A DNA stretch of 64,000 bases from Stygiolobus caldivivus (GTDB lineage Archaea; Thermoproteota; Thermoprotei_A; Sulfolobales; Sulfolobaceae), in assembly GCF_019704315.1 (NCBI RefSeq), contig NZ_AP024597.1:248001-312000 (forward strand). The letters are read 5' to 3'. Position numbers and translations under genes: made by a program. Each line of letters begins with the position of its first letter. Positions within the stretch are counted from its first letter, which is position 1. Positions 1-64,000 of this stretch are shown here, piece by piece. Below the pieces are notes generated by a model. The model made no database searches and was not told where the DNA came from. It was given only the letters and a program-made list of their open reading frames with translations.

Positions 1-177
1 AACCCAGTCACAGTTTAAAGTGTAATGAAGTCTCTAAGGCCGCTCGGTGTATTGAGAAAATTACGTTGCTATTGAAAGCCACAAGGAGTATAAGAGCCGT
101 ATAAAGACCTTAGAGTTACGCACTATTAAGGTATAAACTTACATACTCTTAAAAGTTATGAGGTGGTTGTATATCCT

Positions 178-540
178 ATGATATGTACGGTTACGGATGA
201 GAATTTACGTGTAAGAGTTTTTTCAAGAGGAGAACTGCTAGTACTATATGACGAGGGGAAAAACGAGGTAGTCATGAAGGAGAAAAACCCGGCTTTAAAC
301 TCTCCCATGAAGAGGCCAACTGTAGCCAAAGAATGCGTTAGGTTAGGAGCTGATAAAGTTTTGGCCGCACACGGGTCCTTGTGTTTTCCCTCCTATAGGA
401 TCCTTAAAAAAGCGGGAGTATTGATGTCGGTTACTGAAGACGGTAGTCAAATAGAGACTAAGAACTTTTGGGGTGTTAACTGGAAAGAGGTAGTATATTC
501 TAGTTTCGATGCCATGAGAGAGAGGATAAGGGGGCACTAA
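178..540 (+). CDS. NifX/NifB-like dinitrogenase cofactor-binding family protein
   Basis: This 120-residue protein has the small alpha/beta fold expected of the NifX/NifB C-terminal (dinitrogenase iron-molybdenum cofactor) family. It has an N-terminal strand-rich half, then a segment with GADKVLAAHGSLCFPSYRIL followed by a hydrophobic strand. Two cysteines are visible, near residues 54 and 70. No nitrogenase genes are present, and in Sulfolobales such proteins are orphans of unknown role, perhaps metal-cluster carriers. I chose ATG at 178 over GTG at 163 because a TATA-like stretch at 147-155 places transcription start almost exactly on 178, giving a leaderless mRNA. A second family member lies at 24344-24712. 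Function is inferred from fold only. Confidence 0.6.
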   Translation: MICTVTDENLRVRVFSRGELLVLYDEGKNEVVMKEKNPALNSPMKRPTVAKECVRLGADKVLAAHGSLCFPSYRILKKAGVLMSVTEDGSQIETKNFWGVNWKEVVYSSFDAMRERIRGH

Positions 541-819
541 GTCGCTACTTGCTTTTTAGATTCACTGCAAGGGCGGGAATCTGTAGTCCTATTCTCGAGT
601 TTAAAAATAAGTCGGCACACTTTAGAAACGGGTAAGGTTACTTAGTTTCTTCACTCTAACGTGAACACGAGCAATATTTTATATGCAAAGTTTCAGGCTT
701 AGGCCTCAGTACTGTAACTAATGTAACATTAGCACTTGGCTATACGTAAACATACGTCCTAAAGTAGACGTTATTATGGGGACTTTTCTATACCTAAGGC
801 TATAAAAGACCGGGTCACA

Positions 820-1992
820 CTAAGTCCTGACTTTCGAAGGTATTAAGGGGGTCAATATAATAGATATTACAGCTAGGACTAGGGCTATATAGAACGTAGT
901 GACCAAAGGGACTTTGTCCCCTAAGAGTGCTGTAATTAGGGCGTTCCCTGCTGCACCTCCTACAGTGACCCCGATCCCCCACACGTATGAATTAGCTACA
1001 GTGTAGAACGACTTAGGAAAGGTCTGGGACACATAACCCAGGAGGACTGGAAAAGCGCTGAACGCGGCTAACGTGAAGATAACATACATAGCGGCCGCAG
1101 CTACTAAATAAACGGAAAAATACAAGAAACCGAGGAAAGCCAGAACTGATATTATGCTCGTAATTAGGAAGGCAAATCTTCCCCCCTTTTTCTCCGTCAC
1201 CCAGCCGAATAAGGGCTGTCCGAACACTGAACCTATAAACCCCACAGTCAGGAATACCCCCGCTAATACTTTAGAATGGTATGTATCGTAAATGAACTCG
1301 CCGGTAAAAGTAGTAGTTCCGGTTATAAACATACTCCTTATGAACACGATTACACCTAAGATAAACAGAAACTTGTAAAATATTCTGTCCAATTTTTCCT
1401 TACTCTTCCTTATATCTCCAGAACCGCCTTTCTTATAGAAGCTAAGTCCTACAAATATGATAAACGTAGCGACCACAAAGACCAGGGAAAGTGATACTAA
1501 GCCTAACAGCTCCCCTATGGCGAGTATCATGAAAGTGACTATAGTAGGCATTACAGCCCTCCCGACACTCCCAAAAGCCCCGTTCAACCCCAGCGCCCTG
1601 CCGCTACTCTTCCCGAAGATCCTCGAGAGGATAGCACCACCAATAGGGTGATAGAAGGCCTGTCCTATCCCTAAAATTACTGTGCCTAAAACTATCAGGG
1701 AAGGGAAGGAAAAACCCAAGGCGAATAACATTAGGGCTATCCCTTCAAGTAGTATCCCCAAGCTTAATAACGGCGTATCTAAATTGTGTCTGTCTGCAAA
1801 GTCCCCGATTACTGGCGACAATAACCCCGATAAAAGGGTGTATATTATTGACAGTGTACCTAAGAACACTATACTTACGTGGGCTTGTGTAGAGTAATAG
1901 ACGATTAAGAGGGGGAAGACCAGGAAAGTACCGTCATTCATAAAGTGGGCTAAGGAGGTTATAGCCAAAGCCCTTAATTCATTAGATTTCAT
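820..1992 (-). CDS. MFS transporter
   Basis: Major facilitator superfamily permease of about 390 residues with roughly 12 hydrophobic segments. The loop after the second helix reads GDFADRHN, the usual MFS A-motif position, and a polar central loop ([15 protein letters not shown]) separates the two six-helix halves. The substrate cannot be read from sequence. An in-frame ATG at 2016 adds 8 residues. I prefer ATG at 1992 because a TATA-like element near 2018-2026 puts the transcript start on it and the hydrophobic N-terminus begins straight after. It is monocistronic, with long non-coding DNA upstream. Confidence 0.85.
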
Positions 1993-2016
1993 AACAAATT
2001 GTTTGACTTCGAACAA

Positions 2017-2747
2017 TTTAAGAGTATCTTTTTACTCTTTGAAACGACTGGTTAAATTCGTATTCAGGTTTAGTGGCTGATCCCTTTTCGTACTATTTAC
2101 AAATAATCATCAGAGTATAAGCGTTGTCGGATGTCATGAACTCTAAAAAGTATAGCTTAACACTAATTCTTTGCCCCCCCCCCCCCGCTTAACTGTTTCA
2201 AATCAGGTTATCCTACTGTCTGTTCGAGCAACGCCGTAGATTAGTAAAGGAGTTATAGGACGAAAGGTGGTAGGCAGTACACTTATCTTCTAGTTAAAGC
2301 CTCTAACACCTTTACAATTATGCCGGGAAAACGAGTGATCGACGGTTGTAATAGTGGTTATGTCCTTCGCTTCTGGGGGTTTCATGAAGAAACCCACAGT
2401 TAACGACACTACTTCATACGTTGAAAGATAGAGGTATTAGAAGAATCTAAGAAGATACTGCTGAGTTAAGCTTGTAATTTTTACGTTTACCAAACAATAA
2501 TTACTTAGAAAATTGAAAAGACGTGTAATGAATATTACCCTAAACACTTATGTGAATGCTTACACGTGGTTTTATGCCGAATATTCTACAAGTAAGCATT
2601 TAATTATAATTTGGTAATATATCTCACACGCATTATTTAGTAAAAACATGTTGATGAAAAGGTTTTACGTGAGCTGCTACCTAGGCCTCACTTTCACGTT
2701 GCGGGTTGTGGAGGTCTAAAGAGTTATCCGCCACACTTGTGTCCTCA
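2017..2747. other. 731-bp intergenic stretch with a C13 tract and a possible IS scrap
   Basis: No convincing gene is seen on either strand; short open frames lack sensible composition. It holds a run of 13 cytosines at 2174-2186. Around 2299-2330 a block starting GCCTCTAACA resembles, on the opposite strand, part of the decayed transposase near 16975-17010. The rest looks like decayed sequence. Confidence 0.5.
2174..2186 (+). repeat. C13 homopolymer tract
   Basis: Thirteen consecutive cytosines lie in intergenic DNA, followed by GCTT. Such a long G/C mononucleotide run is unusual in a genome of this composition. It is prone to slippage, so its true length may vary between cells or be misread. 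Confidence 0.9.
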
Positions 2748-3914
2748 TTACTCGCTTTTGACCTTGCTTAACAAGGCGTAGTAAATATATCCACCTGCAA
2801 TTTGCAGTACTCCACCTAAGATCTCGGGCATCGGCAACCACAACTCCATTAAGTACCCGCTGGCCCCACTACTGAGTTGGGCTAACCTGGTAGACACACC
2901 TTGTATGCTGGTTGCTGCACCGTAGTCTTCAGCAGATATCCCCCTTACGTTTATCGCAGTCCTATTAGGTGCACCTATACCCGCATTAAACCCTCTGATT
3001 GCATAAAAAGCTGCTGAGAGGACAAAGAAAGGTGATAGTGCCATGGCTATTAAGAAGACTCCGTTTAGTAACCTCGTCAATGAAGCTATAAATAAGGTAT
3101 TACCCCTGATCCTCGATGCCAAGAATGAACCGACCGACGTGAGCAGGTAGGAAAGAGTAAATACTATCCCTATTTCCGACTCGGTAGCGTGGTAAGCTAA
3201 TTTAAACCAGAGAGGTAATAGGGGTACTGCCAGTCCGATCCCAGCCCCGGTAATAGTATTAGAGGCAATTACCCTTATGAGATAGGTAAAGCTCTTCTTG
3301 CCCATTACTTTGGTGGTCTTCTTGGGCCTTTTCGCCTCTTCTACAAAAAATATGCTTATGACTGATATCGCCATTAACACAGCCGCGACCCTGAACAGGG
3401 CCCTATACTCGTCTACTGGCTGTTGGTGTAAGAGGGGTTGAATTGAAAGCAGTAGACTACCTATTATGCTCGCACTACTTGCACCTGAACTCAGGTAACC
3501 GAGCTTTTTCACCCTTTCCTTCTCCTGCTTCCAGTTAGAGGCAACTAGGGCTGAGATACCAGGTGACCACATACCCCTGAGCCCGCCTGCTGCACCACCG
3601 CCTATACCGGTGATTATGAGTAGGGGGATGACGTACTGTATGTTTGAGGTAATAGAGAGAGCTGTTATACCTACAAGGGGCAAAAAATCGCCTATGATAA
3701 GGGACTTTTTATAACCGTATCTGTCTCCCAAAAGCCCCAGCCCTAGTGACAATAGGGAGTAGAAGGACACTACACCGAAGACTACCAGCCCCACGTTCAC
3801 CGCTGAGAGCCCGAGTAATGAGAGGTAAAGGGGGATCGAAAGGCTTACATATACCAATGCTATACTTCTCGCCACTCTAGAAGCAAGGAGGAATAAAAAA
3901 GATCTCTCAACCAT
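2748..3914 (-). CDS. MFS transporter
   Basis: Second MFS permease, 388 residues, about 12 membrane segments in two halves. The A-motif region reads GDRYGYKKS (near residues 62-70), close to the classical GxxxDRxGRR pattern. A glycine-rich fourth/fifth helix region (GIGGGAAGGLRG) and a basic central loop (EEAKRPKKTTK) are visible. The substrate is unknown; it is not closely similar to the MFS gene at 820-1992. A TATA-like element (CTTTTTAATT, around 3935-3945) sits about 26 bp before the ATG, so the mRNA is probably leaderless. Confidence 0.85.
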   Translation of the reverse strand: MVERSFLFLLASRVARSIALVYVSLSIPLYLSLLGLSAVNVGLVVFGVVSFYSLLSLGLGLLGDRYGYKKSLIIGDFLPLVGITALSITSNIQYVIPLLIITGIGGGAAGGLRGMWSPGISALVASNWKQEKERVKKLGYLSSGASSASIIGSLLLSIQPLLHQQPVDEYRALFRVAAVLMAISVISIFFVEEAKRPKKTTKVMGKKSFTYLIRVIASNTITGAGIGLAVPLLPLWFKLAYHATESEIGIVFTLSYLLTSVGSFLASRIRGNTLFIASLTRLLNGVFLIAMALSPFFVLSAAFYAIRGFNAGIGAPNRTAINVRGISAEDYGAATSIQGVSTRLAQLSSGASGYLMELWLPMPEILGGVLQIAGGYIYYALLSKVKSE

Positions 3915-4394
3915 GCTTTATCGAGTCTTTTCGGAATTAAAAAGTTTTGTTTAGAACAATTACAGTTGGGACACGACCTATTACCGGTACGTGAACCCTG
4001 AGTGGGAATACGTGCTTCATAGTGTTATCGAGAACAGTCTAAAGGGCAATATAGTCCCTTAGGCGAGTTAGTATAACGGAGGATTTATATTGCCCTTTAA
4101 AGCTTCAAGGGGTATATTACTGTAGTCTCGCTTCATTTTCACAGTAAGCGTCAGGGCGGTTCAATTTTCACATAAGCCGTGTGTAACTGTATGGCATAAC
4201 CTACTCATTTAGAGCACGAATAAATTTAGGTTATCCCTTCAACCTATCTGTATCTTTTATGAAAAAGGCTGTAGAGTAAATATTACGCGGGGTACATTTC
4301 CCCGTCGCCCAATAAGGGAGTAAAATTTTATTTACTAATAAAATAAATTGAAATTTACTAATGGACTTATAAATCATCTGACACAATAATTATT
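3915..4394. other. 480-bp divergent intergenic region
   Basis: It contains the promoter of the MFS gene on the left and that of the regulator on the right, with AT-rich repeats at 4325-4362 described separately. No gene is seen in it. Confidence 0.5.
4325..4344. promoter_or_regulatory. Inverted repeat, candidate operator of the HTH gene
   Basis: A perfect inverted repeat ATTTTATT-TACT-AATAAAAT lies just upstream of the TATA box (about 4368-4376) of the HTH gene at 4395. The 9-mer TTTACTAAT also occurs at 4331-4339 and again at 4354-4362, with a third copy at 5452-5460 just past the gene. This arrangement suits autoregulation by a winged-helix dimer. That is inferred; AT-rich palindromes also arise by chance. 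Confidence 0.35.
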
Positions 4395-5384
4395 ATGGAG
4401 TCGCAAAACGGAGACATATTCGATGCAATATCCCATGAAATCAGGAGAAGAATAATCCAGCTGGTGGCTGAAAGGCCTAGGACTTTTTCGGAACTGCAAA
4501 GGGAATTGGAACTCGAAAGTGCTGCATTGGCTTTCCACATTAAGAAGCTAAACGGGCTTATCATGAAGGACGAGCAGGGATACTATAAGCTGACACAGTT
4601 AGGGATGAAAGCATACAACGTGATCCAACAGATCCACAGCGAAGAGGTTAGGGACAGCTTACCTCCCCGTACACAAGGGAGTAACGATAACGAGACTAAA
4701 AAGGCATCTCTGCCTTTCTTTTCCAAGTTATTTGACTGGCTTAAAGACATCGATATTATTACTGATTTGCCCATGAACTTTTCCATAAATGTCTCAGGAG
4801 TAAACCTCAAGAAAGTATATGATGGCCCTTTGTCGTTCTTACCTAACTTGGAGGTCTCTGTAGATGGAGGGAAGGTCGAAATCGATCAGGGCGACCCTCA
4901 CGCCGAGATTAGATGTATAGATGAAAATGGGTTTAAAATACAGACTATAAATAATGAGTTGAAGATAGACCTTGACGGGTGCAGTGCAATAATATCTTAC
5001 CCTCCTTTAAGTTCCTTTAAGGGCAGAGTGGACGGTGGGGCAATCATAATAAACAACTCTGTGTCTGACTTATCACTCACTGTTGATGGAGGGGCTATAC
5101 ACGCCGAGGTTAATAACGTAGTCAACTCGAGGATCGAGGTGGACGGAGGGGCGGTACAGTCTAAACTAGAGTACGTTAAGGAAGGAACCCTTTATGTGGG
5201 GGTAGACGGGGGAGCTGGGAAGATACATATAGATATGCCTCGTGAGGTCGGGATAATCTTTTGCACGGACGTTAACGGAGGGGTAATTAAGGGGTGCAAG
5301 AACATTCCTAAAGAAAGAAATATTAAGGCTACTATATCCGTTAACGGTGGAGCCGTTAGAGTGACCACGGGCCAAAAGAGATAA
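4395..5384 (+). CDS. Winged-helix regulator fused to a DUF4097-like beta-repeat domain
   Basis: The protein has 329 residues. Residues 1-85 form an ArsR-like winged helix (HEIRRRIIQLVAERPRTF, then a recognition helix around ALAFHIKKL). A polar linker follows (about 86-105). The rest is a beta-repeat region in which VDGGA/VNGGA-type turns recur at least seven times, as in the DUF4097/'toastrack' adhesin-like fold. There is no transmembrane segment, so it is probably cytosolic. The domain may sense a ligand or mediate oligomerisation; this is unproven. The ATG sits about 25 bp after CTTATAAAT (4368-4376), so the mRNA is likely leaderless. It is monocistronic and flanked by AT-rich DNA with repeated TTTACTAAT motifs. 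Confidence 0.75.
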   Translation: MESQNGDIFDAISHEIRRRIIQLVAERPRTFSELQRELELESAALAFHIKKLNGLIMKDEQGYYKLTQLGMKAYNVIQQIHSEEVRDSLPPRTQGSNDNETKKASLPFFSKLFDWLKDIDIITDLPMNFSINVSGVNLKKVYDGPLSFLPNLEVSVDGGKVEIDQGDPHAEIRCIDENGFKIQTINNELKIDLDGCSAIISYPPLSSFKGRVDGGAIIINNSVSDLSLTVDGGAIHAEVNNVVNSRIEVDGGAVQSKLEYVKEGTLYVGVDGGAGKIHIDMPREVGIIFCTDVNGGVIKGCKNIPKERNIKATISVNGGAVRVTTGQKR

Positions 5385-5961
5385 ACCTCTACAAAACTGA
5401 ATTTTAGTGTGTAAAAGTATAACCTTATTTATCATAATACTATTTTTACTTTTTACTAATTAATGGAGATTTTTATCGTATTTTCCTAGGTCTACTGAGA
5501 GTTTCATACAAGTGTTTAAGAGAAGGTATGATAAAACATGCACCTATATAGTATGTAGATTTAAATTGTTTTTTGTATAAAATTGAACTATTACTAAGTA
5601 ATAAATAAGTAATAAAGAAGAATAGAATAGGCTTCTAAGTGCGGTGATAGTGCTGTCATCTGTATATAATTTATCAGATGACCTTTGTTTAAAGCAGTAT
5701 AAATATTAAATTAACGTATTACTACGTACTAAAATTTTTAGAAATATAAATAGCTTAATGATAATACTGTCTGTTTGTATTTGAATTACACTAACTTAAC
5801 AGAGATAATTTCAATTCGCAAAGGACTCACGAAAGAACCGAAATATGAGTAAAACGTCACTATCTATAAATACTATAAATATAACGTCGTATGTATATGC
5901 CCGAATTATTATATAATTAAACAGATTTTATAAAATTCACCGCTTTTTAAGCAATTTAAGA
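5385..5961. other. 577-bp AT-rich intergenic region containing a MITE-like element
   Basis: No gene is visible. Very AT-rich DNA surrounds a roughly 140-bp element at 5640-5780 whose two ends resemble the inverted ends of the decayed IS at 16424-17230. The part from 5820 to 5961 holds only TATA-like stretches downstream of tRNA-Leu. Confidence 0.5.
5640..5780. mobile_element. MITE-like element related to the decayed IS at 16424-17230
   Basis: The right end (GAAATATAAATAGCTTAATG followed by ATAATACTGTC, 5740-5772) matches the right end of the larger decayed IS (AAATATAAATAGCCTAATTA followed by CGACACTATC). The left end (GTGATAGTGCTGTCATC, 5644-5660) matches that element's left end (GTGATAGTGTCGTCATT). 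The interior is only about 100 bp and non-coding. It therefore looks like an internally deleted derivative that would have moved using the transposase of its parent. No target duplication was identified, so the borders are approximate. Confidence 0.45.
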
Positions 5962-6062
5962 TGCGGGGGGTGGGACTTGAACCCACGCAGGCCTACGCCA
6001 TCGGGGATCTCACTAATGGGGTCCTGAGCCCGACCCCTTTGACCTTGCTCGGGCACCCCCGC
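5962..6062 (-). tRNA. tRNA-Leu (CAG) with a 16-nt intron
   Basis: Read on the minus strand it gives a full type-II cloverleaf: 7-bp acceptor GCGGGGG/CCCCCGC, discriminator A, no encoded CCA, a long variable arm (TGGCGTAGGCCTGC), and T-arm GTGGG-TTCAAGT-CCCAC. The anticodon stem is TCGGG/CCCGA with loop CTCAGG + C, so the anticodon is CAG. A 16-nt intron (6007-6022) follows position 37. Loop bases CTCA pair with TGAG inside the intron, giving a 4-bp helix flanked by 3-nt bulges GGA and ATC, the bulge-helix-bulge cut by the archaeal splicing endonuclease. Position 38 would be C rather than the usual A. A TATA-like AATTTATTT lies upstream (about 6088-6097). Confidence 0.92.
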
Positions 6063-6134
6063 ACATCAATAACAACGCATCATGGTAAATAAATTTTTGA
6101 TTCGATTAGCCCCTAAGGAGTTATATCTGAATTT

Positions 6135-6884
6135 TCATTTTGTCACCTTACACCTCAAGACCCTGTTCAGGTCCCTAAGGTTTGCAGTTAATAAGGCCAC
6201 CGACCCCAAAGGGAGGACGTAATATACTAGGATATAGTATTCCGATGAAGCTAAAATAGGTAAGACAGAAAACACTGCACCTACCCCAGCCGCTACAGTA
6301 ACAATGATCAGTGTAGGCAGAGAGAGACAACACGAAGTACCAGAGACGATGCCGATAGTAGGTAGGACCACTAACGTAGTGCTCTTCTTCATCGATTTTA
6401 CAGTTTTCCACAGTTCTATTACCCTCTGGACATTGGCGCCTAGTAAAAGGGACAGTATAAACCCGAGAAATATAGTGTAAGGGATGGCGTCTGAAACGAA
6501 ACCATAAAGGTAAAAAGTGAACCCTATAGCCTCAGTCTCATACTGGATAAAATAGGGCCACGGTGGAGGTACCGCGGCTCCAAAGTCAACTGCAACGTAG
6601 GGCAAATATTCGACTCCCCCGAATATTATCTCGTAAAACGCACCGTAAAGTAAAACGTGAAAGGTCATATAGAGGGCAGCAGATACCCAATAGGCCTTAC
6701 CCTTTTTGACTTCTTTCCAAACCATATTGTAGAACCTCTTTGGGATCATTAGCCCTACAGCTGTCCAGAAGGACACAGCTGACAACACTCCGCCTACCCT
6801 GACATAATGGTATGCTAACAAGTAAAACAAATACGACAAAGCGAGAAGTATAACGATTAGCACTATTCTGTATCTAAGTTTCAT
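6135..6884 (-). CDS. Polytopic membrane protein of unknown function with a CC motif
   Basis: 249 residues with about six hydrophobic segments. I do not recognise the family. A conserved-looking stretch SGTSCCLSLPTL (near residues 180-192), with adjacent cysteines at the start of a helix, stands out and could bind a metal or undergo redox chemistry. It lies 140 bp downstream of tetH on the same strand, with a T-rich terminator-like run between, so it may be a separate transcript. A role with tetrathionate metabolism is only suggested by position. Confidence 0.7.
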   Translation of the reverse strand: MKLRYRIVLIVILLALSYLFYLLAYHYVRVGGVLSAVSFWTAVGLMIPKRFYNMVWKEVKKGKAYWVSAALYMTFHVLLYGAFYEIIFGGVEYLPYVAVDFGAAVPPPWPYFIQYETEAIGFTFYLYGFVSDAIPYTIFLGFILSLLLGANVQRVIELWKTVKSMKKSTTLVVLPTIGIVSGTSCCLSLPTLIIVTVAAGVGAVFSVLPILASSEYYILVYYVLPLGSVALLTANLRDLNRVLRCKVTK

Positions 6885-7002
6885 AAAAAAGCTTTCGTTT
6901 TATCTAATTTAAACATAACCCGCGTTTTTGATGGCGTCAACTCCATAGCAGTATAGGAAGAGGGAAGAGTGTAGAGAAAAAAGAAATAAGGAATTATTTT
7001 CC

Positions 7003-7026
7003 TTTCTCTTTTTTTAAAAAAAAATT
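7003..7026 (-). terminator. Poly-T terminator-like tract after tetH
   Basis: On the minus strand, just after the tetH stop codon, there is an ATT-T9 run followed by A7, typical of the T-rich termination signals of Sulfolobales. It should separate tetH from the membrane-protein gene downstream. Confidence 0.5.
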
Positions 7027-8632
7027 AATAGCTTTGATATGACGCAAATACTTCACTTAAAGGCAGTGCTATGACCCAACCGTAACTGTTTGCGAGGAAC
7101 ATCGTGTTCCCAGCTATAACGGGGTTTACTATACCAAACCTCCCTCCTACATTATAAGCCGCTAATATGCGACCGTTATGCGGGTTCAACACGTAGATAT
7201 CTCCTCCCGCCGCTACCCATAACAGCCCGCGATAATAAGTTGGACTCCCTCTAGGTCCGCCTGGGTACTTAGGAGGTATCCCTAAATCAGGTAATCTGGT
7301 CTCCCACTCTATTTGCCCCGTAAATAAGTTAACCGCAGCTTCACTACCCAGAGACGGTATCCCTACATAGACTGTGTTATTGATAATTAATGGGATTCCG
7401 CCCTTAAATGCTGGGGGAGTATACCCCCTACCCAAGTTAGTAGCCCAAATGACTTTCCCGTTAGTAGCGTTTATAGCTAATAACATAGTGTCAACCGTAC
7501 CGTTGGGCTCTGCATTAGCCACAGTGCTCTGCACTACTATCCCGTAAGTCTGAGACACTGCAACCGGTACGTCTCCCATACCGGTGTTAAAAGGCTTGTT
7601 AGGGGCAGGTAGCGTAGCGTTCCATAATTCGGCACCATTAATCCCGTTCACCGCTATTATAAGCCCGTAAGGAGCACCTAAAGACGTAAATCCCCCTACG
7701 AACATAGGAGTCCCGTTAGGCATTACGTAGTAGTTTACACTACTCATACTCGCAAACAGCCCCTTAAAGTCGTCCATCCATAACACTTGTCCGGTAGTAG
7801 CGTTAACCCCGACGAAACATCCTCCACCTGTCGTGTAGGCTAAAATACCGTTATACACAGCGGGTGCCGGCATTGCCTCACCCATGGTAAACCTCATCCA
7901 TAATAACACACCGTTTGACGCGTTAAAGGCGTAGATCGCCCCGTATCCCATACCTCTGTGTATCAGGTCATATTGCCCCCTTTCGTAGTGGACGAAATTA
8001 GCGAAGTTGAACCCCACATCACCTACAGTTACATATACGATTCCGTTCCACACTATTGGGTTATTCATAGCGTAGCTCGCTAAGCCAGTAGCATACCATA
8101 TAATGTTACCCGTAACTGGGTTTACTGCAAATATGCTACCCGGAACGCTGTCCATCTCTACGAAGAGTTCATTATCTGCTAAGGACACTCCTAAGGGCTG
8201 TCCGACCATCTGCGTAAGCATGACTAAGGCAGTTCTTTCACCCATTACGTTAGCCGCAGGTAATTGCGAAGGCGGAGTTGATAGAGGTATTGAAACACCT
8301 CCGGCTATCTGTGCAGCGGGTAGTTCCCACGATACTCCCGTGACCAGTGCTGTGCATGTGGTAGGTACTACGGCATTGTGGTCTTGTTGGGAGTTTGTAA
8401 CACCCCATGTAGAGGGAAACCCCATATTCGCGTCTGTGGAGTTACCGGGGTAATAGACTACTTTTAGCGTGTAAGGGAAATACGTCCCATTATAGCTGAT
8501 GTATTCCCTAGTTATTGCTACCGGAGATGACATAGAAAACTGTAGTTGACCGCTGAGTATGGAGATCACTAAGCCGAATCCTAATATTAGACTTAAAACC
8601 AGGAAAATAGAGAACAGTTTCTTGCCTATCAT
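7025..8632 (-). CDS. tetH: Tetrathionate hydrolase, secreted PQQ-type beta-propeller
   Basis: 535 residues with an N-terminal signal or anchor helix (about 7-29) and then a beta-propeller with repeated NxxTGxxxW blades (GNIIW, GVLLW, GQVLW, GKVIW, GQIEW). Several stretches match what I recall of Acidithiobacillus and Acidianus tetrathionate hydrolases: VGFNFANF, NTGMGDVPV (around residues 348-356), PAFKGGIPLI, SPTYYRGLLW and GGRFGIVNPV. The family splits tetrathionate outside the cell to thiosulfate, sulfur and sulfate. The aspartate of NTGMGD is likely the catalytic acid, by analogy with Asp325 of the At. ferrooxidans enzyme. A TATA box (TTTATATAAA, 8661-8670) lies shortly upstream. It is an isolated transcript. 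The propeller family is certain; the tetrathionate assignment is strong but from memory. Confidence 0.85.
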   Translation of the reverse strand: MIGKKLFSIFLVLSLILGFGLVISILSGQLQFSMSSPVAITREYISYNGTYFPYTLKVVYYPGNSTDANMGFPSTWGVTNSQQDHNAVVPTTCTALVTGVSWELPAAQIAGGVSIPLSTPPSQLPAANVMGERTALVMLTQMVGQPLGVSLADNELFVEMDSVPGSIFAVNPVTGNIIWYATGLASYAMNNPIVWNGIVYVTVGDVGFNFANFVHYERGQYDLIHRGMGYGAIYAFNASNGVLLWMRFTMGEAMPAPAVYNGILAYTTGGGCFVGVNATTGQVLWMDDFKGLFASMSSVNYYVMPNGTPMFVGGFTSLGAPYGLIIAVNGINGAELWNATLPAPNKPFNTGMGDVPVAVSQTYGIVVQSTVANAEPNGTVDTMLLAINATNGKVIWATNLGRGYTPPAFKGGIPLIINNTVYVGIPSLGSEAAVNLFTGQIEWETRLPDLGIPPKYPGGPRGSPTYYRGLLWVAAGGDIYVLNPHNGRILAAYNVGGRFGIVNPVIAGNTMFLANSYGWVIALPLSEVFASYQSY

Positions 8633-8660
8633 ATTTTTGTCATTATAGTTTTGACTAGTA

Positions 8661-8670
8661 ATTTATATAA
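8661..8670 (-). promoter_or_regulatory. TATA box of tetH
   Basis: TTTATATAAA lies about 28-38 bp upstream of the tetH ATG on the minus strand, placing the transcript start a few bases before the ATG. The sequence fits archaeal TATA-box consensus. Confidence 0.6.
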
Positions 8671-8876
8671 ACTTATCACATTTTTAAATAATTGCTTTAA
8701 TTTTCCTAATTAATATAAAATTTAAATGTAAAAATTGGTTTACAATTGGAAAAAACTAAGACTAGATGACTGTACTAGCTCAGTTAACGAGGTCAACAGT
8801 ACTGTTCGTATTGACTTAATCCTTTTTAATATTTCATAGAAATCTTTTTTATTCGTTTATTTTGCATTTATTGATG

Positions 8877-9010
8877 AAAATGACCCCTCATGCCGATGTG
8901 AGCTATGCCCAATTGAGGAGGCATGAGCTACGTGCCGTTTGGTTCGAAGGAGCCCCATGACCCACCTAAAGCTGGGTGGTCTAGGGTAAGCCCCCGCTCC
9001 ACCATGTATG
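8877..9010. other. GC-rich island with two hairpins, possible RNA gene or IS end
   Basis: In AT-rich surroundings this block has a perfect 8-bp hairpin GACCCACC-TAAAGCT-GGGTGGTC (8959-8981). It also has a longer imperfect one around 8903-8943, built on AGCTATGCC pairing with GGCATGAGCT. On the minus strand a TATA-like TTTTATTTTAAC (about 9018-9029) would start a transcript at its edge; on the plus strand TTTATTTTGC (8858-8867) could do the same. The hairpins recall the ends of IS200/IS605-family elements or an independent structured RNA. I cannot decide which. Confidence 0.3.
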
Positions 9011-9135
9011 AAATAGTTAAAATAAAAGCGTAGGAATAAACGAAAACATTTTCTCACCTAGTGATGAAGACAGAAACTCATTGCCTCACTGAGTATCCCT
9101 TATCTTTGGTACCTTGCCAAACGACCGTACTTTCT

Positions 9136-10776
9136 TTATTTACAATGGTTTACTATAAATTCCACTGTTTGTTTTATAGAGTCGATGTAATTTTCCACTT
9201 TTAAGAACCCGTGTCCCTCACCTTCATATATTCTGTATGAGACTTCTTTCTTTAGCTTTTTTAATTCTTCGACAACCTGCAATGTCTCTTCTGCAGGACA
9301 CCTAGGATCATTTTGACCCGCTAAAACTAACAAGGGGGCTTTTATCCGATCCACGTAAAATATCGGTGACCTCTCCTTTAACAGCTTTTCATCATCACCT
9401 ATCTTTATTTCGTCGTACTGTCTGAGCACTTCCCTCTCGAACTGTTTCTCTGTGAACCAGTTCACAAAGGGCACTACTGCTACAGCGGAACACCACTTAT
9501 CGGGATAAGTAGTTACCGCCATCATGGTAAGGTACCCGCCATAACTCCCTCCGGTTATAGCTACTTTTTTTACATTAAGCACTTTTACAGCGTTGACCAC
9601 GTCCCTAAGGTCACCACCCCCTAAGTCCCTATCGTTCAGGTGGTTGAACTTCCTCCCGTAGCCTGTACTCCCCCTATAGTCGGGGCATATCACTTTAAAC
9701 CCGTTTTTTACCAAGAATTGAACTGTCGGGTTAAAATAGTCCACGCATTGGAAATCCGGTCCACCGTGTACGTAAATTACCCCTTTATCTTCACTGCCCT
9801 TACTGTATAGAAGGGCGTGGATCTTAATACCCTCAGAGTCATAGGTAAGTGAGACTGGGTTAACGAAGTCGTCTTTTATACCGTTCATAGAATCTGTTAT
9901 CCTCTGGATCAGCTTGTTCTCCATAACGTACAAGTCCGTCGCCCTAGAGTACTTGGACATAAGGAAATAGATCGAATTCCCTACTACCTTGATATCGTGG
10001 ATATAGCCTCCTTTTAAAAGCCTGGCATTAGGGACTTGCAATAATTCGCTCTTCCCATCCCTTATTAGGGTATATAAGACGTTATTATTGTAAGCTACAG
10101 CTTCTTGTATGTCATAGTCTAGTATGGAGACTATTGAGGACATCTCTCCGCTTTTAATATCATATGAGTAAATCCCCAGAGTGTTCTGATGGTTTGAGAG
10201 GAAGATAAACTTGTCCTTATCAAGGAAGCACTGGTCTGAAGGGATGATCTGCTCGCTCTCTTGAAAGGATATTTCCTTTATAGTCTGTCCTGAAAAATCA
10301 GTGACGTAGACGTTATCGTCATAAATCCCTTGAGAATATACGATTAGGTCACCGTTAGTACAATAACCGCTGATTGGGTTATTACCCTTGCTGATATTAG
10401 ATACCTTCTTCCCGTCATAAAGGTAGAGGTGGAGTGTCTTCCCGTCCCTATTTGAGATAAATAGTAACCCGTTTTTTGTTTCTGTAGGAGAGAAGTTATC
10501 ATACTTATCGCTTAAAAGCGGTCTCAGTTTATTTAATCCTTCTTCCCACTCAAGTATGCTCCTTTTCTCACTGCCATCCACGTCTACAGTTATTAAGAGC
10601 CTATTATCATCAGCCCACACTACCTCTTCCGGGAACCCTGGAGTATCTATTTTTCCTTCAGAGTATAGGTAAACTTCTGGTTTAGTATCCCTAATTATTA
10701 GGGCAATTAAATCGTTGTCTTTACTCACATCATAATCTAGAACTGGTTTTATCAGCCTGAGATCATCGTAGTTCAA
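9136..10776 (-). CDS. S9-family serine peptidase (acylaminoacyl/prolyl oligopeptidase type)
   Basis: 546 residues. The N-terminal 300 or so form a beta-propeller with DGKTLHLYLYDGKKV-like repeats. The C-terminal alpha/beta hydrolase carries the oxyanion region YVHGGPD, the nucleophile elbow GGSYGGY (Ser near residue 411), the acid in QNDPRCP (Asp near 488) and the base in GHGF (His near 522). These are the complete catalytic triad of S9C-type peptidases. It has no signal peptide and is probably a cytosolic enzyme trimming short peptides or acylated N-termini. Its length is normal for the family. It is monocistronic. Confidence 0.9.
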   Translation of the reverse strand: MNYDDLRLIKPVLDYDVSKDNDLIALIIRDTKPEVYLYSEGKIDTPGFPEEVVWADDNRLLITVDVDGSEKRSILEWEEGLNKLRPLLSDKYDNFSPTETKNGLLFISNRDGKTLHLYLYDGKKVSNISKGNNPISGYCTNGDLIVYSQGIYDDNVYVTDFSGQTIKEISFQESEQIIPSDQCFLDKDKFIFLSNHQNTLGIYSYDIKSGEMSSIVSILDYDIQEAVAYNNNVLYTLIRDGKSELLQVPNARLLKGGYIHDIKVVGNSIYFLMSKYSRATDLYVMENKLIQRITDSMNGIKDDFVNPVSLTYDSEGIKIHALLYSKGSEDKGVIYVHGGPDFQCVDYFNPTVQFLVKNGFKVICPDYRGSTGYGRKFNHLNDRDLGGGDLRDVVNAVKVLNVKKVAITGGSYGGYLTMMAVTTYPDKWCSAVAVVPFVNWFTEKQFEREVLRQYDEIKIGDDEKLLKERSPIFYVDRIKAPLLVLAGQNDPRCPAEETLQVVEELKKLKKEVSYRIYEGEGHGFLKVENYIDSIKQTVEFIVNHCK

Positions 10777-11307
10777 GGTGTAATTATTTTATGCAAACTA
10801 CTTTTTAAACGTTAACAATACAACTAAATGGATGATAACAAAGGCCAAATATATTGTATTTAAGTTTAGGCTGTAAAAATTGAAGGGAATAGTTATGAGT
10901 TAAATATACGGGTTAGTACACTTATATATCCACTGAGCTCATAAAATCGCGTACTTAACTTTACTTATCACGGTCTAAGACTACACGGAACGGCTCCTAA
11001 GTTTTTAGGCCTGAGCTATGTGGTGAGCACGTGTTCACGTTTATGGTTTAAGGGGTTTTAAAGAAAGCCTTCTCGATATCAAAGAGCCTTAAGGCGTTTC
11101 CAGGGGTATTGTTCCCTCCCGCGGTTACAAATGCAAGCTTGTTAGGGGCAAATTATATGGTGCTTTTGGAGTGTAGATAAGTCTAAACAAAATCGCAAAT
11201 ATATTCTGTACAAGGTATTGAACCAAAATTCCTTCTTAATTACTCTTATTGAAAATTTTTATAATTCTATTATTATTAAGTTTAAATAATTCTTAATGTA
11301 ATACATT
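10777..11307. other. 531-bp intergenic region with an IS remnant
   Basis: No intact gene. Around 11060-11190 the sequence resembles part of the decayed transposase at 16940-17040 (shared CTCCC-CGGTTRCAAA and TGTTAG-GGC blocks). It ends with the AT-rich promoter of the MBL gene (11245-11300). Confidence 0.5.
11060..11195 (-). pseudogene. Decayed transposase fragment, similar to the one near 17000
   Basis: The block TTCCCTCCCGCGGTTACAAA followed by TGCAAGCTTGTTAGGGGCAA (11112-11151) aligns with 16971-17011, and a TTTTGGAGTGTAGATA stretch further on aligns with TTCTTGGAGCGGTGATA. On the minus strand it reads APNKLAFVTAG, comparable to ASNRPGFATVG in the other copy. Too little is left to name the family or find the ends. 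Confidence 0.35.
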
Positions 11308-11934
11308 GTGATGGATATTAAAGAAATCAAACTGAGGTTTGTTAAATCTTTCGTCATAACACTAGATAATGGAGACCAGATAATAATAGATAGTGGTCTA
11401 CCTAACTCTTCACAAAAGATCTTATCAAAAGTTGATAAAAATAAAGTAAAATATGTTATTTTCACTCATTCTCACATAGACCATATAGGGAGCGCTTATG
11501 AACTAAAAAACGCTCTCCCCAACGCTGAATTCTGCATACATAAAGAGGGAGTAAAGTACTTAAGGGGGGAGGAAATTAGGAAACCAGTAGTCCACTCCCT
11601 CTTGTATAAAGCGGTAGTAGAGCCTTTTGCCTCCATTACTAATAAAAGTTTTAGAGGAATAAACACTGAATGTACTCTATCTGAAGGAGATTTTGAGGAT
11701 CTGGAGATATTATATACACCCGGACATACTTCAGATTCGATTTCAATCCATATACCCCAAAATAATTCGGTAATTGTGGGCGATATTTTACAAGGTACTA
11801 AAGAGGGATTAAAAGTCCCGATAATATATGAAGACATAGAACTTTTACTCAAGAGTATTCAAAGGATAAAGGAGATGAAGCCTAGAATGATTTATGTTTC
11901 CCACGGTGAAAATGGGAATAACATTTTGATCTAA
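11308..11934 (+). CDS. MBL-fold metallohydrolase
   Basis: 208 residues with the metallo-beta-lactamase signature HSHIDHIG (about residues 54-61), then TPGHTSDS (third metal ligand region, near 138-145), GD (near 154) and a C-terminal VSHGE that supplies the last histidine. All metal-binding positions of a glyoxalase-II-like hydrolase are present. The substrate is unknown. It is somewhat more AT-rich than neighbouring housekeeping genes and flanked by an IS remnant and a tRNA, which may hint at transfer. The TTG-free ATG at 11308 follows an AT-rich promoter. Confidence 0.85.
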   Translation: MMDIKEIKLRFVKSFVITLDNGDQIIIDSGLPNSSQKILSKVDKNKVKYVIFTHSHIDHIGSAYELKNALPNAEFCIHKEGVKYLRGEEIRKPVVHSLLYKAVVEPFASITNKSFRGINTECTLSEGDFEDLEILYTPGHTSDSISIHIPQNNSVIVGDILQGTKEGLKVPIIYEDIELLLKSIQRIKEMKPRMIYVSHGENGNNILI

Positions 11935-11941
11935 AATTTAG

Positions 11942-12035
11942 TCCCGCCGCGGGGACTTGAACCCCGGACCACCCGGTATCAGCTAGTCCCTCACCTACAG
12001 CCGGGCGCTCTAGAACCGGGCTGAGCTACGGCGGG
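11942..12035 (-). tRNA. tRNA-Tyr (GTA) with a 17-nt intron
   Basis: The minus strand gives a standard cloverleaf: acceptor CCCGCCG/CGGCGGG, discriminator A, no encoded CCA, D-arm GCTC/GAGC, anticodon stem CCCGG/CCGGG with loop CTGTAG + A (anticodon GTA), T-arm CGGGG-TTCAAGT-CCCCG. A 17-nt intron (11978-11994) follows position 37, the usual place in crenarchaeal tRNA-Tyr. Its exact edges are inferred from restoring the 7-nt loop. A TATA-like CTTATAAAT lies upstream around 12078-12086. Confidence 0.92.
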
Positions 12036-12619
12036 TCTTCTTATGCCTCTGACATTATTAGTATAGTGTGAAAACGATTTATAAGTTTTTTTACAGCAAT
12101 AGGCCATTTCTAGCCGTAGTGTATCAAGGGAACTACCAACAATTAGTTTAGATTATTTATTAACTTTTGCTAATTTTACCTTTACGAAGAAAGGGGCTCT
12201 TTGACGTCTCCGTTGCGAATCGTAGTTTTCTCTATCTAGTATAATTCATGGACAAATAATACAGTATACATGAAATCATTCTGGGTAAACTAAGTTATTA
12301 ATTCTTTGTCTTACACTTTTACACGCACTATGTATCAACATCATTAAGTGAGGTTTATAGTTATTATCTAACTATAAAAAGACAAACAGAAATTGCAAAA
12401 GAGATCTGGATCGCCTCTGCCTTTTATATTTGTAAGTCTTTTAGTGAGTTAGTGAGAAAAATAATTTTTGCTTCGTTTTTTTAAATTTGATAGATATTTG
12501 AGAACGGTCCACGCGTTTAGACCTAAATCCCCACTAAGGAGCTTCCTTGTCTCTTAACTCGTTTACTTTAGAAAAAACTTCTAAAAAGGAGAAAAAATAA
12601 AAAATTCCTATTTCTTCTA
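12036..12619. other. 584-bp intergenic region, no gene seen
   Basis: The left edge holds the tRNA-Tyr promoter, and the right edge (12570-12610) an A/T-rich terminator-like stretch for the symporter gene. The middle is AT-rich with no credible open frame and no recognised repeat. Confidence 0.5.
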
Positions 12620-14251
12620 TTATTTTTGTTTAGTAGCAGGGCTAGGGGCCTCTACCTCTAAGTCCTGAGCTGTTATAGCTGAAGTGGGTCTCCAGCCTAA
12701 TGCCCTTGCTATGAGGGTACCTACTACAGTCACCGCTAAGTTCAACCCTAAGGCTATAAGGGCTATATATATTAGACCTAATGGTGTCGAGAAAAATGAT
12801 GTTGTTAGTGCACTGAAGTGGTTAGCCAATAGAGTAAGGTATATCCCGCTTCCCATCCCTACAGCCCAACCTGCTAAAGTGGAATTGCCCTCAAGCTTGT
12901 CCGTAAATAGCCCAATGAATACAGCAGGGAGGGTCTGCGAAATTAATATCCCACCTAATAACTGTAACTGGATTGCGTAAGTAGGAGGTACCACAAATAC
13001 AAACGCTAGGGCCACGAACTTAAATACAGTGGAGAGGATCTTAGCGAGTTTAGCTTCACTAGTTGGTGACAGTTTAGTAAACTCACCGATTACGTTCCTA
13101 GTCAATAGGTTTGCAACACCTATAGCCATAATAGCTGCGGGTACCAGACCGCCTATGAATATCGCTAAGAATGCAAGGCCTACAAACCAGTCAGGCATGG
13201 AAGCAGCAACTAAAGCCGGGACTACAAGGGACCCGTTCCTTGTCGTTATCACCAGGTTTAATGCTGCCGGGACTAAATAAACTAGGATACCGAATAAAGT
13301 AATAAGTGCTAGGCCTATCCCGTAAATGGGCATCAGGGACGTACTCAGCTTTAGTTTCTCTTTATCTTCGGAAGAGAGGGAACCGTTAATTGCGTGCGGG
13401 TAAAGGTAAAGGGCGAAAGCACTACCCAAGGCGAGAGAGAAGTATGCAGCATATAACTGAGATGGCAATACAGTATACCCTAGGGGTGACTTCAGAGCCA
13501 CGACTTTGTTGAAATCAGCCGGAGGATGTGAAAAGTAAGTCTGGGCAGCACTTAAAGCTGCACCGTAACCACCGTGAATTAAAGGAATATATAGAGCTAC
13601 AGCGATTACCGTAATCCACACCAATACGTCCTTAAAAATCCCTGATAATGCGGCCCCCCTTAACCCGCTGGTTATAGTAAATGCAGCGAGGACAATAAAC
13701 GCCAAAATTAAGGATATGTCGGTAACGGATAGGCCCATTACAGTAGCATGCGGTGACACCCCCAGTCCTATCAGTAATACAGCAAGGACAGCCTCCATAC
13801 CCACTATTTGTAACGCTATATAAGGCAGCTCAGCTACTACCCCGGTTAGTGCTACGGCAATAGCCAACGCTCTGTTATTAAACCTCCCTTTTACAAAGTC
13901 TGAAGCTGTCACGTAACCCTTATTCTTAGCTACAGTCCAAAGCCTCGGCATAGTTAGGAGGGCTACGCCGAAGCCCCAGGCTACGTAGGGGACTGCGAAC
14001 CAGTATATCGCTCCCTTAGCTAAGAAGGCTGAAGGGACTGCTATAAAAGTATAAGCTGTAAACAAGTCAGCGCCTAACAAAAACCATACTACCAGCCACC
14101 CCAATCTCCTCCCGCCTAGGCCCCATTCGTCGAGCTTCGATAAGTCTCCCTTCCTCCATTTCGCGCCGTAAAATCCTAAGAAGGCAAAGACTGCAAATAA
14201 GGCTAGGAACGTAGCTAATGTAACATAATCTATATTTAGGCCTTGTGCCAT
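12620..14251 (-). CDS. Sodium:solute symporter family (SSS) transporter
   Basis: About 543 residues with 12-13 membrane helices. The N-terminal region ([31 protein letters not shown]) and helix 4-5 region ([21 protein letters not shown]) are typical of SSS permeases related to monocarboxylate/pantothenate carriers. It should import a small organic acid or similar with Na+ or H+. Upstream lies a DUF3311 protein, the standard small partner. The 4-bp GTG overlap (14260) is possible, but GAGGTGA sits 5 nt before ATG 14251, so I chose that start. The C-terminus is a short charged tail. Confidence 0.88.
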
Positions 14252-14256
14252 TGTCC

Positions 14257-14460
14257 TCACCTCTTCTTAAATGCTAGGCTTACAGCTACAAACATGACTG
14301 ATGATACCACAAGCAACACTATTTGGTAAAAGTAGAATATAGTTAGACCGCCTACTGTCTGTGCTGCACTGTTAAACACCGGGTATATGGAGTATATTAT
14401 TATATCTATCAAGAGAACGATTAGGGCAATTATATAAAACATTTTGTTATTTGTGACCAT
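14257..14460 (-). CDS. DUF3311-type small membrane protein
   Basis: 67 residues with two hydrophobic helices and a basic C-terminus (FKKR). Proteins of the DUF3311 family are found just ahead of SSS symporters in archaea and bacteria and are thought to be accessory subunits. Here the stop codon overlaps the ribosome-binding site of the symporter gene, so the two are translationally coupled. Confidence 0.75.
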
Positions 14461-14593
14461 ATTTATTCAGTATAAAGTCTCGGGACTTGTTTAAAAGGTT
14501 TATATGATTAAAGTAAAAGTTTTTCTATCCTATCAATAATATAATAGTAAAAATAGTAAACTACTTTAATTAGGTAATTTATTATATATTAAT

Positions 14594-15184
14594 GTGAAGT
14601 TAAAAACAAAAAGAGTAGAGGAAATTATAGTCCCCCCGCTCCCTGAGTACTCTTACATATGTAATGGAGAAATAGTGACTACTGAGTGTAAAGGCTCTAT
14701 GATATTCAGGGACCCCGACTTTATTACAATACAGTCGCAGGACGTCCTCTCGTCATTCAGTATCTCATCTATTATTTCAATGAAGACTAGAGGGAGAAAG
14801 CGCGAAAGGTGGAACCACTACCTCATAAAATACCCCCTGCACCTAGAGAGGGATGACACTTCGTTCATACTCTCATCTAACGGGTTTTTAACTGTGTACG
14901 TAGACGGTATAGATATTTGTGGGATCAGCGGAGATGTTGTCTACAAAGAGTATAGGGTCATAGCGTCAAAGAAGGACTTCGAGGACAAGTTAAATGAAGC
15001 TTTAAAACTGAGGCCTAATTTAGTCATTACCGAGGCTAGAGAATTATGGTCTTTTGTTACTGCATTTAGAGTGCTTTACATAGAACAAAATCTGAGGAAA
15101 GAATTAGAGAAGATCTTAGGAGTTACTAGGATTGAGTGTAATGAAATAACCAGTGTAGACGGTACTGTAATTTGCAAAAGATAG
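14594..15184 (+). CDS. Hypothetical protein
   Basis: 196 residues, not recognised. It is soluble, with a beta-rich N-terminal two-thirds (alternating strands up to about residue 120) and a helical C-terminus containing a charged helix (KDFEDKLNEALKLRP). It has five cysteines with no metal-site spacing. The GTG start at 14594 lies right after a TATA-like TTTATTATATATT, consistent with a leaderless mRNA from the promoter region shared with the DUF3311/symporter operon. Confidence 0.6.
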   Translation: MKLKTKRVEEIIVPPLPEYSYICNGEIVTTECKGSMIFRDPDFITIQSQDVLSSFSISSIISMKTRGRKRERWNHYLIKYPLHLERDDTSFILSSNGFLTVYVDGIDICGISGDVVYKEYRVIASKKDFEDKLNEALKLRPNLVITEARELWSFVTAFRVLYIEQNLRKELEKILGVTRIECNEITSVDGTVICKR

Positions 15185-15649
15185 TTTGTAACTGTCAGGA
15201 TATTTCAGAATTAAGTTTCATATATAGTTAGTGTTTACCCGTGACGTAACTTATACTTATTTTTGATTACTTTTAATTCCGCTACGGCACACTTCCTAAG
15301 GGATCATACACTGTCACCCTTAGCTCATTGGGGGCTAGTCGAGGGGAACACCACGACCTCCCACCCGTATTTATCACTCCCAAACCTCGTAAGCAGAGCC
15401 CATCATCAGTAGGGAGTCCTTCAATAAGCCATTCTTAAGTGATACTATATAATAAACATGACCATAATAAAGAACATATCCTCCTTTTTTATTAGGTCTA
15501 TATCTACATAACTTAGTAAGGTTAATCGTACCTTATTTAGTCTTAAACCTTACTATCTATTTTAACTAACGTCTGTTTTGCTAAGATGTCACCTTGTGAA
15601 GATCCCAGTGCTAATTAAGTATTTTAACTGGTTTAACTAGTTTAACCTG
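15185..15649. other. 465-bp intergenic region with a GC-rich block
   Basis: A more GC-rich stretch at about 15280-15425 stands out from the AT-rich flanks and may be another decayed mobile-element piece, but I cannot align it well. The end (15618-15647) holds the promoter and tandem repeats of the RHH gene. Confidence 0.4.
15623..15649 (+). promoter_or_regulatory. Three tandem 9-bp repeats, candidate RHH operator
   Basis: Directly before the ATG at 15650 stand three tandem units, TTTAACTGG, TTTAACTAG and TTTAACCTG. They also form a near-palindrome GGTTTAACTAGTTTAACC (15630-15647). The TATA-like TATTTTAAC overlaps the first unit. Ribbon-helix-helix antitoxins bind such closely spaced repeats to shut down their own operon, so this is a good autoregulation candidate. 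Confidence 0.5.
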
Positions 15650-15982
15650 ATGAAAGTACTTATAAAAGACGTTGATGAAAGGCTTTACAGAATGTTAAAG
15701 GCTAAGGCGTCAATTGAGGGTATTTCAGTAAGTGAGGCAATAAATGAGGCAATAAAACTCTGGCTAGTTAATAAAGATGTGGATAGGCTCATGGTAATAA
15801 AGAGTAAGCAGTTTTGGGACGCGGTAAATGATGGAAAGTACGCTTTATTTTGTGACGGTGATTTCATAGGCGGTTTTGAGAGTGAAGAAGAAATGATTAA
15901 AGAGGCTAGGAAATATAAGAAGTGTTATGCATTAAGTAAAAAGTGGCTAACTGGAGAGGGTGAACTCACTGGAGTGTTTTGA
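15650..15982 (+). CDS. Ribbon-helix-helix (CopG-like) protein, putative antitoxin
   Basis: 110 residues. The N-terminus (MKVLIKDVDERLYRMLKAKA, then SIEGISVSEAINEAIKLWL) is a classical ribbon-helix-helix: one strand, helix A, a turn, helix B. The remaining 60 residues form an extra domain with an aromatic-rich patch (KQFWDAVNDGKYALFCDGDF). This is longer than a minimal VapB-type antitoxin. It overlaps the next gene by 23 bp, so the two are translated as a unit. A DNA-binding repressor/antitoxin role is inferred. Confidence 0.75.
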   Translation: MKVLIKDVDERLYRMLKAKASIEGISVSEAINEAIKLWLVNKDVDRLMVIKSKQFWDAVNDGKYALFCDGDFIGGFESEEEMIKEARKYKKCYALSKKWLTGEGELTGVF

Positions 15983-16328
15983 TATAAATGAAAAACCAAT
16001 ACTTCACGTAAAATTAACTGACGCAAAAAACGAAAACTCTGCTGAAGTAGACGTGTTAGCTGATACTGGGTTTTCGGGTTGGTTACTATTAAACTACGAA
16101 ACATACAGTAAGCTTAACTCCTTAGAACTTCCTGTTACTAGAAAATATAGGAGTATCATGGGTAACATTGAGGTCTATATTGCCAAGGCAAACATCATCA
16201 TCAATAGTTTAAATATAAATGCATTTATCGAGTCATCTCCTTATATAGAAATGAATTTACTAGGAAGAGAGATATTAAAGAGATTGAATATATGTTTTTA
16301 TAGAATGAATAAAATTTGTATAATATAA
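15960..16328 (+). CDS. Clan AA (retropepsin-like) aspartic protease domain protein
   Basis: 122 residues with the single-lobe retropepsin layout. The catalytic-type motif ADTGFSG is near residues 32-38, a flap-like loop (RKYRSIMGNIEVYIA) follows, and a later LLGREIL resembles the conserved G-x-D/E-x-L element. Such small proteins occur in archaea and cyanobacteria and would act as homodimers. It starts with GTG inside the upstream RHH gene (23-bp overlap). The pair looks like a toxin-antitoxin-style module with a protease in the effector position; whether it cleaves anything is unknown. Confidence 0.7.
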   Translation: MNSLECFDINEKPILHVKLTDAKNENSAEVDVLADTGFSGWLLLNYETYSKLNSLELPVTRKYRSIMGNIEVYIAKANIIINSLNINAFIESSPYIEMNLLGREILKRLNICFYRMNKICII

Positions 16329-16423
16329 TAGAAATTATTATTTTTAAGGTAGTTTTAAGGGAATAATGCCAAACGTTTAGATACTTAAATTTTTTAGAGG
16401 GAATTCCGTTAAACTATGAAAAA

Positions 16424-17230
16424 GTGAGTATAGTGATAGTGTCGTCATTAAGCTAAAAATTCTGGGACTAGCCTTCTCTCCCACAAGACCAGCACTATGG
16501 AATACTCCACCATATTTAAACTCCTGTTAACAGCCTTCATCCCCCTCTTTACTAGCCTATCCCTAAGTGACCCGTTGGGGGTTAACCGGTAAGACTCGTG
16601 TGGTTTTTTAACCGGAGGTAAACGTTGCAATCATCACTAACCTACCGTCGTCTGGCGAGTGAACCTCACGAAAAGTATTCTCATCCCTACCACCCACAGA
16701 GTAAATTAGGTAAAACCCGAGGCTCGTTCACACGTGACAAGTGAAGACCCACTTGTAGGAAAGCCCTAGCATTTCTGTACAAGCACTTCCGCACCTCACC
16801 AACAGTAACGACTTTTACCATTGACCGAGCCTTTTTCCCACAAGTCCACGGCCTCCTCCTACTCCTGCCCACCATAACGCTTTACCCGAATTAAAATAGT
16901 ACCCGAAGGCACGTTAAGCACTCCAGAATTACAATCATACGAATAGCGTGAATTCTTAAAGCCTCCTCCCTCAACTCCCACGGTTGCAAACCCAGGTCTG
17001 TTAGAGGCGAAGCGTGTAGAGCCTTCTTGGAGCGGTGATAGATTGCGTTTGCAGGGTACTTACTACAATAACCCCTACATAAAACTTCTGCCTACCTAAC
17101 CACACTTGACAGCCTGATGACTACCATAAGAGGGACATGTTAAATCTTGCCTTATTACCGTTCCTACCCATAACCAGTACTCTTTATACAAATATAAATA
17201 GCCTAATTACGACACTATCATCTCACTCGC
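16424..17230 (-). mobile_element. Decayed insertion sequence of about 0.8 kb with inverted ends
   Basis: The ends are imperfect inverted repeats: GTGATAGTGTCGTCATTAAG followed by CT on the left (16434-16455), and AGCCTAATTACGACACTATC followed by A on the right (17199-17219). On the minus strand a TATA-like ATTTATATTTG precedes ATGGGTAGGAACGG at about 17175, which opens a reading frame that soon breaks. The size and one-gene layout suit small DDE-type IS (IS1- or IS6-sized), but I cannot assign a family. Confidence 0.6.
16445..17175 (-). pseudogene. Transposase pseudogene inside the decayed IS
   Basis: The minus-strand frames can be joined into a transposase-like string: MGRNGNKARFN at the start, ASNRPGFATVG in the middle, then VRKCLYRNARAF, and near the end NGSLRDRLVKRGMKAVN followed by MVEYSIVLVLW. 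Many stops and shifts interrupt it (for example 17128, 16868 and 16672), so it is dead. The C-terminal RDRL...KAVN...EYSI pattern is reminiscent of DDE transposases whose last glutamate is followed by an LRxRL helix; this is an impression, not a proven match. Confidence 0.5.
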
Positions 17231-17406
17231 AAATGTATTCAGTAAACTTTATACTCTTCACAGATTCCGAACTCGGCAAAGTCATCATTAAGGCGATCTA
17301 ATGAAGCCTTATATTTATCATTTATTTTATATGTAACTGTTTATTATCATCACTTTTCAGGCCCTACACCGATCTTCACAAATCAGCACCGTTATTTTCT
17401 AAAAAT

Positions 17407-17706
17407 CTAAATTAAAAGTTGATGTATAAATATTAATATAGATACTATAGCGTAAGAACCTACATAAGACACCACACCGGATATTAAATTAAGGTATATT
17501 CTCAACATCATATTAAACTTGTTAGATACCAAGTTTGCAATCACTAGTCCTACAATTATTGGTAATATGTACTCGTCCACTGGATTGAACCACCACGAAG
17601 GACCGCTCATAAACGCGTAGAAGTCTAAGAACGTAAACAGGAAGAAACTAACTAACCCGCTTAATATACCCAGTATGACCGCATACCGAGTTCTCATGAA
17701 TCTCAC
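17407..17706 (-). CDS. Small membrane protein, hypothetical
   Basis: 99 residues with three predicted membrane helices (about 8-30, 43-62 and 70-95) and a positively charged N-terminus. I do not recognise a family. It has good hydrophobic pattern and a natural ATG, but it lies next to decayed IS DNA. It could be a small accessory protein or a remnant. Confidence 0.5.
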   Translation of the reverse strand: MRFMRTRYAVILGILSGLVSFFLFTFLDFYAFMSGPSWWFNPVDEYILPIIVGLVIANLVSNKFNMMLRIYLNLISGVVSYVGSYAIVSILIFIHQLLI

Positions 17707-17960
17707 TCTATGAATTAACTAGCCAAGGTATATAATCTTTGTGACAAGAGTGGGAATAGGCTCGAAAAGAGAAAGGCAACGAAGGGTGATGAATAGATTC
17801 CAGCACTGGAGAAGGAGTATTATTAGCCCTATTACTTTTTATATTATTGTTGCTACGGTGTATTACTTTCAATTGAATTATTTTCTTAATCTCCTTACAG
17901 TATTCATAATTTATATCATATATAGGTAAAATTTATTATAACGGGCTTGTATTAGAACGT

Positions 17961-19385
17961 ATGAAAGGTCTAAGCGGAAAAGTAATAGGAGTAGTTGTGG
18001 TCGTACTAATAATAATAGTAGTATTAGGAGTTTATTTATCGACTAGCCATCCCTCAACAGCACCTACAACACCTTCCCCTACATCTACATCTAATGTTAC
18101 TTTAACGGTAGTTACTTTTAGAGGTCAATCAGCTAATTTCATACAATATGCAGGAGAGCTCTTCTCACAAGAACACCCCGGAGTCACAGTAAAAGTCTAT
18201 GCCTACCCTTTCAGTGAGTACATCACTAAGGAACTAACTGTCCTTGAAGCTGGTTCTTCACAATATGATATTATAGGTTATACTTCAACGTCTGCACAAA
18301 AAGTAGCTCCCTACTTAATTACCCTTAACCAATCCGACTTTAATATGAGCGATATAATAATGCCACAAGAGGATTTCGGAGGAATAATATATAACGTAAC
18401 ATCACACCAGAACGAAATGATCGGAGTAGCTTACGAAACTGCAGTATACTTATTGGCATATAAAAGCAATATATTTGATAACCAGACTTTAGCTAACGAG
18501 TTTTACCAACAATATCATGTTCCCTTTAACCCAGCTATGTGGGATAATTGGACAGACGTGATAGACGTGGATCAATTCCTGACTTCACACCACATAACCG
18601 AGTACGGTTTCCTGATAGATGACCACGTATCTCACGGGATAATCGACGCATACCCAGCAGTCTTCGGATGGTACTACATTAGAGACTCTTCACTATCACA
18701 AGGCGGATACGGGATACCGGGCTTCAACATAATGTTTGAAAATTACATTCCTTCTGGACTTTCCTATCCTTTACCTTCCTTTAATTCAACGGCTGGAGTT
18801 GAAGCCCTAGAAACGTATAAAGCACTGGTTAGCTATGAACCCAACCCCTCATCACTACAAGTCTGTTACGGAAACATAGGTGAACTCTACTCGAACGCCT
18901 CGGGTGCGTTTTTATTTACCACTCAGATATCTGAATTACCCTCATCACAAGTAAACCAGACCTTACTAGCACCTTTACCGGGAGGATATGCAGAGACGGG
19001 GACAGACTTCTTGGGGATAAGTAAGTATTCTCTTCATAAACAACTTGCGTTAGAGTTCCTACAGTTCTTGTTATCACCCAAGGTACAGGAACTTGCATTC
19101 CTTAAATTCGACAAGTTCCCCGTGTCTAAAGAGGCATTTACACAACTAATTTCTAATAGTTCTATACCATCATTCCAAAGGGAGTGGTTAAACGCTACAT
19201 ATAACGCTGCCCTAGAGGCATGGGCTAACCCGCCAAATATCCCTCCGACTTACTCTTCACTAATCCCTGATTTTAATAATGAAGTATATTCATATTTGAT
19301 CGGACAAGCTAATAACCCGAGTTCAGTGCTTCAGGCAGCTGCAAGCGAATGGGTAAGTGCTGTGGAGTCTTACTACGGTGGTTAG
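17961..19385 (+). CDS. ABC transporter extracellular solute-binding protein (sugar type)
   Basis: 474 residues. An N-terminal hydrophobic anchor (about 8-27) is followed by a Ser/Thr/Pro-rich linker (STAPTTPSPTSTS) of the kind that holds Sulfolobales binding proteins off the membrane. The rest has the family-1 periplasmic binding fold: LTVVTFRGQS at the start, a region around GVTVKVYAYPFSEY, and the late FLQFLLSPKVQELAF typical of carbohydrate binders. It begins a three-gene operon with the ATPase (3 bp later) and the fused permease. The substrate is probably an oligosaccharide, but it cannot be read from sequence. Confidence 0.9.
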   Translation: MKGLSGKVIGVVVVVLIIIVVLGVYLSTSHPSTAPTTPSPTSTSNVTLTVVTFRGQSANFIQYAGELFSQEHPGVTVKVYAYPFSEYITKELTVLEAGSSQYDIIGYTSTSAQKVAPYLITLNQSDFNMSDIIMPQEDFGGIIYNVTSHQNEMIGVAYETAVYLLAYKSNIFDNQTLANEFYQQYHVPFNPAMWDNWTDVIDVDQFLTSHHITEYGFLIDDHVSHGIIDAYPAVFGWYYIRDSSLSQGGYGIPGFNIMFENYIPSGLSYPLPSFNSTAGVEALETYKALVSYEPNPSSLQVCYGNIGELYSNASGAFLFTTQISELPSSQVNQTLLAPLPGGYAETGTDFLGISKYSLHKQLALEFLQFLLSPKVQELAFLKFDKFPVSKEAFTQLISNSSIPSFQREWLNATYNAALEAWANPPNIPPTYSSLIPDFNNEVYSYLIGQANNPSSVLQAAASEWVSAVESYYGG

Positions 19386-19388
19386 GTA

Positions 19389-20342
19389 GTGTCCGTAGAA
19401 CTACAGGACGTAAAGAAAATATATAGGGGGAGTAAGACACCCGCAGTGGACGGTATAACCCTAAAGGTAGAAAAGGGAGAATTTTTTGTAATTTTAGGAC
19501 CTTCAGGCTCAGGTAAAACTACTTTATTGAGGTTAATTTCCGGTCTAGAAAGACCAAATGGGGGTAAAATAAAAATTGACGGGGAAGAGGTAAGTGAACT
19601 CCCGCCTTCAAAGAGGAATATAGGTATGGTCTTTCAGAACTATGCTCTGTATCCGCATAAGACAGTTTTAGAGAACTTAATAATGCCTCTAGAAGGTTCC
19701 TTAGGTAAGAAGGATGCAATAAGTGAGGCTGAGGAGATCAGTAAAAAACTCGGGATATACGAATACTTAGGTAAGTATCCTTCAGAACTTTCTGGAGGGC
19801 AACAGCAGAGGGTAGCTCTGGCTAGAGCTATCTTAAAGAGACCTAAAGTGTTCCTTATGGACGAGCCGCTTTCCAACTTAGACGCTCCTTTAAGGGTATC
19901 AGCGAGAAAACTCATAAAGGATATTCAGCGAGAAAACGGGATAACTACTATTTACGTAACACATGACCATGTAGAAGCTATGGCTATTGCCGATAGGGTC
20001 GCAATAATGAATAATGGGAGAATAATTCAAGTTGGTACCCCAGAAGAAGTGTATAATGACCCGGTAGATGAGTTTGTAGCAACGTTTTTCGGAAACCCAC
20101 CTATGAAGATTATATCAGGCAGAGTTTTAGGGTTAGAGGGAAAGATAGGTATAAGGGCAGAGGACATAGAGATAGGGGACGGGGAGTTAGTAGGGAAAGT
20201 CACTGACGTGGAATTCTGGGGAGACAGATATTTGGCATATGTAAACTTAAACGGCGATGTGATCCCAGTCTTTGTTAGTTATAGACCCAAAGTAGGTTCA
20301 GAGGTAAAGATTAAATTGAGACGTTATAAGAGGTTTTTATGA
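19389..20342 (+). CDS. ABC transporter ATP-binding protein (MalK/UgpC type)
   Basis: 317 residues. All nucleotide-binding motifs are visible: Walker A GPSGSGKTT (about residue 37), Q-loop FQNYALYPHKTV, signature LSGGQQQRVALARA, Walker B FLMDEPLSNLD and the H-loop in THDHVEAM. A short C-terminal beta domain (IGIRAEDIEIGDGELV) is the OB/TOBE regulatory domain, shorter than in MalK. It starts at GTG 19389, three bases after the binding-protein stop, and overlaps the permease by 4 bp (ATGA). Confidence 0.93.
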   Translation: MSVELQDVKKIYRGSKTPAVDGITLKVEKGEFFVILGPSGSGKTTLLRLISGLERPNGGKIKIDGEEVSELPPSKRNIGMVFQNYALYPHKTVLENLIMPLEGSLGKKDAISEAEEISKKLGIYEYLGKYPSELSGGQQQRVALARAILKRPKVFLMDEPLSNLDAPLRVSARKLIKDIQRENGITTIYVTHDHVEAMAIADRVAIMNNGRIIQVGTPEEVYNDPVDEFVATFFGNPPMKIISGRVLGLEGKIGIRAEDIEIGDGELVGKVTDVEFWGDRYLAYVNLNGDVIPVFVSYRPKVGSEVKIKLRRYKRFL

Positions 20343-21985
20343 GATATTATTTCCCTTATTTGATATACATTACAGCTTTCGGTATTATACCCTTTGCAGT
20401 AACATTTGCGTTGGTGGGAATAAACCTAAAAGAAGCTGAAGCCGTATTTAAGCTAGTCCCGGTAAGTACTATAATTTACAACACTCTGGTATTTTCTCTG
20501 GTATCCGCAGTAGTAACTACGTTAGTAGGTACAATACTCGCTATATTTGTAGATACTATGAAAAGAGGAAAGAGACTAGCTTCTATCCTTATAATGCTAC
20601 CCTATACTATTCCCTTTACCTCTTCAGCTCTTATATGGAGCATAAGCTTATACGGTAACTACGGGTGGTTTTCTTACCTATTTCACGTCCCGTTTGACCC
20701 GCTTTACTTATCATCTACCGCCATATGGGCGGTAACTGGAGTGAACATATGGTCTATGACCCCCATGTCTTTTCTTATCATGCTTTCAGCACTGAAATCC
20801 ATACCCCAAGAAGTAAGAGAGGCGTCGGAAGTAGACGGATTAACCCTATCACAGTTTTACTCTAGAATAGCTTTACCTATGACTAGTAAAGCCTTCCTGC
20901 TGTCCTTCCTACTACAGTTTATTATAGCACTAGGTAATTTTGATACTCCTTATGTTCTCACCCAAGGAGGTCCCGGTTTCGCCTCGACGACTTTACCCCT
21001 TTTAGTATATGACGAGATCTTCCTGTTTGTCAATTTCTCAGGGGGCGAAATGGTAGCCGCAATTTTAAGCGGGATCTCTGTGATACCCGCAGTGCTTATT
21101 CTGATGCTTATAAAGAGCAGGAGGACACCATTCCCCTCACCGAATTTTAGGATACCTAACAGTATCTTTAAGGCCGTCCTATATGTCGCCTCTGCTTTTA
21201 TAATATTCCTCCTAGATTTTCCGGTCTATTGGATGTTCCTTGTAGCATTAAGGCCTAATGTATATGATTTTAAGTCCCCGCCGGTACTTTTACCCACCTC
21301 AATAGACCTGAAATACATTTCTACGTGTTTCTCTTCAGCTGTACCATATTTAACAAGTAGTGTTGTAGTAGCCTTACTCGCGTCTCTCATAACGATAGTC
21401 TTAGCCTTACCGTCCTCCTATGAGATTGAGAGAAAGGGTGTATTATGGCTCCTTTTAGTCTCAATTTTTCTATATTCTTTACCTTCAACGTCTTATATAA
21501 TACCTCTCTACTTGTTCTTTTCTAAAATAGGTCTGTTAAACACATGGTGGGCACTTATACTATCTACACCGGTTTTCACGGCAACGTTTGCAGTGTGGAT
21601 AATGTTTAATTTCTTTACCTCTTTTCCCAGAGCATATGACGAAGCTGCTGAAGTATTCGGAATTAAGAGGAAAATTACCAGAGTAATTGCACCGCTCTCC
21701 AAAACTACGACACTCTCTGCCTTCTTACTCTCTTTCATATTTAATTGGCACCTGCTGTTCTATCCGCTGTTACTGAGCGACACACCGTATAACATGGGGT
21801 TCCCGCCCAAAGGTGCGGAGACAATAACCATCTTCGCATTACAGGCTATAGGTGATGAAACAATAAATTGGGCAGCTTTAGCCTCATCTGCATTAATCGC
21901 AGCCCTACCTGTTATGGTCATCAGTTTCTTTACAATCGACAGGGTGATCAAGAGCGATAGTAAAAGCGGGCTAAAATTTGTTTAA
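20339..21985 (+). CDS. ABC transporter permease, two halves fused (MalF-MalG-like)
   Basis: 548 residues with about 12 membrane helices. It contains two EAA loops, the contact sites for the ATPase: EASEVDGLTLSQFYSRIALP (about residues 160-179) and EAAEVFGIKRKITRVIAP (about 432-449). Normal sugar importers have two separate permease genes of about 280-300 residues; here both are one polypeptide. The junction is around residues 255-290 (KSRRTPFPSPNFRIPNSIF). The ATG overlaps the ATPase stop. With a single binding protein and a single ATPase, this makes a complete importer in three genes. Confidence 0.9.
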   Translation: MRYYFPYLIYITAFGIIPFAVTFALVGINLKEAEAVFKLVPVSTIIYNTLVFSLVSAVVTTLVGTILAIFVDTMKRGKRLASILIMLPYTIPFTSSALIWSISLYGNYGWFSYLFHVPFDPLYLSSTAIWAVTGVNIWSMTPMSFLIMLSALKSIPQEVREASEVDGLTLSQFYSRIALPMTSKAFLLSFLLQFIIALGNFDTPYVLTQGGPGFASTTLPLLVYDEIFLFVNFSGGEMVAAILSGISVIPAVLILMLIKSRRTPFPSPNFRIPNSIFKAVLYVASAFIIFLLDFPVYWMFLVALRPNVYDFKSPPVLLPTSIDLKYISTCFSSAVPYLTSSVVVALLASLITIVLALPSSYEIERKGVLWLLLVSIFLYSLPSTSYIIPLYLFFSKIGLLNTWWALILSTPVFTATFAVWIMFNFFTSFPRAYDEAAEVFGIKRKITRVIAPLSKTTTLSAFLLSFIFNWHLLFYPLLLSDTPYNMGFPPKGAETITIFALQAIGDETINWAALASSALIAALPVMVISFFTIDRVIKSDSKSGLKFV

Positions 21986-22044
21986 GAAAAGGGGAGAGAA
22001 GAGGAATATAAAAAAGGAGAATGTAGCCACAGAATTTAAAATTT

Positions 22045-23628
22045 TTACCTTTGTTCCCTAGCGCTGGTCTCTCCTTCCTCTACCCATAAATTCACTTTCT
22101 TTCCGGCTTGTGTCAGGACATGTGGCTTATAGAACTTAAGGTACAGCCCGTAACCTATTGCGAACGCCAAGTACGCTATAGATACTATAGCAGCTGGCGT
22201 CTCAGGGAATACCGGTGGCCATATTGATGCGTATAGTGCGTAACCGAGTATCCCTGTAGCCACTATTGGTGCTGCATAGTGCTGAGCTATGTGTAATATA
22301 GCGTGTAGCTCATCTTTATGCCTCTCCTTTAGCCTATAGAATAGTGTTATGAGCGACGTATTTAAGAGGAAGTGTGTTAGTACCATCCCGAACAGGGCCA
22401 TCGTTGTAAGGAATTCAAATGTATCAGCGAGGGCCTGTAATACGTTCGAATTAGCAGTGGTCGTAGTTAAGGCTTGGATAGGGTTAAGCCCGTTAACAGC
22501 AAACATGGTAAAAGCAGTAGCAATAGCGGCTATTGAGGAAGCGACACCTATAAATGTCAGTGCCCTATATGGAGTGTGGTACTTAGGGTGTATTTTGGCG
22601 AACCATTTAGGGATCACATTATCCCTGGCCATTGAAAAGTAAACTCTACCTGCGTTACTCTGCATTGATACAGCGTCTGAAAAGGCAGAATTCATCGCTA
22701 CTAGGAAAAGTCCCATAGAGCCTATTATCCCTAGGTATAAGCCCATTACGATTATACCAGGTATTGTCTGCACGTCTGGGTTAGGGTTATTTGCCAAAGC
22801 ACCTAAGTTATTTACGCCCCACCCTACTACAATAGCATAGGCCATCTCTGTGAGTACTGCACCTACAATGAACACGCCTAAACTCAAAGCCCTCAGTATT
22901 TGTCTTGGGTGTTTGACTTCCTCACCTAACGGTGCCGAACCTCCATAGCCTATAAAGCTTGTTATAGAGAATACCATGGCAAGTCCTAGGGCTCCACCAG
23001 GGCCTCCTAAGGGAGCATATTCACTTGCGTATTGTGGCCATGCAAGCGGGTTGAACACCGCCAATGTATTGTCTGGAGCTTTAGCTATCACTATAGCGCC
23101 GATTACCGCTAAAAACGCCACTTCAAATAGTGAGGCGAATTTTAGCACACTTATTTGGGGCCTGATACCCAAGATGGCCAAGACGATAGGGACTATTACA
23201 AAGACTAATATTAACGGCACCCATATCCAAGCGGGCAACACTATGTGGTAGTAATAATCTAGGAACGCTGGTATTACGGCACCACCTATATAAGTAGGGA
23301 TTGCTGCCGTACTCGTGACCTGATATAGGACGTAAAGTAACCCGACTACTGTGGCAGGGATCGGACCGAAGGCGTTTGCCACGTACCCGTAATACCCTCC
23401 AGCACTGGAATGTTTTTTAGCTAGGTGGTATAGTGTATTGACCTCGAGGTACATTGCTAAAGTAGCTAGTAAGAACGCTAGCGGTGTTAGGGCGAAGGCA
23501 TATGCTATGGCCGACGTTATGAAGGCTACCACGTCGCAAGCCGGAGCCATAGCAGCTATTTCTTCAACTAGAGCACCTAGTGTATCTACTTGTCCTTTTT
23601 TCAGACGAGGGACTTCTTGTTGGCTCAT
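22045..23628 (-). CDS. APC-family amino acid permease
   Basis: 527 residues with about 12 membrane helices. The first helix region (LGALVEEIAAMAPACDVVAFITSAI) and the helix-6 segment (MVFSITSFIGYGGSAPLGEEVKHPRQIL) are typical of APC amino acid/polyamine transporters; the ExxxPRR-like end of helix 6 is present as EEVKHPRQ. Later ARDNVIPKWFAKIHPKYHTPYRAL is another hallmark. The substrate is unknown. It has a single-gene transcript with a natural ATG. Confidence 0.88.
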   Translation of the reverse strand: MSQQEVPRLKKGQVDTLGALVEEIAAMAPACDVVAFITSAIAYAFALTPLAFLLATLAMYLEVNTLYHLAKKHSSAGGYYGYVANAFGPIPATVVGLLYVLYQVTSTAAIPTYIGGAVIPAFLDYYYHIVLPAWIWVPLILVFVIVPIVLAILGIRPQISVLKFASLFEVAFLAVIGAIVIAKAPDNTLAVFNPLAWPQYASEYAPLGGPGGALGLAMVFSITSFIGYGGSAPLGEEVKHPRQILRALSLGVFIVGAVLTEMAYAIVVGWGVNNLGALANNPNPDVQTIPGIIVMGLYLGIIGSMGLFLVAMNSAFSDAVSMQSNAGRVYFSMARDNVIPKWFAKIHPKYHTPYRALTFIGVASSIAAIATAFTMFAVNGLNPIQALTTTTANSNVLQALADTFEFLTTMALFGMVLTHFLLNTSLITLFYRLKERHKDELHAILHIAQHYAAPIVATGILGYALYASIWPPVFPETPAAIVSIAYLAFAIGYGLYLKFYKPHVLTQAGKKVNLWVEEGETSAREQR

Positions 23629-23935
23629 TGCGGGTAAGTTTTAGGGTAACCCTATATTTATACTTTTTGGGTCTCCCTAATTTAATAATCGCGTTAATAT
23701 CAACATGGTGAAAACTTGATATTTTACGTAAAACCCTTACGTCGACTCGTTTTTACCAATTAGGTTGGTAAATCACATGCTTTCTGATTTGAGGTTTAGG
23801 GTTCTTAATCTAGCATGAAATAGAAGGAGTGCAAGGTGAACGTTCAGGGTAATTCCCAGCCGTCGCGGTTTTTCAATAAATACTAATAGAGACCACACAG
23901 ACGTGTGTGAAAAAGCACATAAGGGATTAAACATA
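23629..23935. other. 307-bp intergenic region, nothing recognised
   Basis: It begins with the APC permease promoter. There is no credible open frame, repeat or RNA structure that I can support. Confidence 0.4.
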
Positions 23936-24331
23936 TCATCGAAAAGGTGGGTCTTCTACGTAAATGTAAAAGTCCCTCAGCTGAACTGCACCGTCGTTAG
24001 ATAAGGATAGGACTTGGACTAAGGTGATGTATTCCAAGACGTCTAAGTTGTACTCTATTATGTCTAATTGGGAATTATCTAGTAGCTCTACTTTCAACTT
24101 AATTTTTCCGTAATCTATTACATACGAGTTATTACAAAATAGTATCGTATAGTCGTTCTCGCGTTTAACCGTTTTACACTCAGAATTATCAAGTTGGCCA
24201 TTAATAACGTGCTTCTTAAATTCGACCTCATAGGACTCAGGCGTAAAATTCTTCCTTACTATGCACTTTTCTACCCTTTCTAAATCTTTCTTTTTTAACC
24301 TATTTTTAAAAAAATTTAGGATCTCTTGTAT
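23936..24331 (-). CDS. Hypothetical protein with no canonical start codon
   Basis: An open frame of about 132 codons runs without interruption from just after the stop of the NifX-like gene to TGA at 23936-23938. Its composition looks like a real protein: an amphipathic N-terminal helix (IQEILNFFKNRLKKKDLERV) followed by a beta-rich body ending in VQLRDFYIYVEDP. No ATG, GTG or TTG occurs near its beginning. GAGGGTGA, a good ribosome-binding site, lies 4 nt before ATA at 24329-24331, so I placed the start there. Alternatives are a sequence error or a decayed start. It is probably co-transcribed with the NifX-like gene. Function unknown. Confidence 0.5.
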   Translation of the reverse strand: MQEILNFFKNRLKKKDLERVEKCIVRKNFTPESYEVEFKKHVINGQLDNSECKTVKRENDYTILFCNNSYVIDYGKIKLKVELLDNSQLDIIEYNLDVLEYITLVQVLSLSNDGAVQLRDFYIYVEDPPFR

Positions 24332-24343
24332 TATTTCACCCTC

Positions 24344-24712
24344 TTAGAAATGGCCGTGGTGATGGTGGTGGAAAGGTTCAGCATACATTTCTTCTTCCAG
24401 TTCCTCTTTTATGTTCTTCTTTAATTCCTCCAAATGGTCTAGTACGTCGTTCAGCGTCTTATATTCTGTAGGGATGTATTTTATCCTGCCGTACGACATC
24501 ATATATGAGCCCGGACATAAGAACTGTTTACCTACAACTATTGCGTCTGGTTCCAAGCTCAATATCGCATCCATTGTCATCTCTTTGCTACCCACTCCGG
24601 GGTTTTCGTACTGTTCTACTTCTTTTTTCTCCTCGTCTATAATACCTATTATTTCTGCCTCGTCCAGTGGTTTTAAATTATAATCTTTATCATAGGTTAC
24701 AGCTATTTTCAT
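24344..24712 (-). CDS. NifX/NifB-like cofactor-binding family protein with His-rich tail
   Basis: 122 residues. The fold pattern is that of the dinitrogenase iron-molybdenum cofactor family: KIAVTYDKDYNLKPLDEAEIIGIID at the N-terminus, then a central MDAILSLEPDAIVVGKQFLCPGSYMMSYG where the cysteine sits. The C-terminus is an acidic helix followed by FHHHHHGHF, a natural poly-histidine tail likely to bind Ni, Zn or Cu. There are no nif genes nearby. It is divergent from the Rdx-like gene and followed on the same strand by the start-less ORF. A metal-handling role is inferred. Confidence 0.7.
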   Translation of the reverse strand: MKIAVTYDKDYNLKPLDEAEIIGIIDEEKKEVEQYENPGVGSKEMTMDAILSLEPDAIVVGKQFLCPGSYMMSYGRIKYIPTEYKTLNDVLDHLEELKKNIKEELEEEMYAEPFHHHHHGHF

Positions 24713-24813
24713 TTCACATACTATCCTTTGGTGGGGCTAATAAATTCGTAATTAAATAAAGACCTTGATTATTCGTTATCAAACTATTTTAAGTTAAAAT
24801 GAAAACCCTTTTC

Positions 24814-25059
24814 ATGGAAGGGAAAGTACTAGTTAAAATAGTATATTGTAGACCTTGTGGGTATTTAGATAGGGCACTGGACTTAACTAAAGATATATTG
24901 AGCTACTTTGAAAACGTTTCAGTCGAATTAGAGCAAGGAAAAAACGGTATCTTCGACGTATATATTAATAATAACTTGATATTTTCTAGATATAAAGAAA
25001 AAAGGTTCCCACAGAATGAAGAAATACTAAAGGAGATAGGAAAAGTGGTTACTAGTTAA
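24814..25059 (+). CDS. Rdx/SelW-like thioredoxin-fold protein
   Basis: About 81 residues. It has VKIVYCRPCGYLDRAL near the N-terminus (the CxxC of the SelT/W/H Rdx family, both Cys, no selenocysteine), an amphipathic helix, VSVELEQGKNGIFDVYINN, and a C-terminal EEILKEIGKVV helix. The family takes part in thiol redox chemistry. A TATA-like TATTTTAAG at about 24786-24794 places transcription start at ATG 24814; an in-frame ATG at 24799 would add five residues. Confidence 0.75.
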   Translation: MEGKVLVKIVYCRPCGYLDRALDLTKDILSYFENVSVELEQGKNGIFDVYINNNLIFSRYKEKRFPQNEEILKEIGKVVTS

Positions 25060-25128
25060 GGACTAGGCAAAAAGAAAAGTAAATATGGTTTTTTGGAGAA
25101 AAAAAGCTTCAAATCATACCTTCCTAAT

Positions 25129-26841
25129 TCAAGATTTTTGCGTGGTTATTCTGTGCGTGGGTAATACCTTTTCTAGCTCGTTCTTAACTAACTGTACACT
25201 CTTTATCATCCCGTTAGACACTACGTCATAGTCACCGCTAAAAGCCATAGCTATGGAAGTTGTGACCTCACCTAAACTCACGTCTTCACTATAACTTACC
25301 CTACCTTTAACAAGTGTTAATACTACATTTACTAACCATACTATAGTAGCTATATCAGCGACTGCTGCACCTATCGTAGCTAGGACTTGTCCGTCAATGA
25401 ACGCCGGCGACAGTGGGTAGACCTCTTCCTTTCTTATTAGGCCTGTAACACCTAACTCTGAGAACCCTAAAATTACCATTATAGTACCTACTAGGTAACC
25501 CCAGAAGTGCACCCATGCCATTTTCGCAGAGTACCAAGCTTTCTGAGTCATCATTGGGAGCATTAAATATAGTGCTGCAAAACCAGCCGGGACTATAGAG
25601 AACAGTATCATAGCATGGAAGTGAGCTACTATATAATAGCCTTCATGTGCAAGTGAGTCAAATGCAATTATAGAGTTGGATATACCCATTACTCCACCGT
25701 ATATTGACCCGGCGAAAGACAGCACAGTCCACGCAGCCAGTAAATTCCACTTTATGTTCGCACCTTTTACCGTAGCAAATAAGTTAAAGAATGTCATCAT
25801 TGACGGTATAACTATCCCTTCTGTTAATACTTCTACTAATATTTTCACTTCTGGAGGTAAATTGACCATGTACAAGTGATGAATACCCAGAGGACCTGTA
25901 GAGAATATTAAGTAGAGAATTGCCGATATCCTAGCCATCTTGTCACTGTACAATGGCCTACCAGCTAAGGTAGGTATTAACAGATATAAGGAAGCTACAG
26001 CCGGGAACCAGGCTACATACACTATTCCGTGCCATAATGTAACGAAGGATATCTGGTCTGCTATCACATTATACCCTACAAGTTTATAGAAAGCGAGAAA
26101 GTCCCATAATGATGTCACTACTTCGCCTGAATAGCTCTCTAAGATTAAGATCGCAACTACTAAGCCGAATACGAGGAATATAGGCAATTTTTCATTCCTG
26201 TTCTTCGAAGCGAGGTAGAAGTGGTATACGTACCAGCCCGTCATTAAGTACACCCCAGCGTCAAGTAGTAACCACGCTATGTACCAGAAAGGCGATACTA
26301 CATAAAGGGAATACCCGGGGATCCCTATAGGTGCTAAGTAATACCAACCGGTTGCACTAAAGTAGTTGTCGAAACCTTGTTGGTGTGTTATTATTATAGG
26401 GCCTTCGAAGAACATAAAGGATATGTTAAACAGCACGAAGCCGAGGTTAAACACCCACTTAGCCCTTGGCTGTACGGAGAGCATCCTGAAGGTAAAGTAT
26501 ATGAATACTGCCAGGATTAGTTGTTGAGCAAACCCGAATAAGTCTCTTATACCGTGAAGGGTGACTGAGGCGTACCACTCTTGCGGTGTGAGGGGTAAGA
26601 ACTGTGCTACACCCCACGCGAATTCCTGAACTCTCACCATAAAAGCGTCTATTATTCCTAAAATACCCCATATTATGCTCAGCACAATCATCCCCATGGT
26701 GATCCTTGTAACCCAGTCTTTATCTAACTGGAATATTGCCTTTACTAGATCGGATATTTTACCCATAACGAAGTTAAATCCTAGATATCCACCTACTACG
26801 ATACCCCTAATAAGTCCCCTTAAGAAATCTCCTGCACTCAT
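25129..26841 (-). CDS. Heme-copper terminal oxidase subunit I (DoxB-like, B-type)
   Basis: 570 residues, about 14 membrane helices. The metal ligands are all visible: His96 in TLHGIRD (low-spin heme), His271 with Tyr275 in WHGIVY (CuB, cross-linked pair at the normal four-residue spacing), His321-His322 in GIHHLY (CuB), and His407/His409 in VAHFHAM (high-spin and low-spin hemes). It reduces O2 to water with electrons from quinol. The divergent WHGIVY instead of HPEVY and the overall look fit DoxB of Acidianus and other B-type oxidases. No subunit II or doxC/doxE gene is adjacent, which is odd. It is monocistronic. Confidence 0.88.
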   Translation of the reverse strand: MSAGDFLRGLIRGIVVGGYLGFNFVMGKISDLVKAIFQLDKDWVTRITMGMIVLSIIWGILGIIDAFMVRVQEFAWGVAQFLPLTPQEWYASVTLHGIRDLFGFAQQLILAVFIYFTFRMLSVQPRAKWVFNLGFVLFNISFMFFEGPIIITHQQGFDNYFSATGWYYLAPIGIPGYSLYVVSPFWYIAWLLLDAGVYLMTGWYVYHFYLASKNRNEKLPIFLVFGLVVAILILESYSGEVVTSLWDFLAFYKLVGYNVIADQISFVTLWHGIVYVAWFPAVASLYLLIPTLAGRPLYSDKMARISAILYLIFSTGPLGIHHLYMVNLPPEVKILVEVLTEGIVIPSMMTFFNLFATVKGANIKWNLLAAWTVLSFAGSIYGGVMGISNSIIAFDSLAHEGYYIVAHFHAMILFSIVPAGFAALYLMLPMMTQKAWYSAKMAWVHFWGYLVGTIMVILGFSELGVTGLIRKEEVYPLSPAFIDGQVLATIGAAVADIATIVWLVNVVLTLVKGRVSYSEDVSLGEVTTSIAMAFSGDYDVVSNGMIKSVQLVKNELEKVLPTHRITTQKS

Positions 26842-27028
26842 TTTAACCTACCTCACATTTTTTACTTAATCTCATTTAAACGTAGTTTTATAAAACATAT
26901 ATACACATTTCAAATCTTTTTGAATTAATACTTAAATATGGTGAAAAATAAACAATTAAATAAAGTAATTTTTTACACAAAATAGATCAGTGAAGTATTT
27001 ATTTTCCTCATTAACTGTAATATCTAGG

Positions 27029-27784
27029 ATGAATACTCTACTAGTCGAGAAATTAAAAGATTATGCCAAAATAACTTTCAACACAGGTGGAAAATATAAC
27101 GTTATAAATAAAGAATTTATGTACGAAATGATAGATACATTGAGGAAAATAGACTCAGATAAGAACACTAGGTTTATAATCTTAACAGGGGCAAACAAGA
27201 ACTTCGGTGCAGGGGCAGATATTAAGGAGCTGAAGGCAGCCAATGAGAACCGGGAATATGCGAGCAGCTTCTTTTCTACTATGTTCGAGATGTATAGGAC
27301 GTTTTTACATCTCACCAAACCAGTAATTTCGTTAGTTGAAGGAGTAGCTTACGGGGCCTCTCTTGAAATCCTATTGGTGACAGACGTGGTCATAGCGTCA
27401 CCCTACGCCAGGTTCGCAGCCCCCGGGGCTAAATTAGGGGTTTTCCCTCCAGTACTCGTTACAGTAGGTAAGGAAGTAATAGGACTAAATAACGTGATAA
27501 GGATGGCCCTCTTAGGAGAGGAACTGAGCGCGGAAGAAGCTAAGCAAATTGGGTTAGTGCACTACGTGACTGAAAATTTAGAAACCGAGGCAGAAAAAGT
27601 TATCAGTAAGATTAAAATGATGGCACCGTCATCTGTAATGAACATGAGAAAAATAATATTCTGGAAATATGAGGAAGAACTAGAACACGCTTTCAAAACC
27701 CTTTCAGAGCAAGTACTGACTAGGGATGCCACTAACGGTATATTGGCATTCTTGACTAAGACTAAGGCACCATGGGTTACGTGA
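27029..27784 (+). CDS. Enoyl-CoA hydratase/isomerase family protein
   Basis: About 251 residues, crotonase fold. The oxyanion-hole stretches are GANKNFGAGADIKEL (about 58-72) and VEGVAYGASLEILLVTDVVIAS (about 100-121), followed by GAKLGVFPPVL. The catalytic glutamates of true hydratases are not both evident: the second position reads LGEELSAEEAKQIGLV. The exact reaction (hydratase, isomerase or thioesterase) is therefore open. Likely role: short/medium-chain acyl-CoA metabolism. I chose ATG 27029 because TATTTATTT at 26995-27003 lies about 26 bp upstream; the GTG at 26990 would place the TATA box inside the gene. Confidence 0.85.
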   Translation: MNTLLVEKLKDYAKITFNTGGKYNVINKEFMYEMIDTLRKIDSDKNTRFIILTGANKNFGAGADIKELKAANENREYASSFFSTMFEMYRTFLHLTKPVISLVEGVAYGASLEILLVTDVVIASPYARFAAPGAKLGVFPPVLVTVGKEVIGLNNVIRMALLGEELSAEEAKQIGLVHYVTENLETEAEKVISKIKMMAPSSVMNMRKIIFWKYEEELEHAFKTLSEQVLTRDATNGILAFLTKTKAPWVT

Positions 27785-27835
27785 AATGTGGACTTTTCTA
27801 TAAGTTAATAGAGCTTATTTTCTATGTTTTACTGG

Positions 27836-28825
27836 TTAGACCTCTCTGAGCCTTAGTAGCCTAGAGCCCACACCTAAGAACACTAAAGTCAAAACGAATA
27901 TGGTCCCTACATAAACGGGGTTGGGGATTTCCCCTAGGACTAACGTGTCCCTCACGATATCGTTAAGGATAGACACTGGCTGGTACTCGGCGACCAACCT
28001 GAGGAAAGACGGGAAAATGCTGGGCGAAAAGAAAGCGTTGCTAATAAACATTAGGGGTAAGACTAGAAAGTTTGCAACTATGTTTGCTAAGACTATTTTT
28101 TCTTTCGGTGTAAGCCCTAGTATTACCGCACCTAGCCCTGAAAACATTAAGGTGCCTAATATTAAGCCAGCTAAGAAGGTGAGGCCAAAATCAGGTAAGA
28201 ACCCCATTAAGGCCCCTACTATCAGAATAGCTAGAGTTGAAATTATTGTAATTACTACTTCATATATCATTAAAGCTAACACCCACTCGTAGTCCCTTAT
28301 CGGGGAAGAGGCTAATCTTTCCACTAGCTTGTCCCTGTAGTAACCGCTCCCGACTCCAGTTACGCCGAACATGCCGTTAGACAAAGCTATTACCCCTACT
28401 ACACCTGATATCTCATAAGCCACTGGTGTTGACTTAGTTATAGTCTGCTGTGCCGTAAAGGGAACTTGCTCATGTAAGTAATATGAAGATATGTATGTCT
28501 TTAGCACCGGCACATAATTCGCCATTAGCTGGTTGTAATAAATGACTTTAGAAGTGGTATTGACGAATATCACGTCGTTAAGCTTTACGTAATTGACGTT
28601 ACCGCCTACATATGCTGTGAAAAGCCTACTCTGGTTCAGGTAACTCGCTAGTCCTTCGCTACCTTCCCCAGCCACGTAGACAGATACATGCGGTTGGAAA
28701 GCTTGCCCTAGCAACGAGAATATAAAGGCAAGGATAAGGGGGAAGACGATAACGAAACCCAAGGTAACCCTGCTCCTCAAGTTGTCTTTAATTATGGCTA
28801 CAGCGGTCGGTATTACGTTCCTCAT
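27836..28825 (-). CDS. ABC-2 type exporter permease
   Basis: 329 residues: an N-terminal membrane helix (about 20-41), a large external domain (about 42-150), then five helices ending in FLGVGSRLL. This is the classical ABC-2 layout of drug/daunorubicin-type exporters. The core reads DKLVERLASSPIRDYEWVLALMIYE. It overlaps its ATPase gene by 4 bp (ATGA), so the two form one operon. The substrate is unknown. Confidence 0.85.
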   Translation of the reverse strand: MRNVIPTAVAIIKDNLRSRVTLGFVIVFPLILAFIFSLLGQAFQPHVSVYVAGEGSEGLASYLNQSRLFTAYVGGNVNYVKLNDVIFVNTTSKVIYYNQLMANYVPVLKTYISSYYLHEQVPFTAQQTITKSTPVAYEISGVVGVIALSNGMFGVTGVGSGYYRDKLVERLASSPIRDYEWVLALMIYEVVITIISTLAILIVGALMGFLPDFGLTFLAGLILGTLMFSGLGAVILGLTPKEKIVLANIVANFLVLPLMFISNAFFSPSIFPSFLRLVAEYQPVSILNDIVRDTLVLGEIPNPVYVGTIFVLTLVFLGVGSRLLRLREV

Positions 28826-29547
28826 TCTCCCTCACCCTCTAGTTGTCTCATTAGTTCTAAATATGCTTCTTCCAATGTCTCTTTCCTAAACTCACTGACT
28901 ATCTCAGACGGCGTAGCGAGTTTAACTATTTTCCCTCTGTATATTACGGCTACACGATCTGAAAGTTTTTCCGCCTCATCTAAGTAATGAGTAGCTAAAA
29001 ATACTGTAATCCCTTTACCTCTTAGGGACCTCACTATCTCCCATATATTCCTTCTGGATTTAGGGTCAAGCCCTACAGTTGGTTCATCTAAATAGACTAC
29101 CTTTGGGTTACCTATAATCCCACAAGCTATTGCTACCCTCCTTTTAAGCCCACCGGACAGTTCCCTGAATTTCTTATCGAGGTGTTCCTTTAACTCAAGG
29201 CCCTCTATTACGTCTTCTACGTCTTTAACACCGTAGAGTTTAGCGAAATACCCTATGTTTTCTTTTACAGTTAAGTCCGAAAACCCCTGAAACTCCTGCG
29301 GTACTACACTGACTATCTCCCTGATTTTCTTACAGTCGGTCGGTACGTTATACCCAGCAACTGTTACTTTACCTCTAGTGGGCTTAAGTATACACGATAA
29401 GATCTTTATTGTCGTAGTTTTTCCAGCACCGTTAGGCCCTAAAAATGAGAACACTTCCCCTTCCTTTACTGTAAGTGATATACCACGTAATGCTTCAACT
29501 CCGTTTTTATACACCTTCCATAAGTCCTCTATGACTATAATGTCCAT
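28822..29547 (-). CDS. ABC transporter ATP-binding protein (drug-exporter type)
   Basis: About 241 residues with Walker A GPNGAGKTT, Q-loop VVPQEFQGFSDLTV, signature LSGGLKRRVAIACG, Walker B VVYLDEPTVGLDPKSR and switch ATHYLDEAE. It energises the ABC-2 permease that follows. I prefer ATG 29547 (MDIIVIEDL) to 29559. A TATA-like element on the minus strand (around 29563-29574) then gives a leaderless start, and that element lies across the start of the divergent gene. Confidence 0.9.
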   Translation of the reverse strand: MDIIVIEDLWKVYKNGVEALRGISLTVKEGEVFSFLGPNGAGKTTTIKILSCILKPTRGKVTVAGYNVPTDCKKIREIVSVVPQEFQGFSDLTVKENIGYFAKLYGVKDVEDVIEGLELKEHLDKKFRELSGGLKRRVAIACGIIGNPKVVYLDEPTVGLDPKSRRNIWEIVRSLRGKGITVFLATHYLDEAEKLSDRVAVIYRGKIVKLATPSEIVSEFRKETLEEAYLELMRQLEGEGE

Positions 29548-29576
29548 AAATATCTTCAACGCATGTTTATTATTAT
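29546..29576. promoter_or_regulatory. Overlapping divergent leaderless promoters
   Basis: Only 27 bp separate the chosen start codons of the ABC ATPase (minus, 29547) and the HypE-like gene (plus, 29575). CATAAATATC (29546-29555) serves as TATA box for the plus gene, and ATAATAATAAAC, read on the minus strand (about 29563-29574), serves the minus gene. Each TATA box therefore overlaps the first codons of the opposite gene. The two promoters should exclude each other. Confidence 0.5.
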
Positions 29577-30522
29577 GCGTTTCGGAAAAATTTCAATTGA
29601 GACATTTTTAAACGAGATACCCCACGAAAGTTGTGTCGTTTGTCCCGGGGTAGGGGAAGACGATGCGTATATAGAGAGCCAAGGGAAATACTTAGTTATC
29701 CACTCCGACCCAATTACCGAAGCAGGGCAGGACGCTGGGTTCCTCTCGGTTACCGTTGCGTGTAACGACGTAAATATGAAAGGGATACCGTGTAAATGGG
29801 TCACTACCGTATTATTGCTGAAGAGCGAGGACTCGTTAAGACCCGTTTTAAACGGTATATCTGAAGCTTGTAGACTACTTAAGTGCGACGTCATAGGAGG
29901 GCATACAGAAGTAACGCAAGGCTTAAATAGGGATATCGTGGTTACCACAGCGTTTTCATTTTCAGACCGGGTACTGAAGGTCTCTGATTCACAGAGCGGT
30001 GATTACGTCTTAGTATTCGGTACTGCGGGGATAGAGGGCAGTTGGATCTTGGCTAACGAATTCGAGGGAGAACTACTAAGGAGGGGTGTTAGCCGAAAGA
30101 CCATTAACAGTGCTAAAGGGTTTAAATACCTGATCCCGGTACAAGAAAAGGCAATAAAGGTAAAGGACTACGTAATAGCGATGCACGACGCCACTGAAGG
30201 GGGGATATACCAGGCTCTCTTAGAGGTGGCTAAAGCTTCAGGTCTAACATTAAAGGTCGATTACGAAATACCCGTAGCTGAAGAGACGTTAGAGATAAGT
30301 AGAGCAATGGGAGTTAACCCATACCAGCTTATTTCTTCCGGGTCATTTATAGCCGTAGCCAGAGGAGAAGAGAACATAGAGAAGCTTAAGAGTTTAGGTG
30401 GAAAAGTAATAGGTAAGTTAAAGGGCGAGGGACCTAAATTAGTAATCAAAGATAAGGTATATACTGAGGATTTTGAGGAAGAGTTGGTGAGGGTTGAAAG
30501 CGGTCATTATGGCAGGGGGTAA
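29575..30522 (+). CDS. AIR synthase-family protein (HypE-like)
   Basis: About 315 residues. It has the two-domain AIR-synthase/PurM fold with an N-terminal VVCPGVGEDDAYIESQ (ATP/Mg loop), SVTVACNDVNMKGIPCKW, GGHTEVTQGL, and in the second domain MHDATEGGIYQALLEVA and the GSFIAVARG loop. The HypE branch makes the cyano ligand of NiFe hydrogenase, but its C-terminal Cys motif (PRIC) is absent here and no hydrogenase genes are near. A related ATP-dependent step is more likely. Downstream overlap (29 bp) with the CobY-like gene suggests an operon. I chose ATG 29575 because it is leaderless from CATAAATATC. Confidence 0.75.
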   Translation: MRFGKISIETFLNEIPHESCVVCPGVGEDDAYIESQGKYLVIHSDPITEAGQDAGFLSVTVACNDVNMKGIPCKWVTTVLLLKSEDSLRPVLNGISEACRLLKCDVIGGHTEVTQGLNRDIVVTTAFSFSDRVLKVSDSQSGDYVLVFGTAGIEGSWILANEFEGELLRRGVSRKTINSAKGFKYLIPVQEKAIKVKDYVIAMHDATEGGIYQALLEVAKASGLTLKVDYEIPVAEETLEISRAMGVNPYQLISSGSFIAVARGEENIEKLKSLGGKVIGKLKGEGPKLVIKDKVYTEDFEEELVRVESGHYGRG

Positions 30523-30982
30523 GGGAACTAGGTTCACACCCCTAAAGCCCTTGGTAGAAGTATGCGGTTATCCTTCTTACTACCACGTAATGAGGACTGC
30601 TAAAAACTTCGCTGAAGATATCTACTTGGCTGTTACAGTTTTTTCACCGTTAATTTATTCCGATTTTCCAAAAGTCATAACGTCCGGGAAAGGGTATGAG
30701 AACGACATCTACGAGGCAGTAAAAAAAGTGGGTATACCGGTCTTGGTCTTCCCTTCAGATACCCCTATAATCCCGCTAGAATCAGTAGAACTGTTGTTAA
30801 AGGAATGTAAGGCGGATATCTGCTCACTGGTTAATTTCGGTGATTACGTCGGTATAAGCTTATGGAGGGGGTATAATACTAGTAACTTTCAGGACATAGA
30901 ATATTCGGGGTCTAAGATATTTAACATAAATACGTATCAGGATTACGTTATAGTGAAGTATTTATGCGTTGAGGGAGTATAA
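30494..30982 (+). CDS. cobY: CobY-like nucleotidyltransferase
   Basis: 162 residues with the NTP-transferase signature VIMAGGKGTRFTPLKPLVEVCG at the N-terminus, then ITSGKGYENDIYEAV and FPSDTPIIPLESVELLL. The SGKGY element and the short length match archaeal CobY, the GTP:adenosylcobinamide-phosphate guanylyltransferase of cobamide synthesis, although a different small nucleotidyltransferase is possible. TTG is the start (30494): GGTGAGGG lies just before it, and the next ATG (30509) would cut the first strand. It overlaps the HypE-like gene by 29 bp. Confidence 0.65.
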   Translation: MKAVIMAGGKGTRFTPLKPLVEVCGYPSYYHVMRTAKNFAEDIYLAVTVFSPLIYSDFPKVITSGKGYENDIYEAVKKVGIPVLVFPSDTPIIPLESVELLLKECKADICSLVNFGDYVGISLWRGYNTSNFQDIEYSGSKIFNINTYQDYVIVKYLCVEGV

Positions 30983-30988
30983 TTTCTA

Positions 30989-31747
30989 ATGAGCGATGAT
31001 AAGCCCCCTAGGGTACTCGTCTTGTACCCCGTCAGAGGCGTCATGGCTTTAGTCTATACGTTTTTTGCTTTCTTAATGCTAATAATAACTTTAGGGTACT
31101 TTGCCTTTCTATTCAAGAGTATAGGGATAAATGACGTATACAGCCTTGCCTTAGCCTTCAGCTTTTCGTTCCTGAGTTTTGTTTTTAGCCCGGTGAACTT
31201 AGTCCTTAAAGAAATAAATAGGGAAGCACTACTACCTGAGGTAGACGTCATATACGTATTCGGTATTCCGGTCTATGTCCCTAGACTGTCTTATCAGGCA
31301 AGGAAGACGTTAGTCGCAATAAATATAGGAGGTGCGATAATCCCGGTGGCGATTTCCTCTATCCTTTTGTTCTTTACCGTAAAACTTTCGCCACTTATAC
31401 CGATCCTCGTGTTAGTAAATACAGCGTTAGTAACCCTAGTGTCTAACCGTTTTTCGAGAGTACTACCCGGTGTAGGAGTAGTAATGAACCCGCTTATAGC
31501 CCCGGTTACATCGTCCCTGATTAGCTTGCTGTTGTTTTCACATCTAGCTATATTTATACCTATCTCAGCTTACATCAGTAGCGTATTAGGGACACTAATA
31601 GGGGCAGACCTATTAAACATGAAGAAAATAATAGACGCAAGCCCGCAAATAGTGAGTATTGGAGGAATGGGCACTTTTGACGGTATATTTTTATCAGGTG
31701 TTTTCTCTATAATATTAGGAGAATTCTTCTTAACGCTAGTACATTAG
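30989..31747 (+). CDS. DUF1614-type membrane protein
   Basis: 252 residues with about seven membrane helices. The C-terminal IGGMGTFDGIFLSGVFS is the most characteristic stretch and matches what I recall of DUF1614 proteins. Its function is unknown. It follows cobY by 6 bp and is likely in the same transcript, which may point to a role in cofactor or corrinoid metabolism; this is inference only. Confidence 0.7.
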   Translation: MSDDKPPRVLVLYPVRGVMALVYTFFAFLMLIITLGYFAFLFKSIGINDVYSLALAFSFSFLSFVFSPVNLVLKEINREALLPEVDVIYVFGIPVYVPRLSYQARKTLVAINIGGAIIPVAISSILLFFTVKLSPLIPILVLVNTALVTLVSNRFSRVLPGVGVVMNPLIAPVTSSLISLLLFSHLAIFIPISAYISSVLGTLIGADLLNMKKIIDASPQIVSIGGMGTFDGIFLSGVFSIILGEFFLTLVH

Positions 31748-31880
31748 TGGTAATATTCGTTATTATTTAATGAAGACTACATATTACATTTAACGGAGCT
31801 TGATTTTGTAAAGGATAAGAGAAACAATACCTGAAACTTACCAGTAAAATAGGACTATGACCGATAAAAAAGTTGTGAGC

Positions 31881-32381
31881 TTAACCCGCCGTCTTCGTTT
31901 TACCTTTCTTTACTTTAGCTAGTATGGTGGGCCTTATGTTGAATATGGGAGTTAGTATACCTCCACCTATTATGTGCTGGAAAATTATATGGAGGGCTAG
32001 TCCTCCCGCGAAAGGTAAACCTACTATATTAGCTCCTACAAATATATCAGTGATATGGTGAGCGAGGTCTCCTTCAATCCCGAATATCATAAAGTTTAGT
32101 CCGTATAAAGCTAGTATAACTCTTACTGGTATCATGAATTTCTTTTCCCACAGAGTTTGAACTTTGTCTGATAACGGAAAGATCGCTAGGAATAACCCTA
32201 TGATTATTAACATCGGGGGTATAGCGTATTTGAACTGTGTGTCAATCCCGAATACGTCGAATACCGCTTTAGGCTCGTGGCCGGCTAAGACGTGATACAG
32301 CGCTACTAGCCCTGAATACGTCATGAATATACCCGTCCCCACTGAATACCACTTCAGAAATAACTTCCTAGAATAATTCAT
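31881..32381 (-). CDS. Membrane protein, hypothetical
   Basis: 166 residues, four membrane helices, with several histidines near helix ends (LYHVLAGHE, DLAHHITD, HIIFQHIIGGG) that could bind heme or a metal. The size and topology are somewhat like DoxD-type quinone-interacting proteins, but I see no decisive motif and leave it unnamed. Single gene with an AT-rich promoter upstream (about 32395-32415). Confidence 0.6.
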   Translation of the reverse strand: MNYSRKLFLKWYSVGTGIFMTYSGLVALYHVLAGHEPKAVFDVFGIDTQFKYAIPPMLIIIGLFLAIFPLSDKVQTLWEKKFMIPVRVILALYGLNFMIFGIEGDLAHHITDIFVGANIVGLPFAGGLALHIIFQHIIGGGILTPIFNIRPTILAKVKKGKTKTAG

Positions 32382-32513
32382 GATTATTAGTAATATTTCT
32401 TATTATAAATATTTATTGTCGGAAATATTAGATGGCCCCTTGTCTGAGGGTAGTAATCCCTTTATCGACTAACACACTATTCAGTAGAGAACCCACCATA
32501 CTAGTTTCAGCCC

Positions 32514-32526
32514 TTTAATTTTATAA
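32514..32526 (+). promoter_or_regulatory. TATA box of the aRF1 gene
   Basis: TTTAATTTTATAA lies about 26 bp before position 32547, so transcription should begin at or next to the ATG at 32548, and about ten bases before the ATG at 32558. This matters for deciding how the aRF1 frame is entered. Confidence 0.5.
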
Positions 32527-32547
32527 GGGTCATCACTCAGTTATATC

Positions 32548-33665
32548 ATGATCAGGGATGAGTCTTTGACAAGTACCTCATCAACAGGCAGGAGTTAAAG
32601 GTCTTAGTTAGAGAACTTAAAAAATGGAGCGCACCCGCGACCGTACTCTTATCGTTATATATACCTCCGGGTAGGCCTGTCCCCGATGTCTTAAACTTGT
32701 TAAGACAAGAGGGGTCAATAGCACAAAACATTAAACTAAAGAGGACGAGGGACGCCGTGACTTCAGCTATACAAGCGGCTATTGATAGGCTAACACAAGT
32801 TAATAAAATACCTGATAATGGCTTGGTACTATTTTGCGGGGAAAACTTTGATACTAATGAGTTTAAATGTTTCATGTTCTCTCCGCCAGAAAAAGTGCCA
32901 ATATTCTTCTATAGGACGGACAAGTCATTTCATACAGAGTTCTTGGAAGACATGATAGAGGAGTCAGACGTATACGGACTGGTTATAGTAGAAAGGGATT
33001 ATGCGACAATAGGCATCCTAAAGGGGGCTAGAGTCCAAGTCCTAGAGGAGTTTGAAGGCTTCGTACCCGGTAAACATATGATGGGGGGACAGTCCCAGCG
33101 AAGAATTGACAGGATTATAGAGGAAATGTATGCTAACTTTTTGAAAGAAGTAGGTGAGAAAGTAAATGCCTTCTTCCTACCCTTCGTGGAGAATAAGAAG
33201 ATGAAAGGGATCCTAATAGGCGGGCCTGGGTATGCTAAGAAAGACTTTTATGATGGCGATTACATGGATTATAGGCTGAAGAAACTAGTCCTCCAACCCC
33301 TCTTCGACGTCCCAGACCAAGGAGACGCGGGCCTCAAAGAGCTAATAATGAAAGCCCAAGACCTTTTAAAGAACCAAAAATATGTCCAGGTAGAGAATTT
33401 ATTAGAGGAGATAAAGTATCACTTAGCCAAAGACGACGGGTTAGTGATATACGGTATCCAAGATATCAGGAAGGCGTTACAGATGGGTGCGGTAGACTCC
33501 CTAGTAGTGTATGATGAGCCAGGCTCGGAACTGGAAAAGTTAGCTCAAGAAGCGGAAAACTACGGGGCAAAAGTATATGTTATAGGGGACGAACTACCGG
33601 ACGGAGAATGGGTTAAAAAGACTTTCGGAGGAGCAATAGGGAAACTAAGGTATAAAGTGTATTAG
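32548..33665 (+). CDS. prf1: Peptide chain release factor aRF1, with a frame break near the start
   Basis: The body (from GAC at 32568) encodes about 365 residues. It begins [11 protein letters not shown] and continues with [15 protein letters not shown], the [11 protein letters not shown] segment of the stop-codon-reading N domain, and the catalytic GGQ loop in [16 protein letters not shown]. It releases finished peptides at all three stop codons. No ATG/GTG/TTG lies in this frame before TTG 32697, which would delete about 43 conserved residues. The nearest ATGs are in other frames: 32548 would need -1, and 32558 (ATG AGT CTT TGA C) would need +1 at CTT TGA C. This could be programmed frameshifting, a real mutation, or a one-base sequencing error in the T run. 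Confidence 0.8.
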
Positions 33666-33765
33666 TAGTCGTTTCCACAGTTAGCTTGTAATTACATAAA
33701 CCATTTTTAAACTCTTGTCTCCTCCTCATTACACTTCTTACTAATATAAGGATAGTAACAGTTCA

Positions 33766-34386
33766 CTAGACTAATAACCCTCTCCTTTTCATTTCGCTCA
33801 CGATTTTAGTAAGAGGAATTGGAGGCTTTACCCCATAGCTCTCCTCAAATTTACCCTCTAATTCGTCTATTTTGATTCCTTCATTTAGTAATTTTTTAAC
33901 TAAATTTATCTCGTCCTCCCAGTAGTTCCATGGGTACATGAACCAAGTCCAGTCCTCCACTATAGAAGCTACATAGTCAGGCTTGACTTTTGCCACTGGT
34001 TTTATGTATTGCATCGTTGCCGTCTTTATAACAGAAGGAGAGAAATAGTCAACGACATACTTTTTAGCCAACTCTACACTGTCCCCGGTGTCCGTTATAT
34101 CATCTATTATTAACGTCTTCTTCCCGCTTAGGTCTAACTTATAAACGTACTTTACTTTTGCTTGAGGAGTGTGGGAAGCCGTTTCTACCCAGTGTTCGAC
34201 CTTTATCGATATGACGTCCATTACGCCTAGCACATCAGCTACTATCCTTGCCGGGACCAGACCGCCTCTAGCTATCGCTATAATAACGTCGGGCTGATAG
34301 TTGTCTTCTTTTATTATCTCAGCCAGCCTCGTAGACCATTCAACTACTTCCTCCCACGTTACTACCTTTACGGGGATCTTTGGCAA
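33766..34386 (-). CDS. Phosphoribosyltransferase (purine salvage type)
   Basis: 206 residues. Type-I PRTase fold with [20 protein letters not shown] (early hinge) and the PRPP loop [20 protein letters not shown] (about 113-132). The extra aromatic loop [17 protein letters not shown] and helical tail are typical of the archaeal gpT/hypoxanthine-guanine group. It probably salvages hypoxanthine, guanine or xanthine into nucleotides. It sits divergently next to MTA phosphorylase, which releases adenine, so the pair fits purine recycling. Confidence 0.82.
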
Positions 34387-34471
34387 CTTTAAACTCCCAT
34401 GTCATCTATATCTAAACCTTTATCAAGTTTATGGTTTATACTTTTTATATCTGAGCGGAAAAAACTCTTTG

Positions 34472-35284
34472 ATGATTGAAACAAAAGAAAAGGCATCAGT
34501 GGGCATCATAGGGGGCTCAGGTATATACGACCCTAAAATCCTCATTAACACAAAGGAAATTAAGGTCTATACCCCTTATGGACAGCCAAGTGATAATATC
34601 CTTCTCGGAGAGCTGGAAGGTAAGAAAGTAGCGTTTTTACCAAGACACGGGAGAGGGCACAAAATCCCTCCCCATAAGATTAACTATAGGGCAAATATTT
34701 GGGCCCTTAAGGAACTGGGAGTTAAATGGGTAATATCAGTCTCTGCAGTAGGGAGTCTGAGGTTAGACTACAAGCCGGGCGACTTCGTAGTCCCGGATCA
34801 ATTTATTGATATGACAAAGGGCAGGGAGTATACGTTTTTCGACGGGCCCGTAGTAGCACATGTATCTATGGCTGACCCGTTCTGTAATCATTTAAGGAAA
34901 GTGGTAATAGAGTCAGCTAAGGACTTAGGGATAACTACTCACCCCTCTGGTACATATATCTGCATAGAGGGGCCTAGGTTTTCTACTAGAGCAGAGAGTA
35001 AAGTCTGGAAGGAGGTTTACAAGGCTGACGTCATCGGGATGACCTTAGTCCCAGAAGTAAACCTAGCGTGTGAAGCACAAATGTGTTATGCTACGATCGC
35101 CATGGTAACCGACTATGATGTGTTTGCCGACATCCCGGTAACTGCAGAAGAAGTAACTAAAGTAATGGCTGATAACACTGAAAAGGCTAGAAAACTACTG
35201 TATGAGGTAATCAAGAGGTTACCGGATAGACCGAACGAAGGAGAGTGTAGCTGTTGTCATTCCCTAAAAACGGCTTTAGTCTGA
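34472..35284 (+). CDS. mtnP: S-methyl-5'-thioadenosine phosphorylase
   Basis: 270 residues, the same length as the Sulfolobus solfataricus enzyme as I recall it. Family motifs: [11 protein letters not shown] (phosphate loop), [25 protein letters not shown] (about 54-78), [23 protein letters not shown], and [12 protein letters not shown] with the substrate-binding Met in [10 protein letters not shown]. The C-terminal ECSCCHSL carries the CxC disulfide seen in thermostable MTA phosphorylases. It converts methylthioadenosine, a by-product of polyamine synthesis, to adenine and methylthioribose-1-phosphate. ATG 34472 is about 26 bp after CTTTTTATAT, so leaderless; longer readings upstream are not needed. 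Confidence 0.95.
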
Positions 35285-36048
35285 ATTTATTCCCTTTACC
35301 TTTCTTATCTTCGGTAGACTCGAGTTACACAGTAGTCTATACTAGGAGGAGCGAACTAGAAGCTTTTACGCTCTATAGGACATTATCTCAATTGAGCGAA
35401 AAAACAGTGAGACTAATAGACCTTTATAATTTCTTATTCTCTGAGAGACCTTATACGGACTCAGATAATATTATCGCCTTCCTTAACGATAAGAACGATG
35501 TTATACCGTTCTTGGACTCTATGTGGTCTTTAGGTGGTAGGGGATACCTGATAACGTGTAATGTAGACCTGAAAAAAGGGAAAGGAAACGTAGAGCTAAT
35601 AACGAGGAACGGAGAACTGTGTGAAATAGAAACTTCACTGTCGATAGTGAAAGGTATAGCGGGTACTACGAAAGGGAAAAGGAGTGAAGAGCTACTAAAT
35701 GAACTCAATTCTATCAATACTCTAGCCGAGTGGCTAAAGGAAAAATTGGGCGAAATGACGTTCGACGGCATAATAGTCCTCTCACCTATCCTTTTACCTG
35801 CCAGATGGTTAATGGAGAAGTACCTTAATACTGAAGTGAAGGGTCATGAAGATTTTCTAGGTACCGGAGGTGCATATATATTTATAACTACCGGTGGTGA
35901 TGTCTTAACGGTCAGACGTATGGAATTCGAACTTAGGTCTAATGGGAAAAGCGTGAAGGAATATACGTTTGATGTTGACCCTTTACTCGCACCAATTTAT
36001 TTATCACTTTTAACATATTTATTTAAACAACCTGCGGGAGTGTTATGA
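35254..36048 (+). CDS. Conserved hypothetical protein upstream of GGPP synthase
   Basis: 264 residues, not recognised. It is soluble with alternating strands and helices ([63 protein letters not shown]), suggesting an alpha/beta fold. TTG at 35254 lies inside the MTA phosphorylase gene (31-bp overlap), and it ends one base before the GGPP synthase start, so it is translationally linked to both. Its steady place beside an isoprenoid gene could reflect a role in lipid metabolism; unproven. Confidence 0.6.
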
Positions 36049-36049
36049 A

Positions 36050-36901
36050 GTGGACTTTCTTACTTATTGGCGACAAACTAAGGAAATAGTTGATAAACTA
36101 ATTGAAGATTACTTATCGGATATTAAGGACTGGGAGTTATTGGAAGTGAGTAAATACATACTTAAGGACGGCAAAAGGTTCAGGGCAACACTCACAATGT
36201 TTTTTACCGAAGCTTTAGGTGGTGAACAATCTAATTCATATAAGGCAGCTTTAGCATCTGAAATTCTTCACTCTTCTTCCTTAGCCCTAGATGATATAGT
36301 GGATTACGATTTGACTAGGAGAGGAGTAAAGGCAGCATGGGCTGTGTACAGTAACAGAAAAGTAATATTCATAACCAACTTCCTTATCCCATCGGCACTT
36401 AATATAATATCGAGCTACGGTGAAAAAGCTTTGAAACTCAGCATAGATCTATGGAGGGATACAGCTATAGGGGCTCTAAAGGATATTTTCGGTACCCCGT
36501 TAGATTATATGAAAACTATAGAATATAAGACCGCAAGTTTGTTTAAACTTTCTTCTATGTTGTCTGCATTTGCAGCTAAAAGAGAAGATATAGTGGACGT
36601 AATGTTGGAAATAGGGAAAGACTTGGGTATAGCTTACCAATTAATAGATGATTACATAGATGTTTACAAGTATGAAAGAGGTGAATTGAAAGAGTTAGTG
36701 GGGAGTGCAAAACAGTTATACGACCTAAAAGGGGGAGAATATAAGGAATATATTAAGATCGAGTACGAGAATGCTATATCCAATTACATATCATTGCTAA
36801 GAAAAATTGATATCAGAGATGAGTTTAGACAAGCTGTAATTACCATACCCGATTTCTTAACAGCGGGGTTACTCAATGAAGCGGGAATAAATAAACTATA
36901 A
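36050..36901 (+). CDS. Polyprenyl diphosphate synthase, probably geranylgeranyl-PP synthase
   Basis: 283 residues. Trans-prenyltransferase fold with the first aspartate-rich motif in LALDDIVDYD (about 81-90), RRG following it, KTASLFKLSSML, and the second motif in YQLIDDYIDVYK (about 199-210). It joins IPP to allylic diphosphates to make C15-C25 chains, the core step for archaeal membrane lipids. Somewhat shorter than the Sulfolobus gds product (about 330). The start is GTG 36050, two bases after the previous stop. The product chain length cannot be set from sequence. Confidence 0.85.
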   Translation: MDFLTYWRQTKEIVDKLIEDYLSDIKDWELLEVSKYILKDGKRFRATLTMFFTEALGGEQSNSYKAALASEILHSSSLALDDIVDYDLTRRGVKAAWAVYSNRKVIFITNFLIPSALNIISSYGEKALKLSIDLWRDTAIGALKDIFGTPLDYMKTIEYKTASLFKLSSMLSAFAAKREDIVDVMLEIGKDLGIAYQLIDDYIDVYKYERGELKELVGSAKQLYDLKGGEYKEYIKIEYENAISNYISLLRKIDIRDEFRQAVITIPDFLTAGLLNEAGINKL

Positions 36902-36937
36902 AAACACGGGGACTGAGTGAAAGATTGGTGATAATTT

Positions 36938-37822
36938 ATTAAAATTGCCGTAATCCATGAGTCACAGAAAGTCACTGAAGCTTCTAAGCAACTTCTACTG
37001 GAGATAAAAGGCAGCGGTCATACAGCTATATATTTACGGATATCACAAATAAACCCAGTTATCGCCAGAAACGGTATAGAATTTACTTACGGAGGAAAGA
37101 CACTTACTATAGACGGAGGAGTAATAAGGAACTTGGGGTTTATCTCGTCCACTGAACAGCTGGTTAAAAGGTTTGACACTTTGAAAACCATGGAGAACAG
37201 TGGGATAACACTGATTAATAGACCAGATGCTATGTTCGTTGCTAGAGATAAGTTTAGTAGCCTAGTTAGGCTTAAGAATTCCGGTATACCCGTCCCAGAG
37301 ACGGCAGTAGTTGAGAGCCCATTTGAAGCAATGAGGTTAGCAGAGACGTGGAAAGAAGTCGTAATAAAGCCACTAATGGGGAGTCTGGGGCTAGGAGCAG
37401 TAAGAGTAACCGACCCAGATATCGCTTTTAGGGTCGCAAAGTCTATCCTATCAGTGAACCAGCCAGTGTATATCCAAAAATACGTTAGGAAACCTGAAAG
37501 GGATATTAGAGTATTTGTAGTAGGGGATAAGGTCATTGGGAGTATTTACAGGATTAACAAAGCCTCATGGAAAACTAACGTGGCACAAGGGGCGTTGACA
37601 CAAGTCACACTGCCAGACAAGTACTTGGAAGAGATAGCTATTAAATCTACGTCAGTGCTTGGTCTCGACTACGCTGGTCTTGATGTAGTTGAGGACTTAG
37701 ACGGTGGGTATAAAGTATTAGAAGTAAATGCAGCACCTCTTTGGAAAGGCTTCTACCAAGCTACAAACATTAACCCTGCAAAATATATTATTCAGCACTT
37801 GATCCAAAAGCTTAAGAAATGA
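36938..37822 (+). CDS. ATP-grasp ligase, RimK family, apparent ATT start
   Basis: About 294 residues if begun at ATT 36938. The N-terminus then reads (M)[19 protein letters not shown], a proper first strand and helix of the RimK/LysX pre-ATP-grasp domain. ATP-grasp motifs follow: [35 protein letters not shown], and metal ligands in [20 protein letters not shown]. It forms amide or peptide-like bonds using ATP. The first in-frame ATG/GTG/TTG is TTG 37133, which would remove about 65 residues of a conserved domain. GGTGA stands six bases before ATT 36938, supporting ATT initiation. The substrate is unknown. Confidence 0.8.
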
Positions 37823-37867
37823 GGACTAAAAAACCGGCTGAACGATGAAGACGAGCTCTCGCACTGA

Positions 37868-38323
37868 TCAGTCTAACACTACACTCCTCAACTCTTTTAT
37901 AGTCCTCAAGACAAACATAGTGTAAGTCGAGGTCACTCCTTCCATATTCCCTATTTGGTCCAATACTTTAGCTAGTTCTTCTCTACTTTTTACCCTAACC
38001 TTTAACATAGCGTAATACTCACCCGTCACATCGTATATCTCTAGTACTTCGTTAAATTGGCTTATTCTGTTTAACACTGACTCATATTTTTTTGGGTCTG
38101 CTTTAATTAACACAAATGCCACTACATTATAGCCTATTGCCTCGGGGTCAATATCAACATAAAACCCTTTTATTACACCGTTTTCCTTTAGACGTTTTAT
38201 CCTCATATGGATTGTTGATTCACTTAGGTTAAGCATTTTAGCTACTTTTGAAAAGGGAGTCCTAGCATCTTCTTGCAAGATTTTTATTATCTTTTTGTCT
38301 ATATCGTCCAATATATAAGTCAT
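37868..38323 (-). CDS. Lrp/AsnC-family transcriptional regulator
   Basis: 151 residues. N-terminal helix-turn-helix ([46 protein letters not shown], about 7-51), then the RAM ligand-binding domain ([18 protein letters not shown], then [13 protein letters not shown]). It would act as an oligomeric regulator responding to amino acids. It is translationally coupled (4-bp overlap) to the reductase gene upstream, so it may control isoprenoid reduction or simply ride on the operon. Confidence 0.9.
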
Positions 38324-39339
38324 AAAAGTGACCTCCCGAAGAGCTTAATTAGGTCTGTCATAGTGAAATCACCAATCGCTATCCTATAAACTAGGTCTGG
38401 GTCGCTCTTAGTTATGAGTTTCGAGAGTAGACCTATACTAATGACGTTCTTTTTTACACCATCAATAATTTTAGCTTGAGCCTGGATCGAGAAATAAAGC
38501 CTCGATGACTTGAACTCTTTTACAAAGTCCTTACCTTCAAGCAATGAGTCTGCGTAGATCTTGGAGCTGAGGATCGAAGGTCTTATACCTTCCCCAGTAA
38601 GGGGGTATACGGTACCTAATGCCTCTCCTACATACATCCTATCGTATAACCTAGGTTCCTCTACCCCGTTATCTGATACCCTCGCTCCGTGGAACATAAA
38701 CACCTTTCCTTTAACCATCTTAGCTAATTTCTCCTTCAGAAAATTAACATCGGCATACCCGCCTATCCCTATCTTAGCCCCTTTATCATCCGGGAAGACC
38801 CACGCGTAACCCAGCAAGTCGCTGTAAAAATAGAACTCGACTACTTCAGGGTCAATCTTATAATCGGTTAAGTATTGAATCGCTGGGACTGTGTGTTCTC
38901 TTGGGAGCTCGTAATGACCATTAGAGATAACTACTTTGTCAGCGTTAACTTTCTCCCCTGACGATAGATAGAACTCTTCTCTTCCGTTCTCTCTTTTCCT
39001 CACTACCTTACTGTTAAACTTTACATCAACTTTTTCAGCTATATTTCGCAAGAATAGAGGTTTATTAATTATATAACCCAGAGTCTTTCTCTCCCTTATG
39101 TCATGGATTAATTTATCATTAAGGTATATCTTGAACCCCTTAATCTCACTTATTATGCTTTCCTTTGATATAGGTAACAGAGACTCTACTCCGCTCATTA
39201 ACCCCCATGCGCAAGGTTTCTTCCCTACATCGTCTAATGCCTCATATACTGTAGCATTGTATTTAGTCCCTTTTAAAAACCAAGCTAATGAAAGTCCCGC
39301 AGGACCCGCCCCTACTATGGCTACTTCCATCTTACCCAC
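38320..39339 (-). CDS. Geranylgeranyl-reductase-family FAD oxidoreductase
   Basis: 339 residues. FAD-binding GxGxxG in [17 protein letters not shown] at the N-terminus, the GR family signature around [11 protein letters not shown] (active-site Cys region), [18 protein letters not shown] (the PxxYxWxFP-type element is here YAWVFP), and the C-terminal FAD contact [16 protein letters not shown]. It likely hydrogenates isoprenoid double bonds in lipids or quinones. It is distinct from the second paralogue at 41219. The operon order is membrane protein, this gene, Lrp regulator, with 8- and 4-bp overlaps. Confidence 0.85.
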
Positions 39340-39838
39340 TTCTCCTGAAGTATAGAAATACTAAAACTGCTACCACCAAGGTACCTGAGTATAAAACGAG
39401 CAATGTGTAGAATGAACTAAATAATCTACCTATTATTGCACCTATAATTAGTACCAGTAAAAACGGCACGTACCCGTTACTAAAGTACAGTAGTTCTTTA
39501 GTGACTAAAGACGGTAATATGTCTTTTAAGAGTAATATGAACTGGACGATGAACGGTAATATGAATATCAAACCGGTCTCCGCGAAGAGTCTGGGCTTTG
39601 AATACAAAGCGAAGAATATCCCTAATGTTACTCCGACAGCAAACACTCCAGAGAAATACGTCCCGACTACTTTTGCTTTAAGGGTCTCCCAAGTTCTATT
39701 TGTGAACATTATGTATAAGACTATTATTAAGCCGATAACTGACGTCACTACAAACGCGGGGTAGTTTAACACATAAGCTGGTATAACTGGTAATATCACG
39801 AGTAATATTGACAGTAATACTGTAGTCCTTGTGTCCAA
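39332..39838 (-). CDS. Membrane protein, hypothetical
   Basis: 168 residues, five or six membrane helices, no recognised motif. It starts at TTG 39838 and overlaps the reductase gene by 8 bp, so it is probably the first gene of the reductase-Lrp operon and may act on the same lipid or quinone substrate. It ends in YFRRSG. Confidence 0.65.
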
Positions 39839-39944
39839 TTTGGTTCAAAAAGAATAGTGTTTGTGAGTTATAAAATTCTAATGCTAACTCTTTCTGAGAA
39901 AATAAAAAATAGTTAAAAAACATAATAATTACAGCGGGAGAGTT

Positions 39945-40484
39945 GTGAAAATCTTAGTCATGGGAAACATAAGGTTTCCTGAACCTCATGTGGAAAGTAC
40001 ACTATCGTCAATAATTAAAAAAGAGGAACCAGAGACCATAGTCCTAGACGGTGATACGACACAGTGCTACTGGGACTACGAATGTCCGAGAGTAATAGAT
40101 GTCTTGTACGTTATACGCAGTATCGCACCTTGGGCACAAATTGTCTATATACAAGGTGATATGGATCCCCATGCGCTCAAGTGCATAATGGCGGAGCCCA
40201 GATATAGGGAGGAAATAATAGGGACTACGATGTATATCGCGGAAGTATCTTCAGTAAAATATTATATCCTCCACGGGCATCAAGGTGACGTAGATCAACT
40301 CAGGAGGAATGTAGGGGCTGGCCCGTGGGACTGGATAATAATCGCTCAACAGAAAAGGTTAGAGGTCGACAAACTGGCTAGAGTAATATACGTCGGGGGA
40401 GTAACTAGAGAATATCCACCTGAGGCTAGGGGTTATTTAGTAATTACTGACTCATCGCATTTCATACGCCAAATTAAGAGCTAA
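39945..40484 (+). CDS. Metallophosphoesterase-like protein (YfcE/MJ0936 type)
   Basis: 179 residues of the small calcineurin-like phosphoesterase fold. VLDGDTTQ supplies the second metal motif, IQGDMDPH the GNxD/H motif, and ILHGHQGD the C-terminal HGH motif. The usual first motif (DxH near the N-terminus) is replaced by [10 protein letters not shown], so one metal site may be altered. Possible role: phosphodiesterase on nucleotides or a non-catalytic relative. GTG start at 39945. Confidence 0.7.
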
Positions 40485-40704
40485 CGCCGAACCTTATTCT
40501 CCTGAACATCTCATAGATCTTAACGTCATAGAACCCCTCTACGACATCGTATTCGTCCTCTTCACTCCAAACGTTGTATGAATTTATCCACACAGAGGCT
40601 TTATCCCCTTTTGTAAATACTATTTCAGCCCCTAACTTCCTCAGTTTCCTCGTGATCTCTTCAATTCGCTCGTCGAACTTGTGATATATAATTTGTGCTA
40701 TCAC
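40474..40704 (-). CDS. Small hypothetical protein
   Basis: About 76 residues, soluble, beta-alpha-beta character ([20 protein letters not shown], then [18 protein letters not shown]). Not recognised. Convergent with the phosphoesterase gene, overlapping it by 11 bp. GTG 40704 was chosen because a TATA-like TTTATTG around 40736-40742 fits it better than TTG 40728. Confidence 0.5.
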
Positions 40705-40808
40705 AATACATAGTTGTCCCGTTAACAATAAATGATGTCCTACGGAATACCTAGTATTTCCTCAAACCGGCGAAAAACACTAATACTCTTTAAAGATACC
40801 TTGGATAG

Positions 40809-41186
40809 ATGAAAACAGTAATAGCTTTAGTCGCAATGGGAAATGAAAATTTAGAGAAGACTTTCAGGAAGCTTTTCTCAGATGCAAGAAGTAGCGGGAG
40901 TAAAAAGGTAATAATAAACGTAATATCAGACCAGCCTTTCCACAAAGTAGTAGACCACATAAGAGAAGCAATGTTAGACAATATTGACATAGGTTATGAA
41001 CTATTCCTATGGAAAAAAGACGAAACAGAGAAGGTCTTAGAAAAAACAGCCGAAATGCAGGTGGAAGGGGTTCTTCTCTACTGTGATACTGAAAATAGAA
41101 ATATAATAGAGAAAATTTTCTCTCAATTACCTAATAAAATAAGGGCTAATTTACTTAAAGATAATTGTAGAAATCCGAGCCAGTAG
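40809..41186 (+). CDS. Hypothetical protein
   Basis: 125 residues, alpha/beta, with a Rossmann-like start KTVIALVAMGNENLEKTF and strand KKVIINVISDQP. A second helix-strand unit reads EMQVEGVLLYCDTENRNIIEKIF. The pattern suggests a small flavodoxin- or USP-like fold, but no binding motif is clear. ATG 40809 follows an AT-rich promoter; it ends about 30 bp before the geranylgeranyl reductase gene. Confidence 0.6.
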   Translation: MKTVIALVAMGNENLEKTFRKLFSDARSSGSKKVIINVISDQPFHKVVDHIREAMLDNIDIGYELFLWKKDETEKVLEKTAEMQVEGVLLYCDTENRNIIEKIFSQLPNKIRANLLKDNCRNPSQ

Positions 41187-41218
41187 GGTTAGTAGAAAAT
41201 AGTTTTAAAACCTACTAA

Positions 41219-42607
41219 TTGAGTAAGAGAAATAGCGTGAATAGTTTGAAGGAATTAAAATATGACGTACTAATTATCGGTGGAGGTTTCGCTGGTGCAA
41301 GCACAGCTTTCCACCTAGCAGGTCGCGGGTTAAAAGTCCTCTTGATAGATAGTAAACCATGGAATAGGATAGGGGATAAGCCCTGCGGAGATGCAGTTAG
41401 TAAAGCACATTTTGACAGACTCGGGATGCCATACCCTAAAGGTGAGGAGTTAGAAAATAAGATAAGCGGTATTAAGCTGTACAGCCCCGACATGGAGACC
41501 GTATGGACAGTGAACGGAGAAGGGTTTGAGTTAAATGCACCTGCTTATAACCAAAGGATTTTGAGGGAAGCCGAGTCAAAAGGGGTCGAAATATGGGACC
41601 AGACTACTGCAGTAAAGCCTATTCTTGATCATGACCAAGTAGTCGGAGCTGTACTGAACAATAGGAGGACTAACGAGGAAGTGACGGTTTACACTAAGGT
41701 AGTAGTGGAGGCTACTGGCTACTCAAGAAGTTTCAGGAGTAAACTACCTCCGGTTCTACCCGTAGCTGAGGACTTAGATGAGAGGGATACAGATATAGCT
41801 TACAGAGAAGTACTCTTAACTAGAGACGATATAGAGGACAGCGACTATCTGAGGATCTACGTTACACAGAAAGCCTCTCCGGGCGGGTATTGGTGGTATT
41901 TCCCTAAGGGCAAAAACAAAGTTAACGTCGGGTTAGGAATACAAGGGGGGATGAACTATGGGAGTATTCACGAATATTACAAGAAGTACCTTGACGCTTA
42001 TGCACCAGATGTAGATAAGAGTAAACTCCTAGTTAAAGGAGGAGCTTTAGTACCCACAAGACGCCCACTTTATTCTATGGTCTGGAACGGGATTATAGTG
42101 GTAGGTGACTCAGCTTATACGGTTAACCCTGTTCACGGCGGAGGAAAGGGGTCTGCAATGATATCTGGTTACTGTGCGGCTAAGGCTATTCTCTCAGCAT
42201 ATGAAACCGGGGATTTCTCTACTAACGGGCTATGGAATATGAACATTTGTTATATAAACGAATACGGGGCTAAACAAGCGAGCCTAGATATCTTCAGGAG
42301 ATTCCTTCAAAAATTAAGTGATGAGGATATAGATTACGGAATGAAGAAAAAAGTAATAAAAGAAGAAGACCTATTAGAAGCTAGTGAAAAAGGCGACTTA
42401 CATTTATCCGCAGCTGAAAAAGCTATGAGAGTCATATCAGGTTTAGGTAGACCTTCTTTATTATTCAAGCTGAAAACTGTGGCCGAATATATGAAAAGGA
42501 TCAAGCAACTATACCAAAATTACCCTCAATCTCCCTCAATGTTAAAGCAGTGGAAAGAAAGCGTGGACAGGACAATACTAGAATTTAATAACGCCATCAG
42601 TAACTAA
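41219..42607 (+). CDS. Geranylgeranyl reductase (archaeal lipid type)
   Basis: 462 residues, about the length of the Sulfolobus acidocaldarius enzyme (Saci_0986). FAD motif [20 protein letters not shown], the [10 protein letters not shown] loop with the conserved Cys, the substrate-pocket motif [10 protein letters not shown] (PxxYxWxFP-like), and [15 protein letters not shown] for FAD. It hydrogenates geranylgeranyl chains of archaeal phospholipids. The start is TTG 41219 or GTG 41237; the first few residues are not conserved. Its 3' end overlaps the convergent DUF2070 gene by 30 bp. Confidence 0.88.
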
Positions 42608-44185
42608 AATGAATATAATCGCTAAGATCAAAGGAGATACTAGAGGTATCCAAAAAGTCCTCATAGTATAGTTCCCTACTTCTTCTAAAGCTACTACAAA
42701 GTTCGACACTATTTTTCCTACCACCTTCACGCCTTTTACGTCTAATTCTTTTATACTTAAACTACTTTCTTTAAGGTCAGAGACCGCCTCCTTGACCAAG
42801 TCTTCAGCGAGGTGGACTAGCTCATCACAATACTGTGCAGGTAGGTAGAGGTCTCTCATCGAAGATGCGGTGCAAGTGTGGTCATCGGGCGTGACAAGTA
42901 ACGGGATATCTACAACTTTACTTAGTCTATCTCTTATGGCATTAGTAAGCGACGGGTCGGAATTATTTGCATAGAGGTATATGATGCCTATTTTTTTCTC
43001 TCCGTCCGAAATTACTACCACCCTAATCGTCTTCTTACAGAGCCCTTCACAAGCTTTTACTTGGCCTTCCTTAAACGATATAAGGAAAGGCTTAGGAGTT
43101 GCGTTCTCTCTCTGTTTCTTAATAGCCTCTATTTCCTCTATAATACACTTATCTGTCTGCTTTGGCAGTTCCTCTGTTAAGTACTCATTATGACAGTCGA
43201 CTACGTAATCGCTCTCTTTGGTAATGTAGTCCCAAAGCCTTAGAGGTAAGTCGTCTATCCCCTTTCCAGGCCTCTCGACAAAAGTAAGGGTAGACTTGGA
43301 GAAAAGCAGGGTTATGCCCCTAAAATTACACTTAGACTTCCAAGCATATATGCCGTAAAATAATTGGTCTTTCCAGTTTGAGTCGTTAAGTTCTTCCGAA
43401 AACGCCAGCTTTGCTATTTCCATCGTCTTCTTACTACTCGTGATATCTATTTCATGACTACCGGGCCCGTGAAAAATTATGTTTTTAGGGTTTAGGGACT
43501 CTAAGTAGTATGGAAACTTGGAGCTACCTATTTCGCCACTCAGTCCAAAATGGATCTTAGGTAGGACTAGGAAGTGGTCGGAGACCTTAAATATCCCGAT
43601 CCTTAAGTTGGTTTTAATCCCCAAGTTATCGAGGAACTTCTCCAATGCTTCATAGTCCTTCCTTACTACACCCATTATAAACGGTCTAACGATCTGCATC
43701 GATTTAAAGCCTGTAAGCCTCTCTCCTTTTCTGTTCAACAAGTAAATGTAAACGTAAAATACCGAGGAGATAAGTAACGAATAGGCCAGTGTTATTGGCC
43801 TAAAACCGTAAGCGAGAGAAGGTACAAAAGTAGATAAAAATATGATCCCGGTTGCTCTTAGTTCTGAATTACTTGCTAGACTCCCATATCCAGCTAGAGG
43901 TGCGAAGATTCCAAAAGAGAAGAAAACTTCCTTGGTGAGAAAGGAAAAAACTAGGTATGTAAACGCAGTTAGGTCAAGGAAAAAAAGCGTGACTTTAAGG
44001 TCTCTGAGGAGTAATAACATTACAGAAAAATAAAGTATCAATGATATGAAATAATCTATACCTATGGTCAAACTCCTTAAGTAGACTAAACCTGTCTCTA
44101 GGACGGAAATTCCGGAGATCACTTTAATGTTTGGCAAACTTTTAATCTTCGAGTAGTATTTTCTCGTAATAGCTTCAGAATTCAC
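42578..44185 (-). CDS. DUF2070 family membrane protein
   Basis: 535 residues: about six N-terminal membrane helices (1-145), a large soluble domain, and two helices at the C-terminus (about 497-530). The soluble part carries [11 protein letters not shown] and [10 protein letters not shown], histidine/aspartate motifs typical of archaeal DUF2070 proteins and suggestive of a metal-dependent hydrolase or transferase. Its function is unknown. Convergent 30-bp overlap with the reductase gene. Confidence 0.85.
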
Positions 44186-44200
44186 ATTCTATTCCACGTT

Positions 44201-44509
44201 ATGGGGGTTAAAATGTTGTTGTCAAAAGATGACATAGGAGTAGATAAAATATTGAGAAAAAACAATGATAATGACGAGTGCGAAATCTACGTAGCTGAAA
44301 AAGGTAATAACGTGTTTATTATCGGAATTTTTGAAGGCAGACACACTAAATATTATTTCAAGGTAGCCCCAGCCTTCACCGGCAGTTGGAGCTGTGAAGA
44401 ACTAGTTTACTTTCCTTTTGGGTACTTCGGGTTTTCGGATAACGAAAGCGAATTAAAAATTAAGCTGAGAGAAAAATTAAAAGAGCTTGAGACAAATGTC
44501 CTTAAGTGA
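44201..44509 (+). CDS. Hypothetical protein
   Basis: 102 residues, soluble, mixed alpha/beta with an aromatic-rich middle ([29 protein letters not shown]) and a charged C-terminal helix. Not recognised. It overlaps the HAD phosphatase gene by about 14 bp and is likely co-transcribed with it. ATG 44213 is an alternative start. Confidence 0.55.
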
Positions 44510-45290
44510 ATATGAACTAATAATCAGCGATGTAGACGGAGTACTCATTAGAGAAGGAGAACCAATATGGCCTAATATTTACGCTATGAGAAAAGTGATA
44601 GACCTAGGGAAAAGGGTATTACTACTAACTAACAATTCTGGTTTTAGCAGGGTCCTCCTTTCCAGGCAGTTGACCTCATTGGGTCTTAGGATATCACCTG
44701 AACAAATAATAACAAGTGGTACAGCTACAGCTATTTACTTAAGGCAAAAGACAGATGTTAAAACTGTGTTTGTAGTCGGAGAAGAAGGGCTAGTAGAGGA
44801 GCTAAAAAACCATGGGTTCCAAATCCTTAATGTGAGGGACATCGAGGAGGAGACACCCAACGCAGTGGTTATAGGACTTGATAGACTCTGCACTTACGAG
44901 AAACTCTCCGCAGCAATGAGAGCAGTAAAGAACGGGGCTAAGTTCATAGTCACAAATATGGACAGGCTATGGCCATCTAAAGACGGGTTAAAACTGGGTG
45001 CAGGTGCTTTGGCTGAGGCAATAGCATTTGCCTTAAAGAGATCACCGGATTTCGTAGCTGGAAAGCCTAACCCGTGGATGATAGAAGTAGCTTTCTTAGT
45101 AGCAGACTTAGACAGAGACCTTAATAGAGCGGTAATGATAGGGGACCAGATAGAGACAGATATAAAAATGGGTATAAACGCCGGGATTGATACGGTGTTA
45201 GTATTAACTGGAATATCTACCGATAAAGACGTAGAAAACAGTGATGTAAAGCCTAAATTTGTTGTACATACCTTGCAAGAATTGTTGTGA
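44496..45290 (+). CDS. HAD-superfamily hydrolase, class IIA (NagD/PNPase-like)
   Basis: About 264 residues. Catalytic DVDGVL (nucleophile and acid/base Asp near residues 12 and 14), the Thr/Asn motif in LLLTNNSG, the Lys in KPNPWM, and the final [15 protein letters not shown]. The long cap between motifs is of the C2A type as in NagD and archaeal p-nitrophenyl phosphatases. It would dephosphorylate small metabolites. ATG 44496 is preferred to TTG 44487. Confidence 0.9.
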
Positions 45291-45325
45291 ACAAGGTTTT
45301 TAAACAACGTCACGTCTTTCATCTT

Positions 45326-47026
45326 ATGGAGAAGGTTAATTATGACGTAGTCGTAGTAGGGGCAGGTCTTGCTGGACTAATGGCTTCTCATGAAATAGCC
45401 TCAGCTGGGTACAGCGTAGCGGTGATATCTAAAGTTTTTCCTACAAGGTCTCACTCGTCGTCCGCTGAAGGGGGTATAGCAGCATATATTGAGGGGAACT
45501 CAGACCCTAATGATAACCCCGATTACATGGCTTATGATACCATAAAAGGTGGAGACTACTTAGTAGACCAAGACGCAGCAGAGCTCTTATCTTATAAATC
45601 AGGTGAAATAGTAAGGACACTGGAGAGTTGGGGAACATTATTTAACCGACAGCCAGACGGTAGGGTAGCAGTTAGGTATTTTGGGGGGCAGACTTATCCT
45701 AGGACAAGGTTCGTAGGAGATAAAACCGGAATGGCACTTCTCCATACAGTCTATGAGAGGACATCAGGCTTAGGGAAAGTTGACTTCTATTTCGAATGGT
45801 TTGCTTGGGAGCTAATTAGGGACGATAGTAGAGTCAGGGGAGTCGTAGCCTTTGATATGAGAAACATGGTACCGGTGTTCTTCAAGGCAAAAGCTGTGGT
45901 TATGGCTTCAGGGGGGATGGGGATGTTATACAAGCATTCAACTAACAGTTACATAAACACTGGTGACGGATACGCAATGGCGTTAAGAGCGAGAGTAGCA
46001 CTGAAAGACCCCGAATTCGTACAGTTTCACCCTACAGCACTCTACCCTTCGGACATACTCATAAGCGAGGCAGCAAGAGGAGAAGGTGGAATTTTAAGGA
46101 ACAATAAGGGAGAAAGGTTCATGGCGAGATACGCACCTAAAAAGCTCGACCTTGCTCCTAGAGATATAGCCTCTAGGGCTATACTTACCGAAGTAAAAGA
46201 AGGTAGGGGGTTCCCAGGCGGGTATGTGGGACTGGACCTTACGCACTTGGGAGAGGAATACATTAAAGAAAGGTTAGCCCTAGCATACGAAGCAGCTAAG
46301 TCCTTTGCTGGCATAGACGCAACAAAGGAAATGATCCCAGTAAGGCCTGCTCAACACTACTATATGGGAGGGATAGATGTGGATATAACTGGGAGAAACC
46401 CAGACCTGATAGGACTATTTGCGGCTGGAGAAGCGGCTTGTGTTTCCGTCCACGGTGCTAACAGGTTAGGTTCAAACTCGTTATTAGAAACTCTTGTCTT
46501 TGGGAGGGAGACCGGAAGGGCTGTAGTCGAGTTTTTAAGGTCATACTCTGAACCTTCCTCGGACATAGATAAAGAAGCTGAGAAAGCTGAACAGACGGCT
46601 TACGACGTGGTAAAAAGGGAAAGTGGCGTACACTTCGGTGAAGTCGTCAACAAGTTAAGAGAGGTTATGTGGGAAGACGTAGGAGTCTTCAGGACAGAAG
46701 ATGGCATGAAGAACGCAGTATCAGAAATCATGAAACTGAGAGATATGGCTAAAGATACTTACGTACTAGATAAGTCTAAGGTATACAATACCGAGTTCTA
46801 CAACGCTTTGGAGATGAAGAATATGTTAGATTTAGCACTAGTTATCGCTGTAACCGCATTAAACAGGAAAGAGTCAAGGGGAGCCCATTACAGACTCGAT
46901 TACCCCAAGAGAGATGACGAAAACTGGCTAAAACACACTATCGCTTACTTAAGAGGAAATACTGTAGAGATAACTTATAAGCCAGTTAAAATGACCAAGT
47001 GGAAACCCGAAGAAAGAGTATATTAA
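45326..47026 (+). CDS. sdhA: Succinate dehydrogenase flavoprotein subunit
   Basis: 566 residues. FAD motif [17 protein letters not shown], the covalent-flavin His region [15 protein letters not shown], the active-site HPTALYPS, and [15 protein letters not shown]. It oxidises succinate to fumarate and passes electrons to SdhB and quinone. ATG 45326 lies about 26 bp after TTTTTAAAC (45296-45304), giving a leaderless mRNA; the longer frame from 45287 overlaps the HAD gene and is not needed. First gene of a four-gene operon. Confidence 0.95.
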
Positions 47027-47038
47027 TAGGTGATAGTC

Positions 47039-47995
47039 ATGTCCTTACAAAATGAAGAGATGGAAGTAATAATAAAAGTAAAGAGGTTCTCTCAGGATAA
47101 AGGCTCTTGGTGGCAGGAATATAAACTCAAAGTGGACAGATTTACGCAATTTACGGAAGCTTTAAGGAGGATAAAAACAGAACAAGACCCCACACTTGCC
47201 TATAGAGCGGCATGTCACATGGCAGTCTGCGGTAGTTGTGGGATGAAAATAAACGGAGAGCCTAGACTAGCTTGTAAAACACTAGTTATAGATACTGTCA
47301 AAAAATATGGGAGTAATGTAATTACATTAGAGCCTATGGACTATTTTACACCGGTCAAAGACCTAGTTGTAAATTTAGATGACTTCTATGAAAGGATGTA
47401 TAAGGTTAAACCGAGACTATACCCCAGTGAAGAAGTCCTCAAAGGAGAGGCAGAGCACAGGTTAAAACCAGAAGACCAGAGGATGCTGTGGAAATTCGCA
47501 CAATGTATATGGTGCGGGTTATGTGTATCTTCGTGTCCTAGCGTAAGGAATGACCCTGAATTTTTAGGTCCCGCAGCCCACGCTAAAGGTTTTAGGTTCT
47601 TGGCAGACCCGAGAGATACAATTACTGAAGAAAGGGAGAAGATACTCCTAGACAGTGCATGGAGGTGTACTTATTGTTATATGTGTTATAACGTTTGCCC
47701 TAGAGACGTTGAGCCTGTTACGGCAATAAAGAAGACAAGGGCATATACAAAGCTGGCTAAAGTCAAAAGTCCAGTGATCGAAACGGGTGAGAAGCACACT
47801 CAAGCTGTATTCGAATCTATATTTGAGAGCGGAAAACTTGAAGAAGCTAAAGTATACCTGAGCACTTACGGGGTTATTGGATCCCTTAGGGATATGATCT
47901 ACCTTTTGCAGAGTGGTAAGCTGAAGTATGCTCTTGTTAAAGAGAAACCTGTAGAGAATATAAGCGAAGTGAGAAAAATATTAAGAGGTGAGTAA
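47039..47995 (+). CDS. sdhB: Succinate dehydrogenase iron-sulfur subunit
   Basis: About 318 residues. The plant-type [2Fe-2S] domain has [21 protein letters not shown]; two further clusters are bound by [13 protein letters not shown] and [17 protein letters not shown]. It carries electrons from SdhA to the CCG subunit. ATG 47039 is preceded by GGTGA at the right distance; GTG 47030 is possible. It overlaps the next gene by 8 bp. Confidence 0.94.
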
Positions 47996-48869
47996 AATGT
48001 CCTACGCCTATTATCCAGGCTGTGCTACGCATGGCCTTTCTAAAGATGTTGACGTAGCCACTAGAAAAGTCTTCGAAACTTTAGGTCTCAAGCTAGAGGA
48101 AGTCAAGGACTGGAATTGTTGTGGAGGAGGTTTCCTAGACGAATATGACGAGATAGGGCACATAGCATTAAACTTGAGAAACTTATCTATCGTAGAGAAG
48201 ATGGGCCAGACAAAAATGGTAACACCTTGTAGTGTTTGCCTGCATAGTCATAGGTTAGCCACGTTCAAGTATAAGGAAAACAAAGACCTTAGGAAAGAAG
48301 CAGAAAAGAGGATGAAAGGTACATCAATAAACTATCAGGGCAAAGCAACTGCCGAACATATAGTATGGGTTTTGGTTAGAGATGTAGGGGTAGAAAAGAT
48401 CAAAGAAAAAGTCAAAAGACCTCTTACCGGATTGAGGGTAGCCTCATACTACGGTTGCCAGATGTTGAGGCCAGAGGAGATCATGGGGTTTGAATCTGCA
48501 TATAAGCCGCACAGTATGGAAGACTTGATAGCTGCAACCGGTGCAACGCCCGTACCCTTCGTGATGAATAAAGCGTGTTGCGGATTTCCCCTAATGGGGA
48601 GTAACCCTAAGGTCGGGATAAAACTGGCTTTTAACGTCTTAAAGAGTGCAAAAGACCAACAAGCAGATATAATGGTTCACCCGTGTAGTTTATGCCACTT
48701 ACAATTGGACTCATTACAGACTAGGATAATGTCTGAATTTAACGTTAATTGGACAATGCCGGCTATTTATATTACTCAGCTGTTGGGACTGGCTTTCGGT
48801 TTTTCGCCTGAAGAATTAGGATTAGGCAAATACGCGACTGAAGTACTAAGGACAAAGGGTGTTATCTGA
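47988..48869 (+). CDS. Succinate dehydrogenase subunit C, CCG-domain (SdhE type)
   Basis: 293 residues with two cysteine-rich CCG domains: CATHG...[11 protein letters not shown]...[10 protein letters not shown] (about 7-85) and YYGCQM...[10 protein letters not shown]...HPCSLCHLQ (about 155-245). In Sulfolobales this heterodisulfide-reductase-like protein replaces the heme b anchor of classical complex II and binds unusual Fe-S clusters. It overlaps sdhB by 8 bp and sdhF by 1 bp. Confidence 0.93.
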
Positions 48870-49228
48870 TGAGTGAAGACGCGATATTTAACGTCTTCAC
48901 AAAATTAGGGGCAAAAGTAACAAAAGGTTGGTACCCAGTAAGCGAAAGACCCGGTAAAGAACCGTTTGCTAAAGAACTTGAATATTCGTTTGGGAATTTC
49001 TGGGGAAAAGTGCACTTAAGGAATGATGGGGATTTGTATATACACGTAATATCTAAGGACGTCTTTAACTGGAAGGATAAGGTAAAGGACCTTAAGTTAA
49101 AGGGAGAAATAGTTGATGCAGCTGGCGGACTAATGTGGATAAAAGAAGAAGATGAAAAAAGTTTAGAAGAAGATTTAAAGTATTTATCCTCGTACCTCTC
49201 TTCAGTAAAAACCTCTTCATCACATTAG
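48869..49228 (+). CDS. Succinate dehydrogenase subunit D (SdhF type)
   Basis: 119 residues, the small fourth subunit in the Sulfolobales complex. It has no clear membrane helix; amphipathic segments ([17 protein letters not shown] and a Lys-rich C-terminal half) could attach it to the membrane surface. The assignment rests on position directly after the CCG gene and on size. Confidence 0.8.
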
Positions 49229-49250
49229 CTCAGAGTTCGGGTCGCTCAAC

Positions 49251-49260
49251 ATTTTTATAC
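49251..49260 (+). promoter_or_regulatory. TATA box for the candidate RNA
   Basis: ATTTTTATAC lies about 26 bp before GGCGACG at 49282, in the short gap between two convergent protein genes, where no mRNA promoter is needed. This supports an independent RNA gene. Confidence 0.5.
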
Positions 49261-49281
49261 TATTTTTTCGACATTATTATT

Positions 49282-49340
49282 GGCGACGCCATGCTCAGTT
49301 GACGCCGCATTAGCGGTGAATGATACTGAGGCCTCCGTCT

Positions 49341-49353
<13 letters not shown>
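49282..49353 (+). ncRNA. Candidate H/ACA-like guide RNA with a kink-turn
   Basis: A stem CTCAGT/ACTGAG (49294-49299 with 49325-49330) is followed by T·T (49300/49324), then tandem G·A and A·G (GA at 49301-49302 with GA at 49322-49323). A 3-nt bulge AAT (49319-49321) and an apical stem CGCCGC-ATTA-GCGGTG (49303-49318) complete it. That is a full kink-turn of the kind bound by L7Ae. Below it, GGCGACG (49282-49288) can pair with CGTCTTC (49336-49342, one mismatch), leaving a pocket CCATG/GCCTC, with ACA at 49351-49353. Size and parts fit an archaeal H/ACA RNA guiding pseudouridylation. The target is unknown. Confidence 0.5.
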
Positions 49354-50692
<1,339 letters not shown>

Positions 50693-50696
<4 letters not shown>

Positions 50697-51850
50697 GGAT
50701 ATATCCCCAGCTTTCTAGCTACTTTCTCTAATAATTTGTCAATCTCATTAATAACTTCTTTTGAAAACTCCTCTACTTTATCGTCTCCACTTTCTTTCCC
50801 TAGAGCTATAACCCTATCCCTTGTAGCCCTCAAACTCCTTATTAACTCGACTAATCTTGGATCCGACTCATTAGCAGCTTCTACGTATTTACTTGCCTCT
50901 TTAACGTTAGAGTAGATTTCATTAAGCTCTTTCATGTACTTTATTGGTGTCTTTAACTCCTCGGATAATAAAGCTGAAACTTTTTCAAAATCATCTATCT
51001 CTTTGGGGGCAATATACTTTAGGACTATTAGGTCTTCTTCTAACGCCTTGAGCCTACCGTTCAGGATAGAATGTGCTGAAACTATCTTTAGTACTTTTCC
51101 TTTTCTCCTGTCACTTAAATGTATACCTTTTTCCTCCAGAATTGCGTATAGCTTAAGTAACTTGCCCTTTACCGGGGATAGGTCTACTTGTGGTATTAAT
51201 GTATATAATTCATCGAGTTGCTGGACACTCATCAAAGCTTCTGAAACATTCCATTTCCCTGAGAATTCATAGTCCCATGCAGAGTTGATCAAGTCTTTCC
51301 ATAGGTCTTCACTTACTGGCCTCGCGTAATGCCTTAGTAAAAGCCTATCGTATAAGGCGTCTAGTTCAGGCTCATCAGGTACACGGTTGCTCGCTGATAT
51401 TAGTGTCCTCAATGGTACGTGGATGACGTTATACCCGTCATATATTACCCTCTCGTTTAGTAACGAGAGAAGTGCATTAAGTATGGCTGAGTTCGCATTG
51501 AAGATTTCATCTAGAAACGCGATTTCACTTTCAGGGAGTCTCTCTTTTGTTATCCTCTTATATATACCTTGCTTTAAGGCATTTATATCAAGAGCTCCAA
51601 AAAGTTCTGCTGGCTCAGTATATTTAGTCAGTAAGTACATGAAGAATTTAGCATTTAACAAGTCAGCTGCCCTCCTTGCTAAGGCAGATTTAGCTGTTCC
51701 AGGCTCTCCGATTAAGATAACATGTTCTTTTGAGAGTAGAGCCAAAGTTATTACTTTGGCTTCCTCTTCTCTACCTACGAAGGGGGCTGACAGTGCTTCA
51801 ACAAATTTTTTTGGATATTCTAATAACTGATTGACGTTATTACTACTCAC
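50693..51850 (-). CDS. MoxR-family AAA+ ATPase (RavA-like)
   Basis: 385 residues. Walker [13 protein letters not shown] (about 38-49), Walker [10 protein letters not shown], sensor 1 LISASNR and the MoxR-specific [12 protein letters not shown]. The C-terminal third is helical (coiled-coil-like, [22 protein letters not shown] onward). It forms a hexameric ring working with the VWA protein whose gene it overlaps. AT-rich promoter upstream at about 51870-51960. Confidence 0.92.
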
Positions 51851-52055
51851 AGTAGTATCCCAAGTTAATTATAGATACACAGCTTAAAAGTTGACATTAG
51901 TATGAATTTCATTTTGTGTTTTAAATATATGGTTTAATCAAACTAAATAAAAGATTATGAAAGATACGTAATTTTATCCCTAAATTAGTGATTCGCATAA
52001 ATTTTTATATCACAAAGGAAGAATTATTTTTAACAAATTTCGAGAGTCGAATCGT

Positions 52056-52496
52056 ATGGGAGAAGAAAAAGTAGGTAACCTAAAACCCGGAATGGAAAAC
52101 GTAAACCTAACTGTAAGAGTAATAGAAGCAAGCGAGCCAAGGCAGATACAGACAAAGAATGGGACTAGGACTATAAGCGAAGCTGTGGTTGGAGACGAAA
52201 CAGGAAGGATAAAACTAACTTTATGGGGAAACCTGGCTGGTTCAATTAAAGCCGGTTCTGTAGTTAAAATAGATAATGCGTGGACTACTGCTTACAAAGG
52301 ACAAGTACAACTAAACGCAGGCAGTAAATCTCAGATATCAGAATCTCAAGAGGACGGAGTGCCAGAGGCAGACCAGATCCCAGAGAACATACCATCTGCG
52401 GGAGAGTATAGGAGACCACCACAAAGAGGAGGAAGAAGGTTCGGTGGAGGAAGGAGACCGAGACCTAGAAGAGAAGAAGGAGAGGAAGAGGAATGA
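52056..52496 (+). CDS. ssb: Single-stranded DNA-binding protein
   Basis: 146 residues, one OB fold (EEKVGNLKPGMENVNLTVRV ... DETGRIKLTLWG ... VKIDNAWTTAYKGQVQLNAG) followed by a flexible tail rich in Arg/Gly and ending EEGEEEE. This is the Sulfolobus SSB layout, nearly the same length (148) as the S. solfataricus protein. It protects and organises ssDNA in replication and repair. It ends with a 4-bp overlap into the next gene. Confidence 0.95.
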   Translation: MGEEKVGNLKPGMENVNLTVRVIEASEPRQIQTKNGTRTISEAVVGDETGRIKLTLWGNLAGSIKAGSVVKIDNAWTTAYKGQVQLNAGSKSQISESQEDGVPEADQIPENIPSAGEYRRPPQRGGRRFGGGRRPRPRREEGEEEE

Positions 52497-52807
52497 GCTC
52501 TGATTTAGGACCTGAAAAAGAAGGAGTTAACTTCGATGAGGTAAAAGATTTAAAACCACAAAAAATTGGTGAATTTGTAGATAAAAGTGAAGACGAAGAA
52601 GGATATATAATAAAGGTGGCAGAGGATAAGGTTTACGAGTTGGCTCCCATAGCTTATTATGTATGGGAGATGTGTGATGGGAATAGGACAGTTACTCAAA
52701 TAGTAAATCAGATAAGCCAAGAGGCTAACTTATCCCCTGATCAAGTTAGAGAACCGGTAGTAATGGTCTTAAACGAATTGAAAAAAGCATCCCTCATAAG
52801 CATGTAA
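52493..52807 (+). CDS. PqqD-family protein
   Basis: 104 residues. The C-terminal part (VYELAPIAYYVWEMCDGNRTVTQIVNQI, then NELKKASLI) is the PqqD fold, a small peptide-chaperone domain that normally presents a peptide to a radical-SAM enzyme. No such enzyme or pqq gene is near. Here it is coupled to ssb (4-bp overlap), so its role in Sulfolobales is open. Confidence 0.75.
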   Translation: MSSDLGPEKEGVNFDEVKDLKPQKIGEFVDKSEDEEGYIIKVAEDKVYELAPIAYYVWEMCDGNRTVTQIVNQISQEANLSPDQVREPVVMVLNELKKASLISM

Positions 52808-52845
52808 AATAAAGATATAAACAGTTTTTCATATTTATTTTTTAT

Positions 52846-54480
52846 ATGCGTGCTATATTAAAAGAGGAAAACCTTTTAACTCCAGAGGAAGCTTTACAAA
52901 AACTTATTTATTCTCTATCCCCTTCAACTCCAGAAATAGAAGAAGTAGACATTATAAATTCTTTAGGTAGGATATCTGCGTCAGATGTACACTCACCACT
53001 AGACCTCCCGCCTTTTTCCAGATCTACAGTTGACGGCTATGCAGTAATAGCTGATGACACGCCTGGAGAATTGAAAGTTATTGGAAAGATCAGTATAGGA
53101 GAAGGGAAAGACCTGAAGGTCGAAAGAGGAGAAGCGGTCGAAGTGGACACCGGGGCGACCATACCTAGAGGAGCAACGGCTGTAGTGAAAGTAGAAGAAA
53201 CGATAAGAGAAGGAGATACGGTAAAAATAACTAAAAAACTAAAGTTCGGTGAAAATATAGGTTGGGTGGGTAGTGATATACCTAAAGGCACGTTGGTCTT
53301 AAGGAAAGGAGAAAGAATAACACCAGAAAAAATAGCTCTTTTAGCTTCTGTCGGAATAAATAAAGTGAAAGTATACCGCAAAATAAAAATCTATATCATA
53401 ACCACAGGAAACGAATTAGTTAAACCTGGAGAAAGCCTTTCGCCGGGCAAAATTTACGAGTCTAATTCTTATTATTTAGCCTCAAGGTTAAGGTTAAAGG
53501 GATACGAGGTCGTAGGAACCTCTCTGGTTTCAGATGACAAGGAAAAAATAAGGGAAGAACTATATAAGGGAATTTCAAGTGCTGACGTTGTAATACTAAC
53601 GGGTGGGACAAGCGCGGGTGAAAAAGACTTTGTACACGAGGTCATCAGGGAAGAAGGTAAGATCATAGTCCACGGTATAAAGTTCAAACCCGGTAAACCT
53701 ACAATCCTAGCAGAAGTCAAAGGTAAACCGGTATTCGGTCTGCCCGGTAATATGGTGTCTACAATAATGATAAGCGAACAGATTGTGGAGAAATATTTGT
53801 CCCTTAAAAATGGTGGTGAAATCGATGATTATATTACGGTCAAGGCAAAAGCTATTAACAAGATTTCAGCTGACAAGAAGAGGTTTACATACATTCCCGT
53901 TTTCCTCTTTAAACGAGAAGATGAATTCTATTGCCTTGCGGTACCTTTCGATAGTTACATGATCGGGACGTTTTCATTAGCAGACGGGTATATAGGGTTA
54001 AACCCGGGAGAGGAAGTAAATGAAGGCGAAAGCGTCAGAGTGTACGTAAGAAAACTTGATACTAGCCCAGTTTACATCGGGGAAGAAGAACCTACAATAA
54101 TGTCTAAACTACCTCAACCATTTAGAATGTTGCCTCTAGGCTCCCTAGCGGCTATAAAAGCCTTAAAATACGGGATAGGCGATATCCTTGTAGTCAGCGA
54201 CATTTATCCAGAAGACGTAAAAGAAAAAGAGGATTTAGTCTTAGAGAGGGACGTGATGGAAGTGGGTGATGGTGACGAGATCGGTTATTGGGAATGGGTC
54301 GGGATCTCAAAGATAGTCCAAAACCCGGTAGTTAAGTTGAGGTATCCTTCTTCAGCACTCAATTTCATAGGTAAAGCTAAGATCTTCGTGCCCTCCACTA
54401 TCCTAAACCAAGGTAAGGCTATAAGGAGAGAGAGACTAAAGGTCTTCATAAGAAATTCTAAATTCAAAAACCATTTATAA
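52846..54480 (+). CDS. moeA: Molybdopterin molybdotransferase with C-terminal extension
   Basis: 544 residues. MoeA motifs: LDLPPFSRSTVDGYAV (about 46-61), GATIPRGATAVVKVE, IYIITTGNELV, TSAGEKDFVHEVI and KFKPGKPTILAEVKGKPVFGLPGN. It inserts molybdenum (or tungsten) into molybdopterin. Standard MoeA is about 400 residues; the last 140 or so are extra, with SLAAIKALKYGIGDILVVSDI faintly like the PBP domain fused to some archaeal MoeA proteins but shorter. An AT-rich promoter precedes it. Confidence 0.9.
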   Translation: MRAILKEENLLTPEEALQKLIYSLSPSTPEIEEVDIINSLGRISASDVHSPLDLPPFSRSTVDGYAVIADDTPGELKVIGKISIGEGKDLKVERGEAVEVDTGATIPRGATAVVKVEETIREGDTVKITKKLKFGENIGWVGSDIPKGTLVLRKGERITPEKIALLASVGINKVKVYRKIKIYIITTGNELVKPGESLSPGKIYESNSYYLASRLRLKGYEVVGTSLVSDDKEKIREELYKGISSADVVILTGGTSAGEKDFVHEVIREEGKIIVHGIKFKPGKPTILAEVKGKPVFGLPGNMVSTIMISEQIVEKYLSLKNGGEIDDYITVKAKAINKISADKKRFTYIPVFLFKREDEFYCLAVPFDSYMIGTFSLADGYIGLNPGEEVNEGESVRVYVRKLDTSPVYIGEEEPTIMSKLPQPFRMLPLGSLAAIKALKYGIGDILVVSDIYPEDVKEKEDLVLERDVMEVGDGDEIGYWEWVGISKIVQNPVVKLRYPSSALNFIGKAKIFVPSTILNQGKAIRRERLKVFIRNSKFKNHL

Positions 54481-54517
54481 CATAATACTTTTTAGCGATC
54501 CGAGAACATTACGCCTA

Positions 54518-55450
54518 ATGTCCGAAAAAATTATTGCAAAAGCTTTCTCGTCTTCAGCAAATTTAGGTGCAGGGTTTGATATCCTAGCAATGGCTCATGA
54601 CGCTTTTTATGATTCAGTGGAGATCACTTCACAACCGTCTTCATCGCTCCAAGTTTATGTTGAGGGAGAAGGAGTACCGAATATCCCTGAGCAGAACTCT
54701 GCGAGTTTTGCCCTGATTAAGCTGCTGGAGGAGTTTAACATAAAGGCTAAGCTTAAAGTAAAAGTAAATAAAGGGATTCCACCTGGTCTCGGTATGGGGA
54801 GTAGCGGAGCTTCGTCTTCAGCCGCGGTAGTAGCTGCTAACGAACTGTTTAAATTAGAGCTATCTAACGACGATTTAGTAAAATTTTCAATGTTAGGCGA
54901 GATAGCTGCCTCAGGTTCTCCTCACCCAGATAATGTGGCTGCGAGCGTAGTCGGAGGAGTGGTAGCTGTAGTCTCAAGTGAACCGGTAAGGGTTGTCCAG
55001 ATCCCAGTTAACCTCCCCTTTAGTCTTATCCTATTTATCCCTAAGGTTAACATAGAAGCCAAAACGAAAAAGGCAAGAGAGATGGTCCCGAAACACGTAG
55101 AACTTCAAAAATTAGTTAAAAATTCCAGGTACTTGTCATCACTACTGATAGGACTTATAAAAGGTGATAGAGAGTTAGTAAGAACGGGGTTAAATGACGA
55201 TATAGTGGAGAAGGCTAGGGAACCTCTCTTCCCGTATTATAGCAAATTAAAAGAAGTCGCGCTGAATCACAATGCCATAGGGGCTTGCGTGAGCGGTGCG
55301 GGGCCTACCATAGCTGTCTTCGTGGACGAGAAATCAGATAAAGCCCAAATTATTAAAGATGGACTTAAAATTTGCGAGTCTTACGGTTATGAGTGTAGTG
55401 TTAAGGAAGCAAAGATAGCAAGGGGTGCTTGGATTGAGGGACGGAACTAA
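54518..55450 (+). CDS. thrB: Homoserine kinase
   Basis: 310 residues, GHMP kinase. The phosphate loop is PPGLGMGSSGASSSAAVVAAN (about 87-106), motif 1 is FSSSANLGAGFDILA and motif 3 is GACVSGAGPTIAVF. It phosphorylates homoserine on the way to threonine. The trans-sulfuration gene overlaps it by 26 bp, linking threonine and sulfur amino-acid metabolism. Confidence 0.93.
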   Translation: MSEKIIAKAFSSSANLGAGFDILAMAHDAFYDSVEITSQPSSSLQVYVEGEGVPNIPEQNSASFALIKLLEEFNIKAKLKVKVNKGIPPGLGMGSSGASSSAAVVAANELFKLELSNDDLVKFSMLGEIAASGSPHPDNVAASVVGGVVAVVSSEPVRVVQIPVNLPFSLILFIPKVNIEAKTKKAREMVPKHVELQKLVKNSRYLSSLLIGLIKGDRELVRTGLNDDIVEKAREPLFPYYSKLKEVALNHNAIGACVSGAGPTIAVFVDEKSDKAQIIKDGLKICESYGYECSVKEAKIARGAWIEGRN

Positions 55451-56555
55451 GGTAACAAAAGAAGGAATAGACCAAGAGACAGGAGCTATAACTACGCCCA
55501 TTTATCAGACCTCATCGTATGCTTATCCGATCGGAGAAAAGTACAGATACAGTAGAGAGGTAAACCCTACTGTTTTAAAACTAGGTGAAATGATAGCAGA
55601 TTTAGAAGAAGCTGAGATGGGAGTAGCGTTCTCTTCAGGAATGGGAGCGATCTCATCAACACTCTTAACGCTCGTAAAACCTGGGAGTAAAGTATTAATT
55701 CACAGAGATATGTTCGGTAGGACGTATAGGTTTTTTAATGACTTTTTGAAAGGCTGGGGAGTAGAAGTACACGTTGCAAACCCCGGGCATATAATAGAGA
55801 TGGCAAAGGGCGAAAAATACGATATGGTCTTCGTTGAGAGTATCTCGAACCCTATACTACGCGTAGTAGATCTCGTATCGCTGTCGAAAGTATGCAAGGA
55901 AAACGGGAGTACACTAATTGTAGACTCGACTTTCGCCACTCCTATAAACCAAAAGCCCGTAGTTCAAGGTGCAGATATAGTCCTTCATAGCGCGTCAAAG
56001 TTCATCGCAGGCCATAACGACGTAATAGCGGGCCTCGCGGCCGGTGGAAAAGATAAAATGACCAAGATAGACCTGATGAGGCGGACACTGGGCACATCCT
56101 TAGACCCACATGCTGCGTACCTCGTAATAAGGGGGATGAAGACGCTGAAGATCAGAATGGACGTCATTAACTCAAATTCGTCAAAGATAGCGGAGTTCCT
56201 AGCCGAACACCCTAAAGTAAGGGCAGTATATTATCCCGGGCTAAAGACACATCCGGATTACGAGATCGCAAGAAAAGTATTAAAGGGTTATGGGGGAGTA
56301 GTAAGTTTCGACATTAAGGGAACAATGGAAGATAGTATAAAGTTGATGACCAAGTTCAATGTAATTTTAGCTGCTCAAACACTAGGCGGTGTAAATTCAA
56401 CAATATCTCATCCAGCTACGATGTCACACAGGACCTTATCACCAGAAGAAAGGAAAATAGTAGGCATTACAGACACGATGCTGAGGTTATCAGTTGGGAT
56501 AGAGGATGTCGACGACTTGATAGAGGACCTTGACAAGGCTCTCTCTTCTATATAA
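55425..56555 (+). CDS. Trans-sulfuration PLP enzyme (cystathionine gamma-synthase/lyase family)
   Basis: 376 residues, Cys/Met metabolism fold type I. The PLP-binding lysine lies in LHSASKFIAGHND; SSGMGAISSTLLTL and IVDSTFATPINQKP are family stretches, and LGGVNSTISHPATMSHRTLSPEER near the end is conserved in gamma-synthases and lyases. It could make cystathionine from O-phosphohomoserine (fitting thrB next door) or break it. The start is GTG 55425 or TTG 55434. Confidence 0.9.
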   Translation: MLGLRDGTKVTKEGIDQETGAITTPIYQTSSYAYPIGEKYRYSREVNPTVLKLGEMIADLEEAEMGVAFSSGMGAISSTLLTLVKPGSKVLIHRDMFGRTYRFFNDFLKGWGVEVHVANPGHIIEMAKGEKYDMVFVESISNPILRVVDLVSLSKVCKENGSTLIVDSTFATPINQKPVVQGADIVLHSASKFIAGHNDVIAGLAAGGKDKMTKIDLMRRTLGTSLDPHAAYLVIRGMKTLKIRMDVINSNSSKIAEFLAEHPKVRAVYYPGLKTHPDYEIARKVLKGYGGVVSFDIKGTMEDSIKLMTKFNVILAAQTLGGVNSTISHPATMSHRTLSPEERKIVGITDTMLRLSVGIEDVDDLIEDLDKALSSI

Positions 56556-56862
56556 GGGCTTTAATCTCGTTTTTCAATTCTTCCATTAACATCCCCTTAA
56601 TCTCCTCTTTATGTAACCTAGTCAGATGGAGATACAAGCCCTTTTTAGTAAAAGGGCCTTTGCCACAAAGTTTACAATAGAGTAAAGACTCCTTTTGTTC
56701 TACTAACCAAAAAGCTACTTTTTGAGACGCATTCTTAGCTATATTCTTTGATGATAATCCAACTAGTCTCTCTATTTCTTCGTCCTTAACGTTGATCTTA
56801 CTCGCAAGCCTTGCTGTTATTTCTATTAGCTTTTCAGCAGTTATTGATAGTCCGCTATCCAT
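56548..56862 (-). CDS. Small protein with a single C2H2-type zinc finger
   Basis: 104 residues. Near the C-terminus is LLYCKLCGKGPFTKKGLYLHLTRLHKEE. The pattern CxxC-x12-HxxxxH matches a C2H2 finger, uncommon in archaea but known in Sulfolobales small proteins. The N-terminal part is helical. Overlaps the next gene upstream by 22 bp. It could bind DNA, RNA or protein. Confidence 0.7.
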   Translation of the reverse strand: MDSGLSITAEKLIEITARLASKINVKDEEIERLVGLSSKNIAKNASQKVAFWLVEQKESLLYCKLCGKGPFTKKGLYLHLTRLHKEEIKGMLMEELKNEIKALI

Positions 56863-57380
56863 TTAGGATCCCACACACTGGCTATAGCAATTGCAATTGC
56901 GAACGCAGATATTAATCTACTTTGCTGTGTAATTATGTCTCCTTCCAGAAACTTATTTAACACACTCAGGTCTACCCCTAATATTCGTAGTATTTTCTCT
57001 ATCCTGACTTCTACTTCTTTATAGTTTGGGGGGAGATTCCCGTTATTTACTTCCCTTTTTGCCTCAATTACCATCTCTAACGTCTCGCCTAGGTCGTCCT
57101 CGGTTACATCGGGGAATATCTTGGTCAATTTTCTGTTTATCTTACTCCCTATTACTTCAGCCATTCCAGGGGAGTAATTGATGGGGACTAAACTAGCAAT
57201 CCACGCGTCTACATACCTTCTAACTGTTTCCTTGATGTCATCAGTTTCTCCTTCTATTTCCTCTACAATTGATGCTGCTGCTAAAATGTGAGATAGGGCT
57301 TCCCCTATTCTCAGGTCTTCATCAAATGTCTGAGTATAGTCATTTATATAAGAGCTTGAATTATCAATTACGTCGCTCAT
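56841..57380 (-). CDS. Hypothetical helical protein, partner of the zinc-finger gene
   Basis: 179 residues, almost all helical, soluble, with acidic N-terminus and a C-terminal hydrophobic helix (RLISAFAIAIAIASVWDP). Not recognised. Co-operonic with the zinc-finger gene (22-bp overlap), so the two proteins may act together. Confidence 0.6.
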   Translation of the reverse strand: MSDVIDNSSSYINDYTQTFDEDLRIGEALSHILAAASIVEEIEGETDDIKETVRRYVDAWIASLVPINYSPGMAEVIGSKINRKLTKIFPDVTEDDLGETLEMVIEAKREVNNGNLPPNYKEVEVRIEKILRILGVDLSVLNKFLEGDIITQQSRLISAFAIAIAIASVWDPKWIADYQ

Positions 57381-57522
57381 TTATGAACACTGAGTATTCT
57401 CTTTACAGTGATATTGTTTAAAGTAACAGAACAGATAATACACCTTAAGTCCACCTATTACTTGGGTGTATTCTTATTGTTTAACCTAAAGTATAAAATG
57501 ACATAACGGTTAAAAGGGTTTT

Positions 57523-58515
57523 ATGAAAGCGTTTGTATTCGGGTTAGGCGGGGGAGGAGATGTAGTCTCAGCTTACGTAGCAGCACTATACTTAGAGTCC
57601 AAGGGATATGAGACAATTTTGGGAGCAGTAACTTGGGAGAGGTATGTAGAAGACCCAGTACCAGGACCTATCTGCGACTTCGAAAACCATGTTAGAGTTA
57701 ACGATATCATAACAGAACTAAACTCCAGGTCTTACTCCATAAGGCTGGGTAAAGTGGTTATCCCTCAGATAGTGAGGTTGATGAAGAGCACCGGGATCCC
57801 CAAAGGGTACTCTATCTGTATAAAGAAAGGACTAAAAGACTTGGTAAAGGGTATTGAGGACTTTTCAGAGAGGAATAACGTTAATTTGGTGGTCGGGGTC
57901 GACGCAGGGGGCGATATCCTAGCAAAAGGGTGCGAAAAAACGTTGGGCAGCCCTCTGATAGACTTTATTATGTTAAATGTGCTGGGGAATTTGAGGATTA
58001 AATCCCTTTTAGCTACAATAGGAGCAGGGAGTGACGGTGAGTTGGAACATGATTATATTCTACAAAGGATCTCAGAAATAGCTAGGCTTGGCGGACTAAA
58101 GGACAGTAAAGGTATTGACGAAAGTATTGCTGAAAAACTAGAGATAGTCCTAAATGACGTAAGGACAGAGGCTTCGAGAATACCGTATGAAGCTTTTCAT
58201 GGCTTATACGGTCGTGTAAAAATAAGGGGTGGAACGAGAGAGGTCTACGTAACACCGGTGTCCTCCATTATGTTCTTTTTGGATCCAAAGGTAGTAATTT
58301 CAACATCTCCATTAGCCCAAGTATTGAAAGACTTTTCTTCATTGGACGATGCAAATAGGAGGTTGAATGAAGTAGGAATATTTACCGAATATGATCTAGA
58401 AAAGGAACTATTTGCCCGATACGGCACGAAAAGTAGCGAGGTCGAAGGCGAAGACGTATTAAGGATTAGGGAAGAAGGGAAAAAAAGGTTAGGCGACTGT
58501 AAATTAGTTTATTAA
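57523..58515 (+). CDS. DUF1152 family protein
   Basis: 330 residues. The N-terminus KAFVFGLGGGGDVVSAYVAALYLESKGYETIL, with glycine-rich turn, and the later VVGVDAGGDILAKGCEKTLGSPLIDFI are hallmarks of DUF1152. A nucleotide-binding Rossmann-like enzyme is likely, but the reaction is unknown. Confidence 0.85.
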   Translation: MKAFVFGLGGGGDVVSAYVAALYLESKGYETILGAVTWERYVEDPVPGPICDFENHVRVNDIITELNSRSYSIRLGKVVIPQIVRLMKSTGIPKGYSICIKKGLKDLVKGIEDFSERNNVNLVVGVDAGGDILAKGCEKTLGSPLIDFIMLNVLGNLRIKSLLATIGAGSDGELEHDYILQRISEIARLGGLKDSKGIDESIAEKLEIVLNDVRTEASRIPYEAFHGLYGRVKIRGGTREVYVTPVSSIMFFLDPKVVISTSPLAQVLKDFSSLDDANRRLNEVGIFTEYDLEKELFARYGTKSSEVEGEDVLRIREEGKKRLGDCKLVY

Positions 58516-58581
58516 AGACATAGAAAATATACCGAGTTAGTTCATAGAAGTCTTTTATTCAAAGCAATTTAATAATATAGT

Positions 58582-59118
58582 GTGAAAACCATTGAAGAGC
58601 TGAAGGAAAAGTACGGCTTAACTGATGAGGAAATAGACTATGCATTAGATAAGGCTAAAGGTATAATTTTGGGATTTGCAATGGAATTGAGAGCGATAAA
58701 AGTTCTAGAAGATATGAGTTTCACTAATGTAAAGTATGTAGACCTACCTACCCACGATATTGAAGCAGAGAAGTCAGGGAACAAGTACTATATTGAAGTC
58801 AAAGCCTCGAAAAAGTCTCCAACTAGAGAATATTCCGCTTACAAGTTAGCAATGATAGCCATGCTTGAAGGGACACACCTAACACTTGTAATGCAACCTA
58901 CACCTCAACTTTACACTACCGAAGAAATATTAAGTGAGCCTAAAAGGGTGTTGCTTCACTTCTTCCAGTATGCATATAGGGGAGATATTGAGGGATTAAA
59001 AAGCCTTATGAACAGCGAGAAGACTAAACTAATCCTTTCTACATACGACAAAGTTATAAGGAGTTATTCTAGTAAATATAGCTCAGATAGTTTAGAGTTT
59101 ATTAAGTCCCTCTTTTAA
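58582..59118 (+). CDS. Putative PD-(D/E)xK nuclease-like protein
   Basis: 178 residues. A helix (GFAMELRAIKVLEDMSF, with a conserved-looking Glu) precedes PTHDIEAE...YYIEVKAS, which fits the D-x(n)-ExK catalytic core of the restriction-like nuclease fold. A following helix-strand reads SAYKLAMIAMLEGTHLTLVMQP. The gene starts at GTG 58582 in a leaderless setting. The 3' end overlaps the convergent KH-domain gene by 27 bp. A DNA or RNA processing role is inferred. Confidence 0.6.
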   Translation: MKTIEELKEKYGLTDEEIDYALDKAKGIILGFAMELRAIKVLEDMSFTNVKYVDLPTHDIEAEKSGNKYYIEVKASKKSPTREYSAYKLAMIAMLEGTHLTLVMQPTPQLYTTEEILSEPKRVLLHFFQYAYRGDIEGLKSLMNSEKTKLILSTYDKVIRSYSSKYSSDSLEFIKSLF

Positions 59119-59637
59119 CCCTTTCGAGCCGGCAAAAGACATCGCTCTTTCCGCCTCATCTAGGTACTTATACACAGTATTGTGTTCTTTTCCCTTTAAT
59201 AGCAATTCTATTGCCCTTTTTGCAATGGACATCTGTTCTACATTACCTAAAAGAGCTACTATGTGATCCCCTACTAGGATCTGGACTCCCGTGTATTCTT
59301 GGATTATTTTCTTGGCTTTTCCCTTCTCGCCAATTATTCTCCCTTTTATCCTCCTTAAAGAGTCTACACTATTAGAGAAGTCCTTTAGTTCTATCACTTC
59401 TAATACATAGTCGTCCGACATAAGTTTCATAGCATCGTCTACGCTAAACCCCAAGCCTATCGCATTTATTACAGACTTCACTTTCATTGCATCATAAGCG
59501 TTCCCTTGCTTAGGTGTAACCTTAATAGACTTGGTCTTTTCATCTAGTTCTATCGTAGTGTTGCTCACTTCTTCTAACCTAGGTATTAACTCCTTTATTA
59601 TGTGGAGCTTATCATCTGGGACTGTCGTGTACATCAT
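59092..59637 (-). CDS. KH-domain RNA-binding protein (Dim2/Pno1 type)
   Basis: 181 residues with two KH domains; the second has the GxxG loop in RIKGRIIGEKGKAKKIIQEYTG (about 93-114). Archaeal Dim2 helps assemble the 30S subunit near the 16S 3' end. It is the last gene of the aIF1A-RIO1-KH operon, overlapping RIO1 by 26 bp. Confidence 0.9.
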   Translation of the reverse strand: MMYTTVPDDKLHIIKELIPRLEEVSNTTIELDEKTKSIKVTPKQGNAYDAMKVKSVINAIGLGFSVDDAMKLMSDDYVLEVIELKDFSNSVDSLRRIKGRIIGEKGKAKKIIQEYTGVQILVGDHIVALLGNVEQMSIAKRAIELLLKGKEHNTVYKYLDEAERAMSFAGSKGLKEGLNKL

Positions 59638-60403
59638 CGCTGTTCACATTACTGATCTTCAGCCTGCTTAATATATCCTCTACTAACTCTACACTTATAT
59701 TGTGGTCTTCAAAAAACCTGTTGATATTTTCTATATCTCTCTTAAGGAGCTCTAAGGCGTTAGGGTGCTGGAGGTCTACCGACTGGCTAACGTCAATTAT
59801 ATAAGGCTTTTCATCCCACACCATTATGTTATACTCGCTCAAGTCACCATGAACTAGGTGAGCAATATTGACCATCTTCTCTAGTTCTCCTATGACCTTA
59901 CGGTACAAGTCTTCATTGATCTCCTCTTCTGAGAGCTCTTTCAACAGAGGTGCCCTAATCCCGTCTTGGCCTATAAAATCCATGACTAAAATGTTCCTAT
60001 AGACAAAAATTGGTCTTGGAGAAGATACTCCAGCTTCATACAACCTAACTAGGTTTTTGTATTCTTTCCTTGCCCAAGTCTCTATTAACTGAAATGTAGT
60101 TTTAATTTTTACGTCTTTAAAGCGTGGGTCTCCTATAGTATACTTTTCTAATGCTCTTTTGCTAGCAGCTGTAGTAACATAATATATCTTTACAGCGTAC
60201 CAAGTCCCATCCTTTGTAAGGGCAGGGTATATCTTAGCTTCCTTACCAGAAGAAATAGCACCATAATATTCTTTTATTTGTAATTTTCTTGCTAATTGAA
60301 TTAATGAGAGGTAAGTGCGCGAGTCTATCGTTGAATCTACTACTTTAAAAAGATCCTCGTCTTTTATCCTCTTCTCTTCTTTCCTTCTCTTTCCATCTAT
60401 CAA
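59612..60403 (-). CDS. rio1: RIO1-type serine protein kinase
   Basis: 263 residues. ATP loop SSGKEAKIYPAL, Lys in YAVKIYYV, hinge around VMDFIGQDGIRAP, catalytic VHGDLSEYNIMV (about 186-197) and metal Asp in YIIDVSQSVDLQHP. RIO1 releases factors from the maturing small ribosomal subunit. Operon with aIF1A upstream and KH downstream. Confidence 0.94.
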   Translation of the reverse strand: MIDGKRRKEEKRIKDEDLFKVVDSTIDSRTYLSLIQLARKLQIKEYYGAISSGKEAKIYPALTKDGTWYAVKIYYVTTAASKRALEKYTIGDPRFKDVKIKTTFQLIETWARKEYKNLVRLYEAGVSSPRPIFVYRNILVMDFIGQDGIRAPLLKELSEEEINEDLYRKVIGELEKMVNIAHLVHGDLSEYNIMVWDEKPYIIDVSQSVDLQHPNALELLKRDIENINRFFEDHNISVELVEDILSRLKISNVNSDDVHDSPR

Positions 60404-60407
60404 ACCA

Positions 60408-60734
60408 TTATCCTCTCAATTGCTCAATAATATCTGCACTAACTACTTTTTCCTCAATAAGCCTTCTAACCTCACTCTCCTCATAGCGATAAACAATATC
60501 ACATTTATTAGGTTGAAAATCCCACGGTGCGGCTAACACTACGTCGCCTTCCCTTATCCACATCTTCTTCTTCATCTTTCCCGGTATTCTTCCCAATCTC
60601 TCTTTACCATCTAAACATAAAACCTGGATGTGCTCAGCACCGAGCATCCTTTTAACTACGCATAATACTTCTCCTTCTTCAGGCTTTGGGACCTCTCTGG
60701 TAGGTTGCGGCGATGTTGATTTCTTTTTAGCCAA
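60408..60734 (-). CDS. Translation initiation factor aIF1A
   Basis: 108 residues with the S1-like OB fold: [43 protein letters not shown] and VVLAAPWDF. It promotes correct start-codon choice on the 30S subunit. First gene of the aIF1A-RIO1-KH operon, 4 bp before RIO1. Confidence 0.95.
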
Positions 60735-60777
60735 TCAGTTAATCACCACCATATCATTTACAGCATACCCTTTAAAG

Positions 60778-61965
60778 TTATAGAGGTCTTAATAACTCGA
60801 TTGCAATTGCGGTAGAACCGCCTGTACCGTGACATATACTTGCTATCCCTCTCTTCCCGTCCATTTTAGACAATACGTTAATCAATGTAGTTATAATCCT
60901 AGCACCGCTAGCTCCTATAGGATGGCCTAAAGCAATAGCTCCTCCAAACACGTTTATCTTGTCGTACGGTACTCCTAGATACCTATTATATAGGGCGTTG
61001 TTAACAGCGAAAGCCTCATTATTCTCAAAGTAATCGAACTGAGAAATGTCCATGTTCAACTTCTGCAGGAGTTTCTTTACAGCAAATACGGGGGCCTCAG
61101 TGAACCTCCAACTCTCAATCCCTACCCAACTATACCCTATTATCTTTGCTAAAGGTTCAACTTTATACTCCTTAACAGCCTTTTCGCTCATTAAAACCAG
61201 TGCTGAAGCACCATCACTTATCTGAGACGAATTTCCAGCCGTGTGAAAACCATCGGGGGTAAAAGCCGGCTTCAACTGAGACAGTTTCTCAACAGAAGTG
61301 TCTTTCCTAATACCTTCGTCTTGTGTTACCTCCTTACCGTCTACAGTAACTTTGACTATTTCGTCCTTAAAATACCCTTTATCAGTAGCCATTGCAGCTC
61401 TCTTATGGCTTTCATAAGCGATTTCGTCCAACTCTCTCCTTGTAAAGTTATGGGCTTTAGCGACCATGTCTGCCTCTTGACCCATAAGTTTCATATTAAA
61501 AGGGTCCGTAAGTCCATCCATTAACATTGTGTCAATGAATGAAAGCTGTTTACCTAAGAGCATTTTAACTCCCCATCTAGCTTCACTTTTTATTGCTAGC
61601 ATAGCTTGGCTCATGCTTTCCATTCCCCCCGCTACAATTATATCTGCATCTCCGCTTTTGATCATCTGGGCTGCGTTAATTGTGCTTATCATACCTGACG
61701 AACACACCATGTCTACACAATACCCTTCTATTTCCATTGGGATCCCTGCTTTAACTGCTGCTTGTCTAGCTAGGTCTTGTCCGTGTCCTGCCCTCAATAT
61801 ATTACCCATAATTGTTATGTCAACTTTGTTCGGTTCTACATTAGCCCTTTTCAACGCTTCTCTTATCGCTATCGCACCTAATTCTACTGGAGGAAGGTCT
61901 TTATAAGCTCCTCCAAATTTACCTATTGGTGTCCTTACCGCCGAAACTATGTAAACATCTGACAT
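60778..61965 (-). CDS. Acetyl-CoA acetyltransferase (thiolase)
   Basis: 395 residues. Nucleophile Cys in DMVCSSGMIS (about residue 88), NEAFAVNN, then the His motif ALGHPIGASGARI and the final CHGTGGSTAIAIE. All catalytic residues of a biosynthetic/degradative thiolase are present. It joins two acetyl-CoA (first step toward mevalonate) or cleaves acetoacetyl-CoA. The usual DUF35 partner and HMG-CoA synthase genes are not adjacent. Confidence 0.9.
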   Translation of the reverse strand: MSDVYIVSAVRTPIGKFGGAYKDLPPVELGAIAIREALKRANVEPNKVDITIMGNILRAGHGQDLARQAAVKAGIPMEIEGYCVDMVCSSGMISTINAAQMIKSGDADIIVAGGMESMSQAMLAIKSEARWGVKMLLGKQLSFIDTMLMDGLTDPFNMKLMGQEADMVAKAHNFTRRELDEIAYESHKRAAMATDKGYFKDEIVKVTVDGKEVTQDEGIRKDTSVEKLSQLKPAFTPDGFHTAGNSSQISDGASALVLMSEKAVKEYKVEPLAKIIGYSWVGIESWRFTEAPVFAVKKLLQKLNMDISQFDYFENNEAFAVNNALYNRYLGVPYDKINVFGGAIALGHPIGASGARIITTLINVLSKMDGKRGIASICHGTGGSTAIAIELLRPL

Positions 61966-62014
61966 ACAAAGACAATATGTTTAAAGTAGTTTAAATTTTT
62001 TAAAACTTAACTTA

Positions 62015-63301
62015 TCATAGCATACTATTTCTTACAACTTGCGGATAAAGGAGGTGCCCCCTTAGGTCAAAGAACGACGCCTCAGTTACTTTAACGTCTA
62101 CTCTCTTACCTAACTCTACGCTATCCCTAATAACTACTGGGATATAGTTTAACGTCCTACCTATCACTGAGCCTTTCCTACCCATTTCGGTAGTTATCAC
62201 ATTAGAAATTGAACCCACATACTCTTTATGAACCTCATAGGCTAACTCTTCATATAACTTATTGGCCTCCTGCATCCTAGCCTTTTTTACCGGGTCTGGT
62301 ACTTGTTTCATCGACGCACTCCTAGTATTTGGCCTTATAGAATACATAGCCAAATGAATCCTCTCAAATTTTAGTTCCCTCATAAGTTGTAACGTGTTAT
62401 TAAATGCCTCTTCGTCCTCCCCCGGGTGGCCCACAATTATATCAGTAGTCACATTTATTACCGGTATTTTACTCCTAATCTCCATCACCATTTCCTTATA
62501 TTCGTCTACACTGTACTTCCTATTCATGAGCCTTAGAACACGGTCGTCTCCACTTTGGACCGGTAAATGAATGAACTTAAACACCTTGTTGTTTTTAAGG
62601 ACTTCTATTAACTCGTCAAGGCTCCTCATGGCTTGTTCAGGTGTCATCATACCTATCCTTATCATGAAGTCCCCTTCTATCTCAACGACCTTATTCACTA
62701 AGTCGGACAGTCTTATACCCCCTAAATCAAGACCATAAGCCGCTGAGTCTTGGGCCGTAAGCTCTACCTCCACAGCACCCTTCTTAACTGCTTCTCTTAC
62801 AGCCTCTACGATTAAGTGAGGAGGATAGCTCCTAAGTTTCCTCCTTGCTAGTTTAGTTATACAGAAACTGCAATCTCCAGCACAGCCGTCAGCTATTGGG
62901 ATTATAGCAATTCTACCTTCAAATACCTTGGGAGTGAATAGTGGCTTCTCCCCTTCTAAGTATATTTTTCTCTCTTTAGATTCAACTACTTCAGTTATTT
63001 TCTCTACGGTCTGAGGTCCTAGGAGAGACGCTTCTGGGGCTATTGACATAACTGTTGCGGGTTCGGCTCCGGCTAAACAGCCTGCTACTACTAACTTTTT
63101 ATTAGATTTTTTAAGTTCCCTAATTCGCTGTTTCATCCTCTCTTCCGTTTCTAACCTCACAGCACAAGTATTGAGGACGATTACATCAGCATCCTCAGCG
63201 TCTTTTACTATTTCATGGCCCCTTTCGCTTAACATACTCATCATTATATATGTGTCCCCCTTATTCAGAGCACATCCATAAGTCTCAATGTAAACCCTCA
63301 C
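62015..63301 (-). CDS. tRNA N6-threonylcarbamoyladenosine methylthiotransferase
   Basis: 428 residues. The N-terminal MTTase domain has three Cys (YGCALNKGD, NTCAVRLETEERM, VAGCLAG); the radical-SAM core has DGCAGDCSFCITKLARRKLRS (CxxxCxxC), and a C-terminal TRAM domain follows. Archaeal members of this e-MtaB/CDKAL1 group convert t6A37 to ms2t6A37 in tRNA. Divergent from aIF2-beta. Confidence 0.92.
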   Translation of the reverse strand: MRVYIETYGCALNKGDTYIMMSMLSERGHEIVKDAEDADVIVLNTCAVRLETEERMKQRIRELKKSNKKLVVAGCLAGAEPATVMSIAPEASLLGPQTVEKITEVVESKERKIYLEGEKPLFTPKVFEGRIAIIPIADGCAGDCSFCITKLARRKLRSYPPHLIVEAVREAVKKGAVEVELTAQDSAAYGLDLGGIRLSDLVNKVVEIEGDFMIRIGMMTPEQAMRSLDELIEVLKNNKVFKFIHLPVQSGDDRVLRLMNRKYSVDEYKEMVMEIRSKIPVINVTTDIIVGHPGEDEEAFNNTLQLMRELKFERIHLAMYSIRPNTRSASMKQVPDPVKKARMQEANKLYEELAYEVHKEYVGSISNVITTEMGRKGSVIGRTLNYIPVVIRDSVELGKRVDVKVTEASFFDLRGHLLYPQVVRNSML

Positions 63302-63346
63302 TCTTAATCACAAGTAATATAAACCTTAGAGTTCTTAAGATTACTT

Positions 63347-63775
63347 GTGGATTCACATCAGACAGGTAAAGAGTATGAGGCTCTGCTAGATAGATTATAC
63401 AAGAAATTGCCAGAAAAAGACATGAGCGTTAGCGGGCAAACTCTACCTAACTTAATAATCTTACATATAGGTACTACTACTATAATTAGGAATTTCTCTG
63501 AGTATTGTGATAGGATAAGGAGGGATAATAAGATCTGTATGAGGTATCTGCTTAAGGAATTGGGTGCCCCAGGCTCAATAAACGAAAACGGTCAACTCGT
63601 AATACAAGGAAAATTCGCTTCAGCAGTAGTGAGCGCACTTATGGATAGGTTCTTAAGAAGTTATGTCCAGTGCAGTACGTGTAAGAGTTTAGATACGGTG
63701 CTCAAAATAGACAAGAAGATATGGTATATCTCTTGCCTCGCTTGCGGTGCCCAAACGCCGGTGAAACCTATATGA
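63347..63775 (+). CDS. Translation initiation factor aIF2 subunit beta
   Basis: 142 residues. N-terminal helix, central alpha/beta domain (TTTIIRNFSEYCDRIRRDNKICMRYLLKELG), and C-terminal zinc ribbon YVQCSTCKSLDTVL...WYISCLACGAQTPV. It is part of the aIF2 complex that brings initiator tRNA to the ribosome. GTG start at 63347. It overlaps the DUF424 gene by ATGA. Confidence 0.95.
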   Translation: MDSHQTGKEYEALLDRLYKKLPEKDMSVSGQTLPNLIILHIGTTTIIRNFSEYCDRIRRDNKICMRYLLKELGAPGSINENGQLVIQGKFASAVVSALMDRFLRSYVQCSTCKSLDTVLKIDKKIWYISCLACGAQTPVKPI

Positions 63776-64000
63776 AAAGAGTTATTTTAAACGTGATAAG
63801 GGAGCAAGGTTATGTTTTTGTAAATGTTTGTGAACCGGATTTATTAGGCAAGGTCTTTAAAAAAGGAGATATTTCCCTTGCAGTAAACAGGGAGTTCTAT
63901 GCTGGAGAAGAGGTAAGCCTAGACTTTGCATTTACTCTGTTTGAAGAAGCCAATGTAGTAAGCCTGGTAGGCAGGGAAATTGTAGATGAGGCAATTAAAA
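63772..64000 (+). CDS. DUF424 family protein, cut by the window end
   Basis: The first 76 codons are present: KRVILNVIREQGYVFVNVCE, then DLLGKVFKKGDISLAVNREFY, and ANVVSLVGREIVDEAI, matching the archaeal DUF424 pattern (total usually about 95-100 residues). It overlaps aIF2-beta by 4 bp, so it is translated with a translation factor; its function is unknown. The 3' end lies outside the window. Confidence 0.82.
   Translation, partial: MKRVILNVIREQGYVFVNVCEPDLLGKVFKKGDISLAVNREFYAGEEVSLDFAFTLFEEANVVSLVGREIVDEAIK

What the first reader, a model, noticed from the sequence alone, without database searches (positions are those of the whole stretch)
32548..32580. aRF1 gene has no in-frame start and breaks at CTT TGA C, the prfB frameshift site
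Seen: the conserved N-terminus of aRF1 (from GAC 32568) is preceded in frame by TGA at 32559 with no start codon between. ATG 32558 opens ATG AGT CTT TGA C, and a +1 shift there gives M-S-L-D-K-Y-L, entering the aRF1 frame. Bacterial prfB (release factor 2) is autoregulated by a +1 shift at exactly CUU UGA C behind an internal Shine-Dalgarno. Here the motif is AGGGATGAGTCTTTGAC, and ATGAG itself is complementary to the archaeal 16S 3' end. If real, this would be an independent archaeal version of release-factor autoregulation. Caveat: one extra T would make ATG 32548 read MIRDESFDKYL, so a single-base deletion (biological or sequencing) in the T run is a simple alternative.
Basis: partly seen in the sequence, partly recalled or inferred. 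Interest (0 to 1): 0.8.

Follow-up and report, generated by a model that had tools for sequence, protein, structure and literature searches.

The report
Archaeal release-factor gene needs +1 frameshift
In a whole group of heat-loving archaea, the gene for the protein that ends translation can apparently be read only if the ribosome skips one base at a stop codon right at the start of the gene, so the protein probably senses and limits its own amount; bacteria use this trick for an unrelated protein, and I found no report of it in archaea.

Summary
The single aRF1 gene of this Sulfolobaceae genome has no start codon in its own frame; ATG AGT CTT TGA C (32558-32570) lies just upstream and a +1 slip enters aRF1. 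It is neither a sequencing error nor a local mutation: all 31 Sulfolobaceae genomes searched (11 genera) have ATGAGTCTTT followed by TGA (29) or TAG (2), with 11 consecutive invariant bases. The same architecture, a short ORF ending NTT + stop with aRF1 in the +1 frame, occurs in 88 of 95 genomes from eight families, against 2 of 75 elsewhere, 1 for the -1 relation and 1.5 expected after shuffling. The P-site codon is CTT, ATT, TTT or GTT, always followed by T, so slippage always lands on UUU. The best explanation is a programmed +1 frameshift at a stop codon that aRF1 itself reads, giving negative feedback as in bacterial prfB but in an unrelated, omnipotent release factor. Frameshifting and feedback are inferred from sequence, not measured. 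A Shine-Dalgarno stimulator is not supported in Sulfolobaceae. Novelty: new variant of a known kind.

The parts
32519..32526 (+). TATA-like promoter element TTTTATAA
   Evidence: Crude consensus scan: best-scoring element centred at -33 to -38 from the ATG in 29 of 31 Sulfolobaceae; puts the transcript start about 8-10 bases before the ATG (inference).
32550..32557 (+). GATCAGGG, predicted very short 5' leader, strongly conserved (GATNAGGG)
   Evidence: Column conservation: information rises sharply from position -8; -3 to -1 nearly invariant.
32558..32569 (+). Three-codon zero-frame ORF ATG AGT CTT + TGA (M-S-L-stop)
   Evidence: present at aRF1 in 31/31 Sulfolobaceae genomes, TGA in 29 and TAG in 2.
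32564..32567 (+). Slippery CTT-T: P-site CUU re-pairs on UUU in the +1 frame
   Evidence: Invariant in 31/31; in sister families ATT-T, TTT-T, CTT-T or GTT-T.
32567..32569 (+). TGA in the A site: the stop presumed to be sensed by aRF1
   Evidence: A stop is kept in all 31 Sulfolobaceae although its identity and hence the aRF1 residue differ: TGA gives Asp/Glu, TAG gives Ser.
32559..32561 (+). TGA closing the aRF1 frame upstream, so no in-frame initiation or simple extension
   Evidence: in 25 of 31 relatives there is no start codon between it and the next upstream stop, and most of those in the other six lie upstream of or at the predicted promoter.
32568..33665 (+). aRF1 (archaeal class-I release factor) coding frame, entered by +1 shift; predicted protein [11 protein letters not shown]...
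   Evidence: TIGR03676 E 1.8e-132, Pfam eRF1_1/2/3, solved relatives 3agk and 8hku; GGQ motif read in the sequence.

Best explanation
The aRF1 gene is expressed through a programmed +1 ribosomal frameshift that doubles as a feedback sensor. Ribosomes start at ATG 32558, read AGT and CTT, and meet TGA in the A site. If aRF1 is plentiful it terminates there and a tripeptide is released. If aRF1 is scarce the ribosome waits, the CUU-decoding tRNA slips one base onto UUU, and translation goes on in the +1 frame to make aRF1. The architecture, its conservation and the absence of any other start are shown. The slippage and the dependence on aRF1 level are inferred from the architecture and from prfB. 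Within the whole, I put +1 frameshifting as the mode of expression at about 0.93 and negative feedback by aRF1 as its purpose at about 0.8.
For: (1) Motif at aRF1 in 31/31 Sulfolobaceae genomes, 11/11 genera; 11 consecutive invariant bases GATGAGTCTTT ending at the slip site, with conservation falling right after the stop. (2) The stop is kept while its identity and the encoded residue change: TGA 29, TAG 2. (3) The same design in 88 of 95 genomes of eight families (f1-f5, f10-f12) against 2/75 elsewhere, 1 for the -1 relation, and a shuffled mean of 1.5 with maximum 4 of 95. (4) Slippage signature: the P-site codon's first base varies (CTT 36, ATT 32, TTT 18, GTT 2) but TT + T is fixed (TT was part of the search rule, and only G076/G060 broke it among otherwise similar sites). 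(5) Stop contexts expected to be weak: TAG 58, TGA 29, TAA 1; next base C 64, T 21 of 88. (6) Single-copy aRF1, so the broken frame must be expressed. (7) Families without the motif have an ordinary in-frame start in nearly all cases.
Against: No protein, reporter or ribosome-profiling evidence. Shine-Dalgarno stimulation, which efficient prfB shifting needs, is not supported in Sulfolobaceae. The site sits at codon 4, closer to the start than in prfB. A few genomes depart from the rule: G076/G060 have TAT before TAG, and G071 and G069 lack a matching start. Feedback is an analogy; a constitutive shift would give the same sequence pattern.
Confidence: 0.82

Rival explanations
1. The frame break is a sequencing error or a recent single-base deletion.
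Against: The same break with the same bases is in 31/31 Sulfolobaceae genomes and in analogous form in seven other families.
Confidence: 0.01
2. Translation starts in the aRF1 frame at a non-canonical codon just after TGA 32559, with no frameshift.
For: Sulfolobales mRNAs are often leaderless or short-leadered, and unusual starts exist (general knowledge).
Against: Across families no codon in the aRF1 frame just upstream is constant except TTT, which follows from NTT-T; what is constant is a proper start in the zero frame plus NTT plus stop. It would not explain why a stop is kept while the aRF1 residue changes.
Confidence: 0.04
3. The +1 shift is real but constitutive (a tolerated or fixed-ratio shift) and does not respond to aRF1.
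For: Sequence alone cannot show feedback.
Against: The site uses a stop codon, the only kind of codon whose decoding depends on the product, in a release-factor gene; a stop has been kept over an order and TAA is nearly absent.
Confidence: 0.11
4. The M-S-L-stop ORF is a regulatory upstream ORF and aRF1 is made by termination and re-initiation, or by stop readthrough from further upstream.
For: A short ORF precedes the gene.
Against: No start codon for re-initiation exists in the aRF1 frame. Readthrough from upstream lacks a start in 25/31 genomes, and most in-frame starts in the other six lie upstream of or at the TATA-like element.
Confidence: 0.02

Closest known systems
Bacterial prfB (release factor 2) +1 programmed frameshift, CUU UGA C
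   Same: Identical heptamer in this genome; stop read by the encoded factor; +1 slip from CUU to UUU; conserved over a large clade (PMC3711429 gives YTT_TRA_C as consensus and counts 428 genes).
   Different: Unrelated protein (aRF1/eRF1 family); omnipotent factor, so UAG also serves; slip at codon 3-4 instead of about codon 26 (E. coli, general knowledge); no supported Shine-Dalgarno stimulator in Sulfolobaceae.
Giant-virus (Mimivirus/Megavirus) eRF1-like release factor, frameshift at CUU UAG C / CUU UAA C
   Same: Same protein superfamily and the same kind of +1 shift site; NTT TAG C is also the common form in the archaeal sister families (PMC3521657).
   Different: Viral; combined with an additional readthrough stop. 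PMC3521657 calls the mechanism otherwise exclusively bacterial and speculates that it was lost in archaea; it does not know the archaeal cases.
Saccharolobus solfataricus fucA1 -1 programmed frameshift
   Same: A cellular archaeal gene of the same order expressed by frameshifting; the only archaeal case listed in the 2021 review PMC8211752.
   Different: -1 shift on A-AAA-AAT, no stop codon as sensor, not a translation factor.

Membership tests
aRF1/eRF1 class-I release factor | Full-length match to the aRF1 equivalog model and GGQ motif | tested here: met
   TIGR03676 442 bits against cut-off 234.7; Pfam eRF1_1/2/3; MGGQSQRR in the translation.
prfB-type autoregulatory +1 frameshift | Slippery YTT/NTT codon directly followed by a stop, product in the +1 frame | tested here: met
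   CTT TGA C here; NTT + stop in 88/95 genomes.
prfB-type autoregulatory +1 frameshift | Site conserved across orthologues beyond protein constraint | tested here: met
   11 invariant bases in 31 genomes with fall-off after the stop; stop kept while residue changes.
prfB-type autoregulatory +1 frameshift | Upstream Shine-Dalgarno-like stimulator a few bases before the slip codon | tested here: inconclusive
   Weak in Sulfolobaceae (-5.1 against -3.9 kcal/mol in-gene control), stronger in f2, f3, f4, f10 (-7.6 to -9.0 against -3.0 to -3.9) but abutting the start codon.
prfB-type autoregulatory +1 frameshift | Encoded factor reads the stop at the slip site and its level sets shift frequency | not testable with these tools
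   aRF1 reads all three stops (established knowledge); the level response needs an experiment.
Bacterial RF2 gene (prfB) itself | Homology of the product to bacterial RF1/RF2 | tested here: not met
   No bacterial RF1/RF2 model among the hits; eRF1-type families only. It works like prfB but is not a prfB.
Programmed ribosomal frameshift (any) | Experimentally shown frameshift product | not testable with these tools
   No such data found; the S. acidocaldarius 50S-aRF1 structure traces only domains II and III (PMC10516650).

The most novel reading that the evidence does not exclude
Archaea invented product-sensing recoding of their class-I release factor independently of bacteria and giant viruses, and more than once: an ancient +1 shift across most families of this order, with several losses, and a separate -1 type in another family (f27; M-D-A/V-L-E-TAA overlapping the aRF1 frame in 8/8 genomes).
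Probability: 0.45. Interest if true: 0.9.

Novelty: new variant of a known kind. Interest (0 to 1): 0.84.

Why it matters
If true, an essential translation factor of Sulfolobus, a genetically tractable model, depends on +1 frameshifting. As far as the held literature shows this would be the first conserved cellular +1 programmed frameshift described in archaea: the 2021 review PMC8211752 lists one archaeal case, a -1 shift, and PMC3521657 supposed the release-factor version lost from archaea. It would show convergent evolution of the same feedback circuit in two unrelated release factors. It also implies that aRF1 starts predicted by ordinary gene finders in most families of the order are probably wrong, so recombinant proteins made from them may lack the native N-terminus.

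Tried and rejected
Sequencing error or deletion: rejected by 31/31 relatives. Readthrough of TGA 32559 from an upstream start: rejected, no start in 25/31 and promoter position. Motif rarity as evidence: rejected, ATGNNNNTTTGAC is at chance level genome-wide. Stimulatory RNA structure downstream: none, z -0.44. Shine-Dalgarno in ATGAG: weak. 16S 3' ends could not be retrieved for the window's genome by pattern search; the core was seen only in G109 and G063, so the duplex test used a consensus tail. The family search with PF03463 mixes in pelota and was replaced by protein searches. Literature searches found no prior report, but the library lacks preprints and most subscription journals.

Full report
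What is there. The window is bases 248001-312000 of a single-contig genome of 2,958,410 bases in the family that holds Sulfolobus-like archaea (named relatives). The gene at 32568-33665 encodes aRF1, the archaeal class-I release factor: TIGR03676 at 1.8e-132, all three eRF1 Pfam domains, and solved relatives 3agk and 8hku. It is the only aRF1 in the genome; the other match is a weak, C-terminal one, apparently to the pelota paralogue. In its own frame there is no ATG, GTG or TTG between the upstream TGA (32559-32561) and TTG 32697, which lies inside the conserved domain.

Is it an error or a local accident? No. All 31 genomes of the family searched, from 11 genera, carry GATGAGTCTTT followed by TGA or TAG at the aRF1 start. 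Aligned on this site, eleven consecutive bases (the G before the ATG through CTTT) are invariant in 31 genomes; the stop is TGA in 29 and TAG in 2; the base after the stop already varies (C 20, T 8, G 2, A 1); codon third positions downstream vary freely. Conservation begins at position -8 (GATNAGGG), where a positionally fixed TATA-like element (centre -33 to -38 in 29 of 31) predicts the transcript start. So the conserved block may span the mRNA from its 5' end to the stop. In the two lineages with TAG the aRF1-frame residue becomes Ser instead of Asp/Glu: the stop is conserved, the amino acid is not.

How far it extends. I examined the start regions of 170 aRF1 genes: 31 from this family, the rest from 14 other families of the class and from other families of the phylum. 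A short ORF (start codon included, 3 to 6 codons) whose last codon is NTT directly before a stop, with aRF1 in the +1 frame, is found in f1 31/31, f2 17/21, f3 7/7, f4 4/4, f5 4/5, f10 23/23, f11 1/3 and f12 1/1: 88 of 95. The same rule finds 2 of 75 in the remaining families and outgroups, 1 for the -1 relation on the same 95 stretches, and a mean of 1.54 (maximum 4) of 95 after shuffling the upstream bases. The f12 case is a single genome with a TTG start and could be chance. The slip codon is CTT 36, ATT 32, TTT 18, GTT 2; the stop is TAG 58, TGA 29, TAA 1; the next base is C 64, T 21. The first base of the slip codon varies, while its last two bases and the first base of the stop are T, the pattern expected for a P-site tRNA moving from NUU to UUU. 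TT was part of the counting rule, but an open scan without it found only two otherwise similar sites in these families (G076, G060) with a different last codon. Families f6, f7, f8 and f9 and the outgroups have ordinary in-frame starts in nearly every case. These names are leads, not tests.

History. On a protein tree of 72 aRF1 sequences the trait needs at least 5 changes against 21.9 for shuffled labels. It sits in most families above the split of f7. One gain followed by losses in f6, f8, f9, G050 and G041 is a plausible reading (6 changes), but the count alone cannot separate gains from losses. G041 looks like a loss that left a trace: GTG CGC GGA TTT AGC reads straight into aRF1 while keeping the TTTAGC relic (reading by eye).

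Mechanism. Initiation at ATG, two elongation steps, and a stop in the A site with CUU in the P site. aRF1 reads all stops (established knowledge), so abundant aRF1 would end translation at the tripeptide and scarce aRF1 would leave time for slippage. Shown: architecture, conservation, single copy, absence of another start. Inferred: the slip, its efficiency, and its response to aRF1. The next-base context (C/T) and near-absence of TAA fit a slow terminator. A Shine-Dalgarno stimulator as in prfB is not supported in f1 (duplex -5.1 against -3.9 kcal/mol for windows in the same genes), and TGAG next to the P site could hardly pair with the 16S tail. In f2, f3, f4 and f10 the complementarity is stronger (-7.6 to -9.0) and abuts or overlaps the start codon, too near to serve initiation there in the usual way (consensus 16S tail; spacing judged by eye). 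No local RNA structure stands out (z -0.44).

Comparison with what is known. It works like bacterial prfB (CUU UGA C; PMC3711429) but belongs to the unrelated eRF1/aRF1 family. The nearest published relative in kind is the giant-virus eRF1-like factor with CUU UAG C; its authors called the mechanism otherwise exclusively bacterial and speculated that archaea had lost it (PMC3521657). The 2021 review of archaeal recoding lists one demonstrated programmed frameshift, a -1 case (PMC8211752). The 2016 general review does not mention this gene in the part held (PMC5009743). GeneTack missed prfB frameshifts closer than 50 bases to the start (PMC3711429), and PRFect did not include the CUU-stop motif (PMC10885494), which may explain why this went unnoticed. 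Ten literature searches found no earlier report, but preprints and most subscription journals are not held.

Exceptions and open points. G076 and G060 have TAT before TAG, which does not re-pair on the +1 codon; G071 and G069 lack a matching start, and draft-assembly errors are possible; G047 has no evident start in either frame. In family f27, outside this class, aRF1 shows a conserved M-D-A/V-L-E-TAA with aRF1 in the -1 frame in 8/8 genomes, two of them without any aRF1-frame start: a possible independent second recoding that deserves its own study.

Noticed in passing
L265-L272 (family f27 aRF1 starts; e.g. L266, L270): Conserved start + GAY GYN CTG GAA TAA (M-D-A/V-L-E-stop; M-V-D-A-L-E in G274) overlapping the aRF1 start in 8/8 genomes; aRF1 lies in the -1 frame and two genomes (G312, G274) have no ATG/GTG/TTG in the aRF1 frame. 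Possible independent -1 recoding of aRF1.
   Followed up: partly
L105 (G041, family f2): Apparent loss of the frameshift: GTG CGC GGA TTT AGC reads directly into aRF1 while keeping the TTTAGC relic of the slip site.
   Followed up: partly
L096 and L108 (G076, G060, family f2): ATG AAG TAT TAG C at the aRF1 start: same layout but the P-site codon TAT cannot re-pair on the +1 codon; unexplained.
   Followed up: no
L082 (G047, family f8): aRF1 with no ATG/GTG/TTG in frame before the conserved region and no NTT-stop site; start unexplained.
   Followed up: no
families f2, f3, f4, f10 (e.g. L077, L072, L068, L084): Strong complementarity to the 16S 3' tail (GGTGATC or TGAGGGATG) that overlaps or abuts the start codon of the short ORF, a misplaced position for initiation; possible frameshift stimulator.
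   Followed up: partly
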